Part shown: one piece after another, positions 1 to 46,434 of the stretch | How positions within the stretch are numbered: the stretch's first letter is position 1 | Layout: the number at the start of each line of letters is the position of its first letter | DNA from: Candidatus Nitrosopumilus sp. | Lineage (GTDB): Archaea; Thermoproteota; Nitrososphaeria; Nitrososphaerales; Nitrosopumilaceae | Length of the DNA stretch: 46,434 nucleotides | NCBI RefSeq assembly: GCF_029882185.1 | Contig: NZ_JAOULD010000010.1 | Span: forward strand, 1-46,434 | Direction: 5' to 3' | The notes under the pieces: generated by a model | Databases searched by the model: none | The model's input: only the letters and a program-made list of their open reading frames with translations | Told to the model about the DNA's origin: nothing | Made by a program: the position numbers and the translations under genes

Positions 1-77
1 CCATCAAATCATTATCGTTAATCTTGATCTTCAATGTTGCAAGTCATGCGTGGTGGACCGTAATAAAGAACATTATT

Positions 78-95
78 GTAGTGGACCGGATGGGA
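78..95. repeat. Left attachment site (tRNA 3'-end duplicate)
   Basis: This 18-bp stretch, GTAGTGGACCGGATGGGA, is identical to 11747-11764. Allowing one mismatch the match runs to 21 bp. It contains the discriminator base, the 3' acceptor strand and the start of the T arm of tRNA-Val, without the rest of the tRNA, as expected for the distal att site of a tRNA-integrated element. A shorter copy (GTGGACCG, 53-60) sits 28 bp to the left and could be a trace of an earlier event. Confidence 0.75.
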
Positions 96-304
96 ATTGG
101 CACTGTGATGTCTCTTTTTTCTGTTCCATTATGACTAGAATTTGGTTTGATTTTAGTTTATTGAGATGATGGTTGATTATCTGGACAATTTAGATATTGG
201 AACTTAGCAGATTCGAACCTGATATGATTTGCTGAATCTATTTTCATCCCTAAAACAATAGCTGAATCCTCGTGAAAGTTAAATCGAATCTTTTTCTAAC
301 TACA

Positions 305-324
305 AAAAAGGTTCAGACCTTTTT
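305..324 (-). terminator. Hairpin with T-tract after the phosphoribosyltransferase gene
   Basis: This is a perfect inverted repeat: 8-bp stem (305-312 with 317-324) and 4-nt loop. The A/T runs at its ends make it terminator-like on both strands. It lies about 85 bp beyond the stop codon of the minus-strand gene ending at 408, so it most plausibly ends the DprA-like/phosphoribosyltransferase operon. It could also be a recombinase-accessory site, being close to the element end. Confidence 0.45.
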
Positions 325-407
325 GGGTTCAACCTATAACAGAATACAAAACTATTACTAAACACATTCATGTCTTATAGAATTCAAATTAAAAAATCTG
401 TTTTATA

Positions 408-1049
408 TTATGGCCGTCTAGAGGCGTCTATCCCTATTAATGAGACAGTTCCAATACATGGATCAATAAAATTTGAAAATTCATTTGAATTACTAATTGT
501 TCGCATTACTGCAAAAACACGAATATTTGCATCAGGAAATGCTTCTGCAAGTCTATTTGCTGCACCTAAAACTGTAGCCCCTCTTGTAATAACATCATCA
601 ACCAAAATAATCTCTTTTGGTTTGAATAATAATTCTCTGATCCTCATTGAATCATAGTGTTGAGATGCTTTTGGTCTGTTAGGTGCTGATACTTTTGATG
701 ATCTAGGTAAAGGTGTCTCTCTGAATAAACATTCTTCATTTTTCCCTAAACCATTTTTTGCTAATGCTGATGTTATACGTTGAGGTACCCAAAGATCATC
801 TTTTTGTGGTAGTGAACTTTTTGGGGTAGGGATTAAAATGGTATTTTCATTGAAATAATCTGAAAATGGATAATCATTTAGATTACTTTTAATCATCTGT
901 GCAATTCTTTCAGACATTAAAATTCCTGATTTTAAAACTACGTCATTTTTGAGATTTCTCATAACTGTTCTAGATTCACTATGATTTGGCTCACTTCCTC
1001 TAGGAGTATAAGTTAACAATGAACCAAATTTGATTTCAGATATTTTCAT
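408..1049 (-). CDS. Phosphoribosyltransferase-fold protein, ShosT-like toxin candidate
   Basis: A 213-residue protein with the type I phosphoribosyltransferase PRPP-binding loop at about residues 147-160 (IILVDDVITRGAT). The preceding part (about 65-120) fits a ComF-like fold, but the N-terminal CxxC zinc ribbon of true ComF is absent. The gene starts 9 bp after the stop of the DprA-like gene, so the two form an operon. A DprA-like plus PRTase pair on a mobile element is the composition of ShosTA, a bacterial toxin-antitoxin/anti-phage system in which the PRTase is the toxin. The alternatives are a nucleotide-salvage enzyme or a ComF relative. Family assignment is firm; the toxin role is inferred from gene context. 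Confidence 0.75.
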   Translation of the reverse strand: MKISEIKFGSLLTYTPRGSEPNHSESRTVMRNLKNDVVLKSGILMSERIAQMIKSNLNDYPFSDYFNENTILIPTPKSSLPQKDDLWVPQRITSALAKNGLGKNEECLFRETPLPRSSKVSAPNRPKASQHYDSMRIRELLFKPKEIILVDDVITRGATVLGAANRLAEAFPDANIRVFAVMRTISNSNEFSNFIDPCIGTVSLIGIDASRRP

Positions 1050-1058
1050 TTTAATTAT

Positions 1059-1748
1059 CTATTGAAACAATTCAGGCATTTTGATACCTGTTGGCAAATT
1101 TTCTAAAATATCAGTTGATTCATCAAGTTTCATTGCACCATATTGTATCATCTTCTCTGGCCATTCTAATTTGTCATTCTCTACAACATCTTTACAAATA
1201 AACAAAGGTCTTCCTATTCTGAGTGTTTCCCAACCTTGATGTAATGAACCACTTGATTCTCCTGCTTCAACAATAACAGTTGCATCAGAAATTAACGCCA
1301 TAGTTCTATTTCTCAATACAAAATCTTTAGGAGTAGTTGGGTGACCAACTGGATATTGTGAAATAACTAGATGATTTTTCATTATTTCTTCTTGTAATTC
1401 AAAATTCTCTTTTGGATATACTTTATTTAATGGAGTTCCAATTACTGCAATAGTTTTACCACCATATTCAATAGCGGTTTTATGTCCTACTGTATCGATA
1501 CCTTTTGCAAGTCCACTTACAATCACTACCCCATTTTCTATTAAGATCTTTGAGATTTCTTTAGCTTCTGAAAGTCCTTTTGCTGATGCATCTCTGGAAC
1601 CAATAATTGAAACTCTCGGACATGGAACAGGAATTTCCATTGAACCCTCGTAGAAAATAATTTTTGGTTTAAATTTTGACTCAATGTCGTTTAATGGACG
1701 TCCAAGAAGGTTTTCTAGTTGAATAGATGGATATTCTGCTTCAACCAT
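1059..1748 (-). CDS. DprA/Smf-like (SLOG-fold) protein, ShosA-like antitoxin candidate
   Basis: A 229-residue protein with the DprA/Smf Rossmann-like fold: the IIGSRDAS loop at about 48-55, SGLAKGIDTVGH at about 78-89, the YPVGHPTTPKDFVLRNR segment at about 132-148, and the acidic VEAGESSGSL segment at about 160-169. True DprA is usually about 300-380 residues with N- and C-terminal extensions; this is the core alone. An AGGTGA ribosome-binding site lies about 12 nt ahead of the ATG. No competence genes are nearby, which argues against a transformation role. Together with the downstream PRTase it resembles the ShosA/ShosT pair, where the DprA-like partner neutralises the toxin. The family is clear; the defence role is inferred. 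Confidence 0.78.
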   Translation of the reverse strand: MVEAEYPSIQLENLLGRPLNDIESKFKPKIIFYEGSMEIPVPCPRVSIIGSRDASAKGLSEAKEISKILIENGVVIVSGLAKGIDTVGHKTAIEYGGKTIAVIGTPLNKVYPKENFELQEEIMKNHLVISQYPVGHPTTPKDFVLRNRTMALISDATVIVEAGESSGSLHQGWETLRIGRPLFICKDVVENDKLEWPEKMIQYGAMKLDESTDILENLPTGIKMPELFQ

Positions 1749-2211
1749 TTGTCACGAATCACCTATGATTATATTTTAACACTTTCATTTAGAACCTACT
1801 ATTAGAAATGTAGCCATCTGAGTTAAAATTATTCTCCATTTTTAACAAAGTTTCATTATTCAAATGAGCGAAACCTTCCTGATCTTTGTGAATTTGAACC
1901 TAAGAAGAGTGTGCTTTATGACTAACTTCTATTAAGAATAAAAAATGAAAACTATATTCTGTGCCTATCTGCGTCCATTTCTGAACCCAAAAAGGTATCT
2001 GAGTCTCCGTGGAGTGGAACCAAATTAGAACTTCACAGACACAAATCCGGTCGGGTTCCGAATTTTATTCTAAGTGAAGGAACTAAACCAAAAACATGAT
2101 TCTCTATTATGGAATCAAACAAGGTTCATCATTAGTAAAAATGTAAGAGGATCTTATGGCCCTATTGGATTTTAATTGAGTAATTGAACTGATAATGTAT
2201 TTTTATTGTTT
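1749..2211. other. Gene-poor interval, nothing recognised
   Basis: There is no reading frame with a credible start, ribosome-binding site or recognisable product. It is AT-rich with scattered GAACC/GGTTC words and one ATCCGGTC word at 2045-2052 like that in the tRNA 3' end. It probably holds the promoter of the DprA-like gene at its left edge and otherwise decayed DNA. Confidence 0.4.
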
Positions 2212-2742
2212 TTACTCTATTGGTGGTGTAATATCAAATTGAAAATATGTATCAGATTTTGTCAATATTTTTGGATCAGTGCAACCTGCTGACATTAACA
2301 GGTTTATGGTTACTTGCATGATGATCTTAGACCAATTAATTCCAAGATCGTGTTTACACGTCATTCTTATTATTTTATTTTTTTCTTTAGATTCTAATTT
2401 CAAACCTCTAATTTCAAACCAATTTTCTATTGATCTCAACACTCTTTTGAATGAAAAATCATCTGAATCACATCTCAGATAATATTCACCATATTCCTGA
2501 ATTGTAGCAATAACTTTTTCTCTTCCTTTGTCATTGTTGATTTCTTGATATAATGCTTTAACAACCTCTTTAGGTGTTATGTGTGATCTTTCATCTTCTA
2601 ATCTTGAATAGATCTTCTGATATTTTGTAATTATCTTTCTAACATATTCCGTAGTGGAAATCCCTTCTATTCTTGATCGGTTTTCAAGAAATTCTTTTGT
2701 TTCATCTGGAATTCCTATATACAGTGTATTTTGTTTTTTCAT
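2212..2742 (-). CDS. Ribbon-helix-helix regulator with unknown C-terminal domain
   Basis: A 176-residue protein. Residues about 5-45 read as a ribbon-helix-helix DNA-binding domain: a beta strand (NTLYIGIPDE), then KEFLENRSRIEGISTTEYVRKIITKY. Residues about 60-176 form a separate alpha/beta domain that I do not recognise; by analogy with NikR-type regulators it could sense a ligand. The gene is divergent from the membrane-protein gene at 2871, and the 128-bp gap between them carries an inverted repeat that could be its operator. It is probably the local regulator of the bicistron at 2871-4248, or of the element. DNA binding is moderately sure; target and ligand are unknown. Confidence 0.6.
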   Translation of the reverse strand: MKKQNTLYIGIPDETKEFLENRSRIEGISTTEYVRKIITKYQKIYSRLEDERSHITPKEVVKALYQEINNDKGREKVIATIQEYGEYYLRCDSDDFSFKRVLRSIENWFEIRGLKLESKEKNKIIRMTCKHDLGINWSKIIMQVTINLLMSAGCTDPKILTKSDTYFQFDITPPIE

Positions 2743-2748
2743 AATATC

Positions 2749-2798
2749 TGTGAAATCTGTGGAATTATATAGTTTATCAGAAATATTATAATTTCACA
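2749..2798. promoter_or_regulatory. Operator-like inverted repeat between divergent genes
   Basis: TGTGAAAT at 2749-2756 is the exact reverse complement of ATTTCACA at 2791-2798, and TCTGTG is repeated in tandem at 2747 and 2756 (9-bp step). The elements lie just upstream of the regulator start (2742) and before the promoter of the divergent gene. That is where an autoregulating ribbon-helix-helix protein would bind. The AT-rich background makes chance matches possible. Confidence 0.35.
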
Positions 2799-2843
2799 AA
2801 ATATCTAATATCTCATATAATTTCATACAATAAACCAGCTTTT

Positions 2844-2852
2844 TTTATATTT
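2844..2852 (+). promoter_or_regulatory. TATA box for the membrane protein gene
   Basis: TTTATATTT is centred about 23 nt ahead of the ATG at 2871, the spacing expected for an archaeal leaderless transcript. There is no Shine-Dalgarno sequence before this ATG. Confidence 0.5.
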
Positions 2853-2870
2853 CGACAACATAGATATGCT

Positions 2871-3983
2871 ATGAATTCTAGTTCGATTTTCAATTCAGTC
2901 ACTCAAAATATGAAGAAAATCAAGATGGGAAATTTTAATCACGTCGGATCTGTTTTCTTGTTGGTTGTCAGTATTTGCGGTATAACTTTTTTCGAATCGT
3001 CTTTCGGATCTGAAAATAATAATGTTAATGAAAAAACCTCTGAATTATATCATTTCACTATTGATGGTGAACCCCAAATAATTCAAAACAAGATGGATTT
3101 TTCTCCTGGTGTTATTTCTACAATATTTATAATACCAATATCATATCAATCGAATCAAGTAAATGCAACTGTGTATGTTTATCCTACTATTACTTCTCTA
3201 GATGATGAATCTCAAAAGTTTCCATTAGAAACACAAGTTTTGAAATTTACAGAAGAAGAACCATCAGCCTATCTACGAATTGCACCATCGTTATCGCCAG
3301 GTAATTATGAAATTGAAATAGATATTCGTTCCTATAATAAGAATTATCTGCATGTTTCATTTCTCAAACAATCTTTCCCCTTTTCCATAACTGTAAATGA
3401 TGATCTCTTTACTGATGATTATGGTAATCTAAAATATGCACTACCTTCCAACCATGCATCTTTTACATTGATGTCTGAAGATGATTCTATATGTGATCAT
3501 TATCATGTATCTAACAAAGGTAAAATTAAATTTGAAAGACAAGCTGGCGAGTGGAAAGAAACTTTTGATAGTCAATACGATCTCGGGTTTGAAAATGTTG
3601 TAATTGATTGTCTTAAAAACAACAAATTGATTTTGACAATTTTACCTTTTATGCCACAAAATAATTTCAATCCATCATTCTTTTTTCTAGCTTATGCAAA
3701 TTTATCCCAAAACCCTGAACCTAATTTAGGTTTTCATATATTTGTAAATCAAAGTGATCATCAATGCAGATCAACTATGATCTGTATTCCAATTGATGAT
3801 GATGGTGATGTGTTCTGGAATTTATGGGGTTGGATTAGTTATCTCATAGCTCCTATTGCAGGAGTTATAAGCATCTATGTGTTATTCAATAATAAATTCA
3901 AACTAAAAGATTATGGGCATAGTATAGAAGACAAAGATAGAATGAAATCTAAGGTAAAAGGAGGACTTAAAGTTGACTCATAA
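2871..3983 (+). CDS. Membrane-anchored surface protein, two transmembrane segments
   Basis: A 370-residue protein with a hydrophobic segment near the N terminus (about 25-43, after a short basic stretch) and another near the C terminus (about 320-345), ending in a basic tail of about 25 residues. The roughly 280 residues between are beta-rich with no recognised domain, so the bulk is probably outside the cell on a C-terminal anchor. Cys pairs (for example DSICDHYH and HQCRSTMICIP) could form disulfides. It overlaps the next gene by 11 bp, indicating a bicistronic, co-regulated unit. I do not recognise the family; it could be an element-encoded surface or exclusion protein. Confidence 0.6.
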   Translation: MNSSSIFNSVTQNMKKIKMGNFNHVGSVFLLVVSICGITFFESSFGSENNNVNEKTSELYHFTIDGEPQIIQNKMDFSPGVISTIFIIPISYQSNQVNATVYVYPTITSLDDESQKFPLETQVLKFTEEEPSAYLRIAPSLSPGNYEIEIDIRSYNKNYLHVSFLKQSFPFSITVNDDLFTDDYGNLKYALPSNHASFTLMSEDDSICDHYHVSNKGKIKFERQAGEWKETFDSQYDLGFENVVIDCLKNNKLILTILPFMPQNNFNPSFFFLAYANLSQNPEPNLGFHIFVNQSDHQCRSTMICIPIDDDGDVFWNLWGWISYLIAPIAGVISIYVLFNNKFKLKDYGHSIEDKDRMKSKVKGGLKVDS

Positions 3984-4248
3984 CTCTGAATCAGGATATG
4001 TTTGGTTAAAAGAAAGATTTGGTAACAATGATCTTTTACTGGGATTTGAGAACAATGAAATAATATGTTTTCATCCCAATTGCACTACTATGTTGTTTAC
4101 CAGTTCTTCAAATTGCTCTCATGTTAAATATGCATACACTGAAAAAAGCATCCAAAAACTATTTTTTAAAAAATTCAAAATTAAAATTCCAGATGATTTG
4201 AATGAAACGGCCAAAAAAGAGTATGAGAAATGGAATAACACTTCATAA
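3973..4248 (+). CDS. Small hypothetical protein coupled to the membrane protein
   Basis: A 91-residue soluble protein of unknown family. It starts with TTG at 3973. The choice is decided by a near-perfect Shine-Dalgarno AGGAGG at 3959-3964, 8 nt upstream, inside the end of the preceding gene, which it overlaps by 11 bp. It contains Cys/His residues (IICFHPNC, SSNCSHVKY) that could bind a metal or form disulfides, and a Lys-rich C-terminal half. Co-translation with the membrane protein suggests a cytoplasmic partner. Function unknown. Confidence 0.55.
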   Translation: MTHNSESGYVWLKERFGNNDLLLGFENNEIICFHPNCTTMLFTSSSNCSHVKYAYTEKSIQKLFFKKFKIKIPDDLNETAKKEYEKWNNTS

Positions 4249-4333
4249 TCGTATTTTACTTATCTATTGACGTACTTTCTAATCTCACTGTGCCCAATTT
4301 TATGCAAAACTGAGTGGAATCAAACTATTGGAC

Positions 4334-4352
4334 AATTCCCCTCAAGGGAATT
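4334..4352 (+). terminator. Hairpin downstream of the small hypothetical gene
   Basis: A perfect 7-bp stem (AATTCCC with GGGAATT) around a 5-nt loop, about 85 bp after the stop at 4248, followed by an A/T-rich tract. It could end the bicistron, though archaeal termination usually depends more on T-runs than on hairpins. Confidence 0.3.
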
Positions 4353-4659
4353 ACAAAATAATTGAATTGTGTATGGGTCCGATTAGTTCTAAGGTTCGAA
4401 TCCGGTCGAAGTCAAACCTCTACAGATTCATTACACTGTTGTCCTCATCTAGAGTTCCAAAAATTGTAAATTTGTCATGATCTGAATCCGGTTCAAATTT
4501 GATTGGGAGTATAACGTGCATGGGGATATAGTTAAGGTATTAAATTTTGCACCCACGTGGAAGTAGAAATTTTATAAAAGAGAATTTACTTGTGTGTAAG
4601 AAATTACTTGAGAAATAAGATTAACAGATTTTTAGAAGTGTAGTCAGTTATTTCATTTT

Positions 4660-4826
4660 TAGTCAAGATAACTGCCAAAACCAAGAGACAATACTGTTAA
4701 TACAATCACTGCCACTATTGCCATGAATTTTGTACGATCTCGACAGTATCAGGAATTGAGGTGAGTGCAGTTGCAACCAAACTAAATGAAATTACTAGTG
4801 TAATAAATGTAAAAGCAGTTTTCGTC
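4660..4826 (-). pseudogene. Frameshifted remnant of a small membrane protein
   Basis: One minus-strand frame reads a hydrophobic stretch (TAFTFITLVISFSLVATALT) with no start codon and a stop just upstream. After a frame change it continues as DRTKFMAIVAVIVLTVLSLG and ends at a stop at 4660. Two consecutive membrane-like segments in two frames, joined by a basic loop, are the signature of a broken small membrane-protein gene. The original family cannot be named. Confidence 0.4.
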
Positions 4827-5406
4827 CGTCAAATGAGTTGATTCTGAAATAAATACAGATAGATTTAGGAACAGAAGGTATAGTTTTGAGAAGTTTTTAA
4901 AAAAAGGGAATAAAATAAAAAATGGATCTAATTTCTAAATGGAATCGAATACCAACTTTGGATATTTTCATCATATTTTCTTAGATGCATCGGTTGTTTT
5001 TGATACTCTAAATTGGTCCAAGTCATTTTCAGCAACATCTTGTAGATAGAATCCAGATGTTACACCATAGGTCCTCATACAAAAACATCGGTCAATGCAG
5101 AGGTGTCGTGATTATTGATAGATCATTTTGTAAATAGTACTTTTACCCTTGATAAGAGTTACAGACTATTTAGGCATGGAATGTGTTGAACTTGAATCTC
5201 ATTTAGGAAGTAAAGGAACTATTCTATTCATAAGGTTCCATGGTTGCATTCTTTTTTCACAAATTCCTTAGCCACTTCTTTAAGCTCAATATTAGAATGA
5301 ACATATTATTTGTAACGTTGGAGGTTATCTTGAAGTTGTTGCGTGAAAAACATGAACAAAACATGTTGATTAATTTTTAGAAAAAAGGAAGAAAAATTAT
5401 TGATTA

Positions 5407-6327
5407 TTAACAATAATTGGATTGAATTCCTATTGCTGCATCAAGTATTGGTTGTCCAACTTCAGAAGTTAGATCACCACTGGTGATAAGACCATCCACC
5501 TGATTGATGAATGCATTTAGTTGATTACATGCTGCATTTGTATTGTTACTATCTAACTTGTTCATAATTTGATCAAGTTTTGATAATAATCCATTTGCAT
5601 TATTTCCAATCTCGCCATTTGTAATTGCATCATTAATCTCTTGCTCTATATTATCCAATGCTTGCTGTTGCGTAAGAACTGTCACGGTTCGGTATACAGT
5701 GTCGGCCTCATTTAATGATGAATCCATCACATTGTAACTTACTTGGTATGTTCCTGCGTGTGCAATCTTAACTGCACTAGAGTCAATTACAAGAGCACCA
5801 GACAAATCCTCACCAGAATCATCAGTAACTGTTGCTTCAAATTCCTCATAGATTTGATTGACTATCAATTCTTGTGGATTTGGACCATTTAGAGTGATTA
5901 CTGGAGGTGTTATGTCACCGTCACATGAAGCTGCTTCAGTACCTGATGGAGATCCGAAATAGATTGTTACATCACTATTCACTACAAATGTTTGTTTGTT
6001 TTCTGCAAAAGTAACTCCTTGTGGTGATACGGATATTTGTAAACCGTATGAACCATCAACAATTCCAGGAACCGCAATAGCACCATCCACATTCGTAGTT
6101 TGAATTTCAATTACAGTGTCACCTGAATCAAGTACGAGTATTGTCACCCCTTGAATTCCGCTTTCATTACAATCAAAGATTCCATTAAGATTTGCGTCAT
6201 CAAATGCTACCGCATTAATAACATGCTGGTTTGATCCATGATCTGCAAATGAAACTGCAGGTGCTGCAAAAACAGCTAACAATGCAAACATCGTAATAGA
6301 TGTTGCAAGTTTTTTTGTTAAAGTCAT
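5407..6327 (-). CDS. Secreted surface protein with SdrD_B-like, Ig-like and FIMAH-like domains
   Basis: A 306-residue exported protein. Residues 1-29 are a Sec signal peptide (KK, a hydrophobic core, then a PAVSFA cleavage region). Residues about 36-125 resemble an SdrD B-like carboxypeptidase-regulatory fold (DDANLNGIFDCNESGIQGVT). Residues about 140-215 resemble an Ig-like DUF5011/HYR domain that opens with TPPVITLNGPNP and ends with DTVYRTVTVL. Residues about 220-306 are helical with ACNQLNAFINQV, as in FIMAH domains. No C-terminal membrane anchor is visible, so it is probably secreted or bound to the S-layer. It sits alone on the element as cargo and may act in adhesion or surface masking. 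Domain names are by eye and moderately sure. Confidence 0.65.
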   Translation of the reverse strand: MTLTKKLATSITMFALLAVFAAPAVSFADHGSNQHVINAVAFDDANLNGIFDCNESGIQGVTILVLDSGDTVIEIQTTNVDGAIAVPGIVDGSYGLQISVSPQGVTFAENKQTFVVNSDVTIYFGSPSGTEAASCDGDITPPVITLNGPNPQELIVNQIYEEFEATVTDDSGEDLSGALVIDSSAVKIAHAGTYQVSYNVMDSSLNEADTVYRTVTVLTQQQALDNIEQEINDAITNGEIGNNANGLLSKLDQIMNKLDSNNTNAACNQLNAFINQVDGLITSGDLTSEVGQPILDAAIGIQSNYC

Positions 6328-6615
6328 TAAGATGCGAAATGGATGTCATAAATATATGGATTGCCAAAACATCCAAATTCCTATAAATATTCATAAAATA
6401 GTGAATCGTGTATTCAATTGAGAAAAGTAGGTAAACATAGATCTTTACACAAGATGGAGTGCATTTAGATTTTTTTCTTAGAGGTTTTCATGTGATAGAT
6501 TAATTCATTTGTAATTTGACAATTTTCATCCATCATGTTGGGGATAAAAATCAGACCCACGTGTAATTAATTCAAATTAGATTATTCTCAAAATGATGTA
6601 TTTAGTTTTATTTTT

Positions 6616-6792
6616 TTATTTTTGAGCATTGATGTCTTTTTGTAATTTTTCAAGTTTTATTTCGAGTTCTTTAATTTTTTGTGATAGATCTGATTTCTTA
6701 TTTGATGATGCTGTACGTATTTCATATACTCTTCCGGTTAAACTAATGTCTCCGCGTTTAGTTCTAGGCTTGCTCTCTTTATCACTTGTCAC
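6616..6792 (-). CDS. Microprotein C of the AIPR operon (58 residues)
   Basis: A 58-codon frame starting with GTG at 6792; no in-frame ATG exists upstream. The N-terminal half, KPRTKRGDISLTGRVYE (about 8-24), aligns with the other two microproteins (KKRKRRGDKELVAESY and KKRKKRSDADVTGYAYE). The C-terminal half (about 34-56) has the heptad look of a short coiled coil (SQKIKELEIKLEKLQKDI), which the other two lack. It lies 63 bp downstream of microprotein B on the same strand. The shared motif across three tandem frames is the best evidence that it is a real gene. Function unknown; the strongly basic start could contact nucleic acid. Confidence 0.55.
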   Translation of the reverse strand: MTSDKESKPRTKRGDISLTGRVYEIRTASSNKKSDLSQKIKELEIKLEKLQKDINAQK

Positions 6793-6855
6793 TGAAAATT
6801 GATAGATATGAACCCTTGAAAGTTTTGTGGTGGGGGTATGATGCTAGTTCACTCA

Positions 6856-6954
6856 CTAATCATCGGAGGAGCCAGATCCTCCAACGACGGATTCATATGC
6901 ATACCCAGTCACATCTGCATCACTACGTTTTTTTCGTTTTTTCTCAGTCGTCAT
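6856..6954 (-). CDS. Microprotein B of the AIPR operon (32 residues)
   Basis: A 32-codon ATG frame whose start overlaps the end of microprotein A by 11 bp, which suggests translational coupling. It reads as a basic block (EKKRKKRSD) followed by ADVTGYAYESV and a Gly/Ser/Asp tail. The KKRxxRxD block followed by a Tyr about eight residues later is shared with microproteins A and C. Too short for a family assignment. Confidence 0.5.
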   Translation of the reverse strand: MTTEKKRKKRSDADVTGYAYESVVGGSGSSDD

Positions 6955-7057
6955 TATTCTCACTTTCATTTTCACTACTAGGTGAACTCATGTAACTCTC
7001 TGCAACTAATTCTTTATCTCCTCTTCGTTTACGCTTTTTATCATCTGCCAACTTCAT
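6944..7057 (-). CDS. Microprotein A of the AIPR operon (37 residues)
   Basis: A 37-codon ATG frame starting 5 nt after the stop of the membrane-protein gene. The N-terminal half is very basic (KKRKRRGDKELVAESY), the C-terminal half acidic and Ser-rich. It is similar in its first half to microproteins B and C. Its tight placement within the operon supports expression. Possible roles, all inference, are an antitoxin, a trigger sensor, or a nucleic-acid-binding adaptor for the neighbouring effector genes. Confidence 0.5.
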   Translation of the reverse strand: MKLADDKKRKRRGDKELVAESYMSSPSSENESENNDD

Positions 7058-7062
7058 CACTA

Positions 7063-7542
7063 CTAAATTGCAATTATTCCAAATACCAACAAGAACGATA
7101 TAAAGCTGATACCTAATCCTAAAAGTGTAAAAACATTGCCAGCATACAACAACTTTGCTTTTCTATTGTTAGCTTCTTCAATATCGGCAATTAGATCAAA
7201 ATATGCATAAAGTGCTTGCTCTCTTTTATCATCCAATTTATCATATTTATCAAAGAATTTTTCTGGCATGAATACAGGTAAGGTTTTTCCAAATTTTGTT
7301 AATACGCCAATGCCTATGCTCACAGATATCAATAAAATGCCTATTCCCCATCCAAAAAGTTCAGTGTATTCATTTTGTATAATCTGTTCGTAATCCATTG
7401 AACCAATTACAAAACTAAGTATGGCAATAATAACTCCTGAAAATCCAATTTGAGTGCCAGCCTTGCCATCAAGATGTTGATATCTTGAGAATTCTTGATC
7501 ATATCTCTTTATTGTTAAATCATAAGCAATATCATCCGTCAA
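7063..7542 (-). CDS. Small membrane protein, Pycsar/2TM-effector-like
   Basis: A 159-residue protein with membrane segments at about 32-48, 63-82 and 131-158 and a charged loop of about 45 residues between the second and third. The region ahead of the first segment (LDGKAGTQIGFSGVIIAIL, about 24-42) resembles the D-x-KA-x3-GF motif of membrane effectors in Pycsar and SLATT-type defence systems. It starts with TTG at 7542, with AGGAG about 11 nt ahead, 27 bp after the AIPR stop, so the two are in one operon. In such systems the membrane protein causes membrane damage and cell arrest on infection. No cyclase gene is nearby, so the trigger would have to come from AIPR or the microproteins. Membrane nature is sure; effector role inferred. 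Confidence 0.6.
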   Translation of the reverse strand: MTDDIAYDLTIKRYDQEFSRYQHLDGKAGTQIGFSGVIIAILSFVIGSMDYEQIIQNEYTELFGWGIGILLISVSIGIGVLTKFGKTLPVFMPEKFFDKYDKLDDKREQALYAYFDLIADIEEANNRKAKLLYAGNVFTLLGLGISFISFLLVFGIIAI

Positions 7543-7569
7543 TCTTTACCGAACTCCTAAACAACTTGT

Positions 7570-9279
7570 TTAGAATAAGTCTTTAATTTCCTTAAACTTG
7601 TCCTTCTTTCTTTTCATAATATTCTTTAGAATTGTTTTAGACTCTGAATTCCATACATGATTAGCAAAGAAATTATGTAATGTCATAATGTCTCGCCCTT
7701 CTACATCCTGCCTGATGTGTAAGGTTTGATCAAAGAATTGATCTAAGATTTCATCAATCAATGCCAATAGCTTTTCATTGACATCAAAATTTTCAAAATA
7801 TGGATCTAATGATTTTGGTTCTTTCTTTAAATCTACTTTTTTACCAATAATATGATCGGTTAATGCTTGGAAGTAAGCAGTTACAAAAAGTAATCTTGCA
7901 TATTTTTTCTCAGGCATGTTTGCTTTTTGGCTTCCATAATTGAATTTTTTCTCACAATAAGACTTGGTCAAATATGGATAAAGCAATAATCTATAGTCAT
8001 CCTCAATTTCACCTTCTGAGAAGATTCTGGTATATTCAGATCCACCTGGCATGTATTTACTAATACTCCCATAAGGTTTTGCTGGATTTTGTTCTATTGC
8101 AGCAGCCATTGCTTGAATAGCATCATTTGCAGGTATTATCCTATCTTCATTTTCACTAAGATATTTGTTGAAAGTTTCATCTCCACGAAATATTTCTTTT
8201 TCTTGTTTAGATTTTGCCATCCAAGCACCCGCTTGTTGTTCATAGTAATAACCAAGTTTTGTAGATAATTGACTGCCAATAACATTATGGAATTTCTCCA
8301 AAGATATCAAATCTCTGCCTTTGACGGCATTTTGTGAATTTCTAAATTTAGTAATATTATTTCGTGTTGTTCTTGTATCTTCTTTAATAATTGTAATTTG
8401 AATAGCTCCTTTGATTAGCGGATCTCCTTTTACAACATCAGCAATAGTAGTAGATGTTTGAGCGCCATTTACAATCTGAGGTGCAACTAACTTTATTTTA
8501 GCATCTCCTAAAAGATCAAAATCTTTGACAACTATTGTCACACCATTATTATAATAGAACACTTCTTCAGGTTCTTCAAGCAATGATTTTCTTAATTGTT
8601 TATTGACTTTGGTTTTTACGGGTAAGAATTTTCTAATATTTGACTCAAAAATGTACTTCCCACTTCTATTTACCAATTGACCCAGTTCAGATAACGAAAT
8701 TACTCCAATGATAGTTTTATCAAATTCCATCAAATTCTCTAAAGTCACTAATTCCGATTTGTCATCAAATGGTTCTGTAATTTCATTCCATAGTTTCTTA
8801 ACAATTTCATCAATTCCAAAAACATGAAAATTCTCAGTATCGCGATATGTAACTTTTTGATCAGTGACATAGATTGCTTCCCAGTCCCAGCCTTTTCTTT
8901 TGATATCGATCAGGGCATCTCTAATTCGTCCCTCAGGTAATTCATTAGGACTGGTTTCAAGAAGGGTGTTTATTTTTGATTTGAATGTTTCAATAGAATC
9001 CATACTATGAGATGTTCCAAATTTAGATTGAAATATTCTGAAGAAATTCATTTCGGAACCTCGAATTTCTAAAATTGCGTCAATTCCCATGTCATTTGGA
9101 CCATCTAAGGTTCCATTTTCAGCATCATCTTCAGTTGCATGGAATGCTTTTGTCAAAATCCATTCTAAAAATAATCTTCCCTTTTCAACAGAATTCTGTC
9201 CTTTCAAAACTTCATTTTCTATGCCATGTTTTACACTTTCAATAAAATTATCTGAAGGCTCAATAAATTCTGCTGGCAT
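7570..9279 (-). CDS. AIPR-family abortive phage resistance protein
   Basis: A 569-residue protein with the hallmark AIPR core: ESNIRKFL (about 212-219), FYYNNGVTI (241-249) and PQIVNGAQTS (267-276). The N-terminal part (about 30-90) looks like a restriction-endonuclease-type PD-(D/E)xK fold, with GIDAILEI (Asp67) followed by FQSKF (Gln84, Lys86). AIPR proteins are associated with abortive infection and often stand beside restriction-type genes. The gene heads a same-strand operon with the membrane protein (27 bp apart) and three microproteins. A likely role is sensing phage nucleic acid and cleaving it or signalling to the membrane partner. Family call is strong; nuclease activity and partnership are inferred. 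Confidence 0.85.
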   Translation of the reverse strand: MPAEFIEPSDNFIESVKHGIENEVLKGQNSVEKGRLFLEWILTKAFHATEDDAENGTLDGPNDMGIDAILEIRGSEMNFFRIFQSKFGTSHSMDSIETFKSKINTLLETSPNELPEGRIRDALIDIKRKGWDWEAIYVTDQKVTYRDTENFHVFGIDEIVKKLWNEITEPFDDKSELVTLENLMEFDKTIIGVISLSELGQLVNRSGKYIFESNIRKFLPVKTKVNKQLRKSLLEEPEEVFYYNNGVTIVVKDFDLLGDAKIKLVAPQIVNGAQTSTTIADVVKGDPLIKGAIQITIIKEDTRTTRNNITKFRNSQNAVKGRDLISLEKFHNVIGSQLSTKLGYYYEQQAGAWMAKSKQEKEIFRGDETFNKYLSENEDRIIPANDAIQAMAAAIEQNPAKPYGSISKYMPGGSEYTRIFSEGEIEDDYRLLLYPYLTKSYCEKKFNYGSQKANMPEKKYARLLFVTAYFQALTDHIIGKKVDLKKEPKSLDPYFENFDVNEKLLALIDEILDQFFDQTLHIRQDVEGRDIMTLHNFFANHVWNSESKTILKNIMKRKKDKFKEIKDLF

Positions 9280-9550
9280 CTTGTAGTTGTGATGGTATTC
9301 CTAATTTAAGAATGATCATTGCTTTGAAAGTTAATTCACGTTTTCAACAATTCTTCAATTTCCCATTAAATAACCATCTAGGAATAGTTTTACATTCTCT
9401 TCAAAAAGAATCAATTTAGAAGAGTTTAATCAATCAGATAATCCTCCTTAAGAGAATCAGCGATAAGAGAGTTAAACCAAATAGAAAACTTCACTCGAGA
9501 TAACCATTTGAAATTATTTCATTAAAAATACATTTAACATTTGAATGAAT

Positions 9551-9937
9551 TTATTTAATTTTCAAAAGAATTTTCTCATAAATTTTAGGAATTTTTCCTT
9601 CAGATAGATTCTTTTTGATATACCATAACGCGGATTTGTTAATCCCTAACTCTTTTCTTTGATTAGGAGTCATATTCAAAATTTTCTCTCTTAATTCCAA
9701 ATCATCATTTCTATTCAATTTCATTTTAGGAATAATAAAATTAAATTCTTTTTTCTTGTCTACAATAAAATTAGATAATTGTTGCAGGTTATCTTGTAGT
9801 ATAATCTGATATGGATAATTTTTTCCATTCTTGTAATTGTATTTGGCATTAAAGTTGTAATTAATCTTCTCAATTAACAATTTAGCAACGTCCTCTTCCA
9901 ATCTAGTATGATAGTTTTCTGTAAAGTTGGATTTCAT
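9551..9937 (-). CDS. Free-standing Cas1/casposase-like C-terminal fragment
   Basis: A 128-residue basic protein that I read as the last third of a Cas1-type integrase. It has the helical NYHTRLEEDVAKLLIEKINYNFN start, a QLSNFIVDKKKEFNFIIPK stretch, and the terminal ELREKILNMTPNQRKELG plus INKSALWYIKKNLSEGK helix-turn-helix seen at the end of some archaeal Cas1 proteins. The catalytic Glu/His/Asp part of Cas1 lies upstream in the family and is absent; the 89 bp before the start lead straight to a divergent gene. There is no CRISPR array or other cas gene. An AGAGGG sequence just precedes the ATG, so it may be expressed as a DNA-binding protein. It could also be a relic. The family call is by eye only. 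Confidence 0.4.
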   Translation of the reverse strand: MKSNFTENYHTRLEEDVAKLLIEKINYNFNAKYNYKNGKNYPYQIILQDNLQQLSNFIVDKKKEFNFIIPKMKLNRNDDLELREKILNMTPNQRKELGINKSALWYIKKNLSEGKIPKIYEKILLKIK

Positions 9938-9998
9938 ACCCTCTTTGATTTTAGGTTCAAATCTATAGAGTTCCGTAACTCTGACAGTCTTTAAAACT

Positions 9999-10024
9999 GA
10001 AAACTTTTGTAAACTGCTGTAAAC
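9999..10024. promoter_or_regulatory. Tandem operator repeats ahead of the small RHH gene
   Basis: GAAAAC at 9999, GTAAAC at 10009 and GTAAAC at 10019 are spaced exactly 10 bp, one DNA turn. The last two lie within identical TGTAAAC heptamers (10008-10014 and 10018-10024), immediately before the ATG at 10027. Ribbon-helix-helix proteins bind such tandem, helically phased sites cooperatively, so autorepression is likely. The divergent Cas1-like gene starts 62 bp away and could be controlled from the same sites. Confidence 0.5.
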
Positions 10025-10026
10025 AA

Positions 10027-10224
10027 ATGTCTAAAACTGTTTCAGCACGTATTCCGACAAAAATGCATGGGGAATTACGAGAGCGATGTAATTTGATTGG
10101 GGAATCAATCAATGATTTTATCGTTGCATGTATTGAGGTTGGTCTTTACAGCACTACTGATTTTGATTTTGGAGAGGAATTAGAAAAAGAAATGAGAGAG
10201 AAAAATAAACTTTCTAAAATCTAA
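10027..10224 (+). CDS. Small ribbon-helix-helix (CopG/Arc-type) regulator
   Basis: A 65-residue protein with a beta strand SKTVSARIP, helix HGELRERCNLIGESI and helix NDFIVACIEVGLYS, followed by an acidic-basic tail. This is the ribbon-helix-helix layout and almost the minimum length. It is transcribed divergently from the Cas1-like gene and convergently with the integrase. Three 10-bp-phased repeats just upstream suggest that it represses itself. On small archaeal elements such genes often control copy number, integration or excision. DNA binding is well supported; its target set is inferred. Confidence 0.7.
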   Translation: MSKTVSARIPTKMHGELRERCNLIGESINDFIVACIEVGLYSTTDFDFGEELEKEMREKNKLSKI

Positions 10225-10286
10225 AACTAAATAATGCCTAACTTCCCAGAATGGGGGATTTTCTAGTCCCTTCAATGATCTAGGTT

Positions 10287-11699
10287 CTACTCCTCATCTG
10301 CAATCGAAATTTTTGTTTTAGATATGCTCTCCAAAAACTCCTCTAGTTCACCATGATTTTCTGTAACAAAGTGTTCAACAAACTCATCCAAATTCATTGC
10401 ATGTGAACCTATTTTTGCCATTTGAAGTGCGTCTGCTCTGTCGGGATTTTCTTCTGCCCATTGGATTAGCCTCTTCTTCATGGCCTCATTCATTTTGCTT
10501 TTGGCATCTATTCTTTTTACCTGCAATTTCAGATTGTCAATCTCCCTTTGCTGTTTCTCTAACTTCTCAATCTTTTCTGTTTTCTTCTTGTTTTCTAATC
10601 TAAGACGTTTTTCATTTGATATGGTGAGATTTGGAATTGCATTGAGATATTCCTCTGCAAGCTCCAACGTATGTGTCTTGAAGTAGTTTCTATCCAGTTT
10701 GATAAGGCCCGTATGGCCCATCATGAACTCTTTTTTGATAAGTGAACCTAACGGTGAATCCTTTGATAGCGATTCCTTGCATGTCTTGTTCCAGAATCTC
10801 CTAAAGCCATTCATTATTGGAACCTCGTACCTTTTTCCCTTGATTTTGTCTCTTAGCCCTGCTTTTTTGATCATTCTCTCGACTCTTTTCTTTACTCCAA
10901 TTGGGGTTGTTCTCCTCAGGATTGTTCCTTCTTTTTTGAAGATTGGATCCTGTTCTTTTGGCTCCCTTCCTATTTCTCTTGTCCAATCTGACTTGTAATC
11001 CATTAAAGCTTCATATGCCTCAGGAGTGATGAATGCAGGATAATTGAAACTGGTTCCTTGATAAATTTTCAGCATCGCACAAACAATGACTGCATCATCC
11101 TCTTCTGATTCTGTAATCTCAAACTTTAGCTGATCATCTACCTGGTAAACTGGAGTCAAATCCTGCCAGTTCAAATCAAATCCACCTGCCCTGATTCCAG
11201 AACTTGCACTGACTAGAATGATTGCCCTGTCAATGGAACCGTTGGCAAATTTTAACATCTTTTGAATCTCATCTCTAGTCCATCCTCTGGAATCTGAAAC
11301 ATTGTCCTGTTCTGGAAATGTTGCATAGACTCTATTCCACGAAATCACTACCCCGTTCATGTCAAAGAGTTTCTTTATTGGCTTGAAGTAATTGTCAATT
11401 GAGCTTGGATTGAGATAATCTGAATCTTCTTTTGAAAGTATTGTCCTTTCTTTGAGTTTCATGGATAAGTTCAACAAAAGATCTCTGGTCCAATCCGGAT
11501 CTTCCTTTGCGTGTTTGACAAACTGCTTGACCCGTTCCTCAAAATCCCCTTCTAGAATGTCCTCAAAAATCTTGCATAATACATGCCGTAATGTTCTGGT
11601 GTATTTCTCACGGGTCTCTTTTGCCTTGATTCCTTGGTGGAATAACTCTAGTGGACTCTCCTCTCCTATCCTTTGGAACTCTTCTTTTGTTATCTTCAT
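10287..11699 (-). CDS. Tyrosine recombinase (element integrase)
   Basis: A 470-residue integrase. An N-terminal SAM-like DNA-binding part (about 15-125) is followed by the catalytic domain with SSGIRAGGF (box I Arg170), NGFRRFWNK (box II Arg300/Arg301; the usual His of HxxR is not obvious), MMGHTG (His329) and the nucleophile in DRNYFK (Tyr339). After about residue 365 there is a Lys/Glu-rich coiled coil (to about 400) and a further acidic helical tail, unusual additions that may serve multimerisation. The gene starts 51 bp from the 3' end of tRNA-Val and points away from it. It is uninterrupted, so integration does not split it. It catalyses integration and excision between the att copies at 78-95 and 11747-11764. 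Confidence 0.88.
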   Translation of the reverse strand: MKITKEEFQRIGEESPLELFHQGIKAKETREKYTRTLRHVLCKIFEDILEGDFEERVKQFVKHAKEDPDWTRDLLLNLSMKLKERTILSKEDSDYLNPSSIDNYFKPIKKLFDMNGVVISWNRVYATFPEQDNVSDSRGWTRDEIQKMLKFANGSIDRAIILVSASSGIRAGGFDLNWQDLTPVYQVDDQLKFEITESEEDDAVIVCAMLKIYQGTSFNYPAFITPEAYEALMDYKSDWTREIGREPKEQDPIFKKEGTILRRTTPIGVKKRVERMIKKAGLRDKIKGKRYEVPIMNGFRRFWNKTCKESLSKDSPLGSLIKKEFMMGHTGLIKLDRNYFKTHTLELAEEYLNAIPNLTISNEKRLRLENKKKTEKIEKLEKQQREIDNLKLQVKRIDAKSKMNEAMKKRLIQWAEENPDRADALQMAKIGSHAMNLDEFVEHFVTENHGELEEFLESISKTKISIADEE

Positions 11700-11746
11700 C
11701 TTTTCACTCTAACTTTGGGTTTGGAACCTAAAAAAGGACTACTAGA

Positions 11747-11764
11747 GTAGTGGACCGGATGGGA
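11747..11764. repeat. Right attachment site inside tRNA-Val 3' end
   Basis: This is the 18-bp direct-repeat partner of 78-95. It covers four bases beyond the tRNA, the discriminator, the 3' acceptor strand and the beginning of the T arm. The tRNA on this side stays complete, which shows that the element lies to the left. Confidence 0.75.
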
Positions 11765-11846
11765 TTTGAACCCACGACCTTTGCGGGAAATTAATTTCCT
11801 TACGCAGTGTGAGTGCGTCATCCAAACCAAACTAGACGACCGGTCC
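11751..11846 (-). tRNA. tRNA-Val (CAC) with probable 20-nt intron in the variable region
   Basis: Read on the minus strand, GGACCGG pairs with CCGGTCC (acceptor, discriminator A). The D arm is GTCT/GGAT. The anticodon arm is ACGCA-CTCACAC-TGCGT, giving anticodon CAC (valine). The T arm is GTGGG-TTCAAAT-CCCAT. Between anticodon stem and T stem there are 26 nt, too many for a valine tRNA. Removing 20 nt (about 11778-11797, containing the hairpin GGAAATTAATTTCC) leaves a 76-nt tRNA with a normal AAGGTC variable loop. AAGG occurs at both junctions, so the exact cut is uncertain. Non-canonical introns are known in thaumarchaeal tRNAs. CCA is not encoded. The gene is the integration target of the left-hand element. 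Confidence 0.88.
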
Positions 11847-11874
11847 AACTCCGTTAATCTAAAGGAGTTTTTTT
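11847..11874. other. Inverted repeat with T-run abutting the tRNA 5' end
   Basis: AACTCC (11847-11852) pairs with GGAGTT (11864-11869), followed by a T-run on the plus strand. It begins exactly one base outside the tRNA 5' end. On the plus strand it looks like an intrinsic terminator, though no plus-strand gene precedes it. On the minus strand it would lie in the tRNA promoter or leader. Confidence 0.3.
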
Positions 11875-11939
11875 GTCTTTGCTATCTGGATATGTTACAA
11901 TTACCTTGGGCTTTATTACTGGTTGAAAAAATAACTATC

Positions 11940-12188
11940 ATGTCATTACAAGAATTTGATACAATAATTGATAGGATGAAACTGGCTTTTGAATATGCAG
12001 ATAATTTAGGACAATATGTAGATGCTGCCAGAGTTTTGTATCAAATGAATGATCAACTACCTGATGATCTGCAACTGATTTTTGAGGAATTAGATGATCC
12101 TGAATCTGCAAAATCCTTTGTAAAGGAACATTATATAGAATTAAAGTCTGCAATTGTAAATTACAGGCAAAGATTGATGAACTTCTAA
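11940..12188 (+). CDS. Small conserved-type hypothetical protein (82 residues)
   Basis: An acidic, all-helical protein of 82 residues (MSLQEFDTIIDRMKLAFEYA at the start, RQRLMNF at the end). I chose the ATG at 11940 because the open frame upstream runs back through the tRNA gene and cannot be coding there. No family is recognised. It converges on the L40e gene, with 2 bp between their ends. A helical adaptor or small regulatory role is possible. Confidence 0.55.
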   Translation: MSLQEFDTIIDRMKLAFEYADNLGQYVDAARVLYQMNDQLPDDLQLIFEELDDPESAKSFVKEHYIELKSAIVNYRQRLMNF

Positions 12189-12190
12189 TC

Positions 12191-12358
12191 CTATTTCTTA
12201 ACGCCTAGATTTCTATTCTTTAGTCGTAAGTATGGATTTCTGCATTTTCTGCATCGTGATGCATCGATATCGTTTCTACACCCACATTTGAAACAAATTT
12301 TCATTACAAGACGTGCTTGTTGAGCAATTCTTTTCTTTTCTGGGTCTGTAACTGGCAT
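12191..12358 (-). CDS. rpl40e: Ribosomal protein L40e
   Basis: A 55-residue zinc-ribbon protein of the large ribosomal subunit. The four zinc-binding cysteines are in CFKCGC (about 27-32) and CRKC (about 41-44). The basic ends and total length match archaeal L40e, which in eukaryotes is fused to ubiquitin. The ATG is at 12358. It lies 31 bp downstream of sucD on the same strand and may share its transcript. Confidence 0.9.
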   Translation of the reverse strand: MPVTDPEKKRIAQQARLVMKICFKCGCRNDIDASRCRKCRNPYLRLKNRNLGVKK

Positions 12359-12389
12359 TAAATTTTCTCCTTAATCTCTCTCTTTTATT

Positions 12390-13307
12390 CTAATCGGATT
12401 TTTCCATCTTTCCTGCTAATAATACTGGCACTTCTGCAGGTCTTTTGGCTACTGGAATGTTTGCCTTGTTAAACATAGATACTTTGGATTCTGCCGAACC
12501 ATACGTTCCCATCACGATTGCGCCTGCATGACCCATTCTCTTTTCTTTAGGTGCTGCTCTTCCTGCAATGTATGCTACCGTTGGTTTGTTAAATCCACTA
12601 TCAATAATCCTTTGAGCCAAAATTTCTTCAGAATCTCCTCCTATTTCTCCTACTACTACAAGTCCTTCTAAATCTGGAATGTCTTTTACCATCTCAAACG
12701 CATCAATTAGCCTTGTGCCATTTACTGGGTCTCCTCCGATTCCAATTGTAATTGATTGACCAAATCCAGAATTTGTTAATGCATCAGAAATTTCATAGAG
12801 CAATGTTCCACTTTTTGATAATACTGCAATATTTCCTGCTTTGAAAGGCATCGGTGGCATGATTCCAATTTTAATTAATTCTGGAATCATTATTCCTGGT
12901 GTATTTGGTCCAATAACTACTGCCCCTTTTTGTTTTGCTAGCTCTAATGTCTCCATCGTATCTCTAATTGGAACATGTTCTGGAATTGCAACAAGTAATT
13001 TGATTCCTGCATTTAATGCGTCTTTGGCAGCTCCAAGAAAAAATTTTGCTGGAACAAAGATTATTGAAATTTTTGCATTTGTTGCATTCACTGCCTCTTG
13101 CATTGTATTATAGATTGGAACTTTATCTTCAAATTTCTGACCTCCTTTACCAGGGGTAACTCCTGCAACAACATTGGTTCCATATGCCATCATTTGTTTT
13201 GCATGCAATGAACCATATGCTCCAGTAATTCCTTGAACAATTACGCCTTTTTTTTCATAATCTGGTTCTCCTGGTTTTCCTTTTAGTAGTCCAAAAATAT
13301 CTGTCAT
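12390..13307 (-). CDS. sucD: Succinyl-CoA synthetase (succinate-CoA ligase), alpha subunit
   Basis: A 305-residue protein with an N-terminal CoA-binding Rossmann fold (VQGITGAYGSLHAKQM, about 25-40) and a C-terminal ligase domain with the phospho-histidine loop KRMGHAGAIV. It forms a complex with SucC, encoded directly upstream with a 4-bp overlap, and interconverts succinate, CoA and a nucleoside triphosphate with succinyl-CoA. In ammonia-oxidising archaea succinyl-CoA is a node of the 3-hydroxypropionate/4-hydroxybutyrate cycle and of the incomplete citrate cycle. Length and motifs are standard. Confidence 0.93.
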   Translation of the reverse strand: MTDIFGLLKGKPGEPDYEKKGVIVQGITGAYGSLHAKQMMAYGTNVVAGVTPGKGGQKFEDKVPIYNTMQEAVNATNAKISIIFVPAKFFLGAAKDALNAGIKLLVAIPEHVPIRDTMETLELAKQKGAVVIGPNTPGIMIPELIKIGIMPPMPFKAGNIAVLSKSGTLLYEISDALTNSGFGQSITIGIGGDPVNGTRLIDAFEMVKDIPDLEGLVVVGEIGGDSEEILAQRIIDSGFNKPTVAYIAGRAAPKEKRMGHAGAIVMGTYGSAESKVSMFNKANIPVAKRPAEVPVLLAGKMEKSD

Positions 13308-14410
13308 TTCTTTACTCCCATCACTGCTGCGTTAATTGCTTCTTCAACAGAATCAAATATTTTTGTTCTGGAACCCTGAAGCATTTCTTTTGCTTTTTCT
13401 GATTCTGTTCCTTTTAGTCTTGAAAATACTGGTAAATCAATTAGGTTATTTTCATATGCTTTGAGAAATGCTTCTGCAACTACAGTTGTCTTGACAATTC
13501 CTCCGTATAGATTTACTAGAATTCCTTTCACCCTGTTTAATTTGCTGATTAAAGTTAATGCTTCATACACTGACTCAGTTGTTGCGCCTCCTCCTACATC
13601 TAAGAAACATGCTGGTTTTCCACCATTGTCAGATAACATGTCTAGTGTTGACATTACAAGACCTGCACCGTTTCCAACAACTGCAATGTCTCCGTCTAAT
13701 TCTACAAGGGAAAATCCACTCTTCTCTGCCTGTTCTTCAATAGCTGTTTTCTCTTGATATTTTTGCAATTCAGGATGTCTAAAGTTACTGTTATCATCTG
13801 TTACAAATTTACCATCAAGTGCCATGATTGTATCATCTTGCATGATGGCTAATGGATTTATTTCTACAAGTTCTGCTTCTTTTTCAATTGTAAGTTTTGA
13901 TAATTTTTTTAGTGTATCGACAAATTGTTCTACGGTGTTTCCTTCTAATTTCATTTCTTTTGCAACTTCTCTTGCAAGCTCATCAGACACATCTCCTAAT
14001 CCTACTTCTTTGATAATTTGATTTTTTACTGATTCAATCTCAACTCCTCCTTCTGCTGATGCAATAATGGTATAGCATCTTTTTGAACGATTCAAAAACA
14101 ATGATAAGTACAATTCTTTTTTAATATCTGCCATCTTTTCTAGTAAAATTGCTCTTGCTTTTTCGCCCTTGATGGTCAAATCCATTACTTGAGGATATTT
14201 CAACTCAAATTCGTCATCATTTTGACATTTTTGAATCCCTCCTGCTTTTCCTCTGCCTCCAACTGGAACCTGGATTTTAATCACAAATGGATATCCTAAT
14301 TCTTTTGCATGTTTTCGACCTTCTTCAATGTTGGTTGATGATATGCTGTCAAGGAGATTAATTCCATATTCTCGAAATAATTCTTTGGCCTGAAATTCTA
14401 GTAATTGCAT
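13304..14410 (-). CDS. sucC: Succinyl-CoA synthetase, beta subunit
   Basis: A 368-residue ATP-grasp subunit: N-terminal LLEFQAKELFREYGI, the Gly-rich KIQVPVGGRGKAGGI loop, and the C-terminal flavodoxin-like ligase domain with FLDVGGGATTESVYEAL and KGILVNLYGGI. A longer frame starts at 14467 but would overlap the preceding gene by 17 bp; MQLLEFQAKEL at 14410 matches the family start and leaves a 40-bp gap containing an A/T-rich box. It pairs with sucD downstream (ATGA-type 4-bp overlap). Confidence 0.92.
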   Translation of the reverse strand: MQLLEFQAKELFREYGINLLDSISSTNIEEGRKHAKELGYPFVIKIQVPVGGRGKAGGIQKCQNDDEFELKYPQVMDLTIKGEKARAILLEKMADIKKELYLSLFLNRSKRCYTIIASAEGGVEIESVKNQIIKEVGLGDVSDELAREVAKEMKLEGNTVEQFVDTLKKLSKLTIEKEAELVEINPLAIMQDDTIMALDGKFVTDDNSNFRHPELQKYQEKTAIEEQAEKSGFSLVELDGDIAVVGNGAGLVMSTLDMLSDNGGKPACFLDVGGGATTESVYEALTLISKLNRVKGILVNLYGGIVKTTVVAEAFLKAYENNLIDLPVFSRLKGTESEKAKEMLQGSRTKIFDSVEEAINAAVMGVKK

Positions 14411-14450
14411 GCAAAAATCATGAAATTTATGGTCTTTATTAACTATGATG

Positions 14451-14780
14451 CTATTCCAATTGCCCATCTAGAAAATCAATCATTTCTAAAAAGCGATCTT
14501 TGCTCTTTCTCAATAATTCTTGCGGGTATTCCTCAATTGTAAATACAAACTGTTGGTGAAAACTTGGGACCAGTATTCCTCCCGATGTGACCATCTGCTC
14601 AATAACATATCCTTTGGTAAGAGTGCAAACAATTTCTTCATAGGATTCTTCCTCCTCTTCAAGAGTTTGCCTATACAGGATTATTGGTCTGTTTGTCTTT
14701 GCTACTATGTTTGAACCCTTTTCTAACAGATCTGATAAATGCTGAATTTGCCATGCATCTAGACTGATCTGCTTTACCAT
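14451..14780 (-). CDS. Hypothetical protein, 109 residues
   Basis: A 109-residue soluble protein with an acidic patch (TLEEEEESYEEIV) and an amphipathic C-terminal helix. No family recognised. It stands 40 bp upstream of sucC on the same strand and may be transcribed with sucCD. ATG start at 14780 with an A/T-rich region upstream. Probably a lineage-specific gene. Confidence 0.6.
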   Translation of the reverse strand: MVKQISLDAWQIQHLSDLLEKGSNIVAKTNRPIILYRQTLEEEEESYEEIVCTLTKGYVIEQMVTSGGILVPSFHQQFVFTIEEYPQELLRKSKDRFLEMIDFLDGQLE

Positions 14781-14894
14781 GATAACAATACGTGACTTTT
14801 CTATTTAACCGTAATAAAACAACGCATCTTCACAATACGTCGTCAATAAAATCACATTAATTTAGAATTTAAAATAAAGAAAATGATTTGGCGC

Positions 14895-15479
14895 TTATGC
14901 CATGTCTAATGCTCTAGAGTGTTTTCTTGTATGCGGTCTTTCTCCTGCATACTTTCTTCTCATGTGTCCTGATGGTCTTCCGTAGATTAACTCTAAGAAC
15001 CAAGACTCATGTTCGATCTCTTCAGCGAGAATATCTTTTGCAATATCATATGTTGCAGGATCTTTACCTAAAGTCATCCTACAAATTTTATCCCAATTGA
15101 CTATTGCTCCTTGTTCTGCTTTGAGACATTTTTCTAGAATTGCTTTGTGATCTGTTGGATTTGCTGGGAGTTGTAAGAATTCACAACCGGAAATTTTGAT
15201 AAATTCTGTTGCATCATTTGGAAGAGATCCACCTAATTGGTAGATTCTTTCAATACATGATTCAAAGTGGCTAAGATCTTCTAGTCTTGCATCTTCGATA
15301 ATTCCTTTTAGTCCTTCACCCTCCATGCCTGTACAATGCGCTCTGAGATTGGTAAAGTAATAATATGCTGTAAATTCAACTGCTGCATTTTTGATTAACT
15401 CTTTTACCAATTCATCGACATCAAGGCCGTTTTGTTTTAGAACATTTATCCCAACAACATTTGGTTTTGATTCGGACAT
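14895..15479 (-). CDS. Ferritin-like/Dps-like protein
   Basis: A 194-residue four-helix di-iron protein. Ligand-type residues are visible in NAAVEFTAYYYF, EDARLEDLSHFE (ExxH), CLKAEQGAIVNWDK and ILAEEIEHESWF (second ExxH). It is close to archaeal Dps-like ferritins that oxidise and store iron and limit oxidative damage. I prefer the ATG at 15479 because a TATA-like TTATTATATC lies about 28 nt upstream; a frame 13 codons longer exists (15518). The Arg/His/Lys-rich C-terminal tail could bind DNA. Confidence 0.8.
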   Translation of the reverse strand: MSESKPNVVGINVLKQNGLDVDELVKELIKNAAVEFTAYYYFTNLRAHCTGMEGEGLKGIIEDARLEDLSHFESCIERIYQLGGSLPNDATEFIKISGCEFLQLPANPTDHKAILEKCLKAEQGAIVNWDKICRMTLGKDPATYDIAKDILAEEIEHESWFLELIYGRPSGHMRRKYAGERPHTRKHSRALDMA

Positions 15480-15537
15480 TTGATTATGAATTTTATTGAT
15501 ATAATAAAAATATTTCATACTTTTAGAATTTGATTTT

Positions 15538-15595
15538 CAGAGGAGATGTGGGAAATATCGGTTAGGGGAGGAGAACCTTATGTTTTACTCCTCTG
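15538..15595. ncRNA. GC-richer foldable patch, candidate structured RNA
   Basis: Between ileS and the ferritin gene, CAGAGGAG (15538-15545) is the exact reverse complement of CTCCTCTG (15588-15595). The interior carries GGGGAGGAG, which could pair with the same right arm as an alternative. The patch is richer in G than its surroundings, and AT-rich thaumarchaeal genomes often betray RNA genes this way. No C/D-box or other known motif is evident. It may simply be part of the ileS 3' end or the ferritin promoter region. Confidence 0.2.
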
Positions 15596-15669
15596 GGCTT
15601 TGAACTTGTCTTGGAATGGTGATAAATAAAAAATATGTTTGCAGTGCACTCGTTCTGAATTTGAAATAA

Positions 15670-18600
15670 CTATTCTACTGAAATTCTAATTTTTTGTCCA
15701 TCTATATCGTCTTCTTTATATTCTTTACAAGAATCAGTAAAGTTGACTTGTTTGACTCTGACTAAAAATGCTAGTTCTTTAGCTTTCTCCTTTATCATTC
15801 CAAGTGATTCTTCATCTAATTCCAAAATTGATGCTACATCTAAAACATCTGTTGGTGTGTATCCTCTTTCTTTTCTTAATGTTTGTAGTCTTCTGGCAAT
15901 GTCTTTTACCAGTCCTCTTGCCATCATCTCTTTGTTTCTAAATGTTGAAATTAATACAATGTAGTTGTCTCTTTTTGCAACTGCAAAATTTTCACTTGCA
16001 TCAAAGTCAATAATAAAGTCCTTCTCATCTAACGAAATTGTTTCGCCGTCAATTTCAAAATTATATTTGGATTCTTTTTGCAATGATGAAATAATTTCAT
16101 CAGGATTTGTTTCTTTAAATGTTGAAACTAGTTTTCCCATGTGTTGCTTTGCTTTTGGTCCTGTTCTTTTTCTTTCCAATTCTACAATTCCTTTTATTGG
16201 TAATCCCAATTGTTTTAATTCTAAAATTTGTTCTAATCCTGATTCTTTTTCAATTTCAGTAATCGTGAATTTTTCAACATTGAGTTGTGATTGTAATAGT
16301 TCTGATAATGCTTCTAGTTTTATTTTTTGACCTTTTTTCACACAAATTTGAGCCTCATTAAGTGGCCACCTTCTCTTTAGTTTTCCTTTCATTCTAGCTG
16401 CAGATGATATAGAAACAATATCCTTCATTATGTCAAATGATTCTTCTATTTTTTCATTGACTAGTGATTCTTGATATGAAGGCCATTTGTCAAGTAGGAT
16501 ACTTTGTTTTCCTGGAAATACTGCTTGGTATAGATGCTCACTTGTAAATGGACAAAATGGATGAATCAAAATATCTAGTGTCTTGAGCACTTCGCTGAGA
16601 ACTGCATATATTGACAATCTTCTGTTTTTCTTTTCTTCATCCTCGTCCCATAATTCTCCTCTTGTAATTGGAATGTATATCTGGCTAAGATTGTTAATTA
16701 TGAAATCGTCAACTGCTTTTGCTCCTTCATGGAATTTACATGTCTGATTTTTTTCAGTTAATATCAGAATCAGTTTTTGAAGTTTCGATAATAACCAAAT
16801 GTCAGGTGATGTTAACAACTCGTTTTGTTTTGCCCATTCAATTGTGTTTGTTTGGTCAAAATTATCATATTGGCTATTTTGTTGAAAATATAGATGAAGA
16901 TTGAATAATGTGTTGATTATTTGATATGGTCTTGACATCAATTCATCTATGCTGAAACTTAATGGTTCAATTGGGCTTGCTTTCCACATGAAATAGAATC
17001 TAATAAGATCTACTGGGTATTTTTGAAGTAATTCTGCTCCTTCTAGAACATTGCCTTTGCTTTTACTCATTTTTCCGCCTTTTTCATCTAGAACATGACC
17101 TTGAAACAAGAATGCTTTGTATGGTGGTGTTGGAGCATTGTTTAGAATTACATTTTCAATAAGTAGAGTATATGCCCACCCTCTAGTTTGATCAATTCCT
17201 TCTGTGAAAAATGGTGCTGGAATTTCTCTTTTGTATTCTTCATCAGTTAATGACGAATATGGTGCAGAACCACTATTGTGCCATGTATCTAGCACATATT
17301 CTTCTCTTTTTGTATTGACACTGCTGCATTTTTTACATTTTATTGTAATGTTATCAATCCATGGTCTATGCAATTCAAAATTAGGCCCATCAGGTAATTT
17401 GTCTGCTGATTCTACAATGTCTTTTCTTGTAAAAAACCAGTTCTTTTCACCGCAGTCTTCGCAATTCCAAACTGGTAGAGGACATCCCCAAATTCTTTCT
17501 CTGGAAATACACCATGGATGCCTTTCTTTGATAATTCCAAGAAATCTGTTTTTTGGCTGCTCAAAAAAATATTCTACGCTTTCTGCAGCGTCAATTGCCT
17601 TGTTTTCCAATCTGTCTAATTTGTAAAACCACCCTTTTCTTGCCAGCCAGACAATTGGGTGATGTGATCTCCAACAAAGTGGATACTTGTGTTTGATTTT
17701 ACCAATTTTTACTAATGCGTTATGTTCCTTGAGATCTTCTACAATCAGTTTGTCTGCATCTCTTACAAACATTCCTTGATATTTTCCTGCCTTGTCTGTG
17801 AATTTTACCTCATCATCAATGGGGCTGAAAATTTTGACTTTTCTCTTATTTGCAATCTTGATATCTTCTTCTCCGTTTGCAGGTGACAAATGCACTAGCC
17901 CGCTACCAGTACTTGCGTCAACAAATGTTTCAGATACTGCAATATGATAGTTATCTGATTTTGAAATTTCATTTAATTCTGGAATTAAATCTAATAACGG
18001 ATGAGTGTATTTTTTCCCTTCAAACTCTGAACCCTTTGCCAATTTCTCAATTTCATATTTCTCAACTTTTACTTCTGTCATGAATTCTTCTAATCTTGTT
18101 TTTCCAACCACCCATGTTTCATCTTCTACTTTGACATATGCATAATCCTCTTCAGGCTGTAACCCAACCATCGCATCTGTAACTAGAGTAAAAGGCATTG
18201 TAGTCCATACTATCAAAAATGCATCCTCGTTGACCAATTTGACCTTGTAGTATAGAGATGGATCTTTTACTTCTTCATATCCTTGATTAACTTCTGCATG
18301 ACTAAGTGATGTCTGACAGCTTGGGCAATATGCAATTACTGTAAAATCCTCTTCTAGAATCTTGTTTTCATGTGCTTTTCTGAGAACTTGCCATTCTCTT
18401 TCAATAAACTCGTCTCTAAAAGTCCAATATGCTTTTTCATGATTAAATGACATTCCCAATAACTCATCAACCTCTACCCATGTCTTGTTGAATTTCTTTA
18501 CAATTTTTTTACATTCTGACACTATTCTTTCAACCCCAAATTCTCTGATGGCTTCTGTCTTGCCTCCTGACACTCCAAGCTCTTTTTCAACTTGTAATTC

Positions 18601-18867
18601 TACAGGAAGTCCTTGCGTATCCCATCCTCCGTTAAATTCAATTTTTTTCCCTTGGAGTGTGTTGAATCTATACCACAAATCTTTGATGACTCTTCCTCTA
18701 AGATGCCCTGCATGTGGAATTCCATTCATTGTTGGAGGTCCTTCTATGAACCGAATTTTTTCAGGCTTGTCTGATGCGAAAATTTGTTTTTCCAAATCTA
18801 TTGATTTGATGTACTCCCTTACCTGAGATTCTATTGCTTTTGCATCAAATTTGGTGGATAACTCCAT
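15670..18867 (-). CDS. ileS: Isoleucyl-tRNA synthetase
   Basis: A 1065-residue class Ia synthetase that charges tRNA-Ile. The HIGH-type motif is in PTMNGIPHAGHLRGR (about 45-59), the editing (CP1) domain with the WTTMPFTLVTD stretch follows, and the KMSKS motif is in GGKMSKSKGN. The C-terminal anticodon-binding part includes RMKGKLKRRWPL, and the last about 150 residues are the extra domain typical of the archaeal/eukaryotic-type enzyme. Cys pairs (CPSC, CEDC, CKKC) suggest zinc sites. Full length. Confidence 0.95.
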   Translation of the reverse strand: MELSTKFDAKAIESQVREYIKSIDLEKQIFASDKPEKIRFIEGPPTMNGIPHAGHLRGRVIKDLWYRFNTLQGKKIEFNGGWDTQGLPVELQVEKELGVSGGKTEAIREFGVERIVSECKKIVKKFNKTWVEVDELLGMSFNHEKAYWTFRDEFIEREWQVLRKAHENKILEEDFTVIAYCPSCQTSLSHAEVNQGYEEVKDPSLYYKVKLVNEDAFLIVWTTMPFTLVTDAMVGLQPEEDYAYVKVEDETWVVGKTRLEEFMTEVKVEKYEIEKLAKGSEFEGKKYTHPLLDLIPELNEISKSDNYHIAVSETFVDASTGSGLVHLSPANGEEDIKIANKRKVKIFSPIDDEVKFTDKAGKYQGMFVRDADKLIVEDLKEHNALVKIGKIKHKYPLCWRSHHPIVWLARKGWFYKLDRLENKAIDAAESVEYFFEQPKNRFLGIIKERHPWCISRERIWGCPLPVWNCEDCGEKNWFFTRKDIVESADKLPDGPNFELHRPWIDNITIKCKKCSSVNTKREEYVLDTWHNSGSAPYSSLTDEEYKREIPAPFFTEGIDQTRGWAYTLLIENVILNNAPTPPYKAFLFQGHVLDEKGGKMSKSKGNVLEGAELLQKYPVDLIRFYFMWKASPIEPLSFSIDELMSRPYQIINTLFNLHLYFQQNSQYDNFDQTNTIEWAKQNELLTSPDIWLLSKLQKLILILTEKNQTCKFHEGAKAVDDFIINNLSQIYIPITRGELWDEDEEKKNRRLSIYAVLSEVLKTLDILIHPFCPFTSEHLYQAVFPGKQSILLDKWPSYQESLVNEKIEESFDIMKDIVSISSAARMKGKLKRRWPLNEAQICVKKGQKIKLEALSELLQSQLNVEKFTITEIEKESGLEQILELKQLGLPIKGIVELERKRTGPKAKQHMGKLVSTFKETNPDEIISSLQKESKYNFEIDGETISLDEKDFIIDFDASENFAVAKRDNYIVLISTFRNKEMMARGLVKDIARRLQTLRKERGYTPTDVLDVASILELDEESLGMIKEKAKELAFLVRVKQVNFTDSCKEYKEDDIDGQKIRISVE

Positions 18868-18953
18868 CTGGATTTTGGTATGTTTGTGGCATTATAAAGC
18901 TAAATTGATTTTTTGAGACTTGGATTATATAATTGAGAGGAAGATAATTCCTG

Positions 18954-20216
18954 TTGGTAAATGTCTTAGTGATAGGTTCTGGTGGAAGGGAACATGCATT
19001 GTCTTGGAAATTATCTCAAAGCAATAAAGTTGACACTGTTTTTACTGCTCCTGGAAACGGGGGCACCCAAAACAATGTTTCTATCAATGTAGATGATTTG
19101 GACGGTCTGGCAGATTTTGCTCAAAAAAATAATTGTTTTACTGTGGTCGGTCCTGAGGATCCCCTTGCCGCAGGAATTGTAGATGAATTTAACAAACTTA
19201 ACCTTCCAATTTTTGGACCTACTCAGAAAGCAGCCCAGCTTGAATCCAGTAAGATTTGGGCAAAAAATTTCATGAAACGAAATGAAATTCCTACTGCTCG
19301 TTTTGAAATTTTTGATGATCCTAAAAAAGCTCAAGAATATGTAAAATCACTTGATTACAATGTGGTTGTAAAGGCAGATGGCCTGGCAGCTGGAAAGGGA
19401 GTCATTGTATGTGGTAATATTGATGAGGCCATATCCGCAATTCAGACAATCCTTGTAAAGAAGACTTTTGGTGATGCTGGAAATCGAATAATTATTGAAG
19501 AAAGAATTGATGGAATTGAGGCATCCTACATTGCATTATCTGATGGCGATGTTGCTATTCCTATGGCTTCCAGTCAGGACCACAAGAGAATTTTTGATAA
19601 TGATGAGGGTCCAAATACTGGTGGAATGGGTGCATATTCACCAACTCCTATAATTGATGATAATTTAGCAAAAATCATACAAGAACAAATAATTGAAAAA
19701 ACAATTCTTGCAATGAAAAATGAAGGGATTTTGTTTAAAGGATTTTTGTATGCTGGTATTATGATAAGAGAAGGCAAACCATATGTTTTAGAATACAATG
19801 TTCGAATGGGTGATCCTGAATGCCAACCAATCACAATGAGGATGGATTTTGATTTGTATGATTATCTTGTTGCAAGTGTTGATGGCACTCTGTCTTCTTT
19901 GCCTGAATCTTCGTGGAAACCACAATTTGCAGTATGTGTTGTTTTGGCCTCCAAGGGTTATCCTGAATCTTATTCAAAAAATGATGAAATTTCTGGATTT
20001 GATTCTATTCCAAAGAATTCTGTTGTTTTTCACGCTGGCACAAAAAAATCTGATGGAAAAATTCTTTCAAATGGTGGACGTGTATTGGGTGTTACTGCGT
20101 TAGGTGATACTCTAAATTCTGCAATTGCAAATGCATATTCTGCAGCTGAGAAAATCAATTGGTCTCAAAAATACAATAGGTGTGATATTGGAAAAAAGGG
20201 ATTGTCTTATCTCTGA
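18954..20216 (+). CDS. purD: Phosphoribosylamine-glycine ligase (GAR synthetase)
   Basis: A 420-residue ATP-grasp enzyme of purine synthesis that joins phosphoribosylamine and glycine. It has the N-terminal VLVIGSGGREHALSWKL fold, VVKADGLAAGKGVIV (ATP-grasp), SQDHKRIFDNDEGPNTGGMG and YNVRMGDPECQ. The start is TTG at 18954, with a TATA-like ATTATATAA about 25 nt upstream, so the transcript is probably leaderless. The end overlaps the convergent 5-formyl-THF cyclo-ligase gene by 10 bp. Confidence 0.95.
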   Translation: MVNVLVIGSGGREHALSWKLSQSNKVDTVFTAPGNGGTQNNVSINVDDLDGLADFAQKNNCFTVVGPEDPLAAGIVDEFNKLNLPIFGPTQKAAQLESSKIWAKNFMKRNEIPTARFEIFDDPKKAQEYVKSLDYNVVVKADGLAAGKGVIVCGNIDEAISAIQTILVKKTFGDAGNRIIIEERIDGIEASYIALSDGDVAIPMASSQDHKRIFDNDEGPNTGGMGAYSPTPIIDDNLAKIIQEQIIEKTILAMKNEGILFKGFLYAGIMIREGKPYVLEYNVRMGDPECQPITMRMDFDLYDYLVASVDGTLSSLPESSWKPQFAVCVVLASKGYPESYSKNDEISGFDSIPKNSVVFHAGTKKSDGKILSNGGRVLGVTALGDTLNSAIANAYSAAEKINWSQKYNRCDIGKKGLSYL

Positions 20217-20770
20217 GTTTGTAGCATTCTATCTTCAGTTACGATCCAATCGATTAATACATCGTGATCTGACTTTGGAATATTTTTGATGATCTGTTTT
20301 TCTAATGTAAGTGAAATTGTTGTAATCTTATTTTTGGCCAAAAATCTATCGTAAAATCCATGACCATATCCTAATCTTACTCCTACTGGAGATACTCCTA
20401 CAGTTGGGACTAATATCACATCTAGGTTGTTATCTACTGGGCAGTCATCTTTAGGCTCCATAATGTCAAAACTGCCGTGTTCTAGGCTTGAAAAATCCGT
20501 GATTTTTCTAAATTCTATAGAGTCTCCTATAACTTTTGGCAAAAAAACCTCTTTTCCTTGGCTGAGTAATTCTTGGATGATGTCTTGTGTGAATATCTCG
20601 CTTCCTATTGGATAATATGCACCAATTTTTTGAGCATTTTTGAAGGCAGATATTTTTTTTAATTTTTTTTGTATGTTGGCACTTGCAATCTTCATTAAAT
20701 CAAATGATGTGTTATCTCTTTTTTCTAAAAGAAGATTTCGGAGTGATTCTTTTTCAGGATTATCTACCAA
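20207..20770 (-). CDS. 5-formyltetrahydrofolate cyclo-ligase
   Basis: A 187-residue enzyme that converts 5-formyl-THF to 5,10-methenyl-THF using ATP. The signature GVRLGYGHGFYDRFL is present, with the ATP-binding basic start (ESLRNLLLEKRD) and PKVIGDSIEF. It overlaps folD upstream by 11 bp, so the two one-carbon enzymes are translated together. Family length normal. Confidence 0.9.
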   Translation of the reverse strand: MVDNPEKESLRNLLLEKRDNTSFDLMKIASANIQKKLKKISAFKNAQKIGAYYPIGSEIFTQDIIQELLSQGKEVFLPKVIGDSIEFRKITDFSSLEHGSFDIMEPKDDCPVDNNLDVILVPTVGVSPVGVRLGYGHGFYDRFLAKNKITTISLTLEKQIIKNIPKSDHDVLIDWIVTEDRMLQTQR

Positions 20771-21623
20771 TTTTACTACTCAGTGATGCTGCAGTGATTG
20801 TATTTTTTAAAAGCATTGCAACTGTCATAGGTCCAACTCCTCCGGGAACTGGCGTTGCAAAAGATGCTTTTTTAATTATCTCGTCATAATCTGAATCTCC
20901 TACTAGTTTATCTTGGAATCTTGAAATTGCAACATCAATTATAATTGCCCCCTCTTTGATCATTTCAGGAGTTAGTGTGAATTTGTTTCTATCCCCCACT
21001 GCAGTAATTATGACGTCTGCTGATTGACATAATTCAGTTAAATTTTTGGTTTTGGAATGGCATGTGAGTACTGTGGCATTTTTTTCTAACAACAAGTGAT
21101 ATAGAGGCTTTCCTACTAGGTTGCTTCTGTTAATCAATACAACGTTTTTCCCTTCTAAATCAATACTGTGATAATCAAACATTTCCATGACTCCTGATGG
21201 GGTGCATGCCACTAATGCTGCTTTTTTCATTGCAAGCAATCCTACATTATGTGGAGTTAAACCATCCACATCTTTCAATGGCGATATTCTTGAGGTGGTA
21301 GTAAATTCATCTAGTTGTTTTGGTAGTGGAAGCTGCACTAGAATTCCGTGAACTGTGTTATCTGAATTCAATTCATCGATAATTCTTGTTAATTCTGATT
21401 GTGTGATATTGGCATCAAGTTTATGATCTTTGGTTACTATTCCGACTTCTTCGCATGCTTTGTGTTTGTTTCTTACATATGTGGCAGAAGCAGGGTTATC
21501 TCCAACTAATACTGTGGCTAAACACGGGGAAATCCCTTGATTTTTCAATTCGGTTACAGCTTTTTTGACTCTCTCTTTAACTGATTGGGCAATATTTTTG
21601 CCATCAATCCTGACTCCTACCAT
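20760..21623 (-). CDS. folD: Methylenetetrahydrofolate dehydrogenase/methenyl-THF cyclohydrolase
   Basis: A 287-residue bifunctional enzyme that supplies 10-formyl-THF. Motifs are PCLATVLVGDNPASATYVRNK, HGILVQLPLPKQL, and VLINRSNLVGKPLYHLL for NAD(P) binding, plus the C-terminal TPVPGGVGPMTVAML. Co-transcribed with the cyclo-ligase. It feeds purN nearby and purine synthesis in general. Confidence 0.95.
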   Translation of the reverse strand: MVGVRIDGKNIAQSVKERVKKAVTELKNQGISPCLATVLVGDNPASATYVRNKHKACEEVGIVTKDHKLDANITQSELTRIIDELNSDNTVHGILVQLPLPKQLDEFTTTSRISPLKDVDGLTPHNVGLLAMKKAALVACTPSGVMEMFDYHSIDLEGKNVVLINRSNLVGKPLYHLLLEKNATVLTCHSKTKNLTELCQSADVIITAVGDRNKFTLTPEMIKEGAIIIDVAISRFQDKLVGDSDYDEIIKKASFATPVPGGVGPMTVAMLLKNTITAASLSSKIGR

Positions 21624-21675
21624 GTCATGATTTTGATTTGTAGATATTTAATCCTTGGAATCTACGTTGAAATTC

Positions 21676-21999
21676 ATGGAAAAGAAATTAAATGGTTGTT
21701 TTCCTAGTCATGTCATGTTTGTTATGATAGCCGATATCCAGCTAAAAGACGGTGCTGAAGAAGATTTCAAAAACTGGTTTGCTGAATCAAACAAGGTGTT
21801 GTCTAGCTTTCCTGGGTTTATCTCAAGAAGATTTTTGAAATCTTCTGATGGTAGCTATAGAATTCTTGTGGAACATGAGAGCAAGGAGACATTTATCAAA
21901 ATGCACCAGAGTCCTGAACATGAAAAAATTCATCCAACTGGACATTCGTTTATGAGTGCAGATCCTCAAAGGAAAACATATACTGTAGCTGCTGAATAA
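21676..21999 (+). CDS. Antibiotic-biosynthesis-monooxygenase (ABM)-type domain protein
   Basis: A dimeric ferredoxin-like-fold protein of about 107 residues: MIADIQLKDGAEEDFKNWFA, FPGFISRRF and RILVEHESKETFIKMHQSPEH are the ABM-domain pattern. Such proteins bind small aromatic or heme-like substrates, or serve as stress proteins. Start is uncertain: TTG at 21655, ATG at 21676 (chosen, near-leaderless relative to an A/T-rich box at about 21640) or ATG at 21715, where the conserved domain begins. It is followed 2 bp later by the cupin gene. Confidence 0.7.
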   Translation: MEKKLNGCFPSHVMFVMIADIQLKDGAEEDFKNWFAESNKVLSSFPGFISRRFLKSSDGSYRILVEHESKETFIKMHQSPEHEKIHPTGHSFMSADPQRKTYTVAAE

Positions 22000-22001
22000 A
22001 A

Positions 22002-22322
22002 TTGAAACTAGAGTATGATTTAGATACATACATTGAAAAAATAAAAAACAATACTTCTTATTTTGATACTTTTATCAATAAAGAAAGTTTAGCTGCGGGG
22101 ATATTAGTTTTGAAACCTGGTGAAGAAGATACACAAACTCCGCACGAAAGTGATGAAGTATATTTTGTCCTTTCTGGAAATGGTTTTTTAAAAATTAAAA
22201 ACAAGGATTACAAAGTATCTAAAAATAAATTATTTTTTGTTGCAAAAGATGTGGAACATTTCTTCTATGGCAATACAAAAGAACTTCAAGTATTGTATTT
22301 TTTTGGTGGACCTGATTCCTAG
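22002..22322 (+). CDS. Single-domain cupin protein
   Basis: A 106-residue protein with the cupin metal-site pattern: AGILVLKPGEEDTQTPH, then ESDEVYFVLSGNGFLKI, then FVAKDVEHFFYG. His and Glu ligands are in place. It begins with TTG at 22002, only 2 bp after the ABM gene, so both are one operon. Substrate not predictable. It ends overlapping the convergent purN by 4 bp. Confidence 0.75.
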   Translation: MKLEYDLDTYIEKIKNNTSYFDTFINKESLAAGILVLKPGEEDTQTPHESDEVYFVLSGNGFLKIKNKDYKVSKNKLFFVAKDVEHFFYGNTKELQVLYFFGGPDS

Positions 22323-22936
22323 CTGATTATAGTTCTTCTTCCAGATATTTTGATTTTTTTTCTGGCAAAAAGATTTACTGCCTCAGGATAAATCATGTGT
22401 TCTTTTTTTAGAATTCTTTTTGAAAGTGTCTCTTCTGTATCTTTTTCATCTACTTTTACAACAGCTTGGATAATTACCGGGCCTGTATCCATCCCTGCAT
22501 CTACAAAGTGCACTGAACATCCTGATACTTTGGCTCCATATTCTAATGCCTGTTTTTGTGAATTTAATCCTGGAAACGCAGGAAGCAAAGCTGGATGTAT
22601 GTTGATTATCCTGTTTTTGTACTTCTTTACAAATTCTGGACTGATAATTCTCATAAATCCTGCAAGACACACAAGACCCTTTTTTGGTGTTACTCCATGT
22701 TTTGTTAGGACTGAAATAATTTTTTTATCGTATTCCTCTCTGCTCCCTTTGAACCCTTTGCTTTCGATCACTTCAATTTTTACCCCTAATTTTTCTGCAA
22801 TTTTTAGTCCTCTTGCATCTGGTTTATTGGAAATTACTATGGCAGGATTGATTGGAATTTTTTTCTTTTTGATTGCCTTTAAGATGGATTCCATGTTGCT
22901 CCCGCGACCTGAAATTAGAATTCCTAGATTTAGCAA
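22319..22936 (-). CDS. purN: Phosphoribosylglycinamide formyltransferase
   Basis: A 205-residue folate-dependent GAR transformylase. ILISGRGSNMESILKAI is the phosphoribosyl site, LVCLAGFMRIISPEFV with KNRIINIHPALLPAFPG holds the catalytic Asn/His, and SGCSVHFVDAGMDTGPVIIQ the Asp. Start codon TTG at 22936. It uses the 10-formyl-THF made by FolD and the product of PurD, both encoded close by. Confidence 0.93.
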   Translation of the reverse strand: MLNLGILISGRGSNMESILKAIKKKKIPINPAIVISNKPDARGLKIAEKLGVKIEVIESKGFKGSREEYDKKIISVLTKHGVTPKKGLVCLAGFMRIISPEFVKKYKNRIINIHPALLPAFPGLNSQKQALEYGAKVSGCSVHFVDAGMDTGPVIIQAVVKVDEKDTEETLSKRILKKEHMIYPEAVNLFARKKIKISGRRTIIS

Positions 22937-22991
22937 CTAGTCAATACTAGATCAAACCTGCAATTTATATCAAATCCAAACACTTTGACTT

Positions 22992-23975
22992 TTGTTGCCT
23001 AAAAAAGTCAGGATGACAAAAAACGGAATCCTATGTGAGGTTAATGATCAACGAGTTTACTTGGATCCAAAAAATGGTGACATTACTGGGATCAATTTTG
23101 TCTCTCATGCTCATTCTGATCATCTTCCCTCAAAAAACGGTGGTACTATTCTCTCTTCTATTGAAACTAATGAGATTGCTAATTTGCGTGGCTTCAAGAT
23201 GGAAAATCACATTGAATACCATGATGATTTTTCTCTAGTTGATAGTGGACACATTCTTGGATCTAAAGGTCTTCTTTTTGATGATATCTTTTATACTGGT
23301 GATGTTTGCACAAGAGACCGTGGATTTCTCAAAGGAGCAAAAATCCCAAAATGTAAAACTCTGATCACTGAATGCACTTTTGGCTTACCTGAATTTGTTT
23401 TTCCAAAACTTGACGATATTCTAAAGCAAGTAAATGAATTAATTTCTGAACTTTATGGTAAGGGCATACCTGTTATCCTGATGGGTTATCAATTAGGGAA
23501 AGCACAAACTATTACTCAATTTTTTGGTCACTGGGGTCCACTGTATCTGCATGATTCTGTAAAAAATATGAATTTACTACATCAAAAATTTGGGGTATCT
23601 CTCAAAGACGGAATTGGGCACACTGAGGCTGAAAAAAGAGGATTATTGGAAAAAAAACCTTGGATGATGGTTGCTCCAATGCTATCCAGTAAAAATAAGT
23701 TTGTTCAAGACATGAAATCAAAATATGGTGCTGTAACAATTGGATTTAGCGGATGGGCTCAATCAACTAAATTCCCTTTTGGACGACGTACAGATTACTC
23801 TATTCCAATGAGTGATCACTGTGATTACAATGAATTAATTGATTTAGTGATTCAATCTGGTGCAGAACAAGTATACACCATACATGGTTTTGTCAATGAA
23901 TTTGCAGAAGATTTGAGAAAACGTGGCATTAGTGCACAACCATTACTTGAAAATTCCCTAGATGATTTCACTTAG
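22992..23975 (+). CDS. Metallo-beta-lactamase/beta-CASP-type nuclease homologue
   Basis: A 327-residue protein with the metal motif FVSHAHSDHLP (HxHxDH), a second-site VDSGHILGSKG and YTGDV. The late parts GFSGWAQSTKFPFGRRTDYSIPMSDHCDYNEL and VYTIHGF fit the CPSF73/SNM1-like (COG1236) group, which processes RNA 3' ends or repairs DNA. Substrate cannot be fixed from sequence. The start is one of two tandem TTG codons at 22992. It overlaps the convergent Cys-rich gene by 8 bp. Confidence 0.8.
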   Translation: MLPKKVRMTKNGILCEVNDQRVYLDPKNGDITGINFVSHAHSDHLPSKNGGTILSSIETNEIANLRGFKMENHIEYHDDFSLVDSGHILGSKGLLFDDIFYTGDVCTRDRGFLKGAKIPKCKTLITECTFGLPEFVFPKLDDILKQVNELISELYGKGIPVILMGYQLGKAQTITQFFGHWGPLYLHDSVKNMNLLHQKFGVSLKDGIGHTEAEKRGLLEKKPWMMVAPMLSSKNKFVQDMKSKYGAVTIGFSGWAQSTKFPFGRRTDYSIPMSDHCDYNELIDLVIQSGAEQVYTIHGFVNEFAEDLRKRGISAQPLLENSLDDFT

Positions 23976-24204
23976 CAAATTTATTACATTCACATTTTTC
24001 AACTAGACATATTTCTACATTTCTGATATGATCATGGGAGAAGTGTTTGCATTTTTCATTCTTACAAATTCGCCTCTGAGCTTCCTTTTGTACCACCAAT
24101 TGGGCAATTTCATTTGCTTTTTCCTTTGTGTATCCTTTTTTATCAATATAGAAATGAACTACTCTGTTGTAAAGCATTTCTGGTTTGAATTGTTTTTCTA
24201 GCAA
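23968..24204 (-). CDS. Cys-rich small protein, possible zinc binder
   Basis: A 78-residue protein. The N-terminal half is helical (KGYTKEKANEIAQLVVQKEAQ); the C-terminal half has Cys/His spaced as CKNEKCKHFSH then CLVEKCEC, enough for one or two zinc sites. Its TTG start (24204) overlaps the stop of an upstream 33-codon Cys-rich frame, suggesting coupled translation. Function unknown. Confidence 0.6.
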   Translation of the reverse strand: MLEKQFKPEMLYNRVVHFYIDKKGYTKEKANEIAQLVVQKEAQRRICKNEKCKHFSHDHIRNVEICLVEKCECNKFAK

Positions 24205-24299
24205 TACTGTCTCTTCCTATTTCCTCGTCTAAAACTTGATCCCTTGTGACAGTCACATTTACAGCTCAAATCATTACAAAATCCGTGATTGTTTTTCAT
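24198..24299 (-). CDS. Cys-rich microprotein (33 residues)
   Basis: A 33-codon ATG frame with CNDLSCKCDCHKG near the start and a basic tail ending in Cys. Its TAG stop is interlocked with the TTG start of the 78-residue Cys-rich gene (7-nt overlap), a classic coupling arrangement. Both products are Cys-rich, which supports a joint metal-related role. An in-frame ATG one codon further upstream (24302) is an alternative start. No similarity recognised. Confidence 0.4.
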   Translation of the reverse strand: MKNNHGFCNDLSCKCDCHKGSSFRRGNRKRQYC

Positions 24300-24407
24300 C
24301 ATACTTTTAATTGTCAATTATGGTATTTGAAGGACTCTTCTAATTGACTAATCATTTGTTTAGTAAAAATTAAAAAAATTGAAATTTTTATGCACGTGTT
24401 TTTGGAT

Positions 24408-25697
24408 TTATTTTAAAATCATGCCTATGTCCATCAGATTTGTGTGGGTTGCATGGGTGATGATGTTTCCTTTTTGTTTTTGAAAGAACCGCCCTGAATC
24501 ACTATTTTTAAGAAATTCCTTCAGTATATCTAAATCCATTTTGACGTTTTCAGTAATTGCCCCTGCAAAAACAGAATTACCATCAATACCGTCCGTCCCT
24601 GCAGACGCAATAACCATCTTTTTTAATTTTTGAGTATTTTTTAATAATCTTAAAACTAATTCTTGATTTCTGCCCCCCATGCCGTTTCCCAAAACTTTGA
24701 CTGTTGGTTCCCCACCAAACACAATACATGTTTTTTTACTAGTTGAAATTTTATCGAGAATTTCTATAACTACTTTTTTTATGTCTCCAAAAACATGCAT
24801 TATGTCCACTGTATATCCCATCTCTTCAGCTTTTTCTTTCATTGCCTTTAGACAATCATCGTTATTTGCAATGACAAAATTTTCAATCCTTGCTTTTTTT
24901 GGAGTTTCGTCTTGTTTCTGATTCATTCTATTTTCTAATAATCTTAAAACTTCTTCTGGTATCTTTCTTTTTATTTTATATTTGTCGATAATTTCTAGTG
25001 CGTCTGCATATGTCGTGTCATCCATGTATGTTGTGCCTGATGCAATAGATGAAAGATCGTCTCCTTCAACATCTGACATTACCAAACTCACTCCATGGCA
25101 TTTCATGTTTTCAACAAGCTTACCTCCTTTGATTTTAGATAGGTGTTTTCTAATACAGTTGAACTCTTGAATTGTAGCTCCTGATTTTAACAGGACATTT
25201 GTAACATGTATCTTGTCATCCAAAGTAATTCCATCCGGCATTGCTAATAGTGACGAGCCACCTCCTGAGACTAGAAAAATTATCAATTCATCACTGCGCT
25301 TGTTTTGCACAAATTTCATGACCTCTTTTGCTGCCTTCACACTTGTTTGATCCGGTTTAGGGTGTCTTGAGTTGAAAATCTGAAATTTTTTACCTTTGAT
25401 TATTGATTTTGAGCCCTTGGGAATTACTATGATTCCATTTTTAATTGGGATGATTGCATTTAATGCCCTGGTCATAGAATCCCCGGCTTTTCCAAATGCT
25501 ACTGAATAGATGTTTGAATATTTCTCAAGACTGAATAATTTATCTTTAATTTTGATTTCTTTAGGTGTTACAAATTTTGCAATAATATTCTCTGGATTTG
25601 CTGCTTGAAGTCCTGCCTCTAAAATTTCTAAACAATCTTTCTTCTTGTCTGTGGTTGCCAGATCGTCAAAATTTTGGATAATCATACTGTCACTCAA
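24408..25697 (-). CDS. Glycerate 2-kinase (MOFRL family)
   Basis: A 429-residue enzyme with the GckA/TtuD-like N-terminal fold (VAFGKAGDSMTRAL, LVSGGGSSLLAMP, CIRKHLSKIKGGKL) and the C-terminal MOFRL part (VFGGEPTVKVLGNGMGGRNQEL, ASAGTDGIDGNS). It phosphorylates glycerate to 2-phosphoglycerate, linking glycerate to gluconeogenesis/glycolysis. It is divergent from the Fe-ADH gene with a 40-bp gap, so the two promoters are back to back. Family length is normal. Confidence 0.9.
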   Translation of the reverse strand: MSDSMIIQNFDDLATTDKKKDCLEILEAGLQAANPENIIAKFVTPKEIKIKDKLFSLEKYSNIYSVAFGKAGDSMTRALNAIIPIKNGIIVIPKGSKSIIKGKKFQIFNSRHPKPDQTSVKAAKEVMKFVQNKRSDELIIFLVSGGGSSLLAMPDGITLDDKIHVTNVLLKSGATIQEFNCIRKHLSKIKGGKLVENMKCHGVSLVMSDVEGDDLSSIASGTTYMDDTTYADALEIIDKYKIKRKIPEEVLRLLENRMNQKQDETPKKARIENFVIANNDDCLKAMKEKAEEMGYTVDIMHVFGDIKKVVIEILDKISTSKKTCIVFGGEPTVKVLGNGMGGRNQELVLRLLKNTQKLKKMVIASAGTDGIDGNSVFAGAITENVKMDLDILKEFLKNSDSGRFFQKQKGNIITHATHTNLMDIGMILK

Positions 25698-25705
25698 TAA
25701 TGCAA

Positions 25706-25720
25706 GATATAATAATAATC
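25706..25720 (+). promoter_or_regulatory. TATA-rich promoter of the Fe-ADH gene
   Basis: AAGATATAATAATAA lies about 25 nt ahead of the ATG at 25738 in the short divergent gap with glycerate kinase, consistent with a leaderless transcript. Confidence 0.45.
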
Positions 25721-25737
25721 AATGATGCCTTTCAGTT

Positions 25738-26682
25738 ATGAATACAGTACGCATTCCAAAAGTTATCAACTTTGGAGAAAATGCACTTGGTGAAACAGAG
25801 TATCCAAAAAATGCCCTAATTGTCACAACAGTTCCTCCTGAACTCTCTGACAAATGGATTGCAAGAATGGGAATTAAGGATTACATGTTGTATGACCAAG
25901 TAAAACCTGAACCATCAATCGATGACGTCAATACTGTTATTTCACAATTCAAAGACAAAGATCCATCATGTCTAATTGGACTTGGCGGTGGAAGTTCTAT
26001 GGATGTAGTAAAATATGCTGCACCTGAGATGAAAAAAGATAAAATCTTAATTCCAACTACGTTTGGAACTGGAGCTGAAATGACAACTTATTGTGTTCTG
26101 AAATTTGATGGTAAAAAGAAATTGTTACGTGAAGACAGATTTCTAGCTGATATGGCCGTTGTAGATTCATACTTCTTGGACGGAACTCCGCAACAAGTCA
26201 TAAACAACTCCGTCTGTGATGCATGTGCTCAAGCAACCGAAGGCTATGATAGCAAACTAGGTAATGACTTGACAAGAACTCTATGTAAGCAAGCATTTGA
26301 GATTCTATATGATGCAATTATGAATGACAAACCAGAAAACTATCCTTATGGATCAATGTTGTCTGGAATGGGATTTGGTAATTGCTCTACAACTTTAGGA
26401 CATGCTTTGTCCTATGTGTTCTCAAATGAAGGTGTGCCTCATGGATATTCATTATCTTCTTGTACCACCGTCGCACACAAGCATAACAAGTCAATCTTCT
26501 ATGACAGATTCAAAGAGGCAATGGAAAAACTAGGCTTTGATAAACTAGAACTCAAAGCTGATGTTTCAGAAGCTGCGGACACTGTAATGACTGATAAAGG
26601 TCATTTGGATCCAAATCCAATCCCAATATCAAAAGATGATGTTGTAAAGTGTCTTGAAGACATCAAAGCAGGTAATTTGTAA
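25738..26682 (+). CDS. Iron-containing alcohol dehydrogenase, probable malonic semialdehyde reductase
   Basis: A 314-residue member of the Fe-ADH family: GLGGGSSMDVVKYAA (NAD(P) loop), IPTTFGTGAEMT, DACAQATEGY, GHALSYVF and EGVPHGYSLS carry the dinucleotide- and metal-binding residues. From memory, a Nitrosopumilus maritimus Fe-ADH (Nmar_1110) has been characterised as the malonic semialdehyde reductase of the 3-hydroxypropionate/4-hydroxybutyrate cycle. The presence of cdvC about 20 kb away fits the order I recall for that genome, supporting orthology by inference. Somewhat shorter than typical Fe-ADHs (about 380). Specific substrate not readable from sequence. Confidence 0.8.
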   Translation: MNTVRIPKVINFGENALGETEYPKNALIVTTVPPELSDKWIARMGIKDYMLYDQVKPEPSIDDVNTVISQFKDKDPSCLIGLGGGSSMDVVKYAAPEMKKDKILIPTTFGTGAEMTTYCVLKFDGKKKLLREDRFLADMAVVDSYFLDGTPQQVINNSVCDACAQATEGYDSKLGNDLTRTLCKQAFEILYDAIMNDKPENYPYGSMLSGMGFGNCSTTLGHALSYVFSNEGVPHGYSLSSCTTVAHKHNKSIFYDRFKEAMEKLGFDKLELKADVSEAADTVMTDKGHLDPNPIPISKDDVVKCLEDIKAGNL

Positions 26683-26693
26683 AAAATTCGATA

Positions 26694-26717
26694 TTTTTTA
26701 CTTTTTTTTCTATTTTA
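26694..26717 (+). terminator. T-tract terminator after Fe-ADH
   Basis: Runs of T (26694-26699 and 26702-26709, then more T-rich sequence) begin 12 bp after the stop codon. Archaeal RNA polymerase terminates at such tracts. Confidence 0.5.
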
Positions 26718-26722
26718 TCTAT

Positions 26723-26743
26723 AAGCTGCGAAATTGGCAGCTT
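26723..26743. promoter_or_regulatory. Inverted repeat ahead of the LLM oxidoreductase gene
   Basis: AAGCTGC (26723-26729) and GCAGCTT (26737-26743) form a perfect 7-bp palindrome arm pair around 7 nt, directly upstream of the A/T-rich promoter of the gene at 26777. Position suits an operator, but a hairpin belonging to the preceding terminator is equally possible. Confidence 0.3.
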
Positions 26744-26776
26744 GATTAAACTTTTTATTCTAATACTCTGTCGTAC

Positions 26777-27883
26777 ATGTACTTGACAGATAAAAAAATC
26801 AAATTTGGTATTCAAAATGGCCTTAATGTTGCAAGAGCTGGTTATACTGAAGACCAAATATTGACAGCATGTATGCTTGCTGATAAAACTGGCTATGATT
26901 CAATTTTCTATATGGATCACACTAATGTTCCTCAGTGGAAGAATGCCACTGTTCTTGATCCTTGGGTTATGCTATCTGCAATTGCCGCAGTTACAAATAA
27001 TGTTGAACTGGGAACTTGTGTAACTGATGCTATTAGAAGACACCCTTCAAACATTGCACTAGCTGCAATAACTCTTGATAGAGTTTCAAAAGGCCGAGCA
27101 ATTTTGGGAATTGGAGCAGGTGAGGCACAAAATCTAAAGGAATTTTGCATTCCCTTTGAAAAACCTGTTTCTAAATGGGAAGAACAAATTGAAACCATTC
27201 ATACTTTATATCAGTCAACTCCTGATAATACTGTAAACTATAAAGGAAAATACTATCAACTTGAAGGTGCATGTTTGCAAGCACCACCAATTAGAAAACC
27301 ACGTCCACCAACTTACATGGCATCTGGTGGTAAACGTACACTTGAATTAACCGGAAAATTAGGAGATGGATGGTTGCCAATTGGATACACTCCTGAATTG
27401 TTTGAAGATCATAAAAAACAAATCGAGTTCTCAATGAATAAGAACAACAGAACCCAAGCAGAAAAAGATAACTTCCAATTTGCTTTAGATATTGACGTTT
27501 ACTTCTCTGACGATGCAGAAGCATCATGGGCTAAAATGAAAGAAGCCGTCAAAGTAAGTCTATTCAAGCCTGAAATTTTAAGAGTTCACGGATTAAAAGA
27601 AATTGAAGGATTTGATTTCGTCAAATACTTTACAGAATACTCCATGTCTGATCAAAGTTGGATTGTAAAGATGAGAGAAGCAGCAACTAAGATTCCTGAC
27701 GGTGTTGCACGTTCATCAACCGCAGTTGGTACTCCTGAAGACATGATTCCAACATTTGAGAGATTCATGGATGCTGGTGTAAATCACTTTGTTATTAGAT
27801 TCTGGGGTAAGAACTACTTTGGCTCTATTGACAAATTTGCAAGCCATGTTATGCCTGTATTGCGTGAAAAAGCCAAACAGTAA
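26777..27883 (+). CDS. LLM-class F420-dependent oxidoreductase (Mer-like)
   Basis: A 368-residue TIM-barrel protein of the bacterial-luciferase-like superfamily. Characteristic parts are DSIFYMDHTN, ELGTCVTDAIRRHPSNIALAA, GRAILGIGAGEAQNL, PPTYMASGGKRTLELTGKLGDGWLPI and the C-terminal MDAGVNHFVIRFW. These resemble methylene-tetrahydromethanopterin reductase and F420-dependent dehydrogenases. Thaumarchaea make F420. Substrate is unknown. Separate promoter from the upstream Fe-ADH gene. Confidence 0.85.
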   Translation: MYLTDKKIKFGIQNGLNVARAGYTEDQILTACMLADKTGYDSIFYMDHTNVPQWKNATVLDPWVMLSAIAAVTNNVELGTCVTDAIRRHPSNIALAAITLDRVSKGRAILGIGAGEAQNLKEFCIPFEKPVSKWEEQIETIHTLYQSTPDNTVNYKGKYYQLEGACLQAPPIRKPRPPTYMASGGKRTLELTGKLGDGWLPIGYTPELFEDHKKQIEFSMNKNNRTQAEKDNFQFALDIDVYFSDDAEASWAKMKEAVKVSLFKPEILRVHGLKEIEGFDFVKYFTEYSMSDQSWIVKMREAATKIPDGVARSSTAVGTPEDMIPTFERFMDAGVNHFVIRFWGKNYFGSIDKFASHVMPVLREKAKQ

Positions 27884-27937
27884 GACATTCTAGAATATAC
27901 AGAAAATCATTTAGCATACTTGTTACCAGAAATTATT

Positions 27938-28168
27938 ATGGATGAAGACCTTCCTGAATCAGTAAAAAAATGCCTGGATATTTTAGAAGAAAATGTGGAA
28001 ATTTTGGCAAATCTTGAATATGATTTAGATGATGAAAAGGAAGATGAATTGACTCCTGATATGGGGTTACACAATTTGTATGATATGACTGAAGACGTTG
28101 CAGAATCAGTAAAGATTAAGCGTGCAGAATCTAATTTTGCAAGACGTCAAGCTGAAGATTCTCTATGA
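27938..28168 (+). CDS. Small acidic helical protein (76 residues)
   Basis: An acidic, all-helical protein (DEDLPESVKKCLDILEENVE, DLDDEKEDELTP). I chose the ATG at 27938; a TTG six codons upstream (27920) is an alternative. No family recognised. It follows the LLM gene by about 55 bp and ends overlapping the convergent basic protein gene by 6 bp. Confidence 0.55.
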   Translation: MDEDLPESVKKCLDILEENVEILANLEYDLDDEKEDELTPDMGLHNLYDMTEDVAESVKIKRAESNFARRQAEDSL

Positions 28169-28576
28169 TTTATGAGGTCTTTTCTTTTTAGTAAATGATT
28201 TTACCCTTCGTTTGTTTTTTTGTTTTTCTAGTCTTTTCCTAGTCCGTTCAGTTGCATTTGTTGATCCTTGAATGATTTTTGTTCTACTTCCATCCCTTAA
28301 CATTATTTCTTTACCTTTGAATCTGTATTCCACATCCCTGCATTTGATGTAATATTTTTTTAAACAAAAAAATATTCTGTTGTTTGTCCCATGCATTTCT
28401 TTGACTTCCTTTGACTTTTTCAAGTCGTTGAGGATATTTCGTAATAATCCTTTGTCGATATCGGTAATTCTATGCAATTCTCTAAACCAGATGAACTTTG
28501 AATCAGAACCCCATTCTTCTAGAAGATTCAGTGCCTTCTTTGTAGCTTCTTCTCTTTCTTCATCTATTTCGCTCAT
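28163..28576 (-). CDS. Basic winged-helix-like hypothetical protein
   Basis: A 137-residue protein. Residues about 20-65 (WFRELHRITDIDKGLLRNIL and following, ending in NNRIFFCL) look like a winged helix; the C terminus is very basic (RTRKRLEKQKNKRRVKSF). The ATG at 28576 (MSEIDEEREE) is preferred to the frame start at 28609 because an A/T-rich box sits about 25 nt upstream. Nucleic-acid binding is likely; target unknown. Confidence 0.6.
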   Translation of the reverse strand: MSEIDEEREEATKKALNLLEEWGSDSKFIWFRELHRITDIDKGLLRNILNDLKKSKEVKEMHGTNNRIFFCLKKYYIKCRDVEYRFKGKEIMLRDGSRTKIIQGSTNATERTRKRLEKQKNKRRVKSFTKKKRPHKS

Positions 28577-28662
28577 TTTCTTATTGTGATTTAATCCTAA
28601 ATTTAGCAATTTACATTAATGAAGAATTTGAATGAAAAAATCTAGAATGTTTTTGGCTTTTG

Positions 28663-28773
28663 ATGGTTTTATTACTTTCTTTTGTAAGCAAGGGTTTCAT
28701 AACTGAATGCAATGAATTAGAATGTAAAATTTCAAAGATTAAGGCAATGGCAAAAGAATTGGATGGCGATTAA
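28663..28773 (+). CDS. Possible 36-residue membrane/secreted microprotein
   Basis: An ATG frame of 36 codons starting with a hydrophobic MVLLLSFVSKGFITEC and continuing with a short charged helix. It fills most of the gap between two minus-strand genes and ends convergent with a 4-bp overlap. No ribosome-binding site or clear TATA box. Weak evidence only. Confidence 0.25.
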   Translation: MVLLLSFVSKGFITECNELECKISKIKAMAKELDGD

Positions 28774-29000
28774 TCCCATCTCTTTGATTTTGCTTTTCTT
28801 TCCTTAATTCTACTTCTTGTCACTCTGACTGATTGTTTTTGATTATTTTCCATTTTATTTGCAATTGAATCAATCTGTTTGATTATTCTTGCTTGTAGTT
28901 CAGGGGAGTTTGTTTTTAGTACTCTCTTTTTCAATTTTTTTAATTGATTTGAATATCCTTGATAATCTTCTTTTAATTCATTCAGGTACGGATCATTCAT
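28770..29000 (-). CDS. Small basic coiled-coil protein (76 residues)
   Basis: A 76-residue Lys/Arg/Gln-rich helical protein (LNELKEDYQGYSNQLKKLKK, then KMENNQKQSVRVTRSRIKER). It has the heptad look of a coiled coil with a basic tail. No family recognised. It is divergent from the flavoprotein gene at 29075, with a T/A-rich promoter zone between. Confidence 0.55.
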   Translation of the reverse strand: MNDPYLNELKEDYQGYSNQLKKLKKRVLKTNSPELQARIIKQIDSIANKMENNQKQSVRVTRSRIKERKAKSKRWD

Positions 29001-29074
29001 GATGGTTTTTAATTCGTCTTGTATTTTAGGAATTTCGACACTGGATTTATAATATTATTTATCTTATTTTTTTT

Positions 29075-29707
29075 GTGCAGTTAACTGGAATTCTTCAAAT
29101 TAAATCATATGAAAAAGTAAAAGAGTTTTTGAACGATGAACATGTTGGGCGTGTTGCTAGCATTGATGTAAATGGCTTTCCTCAGATAATCCCAATGAAT
29201 TTCGTGTTTCTCAATGATGTTGTTTACATGCATTCCCATGTAAAAGGTGAAAAATTAGATAATATGTCTAGAAATAACAAAGTGGGATTTGAGGCAGATC
29301 GAGAACTAGAGTTTTTGCCTTCCTATTTTGAAGATCCATACAATGCATCTTTAGCTGATACGTTATACATCAGCATTGTAATCAAGGGAGTGGCCTCTTT
29401 TGTATCTGATAGAGAAGAGAAAACACTTGCACTAAATGGCTTGATGGAAAAATATCAGCCTGAGGGGCAATATGACCCGATTCAATCTGATATGCGTGTT
29501 TTAGATGCTGTTAGCGTAATCAAAGTTACTCCTCAAACATTACATGGAAAATACAAAATTGGTCAACACATGAGGTCTGATGACAGAATGATTCTTGCTC
29601 AAAAAATCCTGAAAAAAAATTCCCCCTCTGCTCGTGAAACGTTGAAAATAATGGGGTTTCAAATAACTGATACTGGTTTGAAAATGATCGATGAACCTGT
29701 ATGGTGA
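29075..29707 (+). CDS. PNPOx-like FMN/F420-binding protein
   Basis: A 210-residue split-barrel flavoprotein: FLNDEHVGRVASIDVNGFPQ, PMNFVFLNDVVYMHSH, KGEKLDNMSRNNKVGFEAD and IVIKGVASFVSD follow the pyridoxamine-phosphate-oxidase-like pattern. The GTG at 29075 lies after TATA-like sequence. Probable flavin or F420 oxidoreductase; substrate unknown. It precedes the uvr operon by 44 bp but has its own promoter. Confidence 0.75.
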   Translation: MQLTGILQIKSYEKVKEFLNDEHVGRVASIDVNGFPQIIPMNFVFLNDVVYMHSHVKGEKLDNMSRNNKVGFEADRELEFLPSYFEDPYNASLADTLYISIVIKGVASFVSDREEKTLALNGLMEKYQPEGQYDPIQSDMRVLDAVSVIKVTPQTLHGKYKIGQHMRSDDRMILAQKILKKNSPSARETLKIMGFQITDTGLKMIDEPVW

Positions 29708-29751
29708 TCCTGTTTTGATATCGCCATTGCTTTAAATTCAGTTTTCAAGGA

Positions 29752-31713
29752 TTGTATCTGTTGGAGCAACTTTCTCAATTTGAATTGGTATCAGATTATA
29801 CTCCTACAGGTGATCAACCTCAAGCAATTGACGCATTAGTCAAAGGCGTAAAGAAAAAAACTGTTCAAACATTACTTGGTGTGACTGGAAGTGGCAAAAC
29901 GTTTTCTATTGCAAATGTCATTGCAAGGACTGGCAAGAATACTCTTGTAGTCTCTCACAACAAAACTCTTGCAGCTCAACTTTATTCTGAATTAAAACAA
30001 TTCTTTCCAAAAAACAATGTTGGATATTTTGTATCATACTATGACTATTATCAACCCGAGAGTTATCTTCCTCAAACTGACACTTATATCGAAAAAGACA
30101 CTCAGATAAATGAAAAAATTGAAAAATTGAGATTAGAGGCGACTGCAATGCTGCTCTCAGGAGAACCTACAATTATTGTCTCTACCGTGTCTTGCATATA
30201 CTCACTTGGAAATCCACGTGACTGGGAAGATCTGGCTATCACACTTAACATTGGGGATGAAATTAAGAGAAGCGAGATTATACGAAGATTTGTAGATGCA
30301 AGATATGAAAGAAATGACACTGAGGTGGCCCCTGGAAATTTTAGAGTAAAAGGGGACACCATTGATGTTACCCCTGCTTATTCTCAAGATTTAGTTAGGA
30401 TCTCAATGTTTGGAGATGAAATAGAAAAAATTGCTCTTTTAGATCATGTGTCGCTAAAAGAAAAAAAGAAAATAAACCAAATGAAAATTTTTCCAGCAAA
30501 ACACTATTTGATTGCAAAAGACGTTCGAAAAAAAGCCGTCAAATCAATTAGAGACGAATTAAAATCAAGACTGCCTGAATTAAATGAATTGGAAAAACAA
30601 AGACTGGAGATGCGTACAAAATATGATTTGGAAATGATTGAGGAGTTGGGATATTGTTCTGGCATTGAAAATTATTCGAGGCATTTTGATGGGAGAAGAC
30701 CTGGAGAAAAAGCATTCTGCTTGATGGATTTTTTCGGTGATGATTATCTTATGGTAATTGATGAATCTCATGTCACCTTGCCTCAACTTCATGGAATGTA
30801 CAAAGGTGATCATTCTAGAAAAAATGAATTGGTTACATATGGATTTAGGCTTCCAAGCGCATTTGATAATCGACCTTTAAAATTTGAAGAATTTGAAAAA
30901 TACATACAAAACACAATTTTTGTTTCAGCAACTCCCTCTGAATATGAAAAAAAAATATCTTCTCAAATTGCTGAACAACTTGTAAGGCCTACTGGCTTAC
31001 TTGATCCTCAAGTCGAAATCAGGCCCACAAAAGACCAAATGGATGATTTGATAAAAGAAATCAACAAAAGATCTGTCAATTCTGAGCGTGTTTTAGTCAC
31101 AACATTGACAAAAAGAATGGCTGAGGATCTCGCTGAATACCTTTCAAAAAAACAGGTCCGAGTAAGATATATGCATTCTGAAATTGAAGGATTACAGAGA
31201 ACCGAGATTATTAGACAACTGCGTCTTGGCGAATTTGATGTTCTTGTGGGAATTAATCTTCTACGAGAAGGGCTTGATATTCCAGAAGTTTCACTAGTTG
31301 CTATATTGGATGCTGATAAGGAAGGGTTTTTGAGAAACTTTACCAGTCTGATTCAAACTTGTGGTAGGGCTGCAAGAAATGCAAATGGAACTGTCATAAT
31401 GTATGCTGATAAAAAAACTGAATCTATGAAGAATGCCATGAATGAAACTATTCGTCGTAGAGAAAAACAAATGCAATATAACAAAGAACACAACATTACT
31501 CCTAAAACAATAATCAAATCGGTTCCAGAACAAGAAGTTGCTTTAGATGATTCAAAATTAAAATCTGTACATGACCTTGCAGCAGAAATAATCGACTTAG
31601 ATGCACAAATGAAAAAATATTCTGAAGAATTGGATTTTGAACGTGCAATTGAATGCAGGGATAGAATAAAAAGAATGGAAAAGGAGATTGAATTCAAAAA
31701 TGGTAGAAAATAA
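29752..31713 (+). CDS. uvrB: Excinuclease ABC subunit B
   Basis: A 653-residue DNA helicase-like damage-verification protein. Walker A GVTGSGKTF (about 44-52), the beta-hairpin YYDYYQPESYLPQTDTYIEK, MVIDESH (DExx box), motif VI QTCGRAARN and the C-terminal UVR motif (EELDFERAIECRDRIKRMEKE, for UvrC contact) are all present. Start is TTG at 29752 or 29761. It heads the uvrB-uvrA-uvrC operon. A bacterial-type repair set in an archaeon, as known for mesophilic lineages, points to ancient transfer. Confidence 0.95.
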   Translation: MYLLEQLSQFELVSDYTPTGDQPQAIDALVKGVKKKTVQTLLGVTGSGKTFSIANVIARTGKNTLVVSHNKTLAAQLYSELKQFFPKNNVGYFVSYYDYYQPESYLPQTDTYIEKDTQINEKIEKLRLEATAMLLSGEPTIIVSTVSCIYSLGNPRDWEDLAITLNIGDEIKRSEIIRRFVDARYERNDTEVAPGNFRVKGDTIDVTPAYSQDLVRISMFGDEIEKIALLDHVSLKEKKKINQMKIFPAKHYLIAKDVRKKAVKSIRDELKSRLPELNELEKQRLEMRTKYDLEMIEELGYCSGIENYSRHFDGRRPGEKAFCLMDFFGDDYLMVIDESHVTLPQLHGMYKGDHSRKNELVTYGFRLPSAFDNRPLKFEEFEKYIQNTIFVSATPSEYEKKISSQIAEQLVRPTGLLDPQVEIRPTKDQMDDLIKEINKRSVNSERVLVTTLTKRMAEDLAEYLSKKQVRVRYMHSEIEGLQRTEIIRQLRLGEFDVLVGINLLREGLDIPEVSLVAILDADKEGFLRNFTSLIQTCGRAARNANGTVIMYADKKTESMKNAMNETIRRREKQMQYNKEHNITPKTIIKSVPEQEVALDDSKLKSVHDLAAEIIDLDAQMKKYSEELDFERAIECRDRIKRMEKEIEFKNGRK

Positions 31714-34519
31714 ACTGAAAATCAGAGGAGCAAGACATCATAATCTAAAGAATTTGGATATTGACATCCCAAAAAATAAGCTAGTTGTAATCAGTGGGTT
31801 GTCAGGTTCAGGCAAATCTACGTTGGCATTTGATACTATCTATGCTGAAGGTCAGAGAAGATACGTCGAATCACTTTCAGCTTATGCGCGTCAGTTTTTA
31901 GAAATGATGGACAAACCTGATGTTGATTCCATTGAAGGCCTTTCTCCTGCAATTTCCATACAGCAAAAAACTACTAGTAAAAATCCACGATCTACTGTTG
32001 GAACTACAACTGAGATTTATGATTACATGAGATTGCTTTTTGCAAGAATCGGCATTCCTTATTGTACAAATTGTGGACGTAAAGTTTCAAGCCAATCCGT
32101 AGAACGAATTTGTGATTCTGTACTCAAAGATTTTTCAGGAAAAAAAATCCTGGTCTTAGCTCCTCTTATTCAGAGAAAAAAAGGAACCTATGAGAAGTTA
32201 TTTGAACAAATCAAAAAGGATGGGTATTCTCGAATACGCCTAAACGGTGAAATTTTGAGCCTGGACGATGAAATTCCTCCTCTTGACCGCCAAAAATGGC
32301 ATAATATCGAAATTGTAGTTGATAGAATTACAACTGAAAAATCAGAACGATCTAGACTCTTTGAAGCCATACAAACTGCAATCAAAGCATCAAAAGGTGA
32401 TGTGATGATTGCAACCGAGAAATCTGAAAAGATTTTCTCTCAAAACAATGCCTGTCCATACTGTGGATTAACTGTCGGTGAATTGGAACCTCGCTCTTTT
32501 TCATTTAATTCTCCTTTTGGAATGTGTAAAACATGTAATGGATTGGGAGTGAAGATGGAGTTTGATGCAGATTTAGTTGTACCTGATAAGACTAAATCTA
32601 TTTTGGATGGTGCAATAGTGCCTTGGAGTGGACGATTTTCTGCATTTAGACGCCAGGCCTTAAGAGCAGTTGGTAAAAAATTTGGGTTTGATTTGATGAC
32701 TCCTTTTGATAAAATCGAACCAAAACATCTTCAAATTATTTTACATGGAACAGATGATCTGATTGATTTTACATATCGTTCAAAATCTGGAGATTCTTCT
32801 TGGCAATCCACAAATACGTTTGAGGGTGTTCTATCTAATTTACAACGTACTTTCATGGAGACTGACTCTGAATCTAAACGAGAATGGCTGAAACAATTCA
32901 TGAGGGATACTCCTTGTAATGCTTGCAATGGTAAAAAATTAAAACCTGAATCCCTGGCGGTCAAAATTAATGAAAAAGGAATAATGGATGTATGTGATAT
33001 GTCCATTGATCATTGTTATGATTTCTTTTCTTCATTAAAACTAACTGAAAATGAACAATACATTGCAAGAGATGTACTAAAAGAAATTAGAGAGCGTCTT
33101 GAGTTTTTAATGAATGTTGGATTAAATTATCTTACTCTGAATAGATTAAGTTCCACATTGTCGGGTGGTGAATCCCAACGAATTAGATTGGCAACTCAAA
33201 TTGGCTCTAATTTGACTGGCGTATTATATGTACTAGATGAACCTACAATTGGATTGCATCAAAGAGATAATACAAGACTCATTAAAACGTTAAACAAGCT
33301 ACGAAATCTAGGAAATACCGTCATAGTTGTAGAGCATGACGAAGAAGTAATCCGAAATTCAGATTGGATGATTGATTTAGGACCTGGTGCAGGTGTTCAT
33401 GGAGGAAATGTTGTTTTTGAAGGAACTGTAAATCAAATTCTCAAAGATGACAAATCTGTAACTGGGGCATATCTCAAAAATAATTCTTTGATAAATTTAG
33501 AAAATAAAATCCGCAATCGTTCAGGATCATTGATTGTAAAGAATGCATCTGAAAATAATCTAAAAAACATAGATGTAGAAATCCCTCTCGGCCTTTTTGT
33601 TTCTGTAACTGGAGTTTCTGGATCCGGAAAATCTACATTGATTAATGATATATTGTTAAAATCCCTAGAAAACTATTTTTACAAATCAAATGTTAGGGCT
33701 GGCTCCCACAAAGAAATCATCGGGTTGGAAAACATTGATAAAGTAATTGCAATTGACCAGTCTCCTATTGGCAGAACTCCTCGCTCAAATCCTGCAACAT
33801 ACATTGGGGCATTCACTCCTATTCGAGAACTTTATGCAAACACTGCATTATCTAAAGAACGAGGATATGCCCCTGGACAATTTTCATTTAATGTAGCTGA
33901 TGGTAGATGTTTTGCATGTGATGGAGATGGAGTAAAACAAATTGAAATGCAGTTTTTATCGGATGTTTATGTAAAATGTGATGAATGTAAGGGAAAAAGA
34001 TACAACACTGAAACTTTATCAGTATTATACAAGGGAAAAAATATTTCTGACATCTTGGACATGACCGTATTTGAAGCATTAAATTTCTTTGAGAATGTTC
34101 CTGCAATAAAACGAAAATTACAAACAGTATATGATGTTGGATTGGGATATATCAAACTCGGACAATCCTCTACCACTCTGTCAGGAGGTGAGGCTCAAAG
34201 AGTCAAACTTGCGTCTGAATTATCAAAAAGAGGTACTGGAAAAACTCTCTATATCCTTGATGAGCCTACAACAGGTTTGCATTTTGCAGATGTTCAAAAA
34301 TTATTAGATGTGCTTAACCGTCTTGTGAATCTTGGAAATACTGTTGTTGTAATTGAGCATAATATGGATGTGATCAAAAATTCTGACTGGCTAATTGATC
34401 TTGGACCGGAAGGCGGTGATGAAGGTGGACAAGTTGTAGCCACTGGCATTCCAAAAGAGATTTCAAAAGCACCTGGAAGTTACACTGGAAAGTATTTGAA
34501 GAAAATATTAAAAAAATGA
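31700..34519 (+). CDS. uvrA: Excinuclease ABC subunit A
   Basis: A 939-residue tandem ABC ATPase that recognises damaged DNA. Two Walker A motifs (ISGLSGSGKSTLAF near the start, VTGVSGSGKSTLIN at about 600), two signature motifs (LSGGESQRIRLA, LSGGEAQRVKLA) and Cys-rich zinc modules (CTNCGRK, CPYCGL/CKTCNGLG, CFACDGDG/CDECKGKRY) are complete. ATG at 31700 (MVENKLKIRGAR) matches the family start and overlaps uvrB by 14 bp; a TTG at 31688 is less likely. Confidence 0.95.
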   Translation: MVENKLKIRGARHHNLKNLDIDIPKNKLVVISGLSGSGKSTLAFDTIYAEGQRRYVESLSAYARQFLEMMDKPDVDSIEGLSPAISIQQKTTSKNPRSTVGTTTEIYDYMRLLFARIGIPYCTNCGRKVSSQSVERICDSVLKDFSGKKILVLAPLIQRKKGTYEKLFEQIKKDGYSRIRLNGEILSLDDEIPPLDRQKWHNIEIVVDRITTEKSERSRLFEAIQTAIKASKGDVMIATEKSEKIFSQNNACPYCGLTVGELEPRSFSFNSPFGMCKTCNGLGVKMEFDADLVVPDKTKSILDGAIVPWSGRFSAFRRQALRAVGKKFGFDLMTPFDKIEPKHLQIILHGTDDLIDFTYRSKSGDSSWQSTNTFEGVLSNLQRTFMETDSESKREWLKQFMRDTPCNACNGKKLKPESLAVKINEKGIMDVCDMSIDHCYDFFSSLKLTENEQYIARDVLKEIRERLEFLMNVGLNYLTLNRLSSTLSGGESQRIRLATQIGSNLTGVLYVLDEPTIGLHQRDNTRLIKTLNKLRNLGNTVIVVEHDEEVIRNSDWMIDLGPGAGVHGGNVVFEGTVNQILKDDKSVTGAYLKNNSLINLENKIRNRSGSLIVKNASENNLKNIDVEIPLGLFVSVTGVSGSGKSTLINDILLKSLENYFYKSNVRAGSHKEIIGLENIDKVIAIDQSPIGRTPRSNPATYIGAFTPIRELYANTALSKERGYAPGQFSFNVADGRCFACDGDGVKQIEMQFLSDVYVKCDECKGKRYNTETLSVLYKGKNISDILDMTVFEALNFFENVPAIKRKLQTVYDVGLGYIKLGQSSTTLSGGEAQRVKLASELSKRGTGKTLYILDEPTTGLHFADVQKLLDVLNRLVNLGNTVVVIEHNMDVIKNSDWLIDLGPEGGDEGGQVVATGIPKEISKAPGSYTGKYLKKILKK

Positions 34520-36102
34520 CTTTTGAGATTTCTAAACTTATCATTCCTACTGATCCTGGAATTTATCTGATGAAAGATACTGATGGAACAATTATCTATA
34601 TTGGCAAAGCAAAAAATTTAAAAAATAGAGTAAAATCATATTTTAACAAAAATCAAAATTACAAAACACAAAAACTGGTTGAAAACATTTCTGATATTGA
34701 ATTTGTTTTAACTGATAATGAGAGTGAGGCATTTCTTTTAGAATCAAACATGATCAAAAAATACAGGCCTAGATTTAATATTGAATTAAAAGATCAACAG
34801 AGATACACATATCTTAGAATTTCTGATGAAAAATACCCTAGACTGCTGGTTTCAAGAAGAACAAGGGATGGAAAATTTCTTGGAAAAGGAAAGACTTTTG
34901 GACCTTTTACTCAAGGTAGTTCGAAACTACTCACGATTGGTGCATTGAGAAAGGCGTTTCAAATCAGAATTTGCAAAACTCTTCCAAAAAAAGTCTGTTT
35001 GGAATACCACTTGGGAAATTGTGAAGGACCATGTGAATTCAAGGATGCACAGGAAAGATACTCTAAACATGTTCAAGCATTACAAGATGTCCTGAAAGGA
35101 AAAAACCAAACACAAATTTTTATAAAAAAATTAGAAGAAGAAATGCAACAAGCTGCAGAATTGCAGCAATTTGAGCGTGCAAAAGACATCCGTGATACTT
35201 TGATTAGGCTTGGAAGCCTTCAAACCAAACAAAAAATGGAATATGTTGAAAATTCTGATGAAGAATATTTCGGTGTCATCATTCAGGATCAATCTGCAAC
35301 TGTAATGAATTTTAGGATGATCAATGGGGTAATACGAGATAGTGACAAGTTTTTTTATGACTTGGTAGGTGATAATTCCTTTTCCAACTTTTTGTACCAA
35401 TATTATTCGACACACAAAATACCCAAATTCGTTATGGTTAGTGAACTTCCGGAAAACCAAAAACTATTGGAGTCTTTACTTTCAGAACAATCTGGATTTG
35501 ACGTAAAAATCTTAACTCCTAGCAGAGGAAAGAAAAAAGAAATCATTAATCTGCTACTAAAAAATATCAAATTGATTCATTCCAAAGGCGGCAATCCTGG
35601 TCTAGTTGAATTAAAAGAAATTCTTGGACTGCATGTAATTCCAAACATCATTGAATGTTTTGATGTTTCTAATCATGGTGAAGATTTTGCTGTGGGTTCT
35701 ATGTCCAGATTTATTGGAGGAATCCCAAACAAGGATGGGTATAGAAAATTTAAAATCAAAACAGTTTCTGGAAGAGATGATTTTGCAATGATTGGTGAGA
35801 TCATCAAAAGACGATATTATGCATTATTGGAAGAAAACTCTCAACTTCCTGATCTAATTGTAATTGATGGCGGTAAAGGACAGCTTGGTTCTGCTGTAAA
35901 GTCTTTAGAATCTCTTGGTTTGAACTTGCCTTGTATATCTTTAGCAAAAGAAAATGAAGAAGTCTATCTTCCTAAACATAAAAATCCAATTGTAATTCCA
36001 AAATACAAAGCATCCCTAAAAATTTTACAGCATGCAAGAGATGAGACTCATAGATTTGGTGTTGCATATAACAGAACAATAAGGAAAAATCAAATAAAAT
36101 AA
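34516..36102 (+). CDS. uvrC: Excinuclease ABC subunit C, lacking the C-terminal HhH
   Basis: A 528-residue dual nuclease. The GIY-YIG domain (PGIYLMKDTDGTIIYIGKAKNLKNR, about 13-37) makes the 3' cut, the UVR motif (QQFERAKDIRDTLIRLG) contacts UvrB, and the RNase H-like domain (IECFDVSNHGEDFAVGSM, DLIVIDGGKGQL, HRFGVAYNR) makes the 5' cut. Cys residues KTLPKKVCLEYHLGNCEGPC are the family's cluster region. The protein stops 14 residues after HDETHRFG-type sequence, so the usual C-terminal helix-hairpin-helix pair is absent. It overlaps uvrA by 4 bp. Confidence 0.94.
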   Translation: MTFEISKLIIPTDPGIYLMKDTDGTIIYIGKAKNLKNRVKSYFNKNQNYKTQKLVENISDIEFVLTDNESEAFLLESNMIKKYRPRFNIELKDQQRYTYLRISDEKYPRLLVSRRTRDGKFLGKGKTFGPFTQGSSKLLTIGALRKAFQIRICKTLPKKVCLEYHLGNCEGPCEFKDAQERYSKHVQALQDVLKGKNQTQIFIKKLEEEMQQAAELQQFERAKDIRDTLIRLGSLQTKQKMEYVENSDEEYFGVIIQDQSATVMNFRMINGVIRDSDKFFYDLVGDNSFSNFLYQYYSTHKIPKFVMVSELPENQKLLESLLSEQSGFDVKILTPSRGKKKEIINLLLKNIKLIHSKGGNPGLVELKEILGLHVIPNIIECFDVSNHGEDFAVGSMSRFIGGIPNKDGYRKFKIKTVSGRDDFAMIGEIIKRRYYALLEENSQLPDLIVIDGGKGQLGSAVKSLESLGLNLPCISLAKENEEVYLPKHKNPIVIPKYKASLKILQHARDETHRFGVAYNRTIRKNQIK

Positions 36103-36121
36103 GAAAAAAGGAAAGTTTTGG

Positions 36122-36712
36122 TTAGTTCACTGTGACACTACCGACCATCCATGGGTGTACCATGCAAAAGTAATCGTAGCTGCCTGCGTCATTGAATGTA
36201 AATGCATAAGATGCATCTGCCATGACTAGACTGCTATCAAATACGCCAGATGGGCCATCTGATGGACTACCGCCAGTTACTGTATGTGCTGCTGTGTCGA
36301 TGTTTATCCATTCTACTGTATCTCCAACATTGATTTCAATATCTGCTGGTAAGTAGCATGCATTACTTGCTTCACATCCTGGAACTGAAGTGCCTACTGG
36401 AATGTCAACTGTGTGAGTTGTTGGTCCTGCTGATTCTTTGACCATTGGTTTTTCTTCTTTGACCTCGACTTTTACAGTGTCTTTCATTTTCACCTCTTCT
36501 GCTGCCTTTGGAGCTTCTGCTTTTACTTTTGCTGCCAAGTCACCAAATGGATCTGTTTGGGTCTTGGTTTCTGAAGGTTGTGCAGTAACTTTTGGGGCTG
36601 TAGTTTTTGCAACTGGTGAATTATCCACAGAGTCTCCTACGACTGCAATTCCTACACCTACTAGTGCAATTGCAATTGAGAAAACTATTGCTGCTTTGTC
36701 TATGCCTGCCAT
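36122..36712 (-). CDS. Membrane-tethered blue-copper (plastocyanin-like) protein
   Basis: A 196-residue protein: an N-terminal membrane segment (about 8-27), a Pro/Lys/Thr/Glu-rich linker (about 30-95), then a cupredoxin domain. Type I copper ligands are visible: His in DTAAHTVTGG, and Cys, His and Met in YDYFCMVHPWMVG. Ammonia-oxidising archaea rely on such copper carriers instead of c-type cytochromes for extracellular electron transfer. It is convergent with uvrC (19 bp apart). Single domain; a specific redox partner cannot be named. Confidence 0.9.
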   Translation of the reverse strand: MAGIDKAAIVFSIAIALVGVGIAVVGDSVDNSPVAKTTAPKVTAQPSETKTQTDPFGDLAAKVKAEAPKAAEEVKMKDTVKVEVKEEKPMVKESAGPTTHTVDIPVGTSVPGCEASNACYLPADIEINVGDTVEWINIDTAAHTVTGGSPSDGPSGVFDSSLVMADASYAFTFNDAGSYDYFCMVHPWMVGSVTVN

Positions 36713-37034
36713 ATTGATCCATGACTTAGCATATGCTAAATAAATCTAATCGTCTCAATTATGCTAAATTTTAAAATCTGGCCAATTTGAGAATTCATGG
36801 TTTTGAAATTAGCTTCTGATATCTTTCTTTTGTTCTCTTTTTGAAATATTTACAATATTATAATATGTAAATTCCATAAGATCTCTCTAATTGAAGTCAA
36901 AAAGTTTTCAATGAATGTAAACATGTGTTTTTTATGAATATGATACAGATGATTTACAAACTGCAAATAACCTCTTACCAAGTATAACTAATCATTTTTG
37001 GTCTGTCTCTTTTGCTTCTGATATTTTTAGATGT
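36713..37034. other. 322-bp intergenic stretch
   Basis: It contains the promoter of the cupredoxin gene at its left end (A/T-rich around 36735-36750) and otherwise AT-rich sequence with no reading frame, repeat or RNA that I can support. Confidence 0.4.
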
Positions 37035-37385
37035 TTATTGGATTAATTCGTATTCAACCTTTAATTTTCTTTGTGTGATTAATTGATTGATGAATTTTTT
37101 TCTTTTTTGGATAATCTGATCATTGATCATCATTTTTGTTGTTAACTGTTCAAACATTATTTTTTCATCGATCTTTACTTTTAGTGAATCTCCATTTTTT
37201 ATAATAAAAACTCCGATTCCCCAAAACAAACCCACATGTAATGCCACATACTTTGATTGCAAGTCCGTTATCTTGCCTTTGTAAATTTCTATATGTTCCC
37301 TGCTTTGCTCAACAGTTGAATATCCTGTTTGAATAATCCATGAAATCTTTCTAGCATTTCCATCTGAATAAAAAACATGGTTCAA
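37035..37385 (-). CDS. Hypothetical protein, 116 residues
   Basis: A 116-residue protein with a central hydrophobic strand-like stretch (YVALHVGLFWGIGVFII) and a basic helical C terminus (MMINDQIIQKRKKFINQLIT). The stretch is too polar at its ends to be a sure membrane segment. Family not recognised; the N-terminal strands VFYSDGNARKISWIIQTG loosely recall an RNase H-like fold. ATG at 37385; divergent from the small gene at 37462. Confidence 0.55.
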   Translation of the reverse strand: MNHVFYSDGNARKISWIIQTGYSTVEQSREHIEIYKGKITDLQSKYVALHVGLFWGIGVFIIKNGDSLKVKIDEKIMFEQLTTKMMINDQIIQKRKKFINQLITQRKLKVEYELIQ

Positions 37386-37461
37386 TTGTCAACCAAAAAG
37401 GGGTCTTTTGTTAATATATTTTGAATCCTCCACTTATGATCAAAGATTGAAAGGTGTACTT

Positions 37462-37668
37462 ATGCTTGAGTCTCATGCTTTCTTCTCGAAGATGGTAGAT
37501 GAATTAGTTGAATTCTCAGAATATGATCCAGAATTAGCTGATGGAATTAAATGGCTGGATGATCAGGCTCAGAAAAAAGGCATCACGTTTTATGATATGG
37601 TTTTTGAAGTTCTGTACAAACATGATGTAAACACTAAAGCCAAAGATTGGCTAAGTACAAGAAATTAA
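37462..37668 (+). CDS. Small hypothetical protein (68 residues)
   Basis: A 68-residue acidic helical protein (MLESHAFFSKMVDELVEFSE). The ATG at 37462 is chosen because AGGTG lies just upstream; the open frame continues to 37408 without a better start. The WLDDQAQKKGITFYDMVFEVL segment resembles the product of the small gene at 38951 (IDHQTQLEGVSFFDVYL), so the two may be paralogues flanking citrate synthase. It converges on citrate synthase. Confidence 0.6.
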   Translation: MLESHAFFSKMVDELVEFSEYDPELADGIKWLDDQAQKKGITFYDMVFEVLYKHDVNTKAKDWLSTRN

Positions 37669-37669
37669 A

Positions 37670-38833
37670 TTATTTTCTCAAGTCTAGTGTTTGATATTCA
37701 CAACCTTCAGGTCCGCAATACTTTCCAACATATGTGGCCTTTGGTCTGTACAATGCTGGTTTGGGTGCTGCCTCTGCAAATTTTTCTTCTATGATGTGTG
37801 CTGCCCATCCTACGACACGTGAAATTGCAAAAATCGGCGTATTGAGATCCATTGGAATTTTTAGCATATAATACAATGATGCACTGTATAGGTCTACGTT
37901 TGGATAGATGTCTTTGTTTTTTTGTTTTTTCATTTCAGCAATCGTTGTAGTTTCAATTTTCTCTGTAATGTCAAACCAAGGATCTTTAGTTTTTTCTGCT
38001 AATTTTCTTGATAATTCTTTTAGTACTTGAGCTCTTGGGTCGTATGTTTTGTAAACTGCATGACCCATTCCCATTATTCTGTGGCCTGCGTTCATTTCTT
38101 TTTTAATCCATTCTTCCACTTTTTGAATATCTCCTATTTCCAATAACATCTTCATTACTTCTGTGTTGGCTCCTCCATGCAGTTCTCCACTCAGTGCTCC
38201 TATTGCAGCACTACATGCTGAATACATGTGAGCCCTAGTTGATGCAACTTGTCTTGCAGTAAATGTAGATGCATTAAATGTATGATCTGCATGTAAAATC
38301 AAACACACGTCAAAGATCCTTTCTACTTCTGGATCTGGTCTTTCTCCTGACATCATATATAGGAAATTTGCTGCATGACTCAGAGTTGGATCTGGATCTA
38401 CTATATCTAATCCGTTTCTTATTCTGTTCCAACTTGCAATGATTGTAGGGACTTTTGCGATCAGGTTTATTGCCTTATCATAACTTGCTTCCTTGTTTGC
38501 AAATTCTTCATCATAATATCCTGCAAGTGCTGCTACAAATGCCTGAAGCATATCCATGGGGTCTGCATCTTTTCTCCAATTGCCCATGTTTTTTTGCATT
38601 TGTTTTGGAATTAATCTGGCATCAATCAATTTGGCATTGAATTCGTCTAATTGGTTTCTATTTGGAAGTTTGTCATAAATGAGCAAATATGCTGTTTCTT
38701 CAAATGTTGAATATTTGGTTAATTCTAAAATATTATATCCTCGATAAATGAGCTTGCCTTGTTCTCCGTCAATATTGGAAATTTTGGTATCTGCTACTTC
38801 GATTCCACGAAGTCCAATATTTTTTGTTTCCAT
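37670..38833 (-). CDS. gltA: Citrate synthase
   Basis: A 387-residue enzyme that condenses oxaloacetate and acetyl-CoA. Characteristic stretches are METKNIGLRGIEVADTKIS, DGEQGKLIYRGYNI, LHADHTFNASTFTARQVAST, GALSGELHGGANTEV (His), MGMGHAVYKTYDPRAQVLKEL (His and Arg) and the late Asp region with LYSASLYYMLKIP. The annotatable start is the ATG at 38833; a longer frame to 38932 exists, but a TATA-like AAAATATATAG lies about 30 nt ahead of 38833. Supplies 2-oxoglutarate for biosynthesis. Confidence 0.94.
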   Translation of the reverse strand: METKNIGLRGIEVADTKISNIDGEQGKLIYRGYNILELTKYSTFEETAYLLIYDKLPNRNQLDEFNAKLIDARLIPKQMQKNMGNWRKDADPMDMLQAFVAALAGYYDEEFANKEASYDKAINLIAKVPTIIASWNRIRNGLDIVDPDPTLSHAANFLYMMSGERPDPEVERIFDVCLILHADHTFNASTFTARQVASTRAHMYSACSAAIGALSGELHGGANTEVMKMLLEIGDIQKVEEWIKKEMNAGHRIMGMGHAVYKTYDPRAQVLKELSRKLAEKTKDPWFDITEKIETTTIAEMKKQKNKDIYPNVDLYSASLYYMLKIPMDLNTPIFAISRVVGWAAHIIEEKFAEAAPKPALYRPKATYVGKYCGPEGCEYQTLDLRK

Positions 38834-38950
38834 AATGAGCCTAGAAAATTCTTCTATATATTTTCGTTCAAGATCGTGTCTATGAAATTTAGCATTTAGT
38901 CTAATATGCCAACTTTTGACCATAAATGACAATTTTTAATCAAAAATTAC

Positions 38951-39142
38951 TTGACTCCTAAAGAGCGTAAAGATTTACAAAAATTGGATGACCTGGTGTT
39001 AAATGCAACATCTGATGAACTAAAAAAAATTCAAGAAATTGATCATCAAACTCAACTTGAGGGTGTATCATTTTTTGATGTGTATCTTGATTCTAGATCT
39101 TTGATCCACAAAAATATCAAAAAACAGTCTCGTAAATTTTGA
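38951..39142 (+). CDS. Small hypothetical protein (63 residues)
   Basis: A 63-residue charged helical protein starting with TTG at 38951. QEIDHQTQLEGVSFFDVYLD resembles the C-terminal half of the 68-residue protein on the other side of citrate synthase (WLDDQAQKKGITFYDMVFEVL). No known family. It is 27 bp upstream of the DHH gene and may be co-transcribed with it. Confidence 0.5.
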   Translation: MTPKERKDLQKLDDLVLNATSDELKKIQEIDHQTQLEGVSFFDVYLDSRSLIHKNIKKQSRKF

Positions 39143-39169
39143 TCACATTCTTCATTTAAATGAGGGTCT

Positions 39170-40318
39170 GTGAATTTTCTATCTGTATTGGCAGTATCTA
39201 AAACTAAAAAATCTACAACAAAAACTGTTAAGAAAAAAGTATCTAAAAAAACGACAAAAAAAACAGCCGCAAAAAAACCTGTAAAGAAAACCACAAAAAA
39301 AATATCAAAAAAATCTGTATCTAAAAAAACTATCAAACCACAAAGAACCAAGGTTATTTGTATTTCTCACAAAGAAGACTGTGACGGTATAAGTTCTGCT
39401 GCGATTATTCGACAAGCCTTTGGTGGTGATGCAATACTAGTTGACTATCCTGGACAAATGGAAGCACTAAATCAAGTAGTTTTAGATGAAAAATTAAAAT
39501 CCTTGTTTATCTGTGATTTGGGTCTTAGCAAGAAAACCCAAGATGAGTTCATTGACATTTTAACAACTCTGAGAAAAAACAAAGTCTCTGTGACTTACAT
39601 TGATCATCACGATATTGACCCTGACGTCGTAAAGGCATTAAACAAAATAAAAGTAAACGTGATTCATGATATCAATGAATGTACTGCTGTTTTAGCTTAC
39701 ACTGCATTCAAATCAAAATTAAATGATCATGCATCATTTGTTGCCGCATGTGCTGCAATTACTGATTACATGGAAACTAGACCTATTGGTTCAAAATTAC
39801 TTCAGATTTATGATAGGCAATTTGCATTGATCAGTGCGACTGTGATGACATATAATATTGTAGGACATCAAAAAGAACCTGATTATTTGCAATATTTGGT
39901 TGAAGAATTAGCTGATTCAAAATTCCCCCATGATATTCCAAATACATATGAATTTGCACAAATACAAGTTGAAAAATTATCTCAGATGATTGCTAAAGTT
40001 AAGATGGGATTAAAAACGATGTCTAATCTTGGACATATGGAAATTTTAGATGCTGGTGCTAGCGGTGCTGTTAATTTTGTAATGGGATTGTCTGGGAAAA
40101 ATGTAGGTGTTGCTTACAAAGAACGAGTTGATCATGGCATATATGCTGTATCAGTCAGAGGTTCAAAAGATTGTAAGGTTCACTTGGGTAAAATTGTAAA
40201 TCTTTTGGCAACTAGCCTTGGTGGCTCCGGAGGAGGGCATGATAAAGCATGTGGTGCAGTTATTCCTAAACCAAAAATAAAAAAATTCATTACAGAATTA
40301 AATAAAAAAATAAAATAA
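39170..40318 (+). CDS. DHH-family phosphoesterase with lysine-rich N-terminal tail
   Basis: A 382-residue protein. Residues about 10-62 are a histone-H1-like tail built from KKT/KKS/AAKK repeats. The rest is a DHH phosphoesterase: VICISHKEDCDGISSAAI (motif I, about 65-82), FICDLG (II), VTYIDHHDID (the DHH motif III), and the C-terminal DHHA1-type GGSGGGHDKACGAVI. This is the archaeal RecJ/GAN-like or nanoRNase-like group that degrades single-stranded DNA or small RNAs. The tail would hold the enzyme on nucleic acid. GTG start at 39170; the short hydrophobic NFLSVLAV before the tail may indicate a start further in. Confidence 0.82.
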   Translation: MNFLSVLAVSKTKKSTTKTVKKKVSKKTTKKTAAKKPVKKTTKKISKKSVSKKTIKPQRTKVICISHKEDCDGISSAAIIRQAFGGDAILVDYPGQMEALNQVVLDEKLKSLFICDLGLSKKTQDEFIDILTTLRKNKVSVTYIDHHDIDPDVVKALNKIKVNVIHDINECTAVLAYTAFKSKLNDHASFVAACAAITDYMETRPIGSKLLQIYDRQFALISATVMTYNIVGHQKEPDYLQYLVEELADSKFPHDIPNTYEFAQIQVEKLSQMIAKVKMGLKTMSNLGHMEILDAGASGAVNFVMGLSGKNVGVAYKERVDHGIYAVSVRGSKDCKVHLGKIVNLLATSLGGSGGGHDKACGAVIPKPKIKKFITELNKKIK

Positions 40319-40371
40319 TCACGTAAAAATCTAGAAATTTTTCTGGCCAAATGAGAAATTGATATTCTTTC

Positions 40372-40617
40372 ATGTCATACTGATATTGTTGATAGCGCTG
40401 TAGCTAGAATTGCCTATCCCATTCACATCTTGTCCCTTTGGGCTGCTGTGGTTGTATGCCTTATCCTTGCTACCTGATGTTGTTGGAACTGGAATTTTTG
40501 CAGCATTGATTGAACATGGTCTTGTCTTACGTTGGCTTGATAGCCATCTTTGGATTTGTTGATTTGACTGCTTTCAAACTAAAAGAACAAAAATCACAAT
40601 CGATCAATCTTAATTGA
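40372..40617 (+). pseudogene. Decayed small multi-pass membrane protein
   Basis: Three plus-strand frames in succession give membrane-like pieces: VARIAYPIHILSLWAAVVVC in one, then LPDVVGTGIFAALIEHG in the next, then SYVGLIAIFGFVDLTAFKL. Each is broken by a stop close to where the next begins. An intact ancestor would have had two or three membrane segments. It lies between the DHH gene and the flavoprotein gene. The family cannot be named. Confidence 0.5.
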
Positions 40618-40968
40618 AAATGCTACTAATTCTCCTTTATTCTTGGTAAGAAATCTTGCCACTTTAGAGAAAAATCCATATTTTTTATCTCTGCGTTTTA
40701 CTGCCTCTTTGGTTTCATACTCTCCTACAATTTCCACAGTTCCTGAAACCCACTTCCCTGAAATTTTTCCTTTAATATTGCACGTTGCAATTTTTACATT
40801 GTGGTTGTTTTTTAGACGCTTTATTTTTCCTGTTTGATCTCGAGTAACAACATAAACTAAATTATCTTTGATTGTAAACCAAACTGGCGTTTTAACCGCA
40901 GTTCCGTCTTTTTTGTAAGTCTCAACTGAAATATATTTTTCTGATTTAATATCGTCTAAATTTTTCAT
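40594..40968 (-). CDS. PPOX/FDOR-class flavin or F420-dependent oxidoreductase
   Basis: A 124-residue split-barrel protein: KYISVETYKKDGTAVKTPVW, LVYVVTRDQTGKIKRLKNNH, VKIATCNIKGKISGKWVSGT and a C-terminal basic part. This is the pattern of the small F420-dependent PPOX-class (FDOR-B) enzymes. Substrate unknown. It overlaps the tail of the decayed gene by 24 bp. Confidence 0.78.
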   Translation of the reverse strand: MKNLDDIKSEKYISVETYKKDGTAVKTPVWFTIKDNLVYVVTRDQTGKIKRLKNNHNVKIATCNIKGKISGKWVSGTVEIVGEYETKEAVKRRDKKYGFFSKVARFLTKNKGELVAFSIKIDRL

Positions 40969-40988
40969 GATAAAATAATGATCTGGAA

Positions 40989-41807
40989 TTAATATCTAGG
41001 TGATATTGATAGTTTTGATTTTGATGATACAATAATTATTGAAATAATTGATATTGCTAAAACTAATGAAGCAACAACTCCGAATTCTGGAACTACTACT
41101 CCGTCTTTGATTTCAACTTTGATTGATTCTTTATGTTCTGATGCTACGCCTTGGTTTGCGGTAATGGTGTACATTCCATCTTCTTTCCACATTGGGCCTC
41201 CTACTCTTATTTCCACATCAAAGTTTCCGTTTATTCCTGGTGTTACTTGATCAATTGTTATCAAGTTTCCAACAGGTGATTTTACAGTTAATATAATGTC
41301 TGTGCTTTTGTAACTTGTTTTTCCAATGATTTTGATTATGTCTGAGCCGTTTTCAGCTTCTGCTTGCATAGATATGCCACTAATGATTTTTGGCTCTTTT
41401 TCTAAAATTGATTTTGATTCTGTTTGCTTGGCATCTGGATTCCTTGTAATCTCTTGAGAAATAACTGTGAATTGAGTTTGAGCAACTCTTTTTGTGTCCT
41501 CATGACTTGCTGTAACTATGTGTTTTCCTGTTGCAAAGCTTGGTATTGGTGGATTTAGTAATTTTCTAAATTCCCCATCGTCATTGATTGCTACTATTGG
41601 TGCAAAGACTATGGCTCCATCAGGACCCATGATTCTGAGTTTGACTGGTTTGAATTGAGATACGTCAGTAATCTTTCCTGTAATCCAAATTGACTCTAAA
41701 GATTTGATTTCCTCTTTTGAAGTTTCTAATTCTATGGTTGATTCTGCAAAAGCTAAAGTAGAAAACATTGATACTGCAAAAAGCAAAAACAGCGATGTCT
41801 TTAGCAT
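40989..41807 (-). CDS. Secreted PEFG-CTERM surface protein
   Basis: A 272-residue protein with a signal peptide (about 1-21, FAVSMFSTLAFA), a beta-rich extracellular part with repeated Ig-like strands (LESIWITGKITDVSQFKPV; later GKTSYKSTDIILTVKSPVGN), and a C-terminal sorting signal VPEFGVVASLVLAISI plus a short basic end. PEFG-CTERM tails are processed by the thaumarchaeal archaeosortase and leave the protein attached to the cell surface. Role likely in the cell envelope. Confidence 0.82.
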   Translation of the reverse strand: MLKTSLFLLFAVSMFSTLAFAESTIELETSKEEIKSLESIWITGKITDVSQFKPVKLRIMGPDGAIVFAPIVAINDDGEFRKLLNPPIPSFATGKHIVTASHEDTKRVAQTQFTVISQEITRNPDAKQTESKSILEKEPKIISGISMQAEAENGSDIIKIIGKTSYKSTDIILTVKSPVGNLITIDQVTPGINGNFDVEIRVGGPMWKEDGMYTITANQGVASEHKESIKVEIKDGVVVPEFGVVASLVLAISIISIIIVSSKSKLSISPRY

Positions 41808-41924
41808 GTGTCTTTTCTGAATTCATTGTATATATGAATTATTTCAATAAGTATGGTGATGTTATTATCTTTGAACATGGATCTTTTTCCACTCTTTTCT
41901 TAATCTCGATGAAATTCCGATCCA

Positions 41925-42380
41925 TTACTCTGAAAATTCTACTATGGCATCAATTTCAGTCATTGAATTTAATGGCAAACATGCAACCCCTACTGCAATC
42001 CGTGAATGCTTTCCTTTATCTCCAAATACTTCAAAGAACAAGTCTGATGCTGGATTGATTACTTTGGGATGTTGGTAAAACTCTGCATCTGAATTTACAA
42101 ACCCTGACAGCCTCACGATTCTTGTTACTTTGTCCAAACTGCCAAGTTCTCTTTTGATTTGTGCTAAGAGATTGATTGCACACATTCTTGCTGATTTTTG
42201 AGCAGTTTCTAAATTGCCATCTGTGACTTTTCCTGTAAATAGTACTTTGCCATCTTCCATTGGGATTTGACCTGAGATAAATAGCAAGTTTCCAGTTTTT
42301 ATCACAGGAACATATGATCCTGCAGGCGTTGGGGGGTTTGGGAGTTTGACTCCTAATGATTCGAGTTTTTCTTCTATCAT
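41925..42380 (-). CDS. RidA/YjgF-family protein
   Basis: A 151-residue protein of the RidA (YjgF/UK114) group, YjgH-like subclass: AGSYVPVIKTGNLLFISGQIP, then AQKSARMCAINLLAQIK, VTRIVRLSGFVNSD, and HSRIAVGVACLPLNSMTEIDAIVEF. The family forms trimers and many members hydrolyse reactive imines/enamines; the Arg of the active site is present (SRIAVG). ATG start at 42380. Confidence 0.9.
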   Translation of the reverse strand: MIEEKLESLGVKLPNPPTPAGSYVPVIKTGNLLFISGQIPMEDGKVLFTGKVTDGNLETAQKSARMCAINLLAQIKRELGSLDKVTRIVRLSGFVNSDAEFYQHPKVINPASDLFFEVFGDKGKHSRIAVGVACLPLNSMTEIDAIVEFSE

Positions 42381-42488
42381 GACAATGATGCTGAATTTTT
42401 GTCTGATTTTAGTTTTTATAATTTTTAATCGGTTTTTTGTATTATTTGACTATGTGATTACTGTATATGTGAAATAATTTGCCAGTTT

Positions 42489-42560
42489 ATGTTGCTAGAG
42501 GAATTTTATGATGAGGATCTAGATGTCTCTAGTGACATTGGGCATTTTTTTAAATTTTGA
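42489..42560 (+). CDS. Possible 23-residue acidic microprotein
   Basis: An ATG frame of 23 codons (MLLEEFYDEDLDVSSDIGHF then FKF). Its start loosely resembles the 35-residue product at 43329 (MLFHDEELDEEEL). It may be a truncated copy, or chance. It overlaps the end of the convergent winged-helix gene by 11 bp. Confidence 0.2.
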   Translation: MLLEEFYDEDLDVSSDIGHFFKF

Positions 42561-43155
42561 GATGGCCTGCTTTTGGAATTTTACTGCTGAAATCTTTTTG
42601 CAGCAATATTCTCTCATTTGTTTTTCTGCCTTCAAGTAATCTCTGATTTGTTTCATCCATGAATTCATTGATTTGTTTGAAACAGTTTTTTAATTCTTTT
42701 TTTAATTCATCATCATCTGTATTCTCTATTGTCCATAGAATTGATGATGCCAATTCAAACATGTTGGTCATATTTGTCAGTAATGATTCATAATTTGTTT
42801 TTGTATTTTTGTTGAATTTACGAGCAGTAAGATCTTTGGATATGTCTGAAAATATTTTTTTGTTTTCGAAATTTTTCAATGAAGTCGTAATTCCAGATTC
42901 ATATGTGAAAATTAGATTGTTGATAAAACCCACATGTTCTTCAAGTGAATAGTGATAATGTTTAACATAATATGCATCATTTTTGTAACCATGTTTTTTG
43001 ATGTGTCCTAACTCTTCCATTTTTTTTAATATTTCTTTTAATTTACTCCTATTGAATCGTTTTTTGTTATTCAAACAGTTTGCCCAAATATCTCCAAAAT
43101 AGTTTTTTTCATCATTGATGCATTCTAAAATATAATTTATTGAAATCATCTGCAT
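42550..43155 (-). CDS. Winged-helix regulator-like protein with helical C-terminal domain
   Basis: A 201-residue protein. The N-terminal about 70 residues (LKEILKKMEELGHIKKHGYK then NDAYYVKHYHY) look like a winged helix with its wing; the rest is a helical bundle (SLLTNMTNMFELASSILWTI, KNCFKQINEFMDETNQRLLE) such as a sensing or dimerisation domain. Start could be the ATG at 43155 or two codons later. No family name. Target unknown; small genes flank it on both sides. Confidence 0.55.
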   Translation of the reverse strand: MQMISINYILECINDEKNYFGDIWANCLNNKKRFNRSKLKEILKKMEELGHIKKHGYKNDAYYVKHYHYSLEEHVGFINNLIFTYESGITTSLKNFENKKIFSDISKDLTARKFNKNTKTNYESLLTNMTNMFELASSILWTIENTDDDELKKELKNCFKQINEFMDETNQRLLEGRKTNERILLQKDFSSKIPKAGHLKI

Positions 43156-43328
43156 GGATCGTCTTTAATTTGGAATTATTTATTGGTGGTGAACGGTAAA
43201 TTTTTGAGCGTAGTTTGTCCTTTGTTTTATCTAAATCGGAATCTATTTTCTAAAACTATCATATTTTGAGCATTTAGTACATGTTTCTTATCTACCAATG
43301 TAATGAGTACCAAAAATCTAGTTAGAAT

Positions 43329-43436
43329 ATGTTATTTCATGATGAGGAACTAGACGAAGAAGAACTGACCCGATGTTTTGAAAAATTGGATCCTAGAACT
43401 CTTGAATTAATTCAAAAGGAATACAGAAATGACTGA
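43329..43436 (+). CDS. Acidic microprotein (35 residues)
   Basis: A 35-codon ATG frame (MLFHDEELDEEELTRCFEKL, then DPRTLELIQKEYRND) of regular helical pattern. Its end overlaps the start of a second microgene by 8 bp, a coupled arrangement that favours real translation. No family recognised. Confidence 0.4.
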   Translation: MLFHDEELDEEELTRCFEKLDPRTLELIQKEYRND

Positions 43437-43545
43437 TAGTGAAAAATTAGCAAAAAAAGTCTCTTCACATATTGAGAAAAACCTTAGAGGTGATACTCCT
43501 TTTCAAGGTACTTCGGGCTTTGTTTCATATATTGCATATGAATAA
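43429..43545 (+). CDS. Microprotein (38 residues) overlapping the acidic one
   Basis: A 38-codon ATG frame (MTDSEKLAKKVSSHIEKNLR, then GDTPFQGTSGFVSYIAYE) starting inside the last codons of the preceding microgene. Helical first half, Gly/Ser-rich second half. Function unknown. The ordered, overlapping pair suggests a small operon. Confidence 0.4.
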   Translation: MTDSEKLAKKVSSHIEKNLRGDTPFQGTSGFVSYIAYE

Positions 43546-43595
43546 TCCAAGAAAGGATCTGATTGTTCTTCTGAATAGATATTGGTTTTTGAGAA

Positions 43596-44756
43596 TTAAT
43601 TTTTACTTATTTTGATAAGTACTTTTTCGCCTTTGTTTGAATTGTTTTGATATACTGTTCTTGTCTTGTATCCTTGTTTTTGAAGACATCCGTCCAAAAT
43701 TGATACCCATGGCAATGAATGTCCGCTATTCAATCTTGATTCTAGGGATATGTTTTTGGTATTTGCCTCAAAATTAACATGACCTGAACATGTAATTTGC
43801 ATTACTGCATCTATGATCTCAATTATATCATCCAGCGTTTTTGATTTTAAAGAAATTCCATTCTTCTCTAATAGTTTTAACATGTCTAGATCTGTTTTTT
43901 TAGATATCATTGAAGAGTTTAGAATGTGCATTAATCCTGATTCATTAACTGTTTTGATGATTTTGTAAATCTCTTGTGCTTCTGTTTTTGTCATGTCTGC
44001 AAGAGCTTTGGTTTTAATTGCATTTTTCCAAATATCTGAAAATATCTTTTCTTGATTTATTCCTAAAATTTCTGTAGATGAAAAAATAGCTCCTTTTCCA
44101 TTATCGTTGTCAATCATCAGTAACTCTGTTTCATCAAAAATGAAACAGTTTTGTGTGATGTCTGATGCTCTAATTTCCACTCCGTCTGGAATGGTTCTAT
44201 ATGATTCAGAACAAATTTGTGATGGTGAAACAAGAATTTTGACATCCAAATTTCTCCTTAACACTGATAGCAACTGCTCTTTGCATTCCGCTAGTAATCC
44301 AAAACCCCATTGATCTGTCATAATTTTGATCGATGATTTCGAACCTTCAATCATCGTTTTGAGCTGAGACAAAACATTGTTGGCACTCATATGAAAATAT
44401 CTTCTTTCCTCTGACCCTCTTGACTTTCTGCTTTCCTCACTTGCTTTTTTCAAATCTGAAATTAGTGAATTCATTGCATTTACTTTGTTAATCTGTTCAT
44501 GAATTATCCCGTCAAAAGCATCCTCTGGGGCAATTGCAGTGCACATAATTGGTTTGCTTTTTGAAATGATGACTAGTTTTTTGTTTTCTAGTTTTAGCAA
44601 TGTTGGGTATGTTTTTGTTCTGGGAATTTCTGAATAATATGCTAATTCACTGGCAGAAATGGTTCCTTTTGCTATCAGGGTTACATATGCTTGTGCTTCA
44701 TACTTGCTTAATCCAAATTCTTCCAAACTAACTGTTAAAACGTGTTCATTTACCAT
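43596..44756 (-). CDS. TrmB-like transcriptional regulator
   Basis: A 386-residue protein with an N-terminal TrmB-type winged helix (FGLSKYEAQAYVTLIAKGTI then SASELAYYSEIPRTKTYPTL) and a PLD-like regulatory domain at about 120-255 (SIKIMTDQWGFGLLAECKEQ, DVKILVSPSQICSE, ENDNGK-type, GAIFSSTEILG). The last about 120 residues form an added domain. TrmB-type proteins respond to sugars or metabolites. It is divergent from the Cdv-like cluster, with a 159-bp shared regulatory gap, so it may control that cluster. Ligand not readable. Confidence 0.78.
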   Translation of the reverse strand: MVNEHVLTVSLEEFGLSKYEAQAYVTLIAKGTISASELAYYSEIPRTKTYPTLLKLENKKLVIISKSKPIMCTAIAPEDAFDGIIHEQINKVNAMNSLISDLKKASEESRKSRGSEERRYFHMSANNVLSQLKTMIEGSKSSIKIMTDQWGFGLLAECKEQLLSVLRRNLDVKILVSPSQICSESYRTIPDGVEIRASDITQNCFIFDETELLMIDNDNGKGAIFSSTEILGINQEKIFSDIWKNAIKTKALADMTKTEAQEIYKIIKTVNESGLMHILNSSMISKKTDLDMLKLLEKNGISLKSKTLDDIIEIIDAVMQITCSGHVNFEANTKNISLESRLNSGHSLPWVSILDGCLQKQGYKTRTVYQNNSNKGEKVLIKISKN

Positions 44757-44885
44757 GATTCTGTTTGATTTGTTATTAGGTAAAATTGAGAGCTAAATTC
44801 CTTTACACAAATACTCAAAAAAAATCAAAATTGTATCTGCAGACGGATGTAACTGTGGTTACTAAATAATTTGATACACTGTCCT

Positions 44886-44896
44886 AAAATATAAAA
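44886..44896 (+). promoter_or_regulatory. TATA box of the Cdv-like cluster
   Basis: AAAATATAAAA is centred about 25 nt ahead of the ATG at 44916, the classical distance for leaderless transcription, and is the reason for preferring that ATG over the GTG at 44904. Confidence 0.55.
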
Positions 44897-44915
44897 TCTA
44901 GAAGTGTTATTTGCT

Positions 44916-45479
44916 ATGTTGGTAAAATGCAGTATTAACCCCTTAGGTATTGAAAACATCTCTCATTCTGTAACTCTAGTTCCGAGATTGGAATATTCTA
45001 TGAGTCTATTGGATGAAATCATTGATGTTCTTAATTTCCGACAGTCTGAATTAAAAGAACAAAATAATAATTTAGCTCATGATTTTGACGAGTCAGATAG
45101 GACTCACGTTAATGCATTAAATCTTGAACATCTTGTGATGTATTCTCTTGAAATCTTACTCCAAGTAAGAAAGAGTATGAAAAAAATCTCTAACGTTGGA
45201 AGCATTCCTAAAGTTTTACCCTCATCAATCCCTATGATCAGGACCGTCAGTGCTCAATTGTTTGGCATTATTCCAAATTGTAGTAGAAAATTATCTGAAA
45301 TTTCAGTTCATTTAGGGAGTATTGTGCTTGATTCAGCAGCTCTTACTATGGCAAAGTTTGATTTTAGCCAATCAAACACTGAATCGACTTCCTTACTTAA
45401 TGAAGTAAAATTGATGGTCGGCTCTAAATTAAGTAAGCAGTATCCTAATCTTGATTTTTTCAAATTATTCAATACCTAA
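44916..45479 (+). CDS. CdvB/ESCRT-III-like protein
   Basis: A 187-residue helical protein with the ESCRT-III core pattern: LDEIIDVLNFRQSELKEQNN (helix 1), then NALNLEHLVMYSLEILLQVR and KKISNVGSIPKVLPSSIPMI, and AQLFGIIPNCSRKLSEISVHL then GSIV. This corresponds to helices alpha1-alpha4 of CdvB-type proteins, which polymerise at the division site. It is shorter than most main CdvB proteins and shows no clear C-terminal MIT-interacting motif. It begins a three-gene same-strand run with the 161-residue gene and cdvC, the ATPase that remodels ESCRT-III. Possibly one of several thaumarchaeal CdvB paralogues. Confidence 0.7.
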   Translation: MLVKCSINPLGIENISHSVTLVPRLEYSMSLLDEIIDVLNFRQSELKEQNNNLAHDFDESDRTHVNALNLEHLVMYSLEILLQVRKSMKKISNVGSIPKVLPSSIPMIRTVSAQLFGIIPNCSRKLSEISVHLGSIVLDSAALTMAKFDFSQSNTESTSLLNEVKLMVGSKLSKQYPNLDFFKLFNT

Positions 45480-45480
45480 T

Positions 45481-45966
45481 ATGTTAACCACAAAACGAGA
45501 TTTTTCAAAAGACATAGAACGTATAAGATCCATTTCCTCTAAAATCGACAAAAAATTATCTGAGGCAAAATCTTCTGATGATTTAAAAATTGATAAACTC
45601 TCTTTAGATGAATTACAGGATTTAGATAAAATCGTAAGAATTGCTGATTTTATGGTGTGTAAACATGAAGATAAAAAAGAAATGCGTTCAATTTTAAAGT
45701 ATTTTACCTCTATAATCACTGAGACTGCAAATTCCCTAAATGATTTGGATGATGAGGTATCTGAACTCATTCTCTCTGCTGAAGATTCTATAAACAAGGT
45801 CAAAGACATGCATTCTCATATCTCAGAAAAATCTGATTTTAAAAAAAAATATGATCATGGACCTGATTATAATGAATATGAAACAAGTGCAATTAATTTA
45901 ACCAATTTTGTTACAGAGATTCACACCGTAGGATACCAACAAAATTCTCAAAGAGATACTGCGTAG
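45481..45966 (+). CDS. Unknown protein in the Cdv cluster (161 residues)
   Basis: A 161-residue, helical, highly charged protein with heptad-like stretches (DIERIRSISSKIDKKLSEAK; ELILSAEDSINKVKDMHSHI). It begins at the ATG at 45481, 1 bp after the CdvB-like stop, and is followed 9 bp later by cdvC; an earlier in-frame start (45451) would overlap the preceding gene. The tail (YDHGPDYNEYETSAINLT) could be a short binding motif. No family recognised. Position between ESCRT-III-like and Vps4-like genes suggests a division adaptor. Confidence 0.65.
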   Translation: MLTTKRDFSKDIERIRSISSKIDKKLSEAKSSDDLKIDKLSLDELQDLDKIVRIADFMVCKHEDKKEMRSILKYFTSIITETANSLNDLDDEVSELILSAEDSINKVKDMHSHISEKSDFKKKYDHGPDYNEYETSAINLTNFVTEIHTVGYQQNSQRDTA

Positions 45967-45975
45967 GTAATTAGA

Positions 45976-46434
45976 ATGAGTTTAGCCCCCCAAGAATTAG
46001 AAAACACAGCAAGCAAATATGCTTCTGAAGCCATAAAATTTGATTCACAAGGTGCACGTGGAATGGCAATCACGCATTATCAGCACGCAATTGATGCTCT
46101 CGTAAAATTATTGCAACTATATCCTACCAGTAAATTAAATCAAATCTACAAAGAACGATGCAACTCTTATCATGGTAGAATTACCGCATTACAGCAGGCT
46201 CATGGTGTTGAACCCGCAGTAGATCCAAAAGCTTCTGAGGAGGATCAAAAGAAATCTGTTCAGAGACAAGAAAACGAAAATGATTTTGAAGAATTAATCA
46301 TGAAAGAAAAACCTGACGTTACTTGGGATCAGGTAATTGGTCTAGATGATGCAAAAAGCGCATTACGTGAATCAATTGTATATCCAACTAAACGACCTGA
46401 TCTTTTTCCACTTGGATGGCCAAAAGGAATGTTG
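45976..46434 (+). CDS. cdvC: CdvC (Vps4-like AAA ATPase), cut by window end
   Basis: The first 153 residues are inside the window. Residues about 1-75 form an MIT domain (ELENTASKYASEAIKFDSQG, ITHYQHAIDALVKLLQLYP), a charged linker follows (about 80-112), then the start of an AAA ATPase domain (VTWDQVIGLDDAKSALRESI, YPTKRPDLFPLGWPKGML), stopping just before the expected Walker A. CdvC binds ESCRT-III-like CdvB proteins through MIT and disassembles their filaments during cell division. Identification is firm despite truncation. Confidence 0.92.
   Translation, partial: MSLAPQELENTASKYASEAIKFDSQGARGMAITHYQHAIDALVKLLQLYPTSKLNQIYKERCNSYHGRITALQQAHGVEPAVDPKASEEDQKKSVQRQENENDFEELIMKEKPDVTWDQVIGLDDAKSALRESIVYPTKRPDLFPLGWPKGML

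Follow-up and report, generated by a model that had tools for sequence, protein, structure and literature searches.

Comparison of their sequences gives good support to the interpretation that three very short frames on the minus strand of a Candidatus Nitrosopumilus contig (u1, u2 and u3) are real paralogous frames derived by duplication, and a partnership between microproteins of this kind and the membrane protein encoded directly upstream is likewise well supported. In the window (i.e., the whole stretch of 46,434 nucleotides analysed here, an entire contig), u1 starts 5 nt past the stop codon of the membrane-protein gene, its end overlaps the start of u2 by 11 nt, and a spacing of 63 nt separates u2 from u3 (Table 1). 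The closely spaced minus-strand order AIPR protein, membrane protein, u1, u2, u3 suggests a putative operon running from the AIPR gene to u3, with the microprotein frames at its end. The initial annotation had described frames of 37, 32 and 58 codons, two of them overlapping and each opening with a similar block; coordinates, lengths and blocks all proved correct on re-checking. Other starts are possible for u1 (GTG at 7060, TTG at codon 3), and residues about 34–58 of u3 could form a coiled coil, judging from their Lys/Glu/Leu/Ile pattern and from sub-threshold matches to helical families.

Table 1. Features of the integrated element and its boundary (window positions; a dot marks features given without strand).
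Feature	Position	Strand	Remarks
Second att copy, left end of element	78-95	.	18-nt repeat
Phosphoribosyltransferase, ShosT-type	408-1049	-	PADLOC ShosT 1.6e-27
DprA-like protein, ShosA-type	1059-1748	-	PADLOC ShosA 1e-75
u3	6792-6616	-	58 aa; GTG start; candidate C-terminal coiled coil
u2	6954-6856	-	32 aa; ATG start; MTTEKKRKKRSDADVTGYAYESVVGGSGSSDD
u1	7057-6944	-	37 aa; ATG start; MKLADDKKRKRRGDKELVAESYMSSPSSENESENNDD
PycTM-like membrane protein, 159 aa, presumed effector	7063-7542	-	TTG start; PADLOC PycTM 1.5e-4
AIPR protein, 569 aa, first gene of putative operon	7570-9279	-	Pfam AIPR 5e-43; PADLOC AbiU 3e-46
Cas1-like C-terminal fragment, casposon type	9551-9937	-	matches the terminal part of frames of about 410 aa in relatives; Cas1_II 1e-3
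Integrase	10287-11699	-	tyrosine-recombinase-like by position and length; adjoins the tRNA-Val att site
att copy in tRNA-Val 3' end	11747-11764	.	exact 18-nt repeat; similarity to relatives begins here
tRNA-Val	11750-11846	-	tRNA prediction

Paralogy and coding constraint

In Smith-Waterman comparisons against composition-preserving shuffles, the similarity of the frames gave p < 2e-4 for u1-u2, < 2e-4 for u2-u3 and about 4e-3 for u1-u3. A triplet test, which admitted every combination of three same-strand ORFs of 25-80 aa within the gap 6331-7066 and took the minimum pairwise score as its statistic, yielded an observed score of 42 that was reached in none of 4000 dinucleotide shuffles (maximum 35), and the highest value among 737 real windows of equal length from the same contig was 32. 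The three blocks differ from each other at 27-34 of 54 nucleotide positions, and in the three pairs 5/8, 6/9 and 5/7 of the positions identical in amino acid are written with a different codon, arginine at such sites appearing as CGT, CGA, AGA and CGC. In-frame BLOSUM scores of the pairs are 43, 43 and 29, as opposed to means of 0.8, 5.0 and -8.5 under a nucleotide-matched mutation null (p = 5e-5 each, which is the floor of the test), and the remaining forward frames of the blocks score negatively. The register of these codon and BLOSUM tests was picked post hoc, once the similarity was known, so that the shuffle tests, which are maximised over registers, and especially the triplet test, give the safer figures. 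Different codons at identical residues, combined with high in-frame similarity, point to duplicated coding sequences under selection at the protein level and not to a DNA repeat, and u1-u3 appear constrained as proteins, as judged from comparison of the paralogues with each other. An Rfam scan placed no family at threshold over the region, with one sub-threshold match inside the membrane gene. The earlier claim that the frames are real and duplicated is thus borne out by the shuffle tests, the real-window control, the codon signature and the in-frame BLOSUM scores.

The profile of u1-u3 found no homologue in 95 genomes of the genus, 250 Nitrosopumilaceae genomes, a 151-genome sample of the order or the viral contigs of IMG/VR, its matches in these collections being noise (e.g., one antisense to an Rpb4-like gene). 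Hits in related elements, which the initial annotation had proposed to look for, are therefore missing as far as the sequence of u1-u3 is concerned, and present as far as position is concerned, since a tiny charged ORF stands behind a related membrane protein in the element of one relative (genome G107) and in other relatives.

The membrane protein and its relatives

The tentative assignment of the membrane protein to PycTM comes from weak-to-moderate profile hits: in relatives the PADLOC PycTM profile scores 1.7e-7 (G107) and 2.4e-5 (G258), with one match spanning nearly the full length, and the Pfam and NCBIfam matches of the family lie below cut-off (Pfam PycTM 0.055 in one member). To the NCBIfam SLATT families the protein of the window has no match, and the relative in G425 reaches 14.7 bits with SLATT_4, for which the cut-off is 55. 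The AlphaFold2 model of the 159-aa protein is all-helical (helices 2-48, 60-83, 93-101 and 104-158; mean pLDDT 79.6, pTM 0.64), and a comparison of its fold returned nothing below E 0.09, i.e., no structural relative. Hydrophobicity suggests three membrane passes (about 30-48, 61-81 and 131-155), with the N-terminal charged helix and linker 84-130 predicted to face the cytosol. Neither the membrane protein nor the region of the element was found in phages, plasmids or viral contigs, and a scan of the genome collection with the membrane protein returned the G258 locus only.

In the seven clearest members of the membrane-protein family, the window included, a charged ORF of 26-50 aa is found at the stop codon in 7/7, starting between -16 and +13 nt relative to it; the sizes are 37 aa in the window, 28 in G107, 26 in G258, 41 in G240, 39 in G400, 38 in G425 and 50 in G542. 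Two remoter membrane-protein matches have a 22-aa ORF (G096) and none (G375). Of 90 control genes that have no gene close downstream, 15.6% carry an ORF of 26 aa or more in the equivalent position, and a hand binomial for seven of nine loci gives about 6e-5, a figure that overstates independence because G400, G425 and G542 belong to one genus. The membrane gene and its small soluble partner are adjacent and co-directional, as in the layout of toxin-antitoxin pairs.

A stronger proof of the association than this binomial is the co-occurrence and adjacency within that genus of a distant archaeal family: in 91 genomes of the family, the profile of its microprotein matches exactly G400, G425 and G542, the membrane protein is in the same 3/91, and the microprotein is always adjacent to it. 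A fourth, weak membrane-protein match (G355) sits in repetitive sequence. Comparison of G425 with G542 gives dN 0.083 and dS 1.13 (dN/dS about 0.07) for the microprotein and dN 0.081 and dS 1.05 for the membrane protein, values which indicate purifying selection on the microprotein as strong as that on the membrane protein. Shine-Dalgarno-like sequences (GAGGTGAT and GAGGTGAG, respectively) precede the microprotein starts in these two genomes, and in the G542 microprotein (L120 1645-1797, plus strand) the core motif is doubled internally, as WKPDPSLTM and WKSDDSLTM (WKPDPSLTMEIRKGAD and WKSDDSLTMTLKAS).

Across lineages, the microproteins show no recognisable homology. The comparison of the window with the motif of the G400 family, WK[PS]DxSLTM, gave p = 0.28, and the likeness of this motif to KRGDISLTG of u3, seen by eye, is not claimed. 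The G107 microprotein is suggestively similar to u1 and u2, with p ranging from about 0.01 to 0.09 with the choice of sequence to be shuffled. It carries a KRKKR stretch, and the basic KxRxKR block is common to it and to u1-u3; those of G258 and G240 are purely acidic, with no basic block, and others are of mixed charge. Such unlike sequences could be due either to very fast divergence or to the recruitment of unrelated microproteins into one role. In G240 (L063, about 6200-7000), the membrane gene is decayed by a stop and, together with the acidic 41-aa ORF, has tRNA-like end copies AATCCCTGTGGGCCCA on either side; this bracketed unit is possibly the remnant of a very small element.

The element and its other cargo

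An exact 18-nt direct repeat, GTAGTGGACCGGATGGGA, occurs at 78-95 and 11747-11764, and DNA similarity to other genomes starts at 11747 or a few bases away. The repeat at tRNA-Val, the integrase adjoining it and this similarity boundary together define an integrated element of 11.7 kb. The integrase (10287-11699) has no match to a Pfam family; the 77-nt left flank is unmatched beside tRNA-Val in relatives, where an empty site was looked for. Integrase and direct repeats at a tRNA 3' end, the former assigned by position, are what characterises the cryptic integrated elements of Thaumarchaeota (PMC6563490), which the present one also resembles in being shorter than 20 kb and in having variable cargo; it differs from them in carrying defence genes as its cargo (ShosTA-like, AIPR and PycTM-like with microproteins), and AIPR is unmentioned in PMC6563490. 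The tRNA-Val att sites, the AIPR, the PycTM-like membrane protein and the ShosTA-like pair are context absent from the initial annotation.

In the ShosTA-like pair, the phosphoribosyltransferase gene lies directly downstream of the DprA-like one, 9 nt apart, as in ShosTA. The 569-aa protein belongs to AIPR (PF10592), with 148 bits against a gathering cut-off of 25. Most genomes of the genus also encode another AIPR protein, which shares about 42% identity with this one and looks like a core-genome component. The closest relative outside (G009, L067 6869-9919) is 82% identical and broken by two TAG codons and a frame split; it has no u1-u3-like ORFs and adjoins a pair that looks, by inspection, like AbiEi/AbiEii.

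The element of G107 sits at tRNA-Leu and has an integrase and Cas1 fragment as here, then different cargo, then the membrane gene, directly at whose stop the 28-aa ORF lies; its Cas1 fragment is 75% and its membrane protein 37% identical to those of the window. The fragment (128-142 aa; in G107 at L061 6057-6485, minus strand) neighbours the integrase in both elements, which are inserted at different tRNAs, and may have been retained as a module instead of being debris. Its last 45 or so residues recur in frames of about 900-960 aa located 5-6 kb off (e.g., G000:C18:11597-11725 and G109:C31:6335-6469), which are probably casposon DNA polymerases having a C-terminal module in common with the Cas1-like protein.

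Discussion

The reading we tentatively prefer, and to which we give somewhat less than an even chance, is that u1-u3 are translated, diverged copies of a soluble charged microprotein that would be the partner and regulator, most likely the inhibitor, of the PycTM-like effector. The membrane protein would be an effector of the abortive-infection type that crosses the membrane about three times and exposes a large helical part to the cytosol. Expressed off one transcript with it, the microproteins would bind this cytosolic part and set the activity of the effector, most likely holding it closed until they are removed or titrated by infection, and their triplication could provide several versions of an inhibitor or sensor. 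Since the conserved unit consists of membrane protein and microprotein, u1-u3 would have arisen by tandem amplification of the partner within a single element. We infer physical binding, inhibition as its direction, infection as the trigger, and killing; an inhibitor is favoured by toxin-antitoxin logic and by analogy with Panoptes (OptSE), in which the product of the operon partner holds a membrane effector in check (PMC12657218).

Both Panoptes and the SLATT/S-2TM effectors resemble the unit described here in having a small membrane effector in a two-part system; however, OptE of Panoptes contains a nucleotide-binding beta-barrel domain and is partnered by a nucleotide synthase, neither of which is found here. 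To PycTM of Pycsar, which disrupts membrane integrity upon activation (PMC11224242), the membrane protein is similar in its match to the profile, in length and in position within defence cargo, whereas its partner is a microprotein. No uridylate or cytidylate cyclase was recognised among the main ORFs of the element by profile scans, or around the relatives by inspection, and since the definition of Pycsar requires a pyrimidine cyclase (PMC11224242), the unit falls outside it. AIPR/AbiU abortive-infection proteins include the first gene of the operon, but were not found alongside membrane gene and microprotein at the other loci examined.

The main rival to inhibition is an activating or sensing role, with the microproteins as positive partners of the effector: sensor or activator subunits (e.g., binding a viral protein or nucleic acid via the Lys/Arg block) or structural subunits of a pore. 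The same evidence of linkage and selection applies to it, the basic block of u1-u3 and of the G107 microprotein would suit it, and three paralogues could recognise different triggers; however, none of the microproteins has a known sensor domain, the acidic ones of G258 and G240 lack the block, and we regard such a role as rather unlikely. It is less likely still that the microproteins serve the AIPR protein, or are independent small basic nucleic-acid-binding proteins of the element that stand behind the membrane gene by coincidence. Although the AIPR gene shares their operon and their basic blocks resemble, by inspection, nucleic-acid-binding tails, the 82%-identical (and broken) AIPR outside has no such ORFs and the other six units of membrane gene and microprotein have no AIPR, from which the AIPR gene appears to be local cargo.

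Stop-codon readthrough or frameshifting could append the small ORFs to the C-terminus of the membrane protein as a tail, or they could have been fused to it once and be detached now. In 5/7 loci (G258, G240, G400, G425 and G542) the ORF does lie in the frame of the membrane protein right past the stop, but those of the window and G107 are out of frame, G258 and G240 have double stops, the ORFs of G425 and G542 have their own TTG starts and Shine-Dalgarno-like sites, and u2 and u3 cannot be tails, all of which makes this very improbable. Chance ORFs in AT-rich DNA, or non-coding remnants of repeats, are strongly disfavoured and deserve hardly any credence. It is true that u1-u3 are without homologues in the collections searched and that a G+C content of 33% makes short ORFs frequent (57-aa and 69-aa antisense ORFs are present); yet the shuffle and real-window controls, the codon signature, the relation to the membrane gene and the lack of an Rfam family at threshold all speak against it.

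A broader generalisation is also conceivable, though we hold it with less confidence: archaea might possess PycTM-type effectors that work without a nucleotide second messenger and are controlled by dedicated, fast-diverging microproteins, which would be able to expand through tandem copies, as in this element, or through repeats inside one protein, as in G542. PycTM-type effectors are known to act downstream of nucleotide signalling, and a recurring archaeal microprotein partner in loci without a recognisable cyclase would mean a different mode of control for such a membrane effector. It would also mean that genes below the size of ordinary gene finding can be essential to defence modules on archaeal mobile DNA.

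Follow-up and report, generated by a model that had tools for sequence, protein, structure and literature searches.

The neighbourhood of cdvC is already partly described in Thaumarchaea. There, a coiled-coil gene, arCOG08707, lies directly upstream of cdvC/vps4; its product is a coiled-coil protein that contains a helical hairpin and is without similarity to known proteins (Makarova et al. 2024, PMC10936438). A figure legend in PMC8970359 records one CdvB gene linked to cdvC in three of four thaumarchaea, and a review (PMC5840170) reports that the fluorescence of two Nitrosopumilus maritimus CdvB paralogs tracks the CdvA–CdvC band.

Transcriptional control of a Cdv gene is described in the Sulfolobales, where aCcr1, a factor of the RHH family, controls cdvA (PMC12796447). 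Another group of archaeal regulators, the TrmB family, is reviewed in PMC4158304. Sugar genes are the main targets of the members it describes, which carry an HTH domain, bind close to promoters at sites such as TACTN3AGTA, TATCACN5GTGATA, and TACTN7-8GAGTA, and include cases of autoregulation; of the thaumarchaeal TrmBs, the review states that none is specified. In the open-access literature, we found no description of how thaumarchaea regulate Cdv division.

Here we analyse a thaumarchaeal cdvC cluster that is probably controlled at its front, by a TrmB-family regulator and a composite operator, and at its back, by a 64-bp DNA element. We put the probability of this reading at about 0.6. The cluster and its middle gene are already published and are not new. 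The first-pass annotation had called the linked cdv unit notable: the linkage is real and conserved, and its novelty does not stand, as the position beside cdvC is given in PMC10936438. The passages of that paper on arCOG08707 describe the same coiled-coil gene immediately 5' of cdvC/vps4 and mention no TrmB neighbour, operator, or intragenic element. The new part is the regulatory DNA: our searches of the open-access literature found no report of a TrmB–cdv link or of the 64-bp element.

Architecture of the cluster

The window, the whole stretch of 46,434 nucleotides that was analysed, corresponds to contig C51 in a draft genome of 1.66 Mb and 99% completeness. Its 3' end falls within cdvC, and the gene continues on contig C8, which overlaps C51 by 232 bp with one mismatch. 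After the cdvC remainder, C8 carries two long ORFs; at least one of them, of 970 aa, resembles on our reading the large subunit of a carbamoyl-phosphate synthase. As first proposed, the ESCRT-III-like, middle, and cdvC genes are three consecutive ORFs separated by 1 bp and 9 bp, and their coordinates are correct. The genes of the locus are as follows.

43596 to 44756, minus strand: divergent TrmB-family regulator, 386 aa (PF01978 HTH; a neighbour in both families that carry the cluster)
44916 to 45479, plus strand: ESCRT-III-like protein of the CdvB family, 187 aa (AF2 model, fold match, no MIM2 core)
45481 to 45966, plus strand: middle gene, a helical/coiled-coil protein of 161 aa counted from the ATG (profile search, AF2)
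45976 to 46434, plus strand: cdvC, a Vps4-type ATPase, N-terminal 153 aa, cut by the contig end (MIT and CdvC models; remainder at G000:C8)

The third ORF is a CdvC/Vps4 by its combination of an MIT domain and a Vps4-type AAA domain. The MIT domain (PF04212) matches at E 5.1e-9, above the Pfam cut-off, and the CdvC model NF041006 matches the N-terminal part at 1.9e-40; 20 of 20 genomes searched contain a strong match to the C8 part. The divergent gene belongs to the TrmB family, with PF01978 at 63.4 bits against a cut-off of 25.6 (E 1.7e-17). It does not qualify as a sugar-sensing TrmB: the effector-binding domain, PF11495, leaves no more than a weak trace, at 19.7 bits against a cut-off of 22.2 (E 0.00055). 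Downstream of the trmB-like gene, at 42550-43155 of the window, there is a 201-aa ORF without a convincing family match.

Gene order across relatives

We compared the family of the window (f1), which we take to be the Nitrosopumilaceae, with two further families of the same order, f2 and f3, of which f3 presumably resembles the Nitrososphaeraceae. The middle gene is present in 98 of 121 f1 genomes (E <= 0.001), so the cluster is not a chance arrangement; a profile search of the class recovers it in 165 of 300 genomes. Among the matches listed, middle genes beyond f1 are all in f3.

Gene order was read in 69 of the 98 f1 genomes with a middle gene. The full order, TrmB|ESCRT-middle-cdvC, is present in 57 of these 69 loci and in all eight f3 loci that have the middle gene. 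TrmB adjoins the cluster in 65 of the 69, and the middle gene adjoins cdvC in 67; the two exceptions are a contig edge (L059) and a locus with cdvC approximately 2.5 kb downstream (L077). The linkage first read from the window's letters, divergent TrmB-like regulator included, is thus a steady feature of the family.

The genes of the cluster are lost in a particular pattern. The ESCRT gene is lost or eroded with the middle gene retained at L048, L049, L050, L055, L058, L062, and L078, and remnants of it are visible at L048, L055, L058, and L062. No operonic ESCRT gene without a middle gene was seen among the f1 and f3 loci examined. G159 and two genomes of 0.8 Mb, G004 and G026, retain TrmB and cdvC alone. 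The ESCRT-III gene close to cdvC in G158, a genome of f2, is of the canonical cdvB type, and the gap between the two holds an unrelated 195-aa ORF that does not match the middle-gene profile.

An ESCRT-III protein without the MIM2 core

The first ORF encodes 187 aa from its ATG, or 191 aa from an alternative GTG start at 44904. It matches the NCBIfam CdvB1/B2 model at E 4.4e-9, under the model's curated cut-off, and CdvB2 of PDB 9s97 at E 7.9e-9; across the family, the CdvB1/B2 model matches 29 of 29 aligned members at E <= 1, with a best value of 1.5e-15. The predicted structure (AF2, pLDDT 86) has the ESCRT-III helical core, and the ESCRT-III assignment of the first-pass annotation is borne out by its match to CdvB2 and CdvB. 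The closest comparison is to CdvB2 9s98 (VIA Z 19.8, 166 aligned, rmsd 3.4); CdvB2 filaments score Z 18.5-19.8 and CdvB 18.1, and the next unrelated rows approximately 12. The fold is therefore like that of the Sulfolobales CdvB/CdvB2 ESCRT-III proteins (9s97-9s99, 9s9j), at Z 18-20 across 159-176 residues.

The C-terminus is different. We searched for the MIM2 core, hydrophobic-P-x-hydrophobic-P as given in PMC8970359, in a loosened form that adds Tyr and allows any residue at x. It is present in 28 of 28 canonical paralogs and in none of 58 operonic copies (L228 was excluded, and L231 yielded no protein). Where the canonical paralogs end in F/I-P-x-V/I/L-P, the window's protein reads YPNLDF. 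Lacking the core, unlike the Sulfolobales CdvB/CdvB2, the protein is filed as an ESCRT-III fold and not as a canonical CdvB. The N-terminal 75 residues were compared for the basic membrane-binding helix of ESCRT-III proteins; they are less basic on average, with a median net charge of -1 (-9 to 9) against +6 (1 to 10), and the two distributions overlap. A full-length ESCRT-III protein without the usual handle for CdvC is the protein-level oddity of the cluster.

The middle protein

For the middle protein, AF2 predicts two helices, a short one at 9-27 and a long one at 42-117 (pLDDT over 90 in the latter), and a tail that is disordered. Its adjacency to cdvC and its long helices make arCOG08707 the most likely identity. 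A fold search with the model returned generic long-helix matches only (best Z 7.3, 103 aligned, rmsd 4.8), and we therefore draw no conclusion on fold; set against the profile of ESCRT-III, that of the middle protein shows no match. In L076 (285-2927) and in L167 (genome G023), the core is followed by a tail of approximately 700 aa made of PAAEAPP tandem repeats.

A putative composite operator shared by two ESCRT-III promoters

The intergenic region between trmB and the ESCRT gene was aligned across 55 loci (L076, L079, and L080 excluded) and contains the following features.

44777 to 44839, no strand: conserved block on the trmB side, AGGTAAAATTGAGAGCTAAATTCCTTTACACAAATACTC... (alignment of trmB upstream regions)
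44849 to 44862, no strand: operator-like palindrome GTAACTGTGGTTAC, GTnAC-n4-GTnAC
44873 to 44877, no strand: third half-site of the composite operator, GATAC (GTGAC in many relatives), at the 24-bp offset found at the cdvB promoter
44886 to 44898, plus strand: putative TATA-like box AAAATATAAAATC of the ESCRT gene, conserved, 30 bp 5' of the ATG

The block nearest trmB is probably the promoter or leader of that gene. Of 58 loci, 45 carry the exact palindrome 5' of the ESCRT gene, against a shuffle expectation of 0.06, and in most of them it stands 65-68 bp from the start; the exact form is missing at the other 13 operon promoters. In f3, the same intergenic region has TGTnACCGCGGTnACA-like sites, and one genome of that family (G182) has a TGTnACn4GTnACA site there. 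At L046 (genome G013), the DNA 5' of the ESCRT gene carries a tandem GTGTCACTATGGTAT array, the units of which are like operator half-sites.

The same sequence marks a second division gene. A search of six genomes for TGTnACn4GTnACA led to another ESCRT-III gene, the distant canonical cdvB, with the site approximately 60 bp 5' of the gene on C80 and in its orthologs. Of the further sites in these genomes, several sit within what we read as transcription factor B genes, and others in or near genes that are unrelated. The operon and cdvB promoters have in common a third half-site at an equal offset. A scan of 26 genomes for the resulting composite, GTnAC-n4-GTnAC-n10-GTnACA, yields 26 matches, of which 15 stand at cdvB, 9 stand at the operon, and 2 are elsewhere (G069:C21:473728 and G119:C1:281600). 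A reversed-pattern control gave 6 matches in the same 26 genomes, and a 400-kb background sample contains no composite operator. In G158 (f2), no operator of this kind stands at the cdvC-adjacent cdvB.

The operator at cdvB and the regulator are absent together. Eighteen genomes were tested for a TrmB ortholog: 11 have one, at E below 1e-40, and the other seven (G019, G064, G052, G036, G107, G016, and G158) have weak paralogs only. The exact cdvB palindrome occurs in 9 of the 11 genomes with the ortholog and in 0 of the 7 without it (Fisher p 0.002, uncorrected for kinship), and the seven represent three lineages only, with five from one genus. In the comparison of cdvB promoters, L228 was misplaced by its short flank and was excluded. 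The genomes with TrmB and without an exact cdvB palindrome are G004 (one mismatch) and G010. In genus g19, the cdvB promoters at L242, L304, L305, L310, L311, and L314 have no GTnAC operator and carry instead a palindrome-like site, approximately TTGATCC-nnTTA-GATCAA; of these six genomes, the four searched lack the TrmB ortholog. These promoters suggest an operator switch.

A conserved DNA element before cdvC

The tail of the middle protein, SINLTN..T.INT.EYQQN, is conserved, and it occupies the position of a DNA element.

45886 to 45949, plus strand: 64-bp cdvC-linked DNA element within middle-gene codons 136-157 (alignments, codon test, matrix)

The DNA before cdvC, aligned in 77 loci, of which 39 picked for diversity form the gapless alignment A3, reads AGTnCAATTAATTTAACCAAATnT...GTTTACAC...GAATACC. 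Constraint is seen at the level of DNA. In 68 loci (L076, with its very long repeat tail, excluded), the synonymous-difference rate drops to 0.15 over codons 136-155, from 0.49 over the 134 other scored codons, and of 141 windows of twenty codons, the five with the lowest rates are all in this tail region. Where the middle gene stops early, the DNA past the stop codon is still similar among loci.

A matrix built from 27 in-frame copies recognises the element in two kinds of test locus: 6 of 6 where it is non-coding for the middle protein, the gene being truncated, missing, or at another place, and 6 of 6 where the middle gene stops inside it. All 12 test copies score above every one of the 797,480 background positions of a 400-kb sample, and the element ends 19-26 bp before the cdvC start. 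The matrix also recovers L049 and L153, neither used in training; at L152, L154, L164, and L078, the element was sought and not recovered. A sequence model of the element was run on nine f1 genomes, and in each of them a single position, the one at cdvC, matches strongly (E of at most 1e-13; next-best match 0.004); three of the nine (G000, G030, and G019) had supplied a training copy.

Outside f1, the sequence model gives best matches of 0.36 and 0.25 in the f3 and f2 genomes, away from cdvC, and the f1 matrix places only 3 of 8 f3 loci above all background. The homology of the f3 element consequently rests on position and two arms: the f3 copies have GGTGnAAA...TTTACACC-like arms, with the same 34-bp offset in those read for it, and the element begins at or past the middle-gene stop codon in 8 of 8 loci.

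The element persists in genomes without TrmB (L149, L150, and L155), and for this reason we assign it to another factor: it is most likely the promoter or operator of cdvC for a protein other than TrmB. Both this element and the operator common to the two ESCRT-III promoters were missing from the first-pass annotation. We dropped the idea of a common 'TTTACACC box' for cdvC and the two remaining cdvB paralogs. Promoters of these paralogs do not stand out with the cdvC matrix: in the median, fractions of 0.25 and 0.11 of the background promoters reach an equal score. A different motif, AC(A/T)C-n3-7-ATTAA, is found in 30 of 37 promoters of the same two paralogs (L324-L363) against 6 of 363 background promoters, and is possibly a second division-gene box.

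Alternative explanations

The conserved tail could be a real peptide motif, such as a ligand of the CdvC MIT domain, in an ordinary single-promoter operon, with DNA conservation as a secondary effect. MIT domains are known to bind short linear motifs, and most genomes keep the tail in frame. Against this stand third codon positions that are nearly frozen across the tail, the same DNA kept free of indels where it is non-coding or interrupted by a stop, its place outside the middle gene in all eight f3 loci, and L155, in which the element stays at cdvC with the middle gene approximately 2.5 kb off. We disfavour this explanation and regard it as very improbable. The element might otherwise act as RNA, in the 5' leader of cdvC, given how near to the start codon it ends and that some f3 copies have GGTGTAAA/TTTACACC arms capable of pairing. 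RNAalifold, however, finds 0 pairs in 39 element sequences, and an Rfam search returns no credible family; we set the RNA reading aside as improbable. A DNA site for a factor acting on cdvC is the interpretation that we retain.

At the front of the cluster, the question is which protein binds the composite operator. It could be some protein different from the TrmB-like neighbour: the composite differs in sequence from the TrmB sites published in PMC4158304, and most genomes searched contain TrmB-family paralogs. Two observations make this unlikely, namely that the operator sits in TrmB's own divergent promoter and that it is gone at cdvB in the three lineages that lost this TrmB. Binding by the neighbouring TrmB-like protein is, from these sequence comparisons, the most likely reading; the regulator has an HTH domain like the described members of the family, and would then also act at promoter-near sites as they do. 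For the middle protein, kinship to PspAA, the partner beside bacterial PspA, was considered on the basis of a Pfam match at E 0.0011 in the window. This match (PF22743) has 19.6 bits, under the curated cut-off of 27, and only 5 of 37 middle-gene members match PspAA at E <= 1, level with unrelated coiled-coil families. The kinship finds no support across the family and is hardly credible; a cofactor on the CdvC side is the most likely role of the middle protein.

A model for control of the cluster

We propose that the cluster combines three parts: a CdvB-like ESCRT-III protein minus the MIM2 core, a putative arCOG08707 coiled-coil cofactor, and the Vps4-type ATPase CdvC. At the front, the divergent TrmB would bind the composite operator in the shared intergenic region, regulating itself and controlling the ESCRT gene. 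It would also bind the same operator before the distant canonical cdvB. As one operator stands at both ESCRT-III genes, both are proposed to respond to one signal, and TrmB may couple a metabolite or nutrient signal to their expression. Such an arrangement would resemble aCcr1 control of cdvA in placing a transcription factor on a division gene, and would differ in the family of the factor.

At the back, cdvC would have separate regulatory DNA in the 64-bp element. In f1, the middle gene appears to have grown over this element, and the stretch would therefore serve as both code and control. The middle protein would most likely act with CdvC, stabilising or directing it; the first-pass annotation had suggested a possible division adaptor or regulator of CdvC. 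The MIM2-less ESCRT-III protein would need the middle protein and not vice versa, a dependence suggested by the loss pattern only. In its most specific form, the model holds that a dedicated TrmB-family division regulator coordinates two ESCRT-III genes and that cdvC is timed independently, by a TrmB-independent switch in the coding sequence of the middle gene; we give this form slightly less than an even chance.

Implications

Annotators should take conservation in the tail of the middle protein as a sign of constraint on the DNA. Co-regulation would explain why CdvB-paralog fluorescence tracks the CdvA–CdvC band. The shared operator, beside its likely regulator, and the cdvC-specific element provide concrete candidate DNA sites in Nitrosopumilus. 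If the model is true, assembly of the division polymer is uncoupled from production of the ATPase that disassembles it. Two conserved control regions, one of them hidden in the middle gene, suggest how ammonia-oxidising archaea may turn their division machinery on and off.
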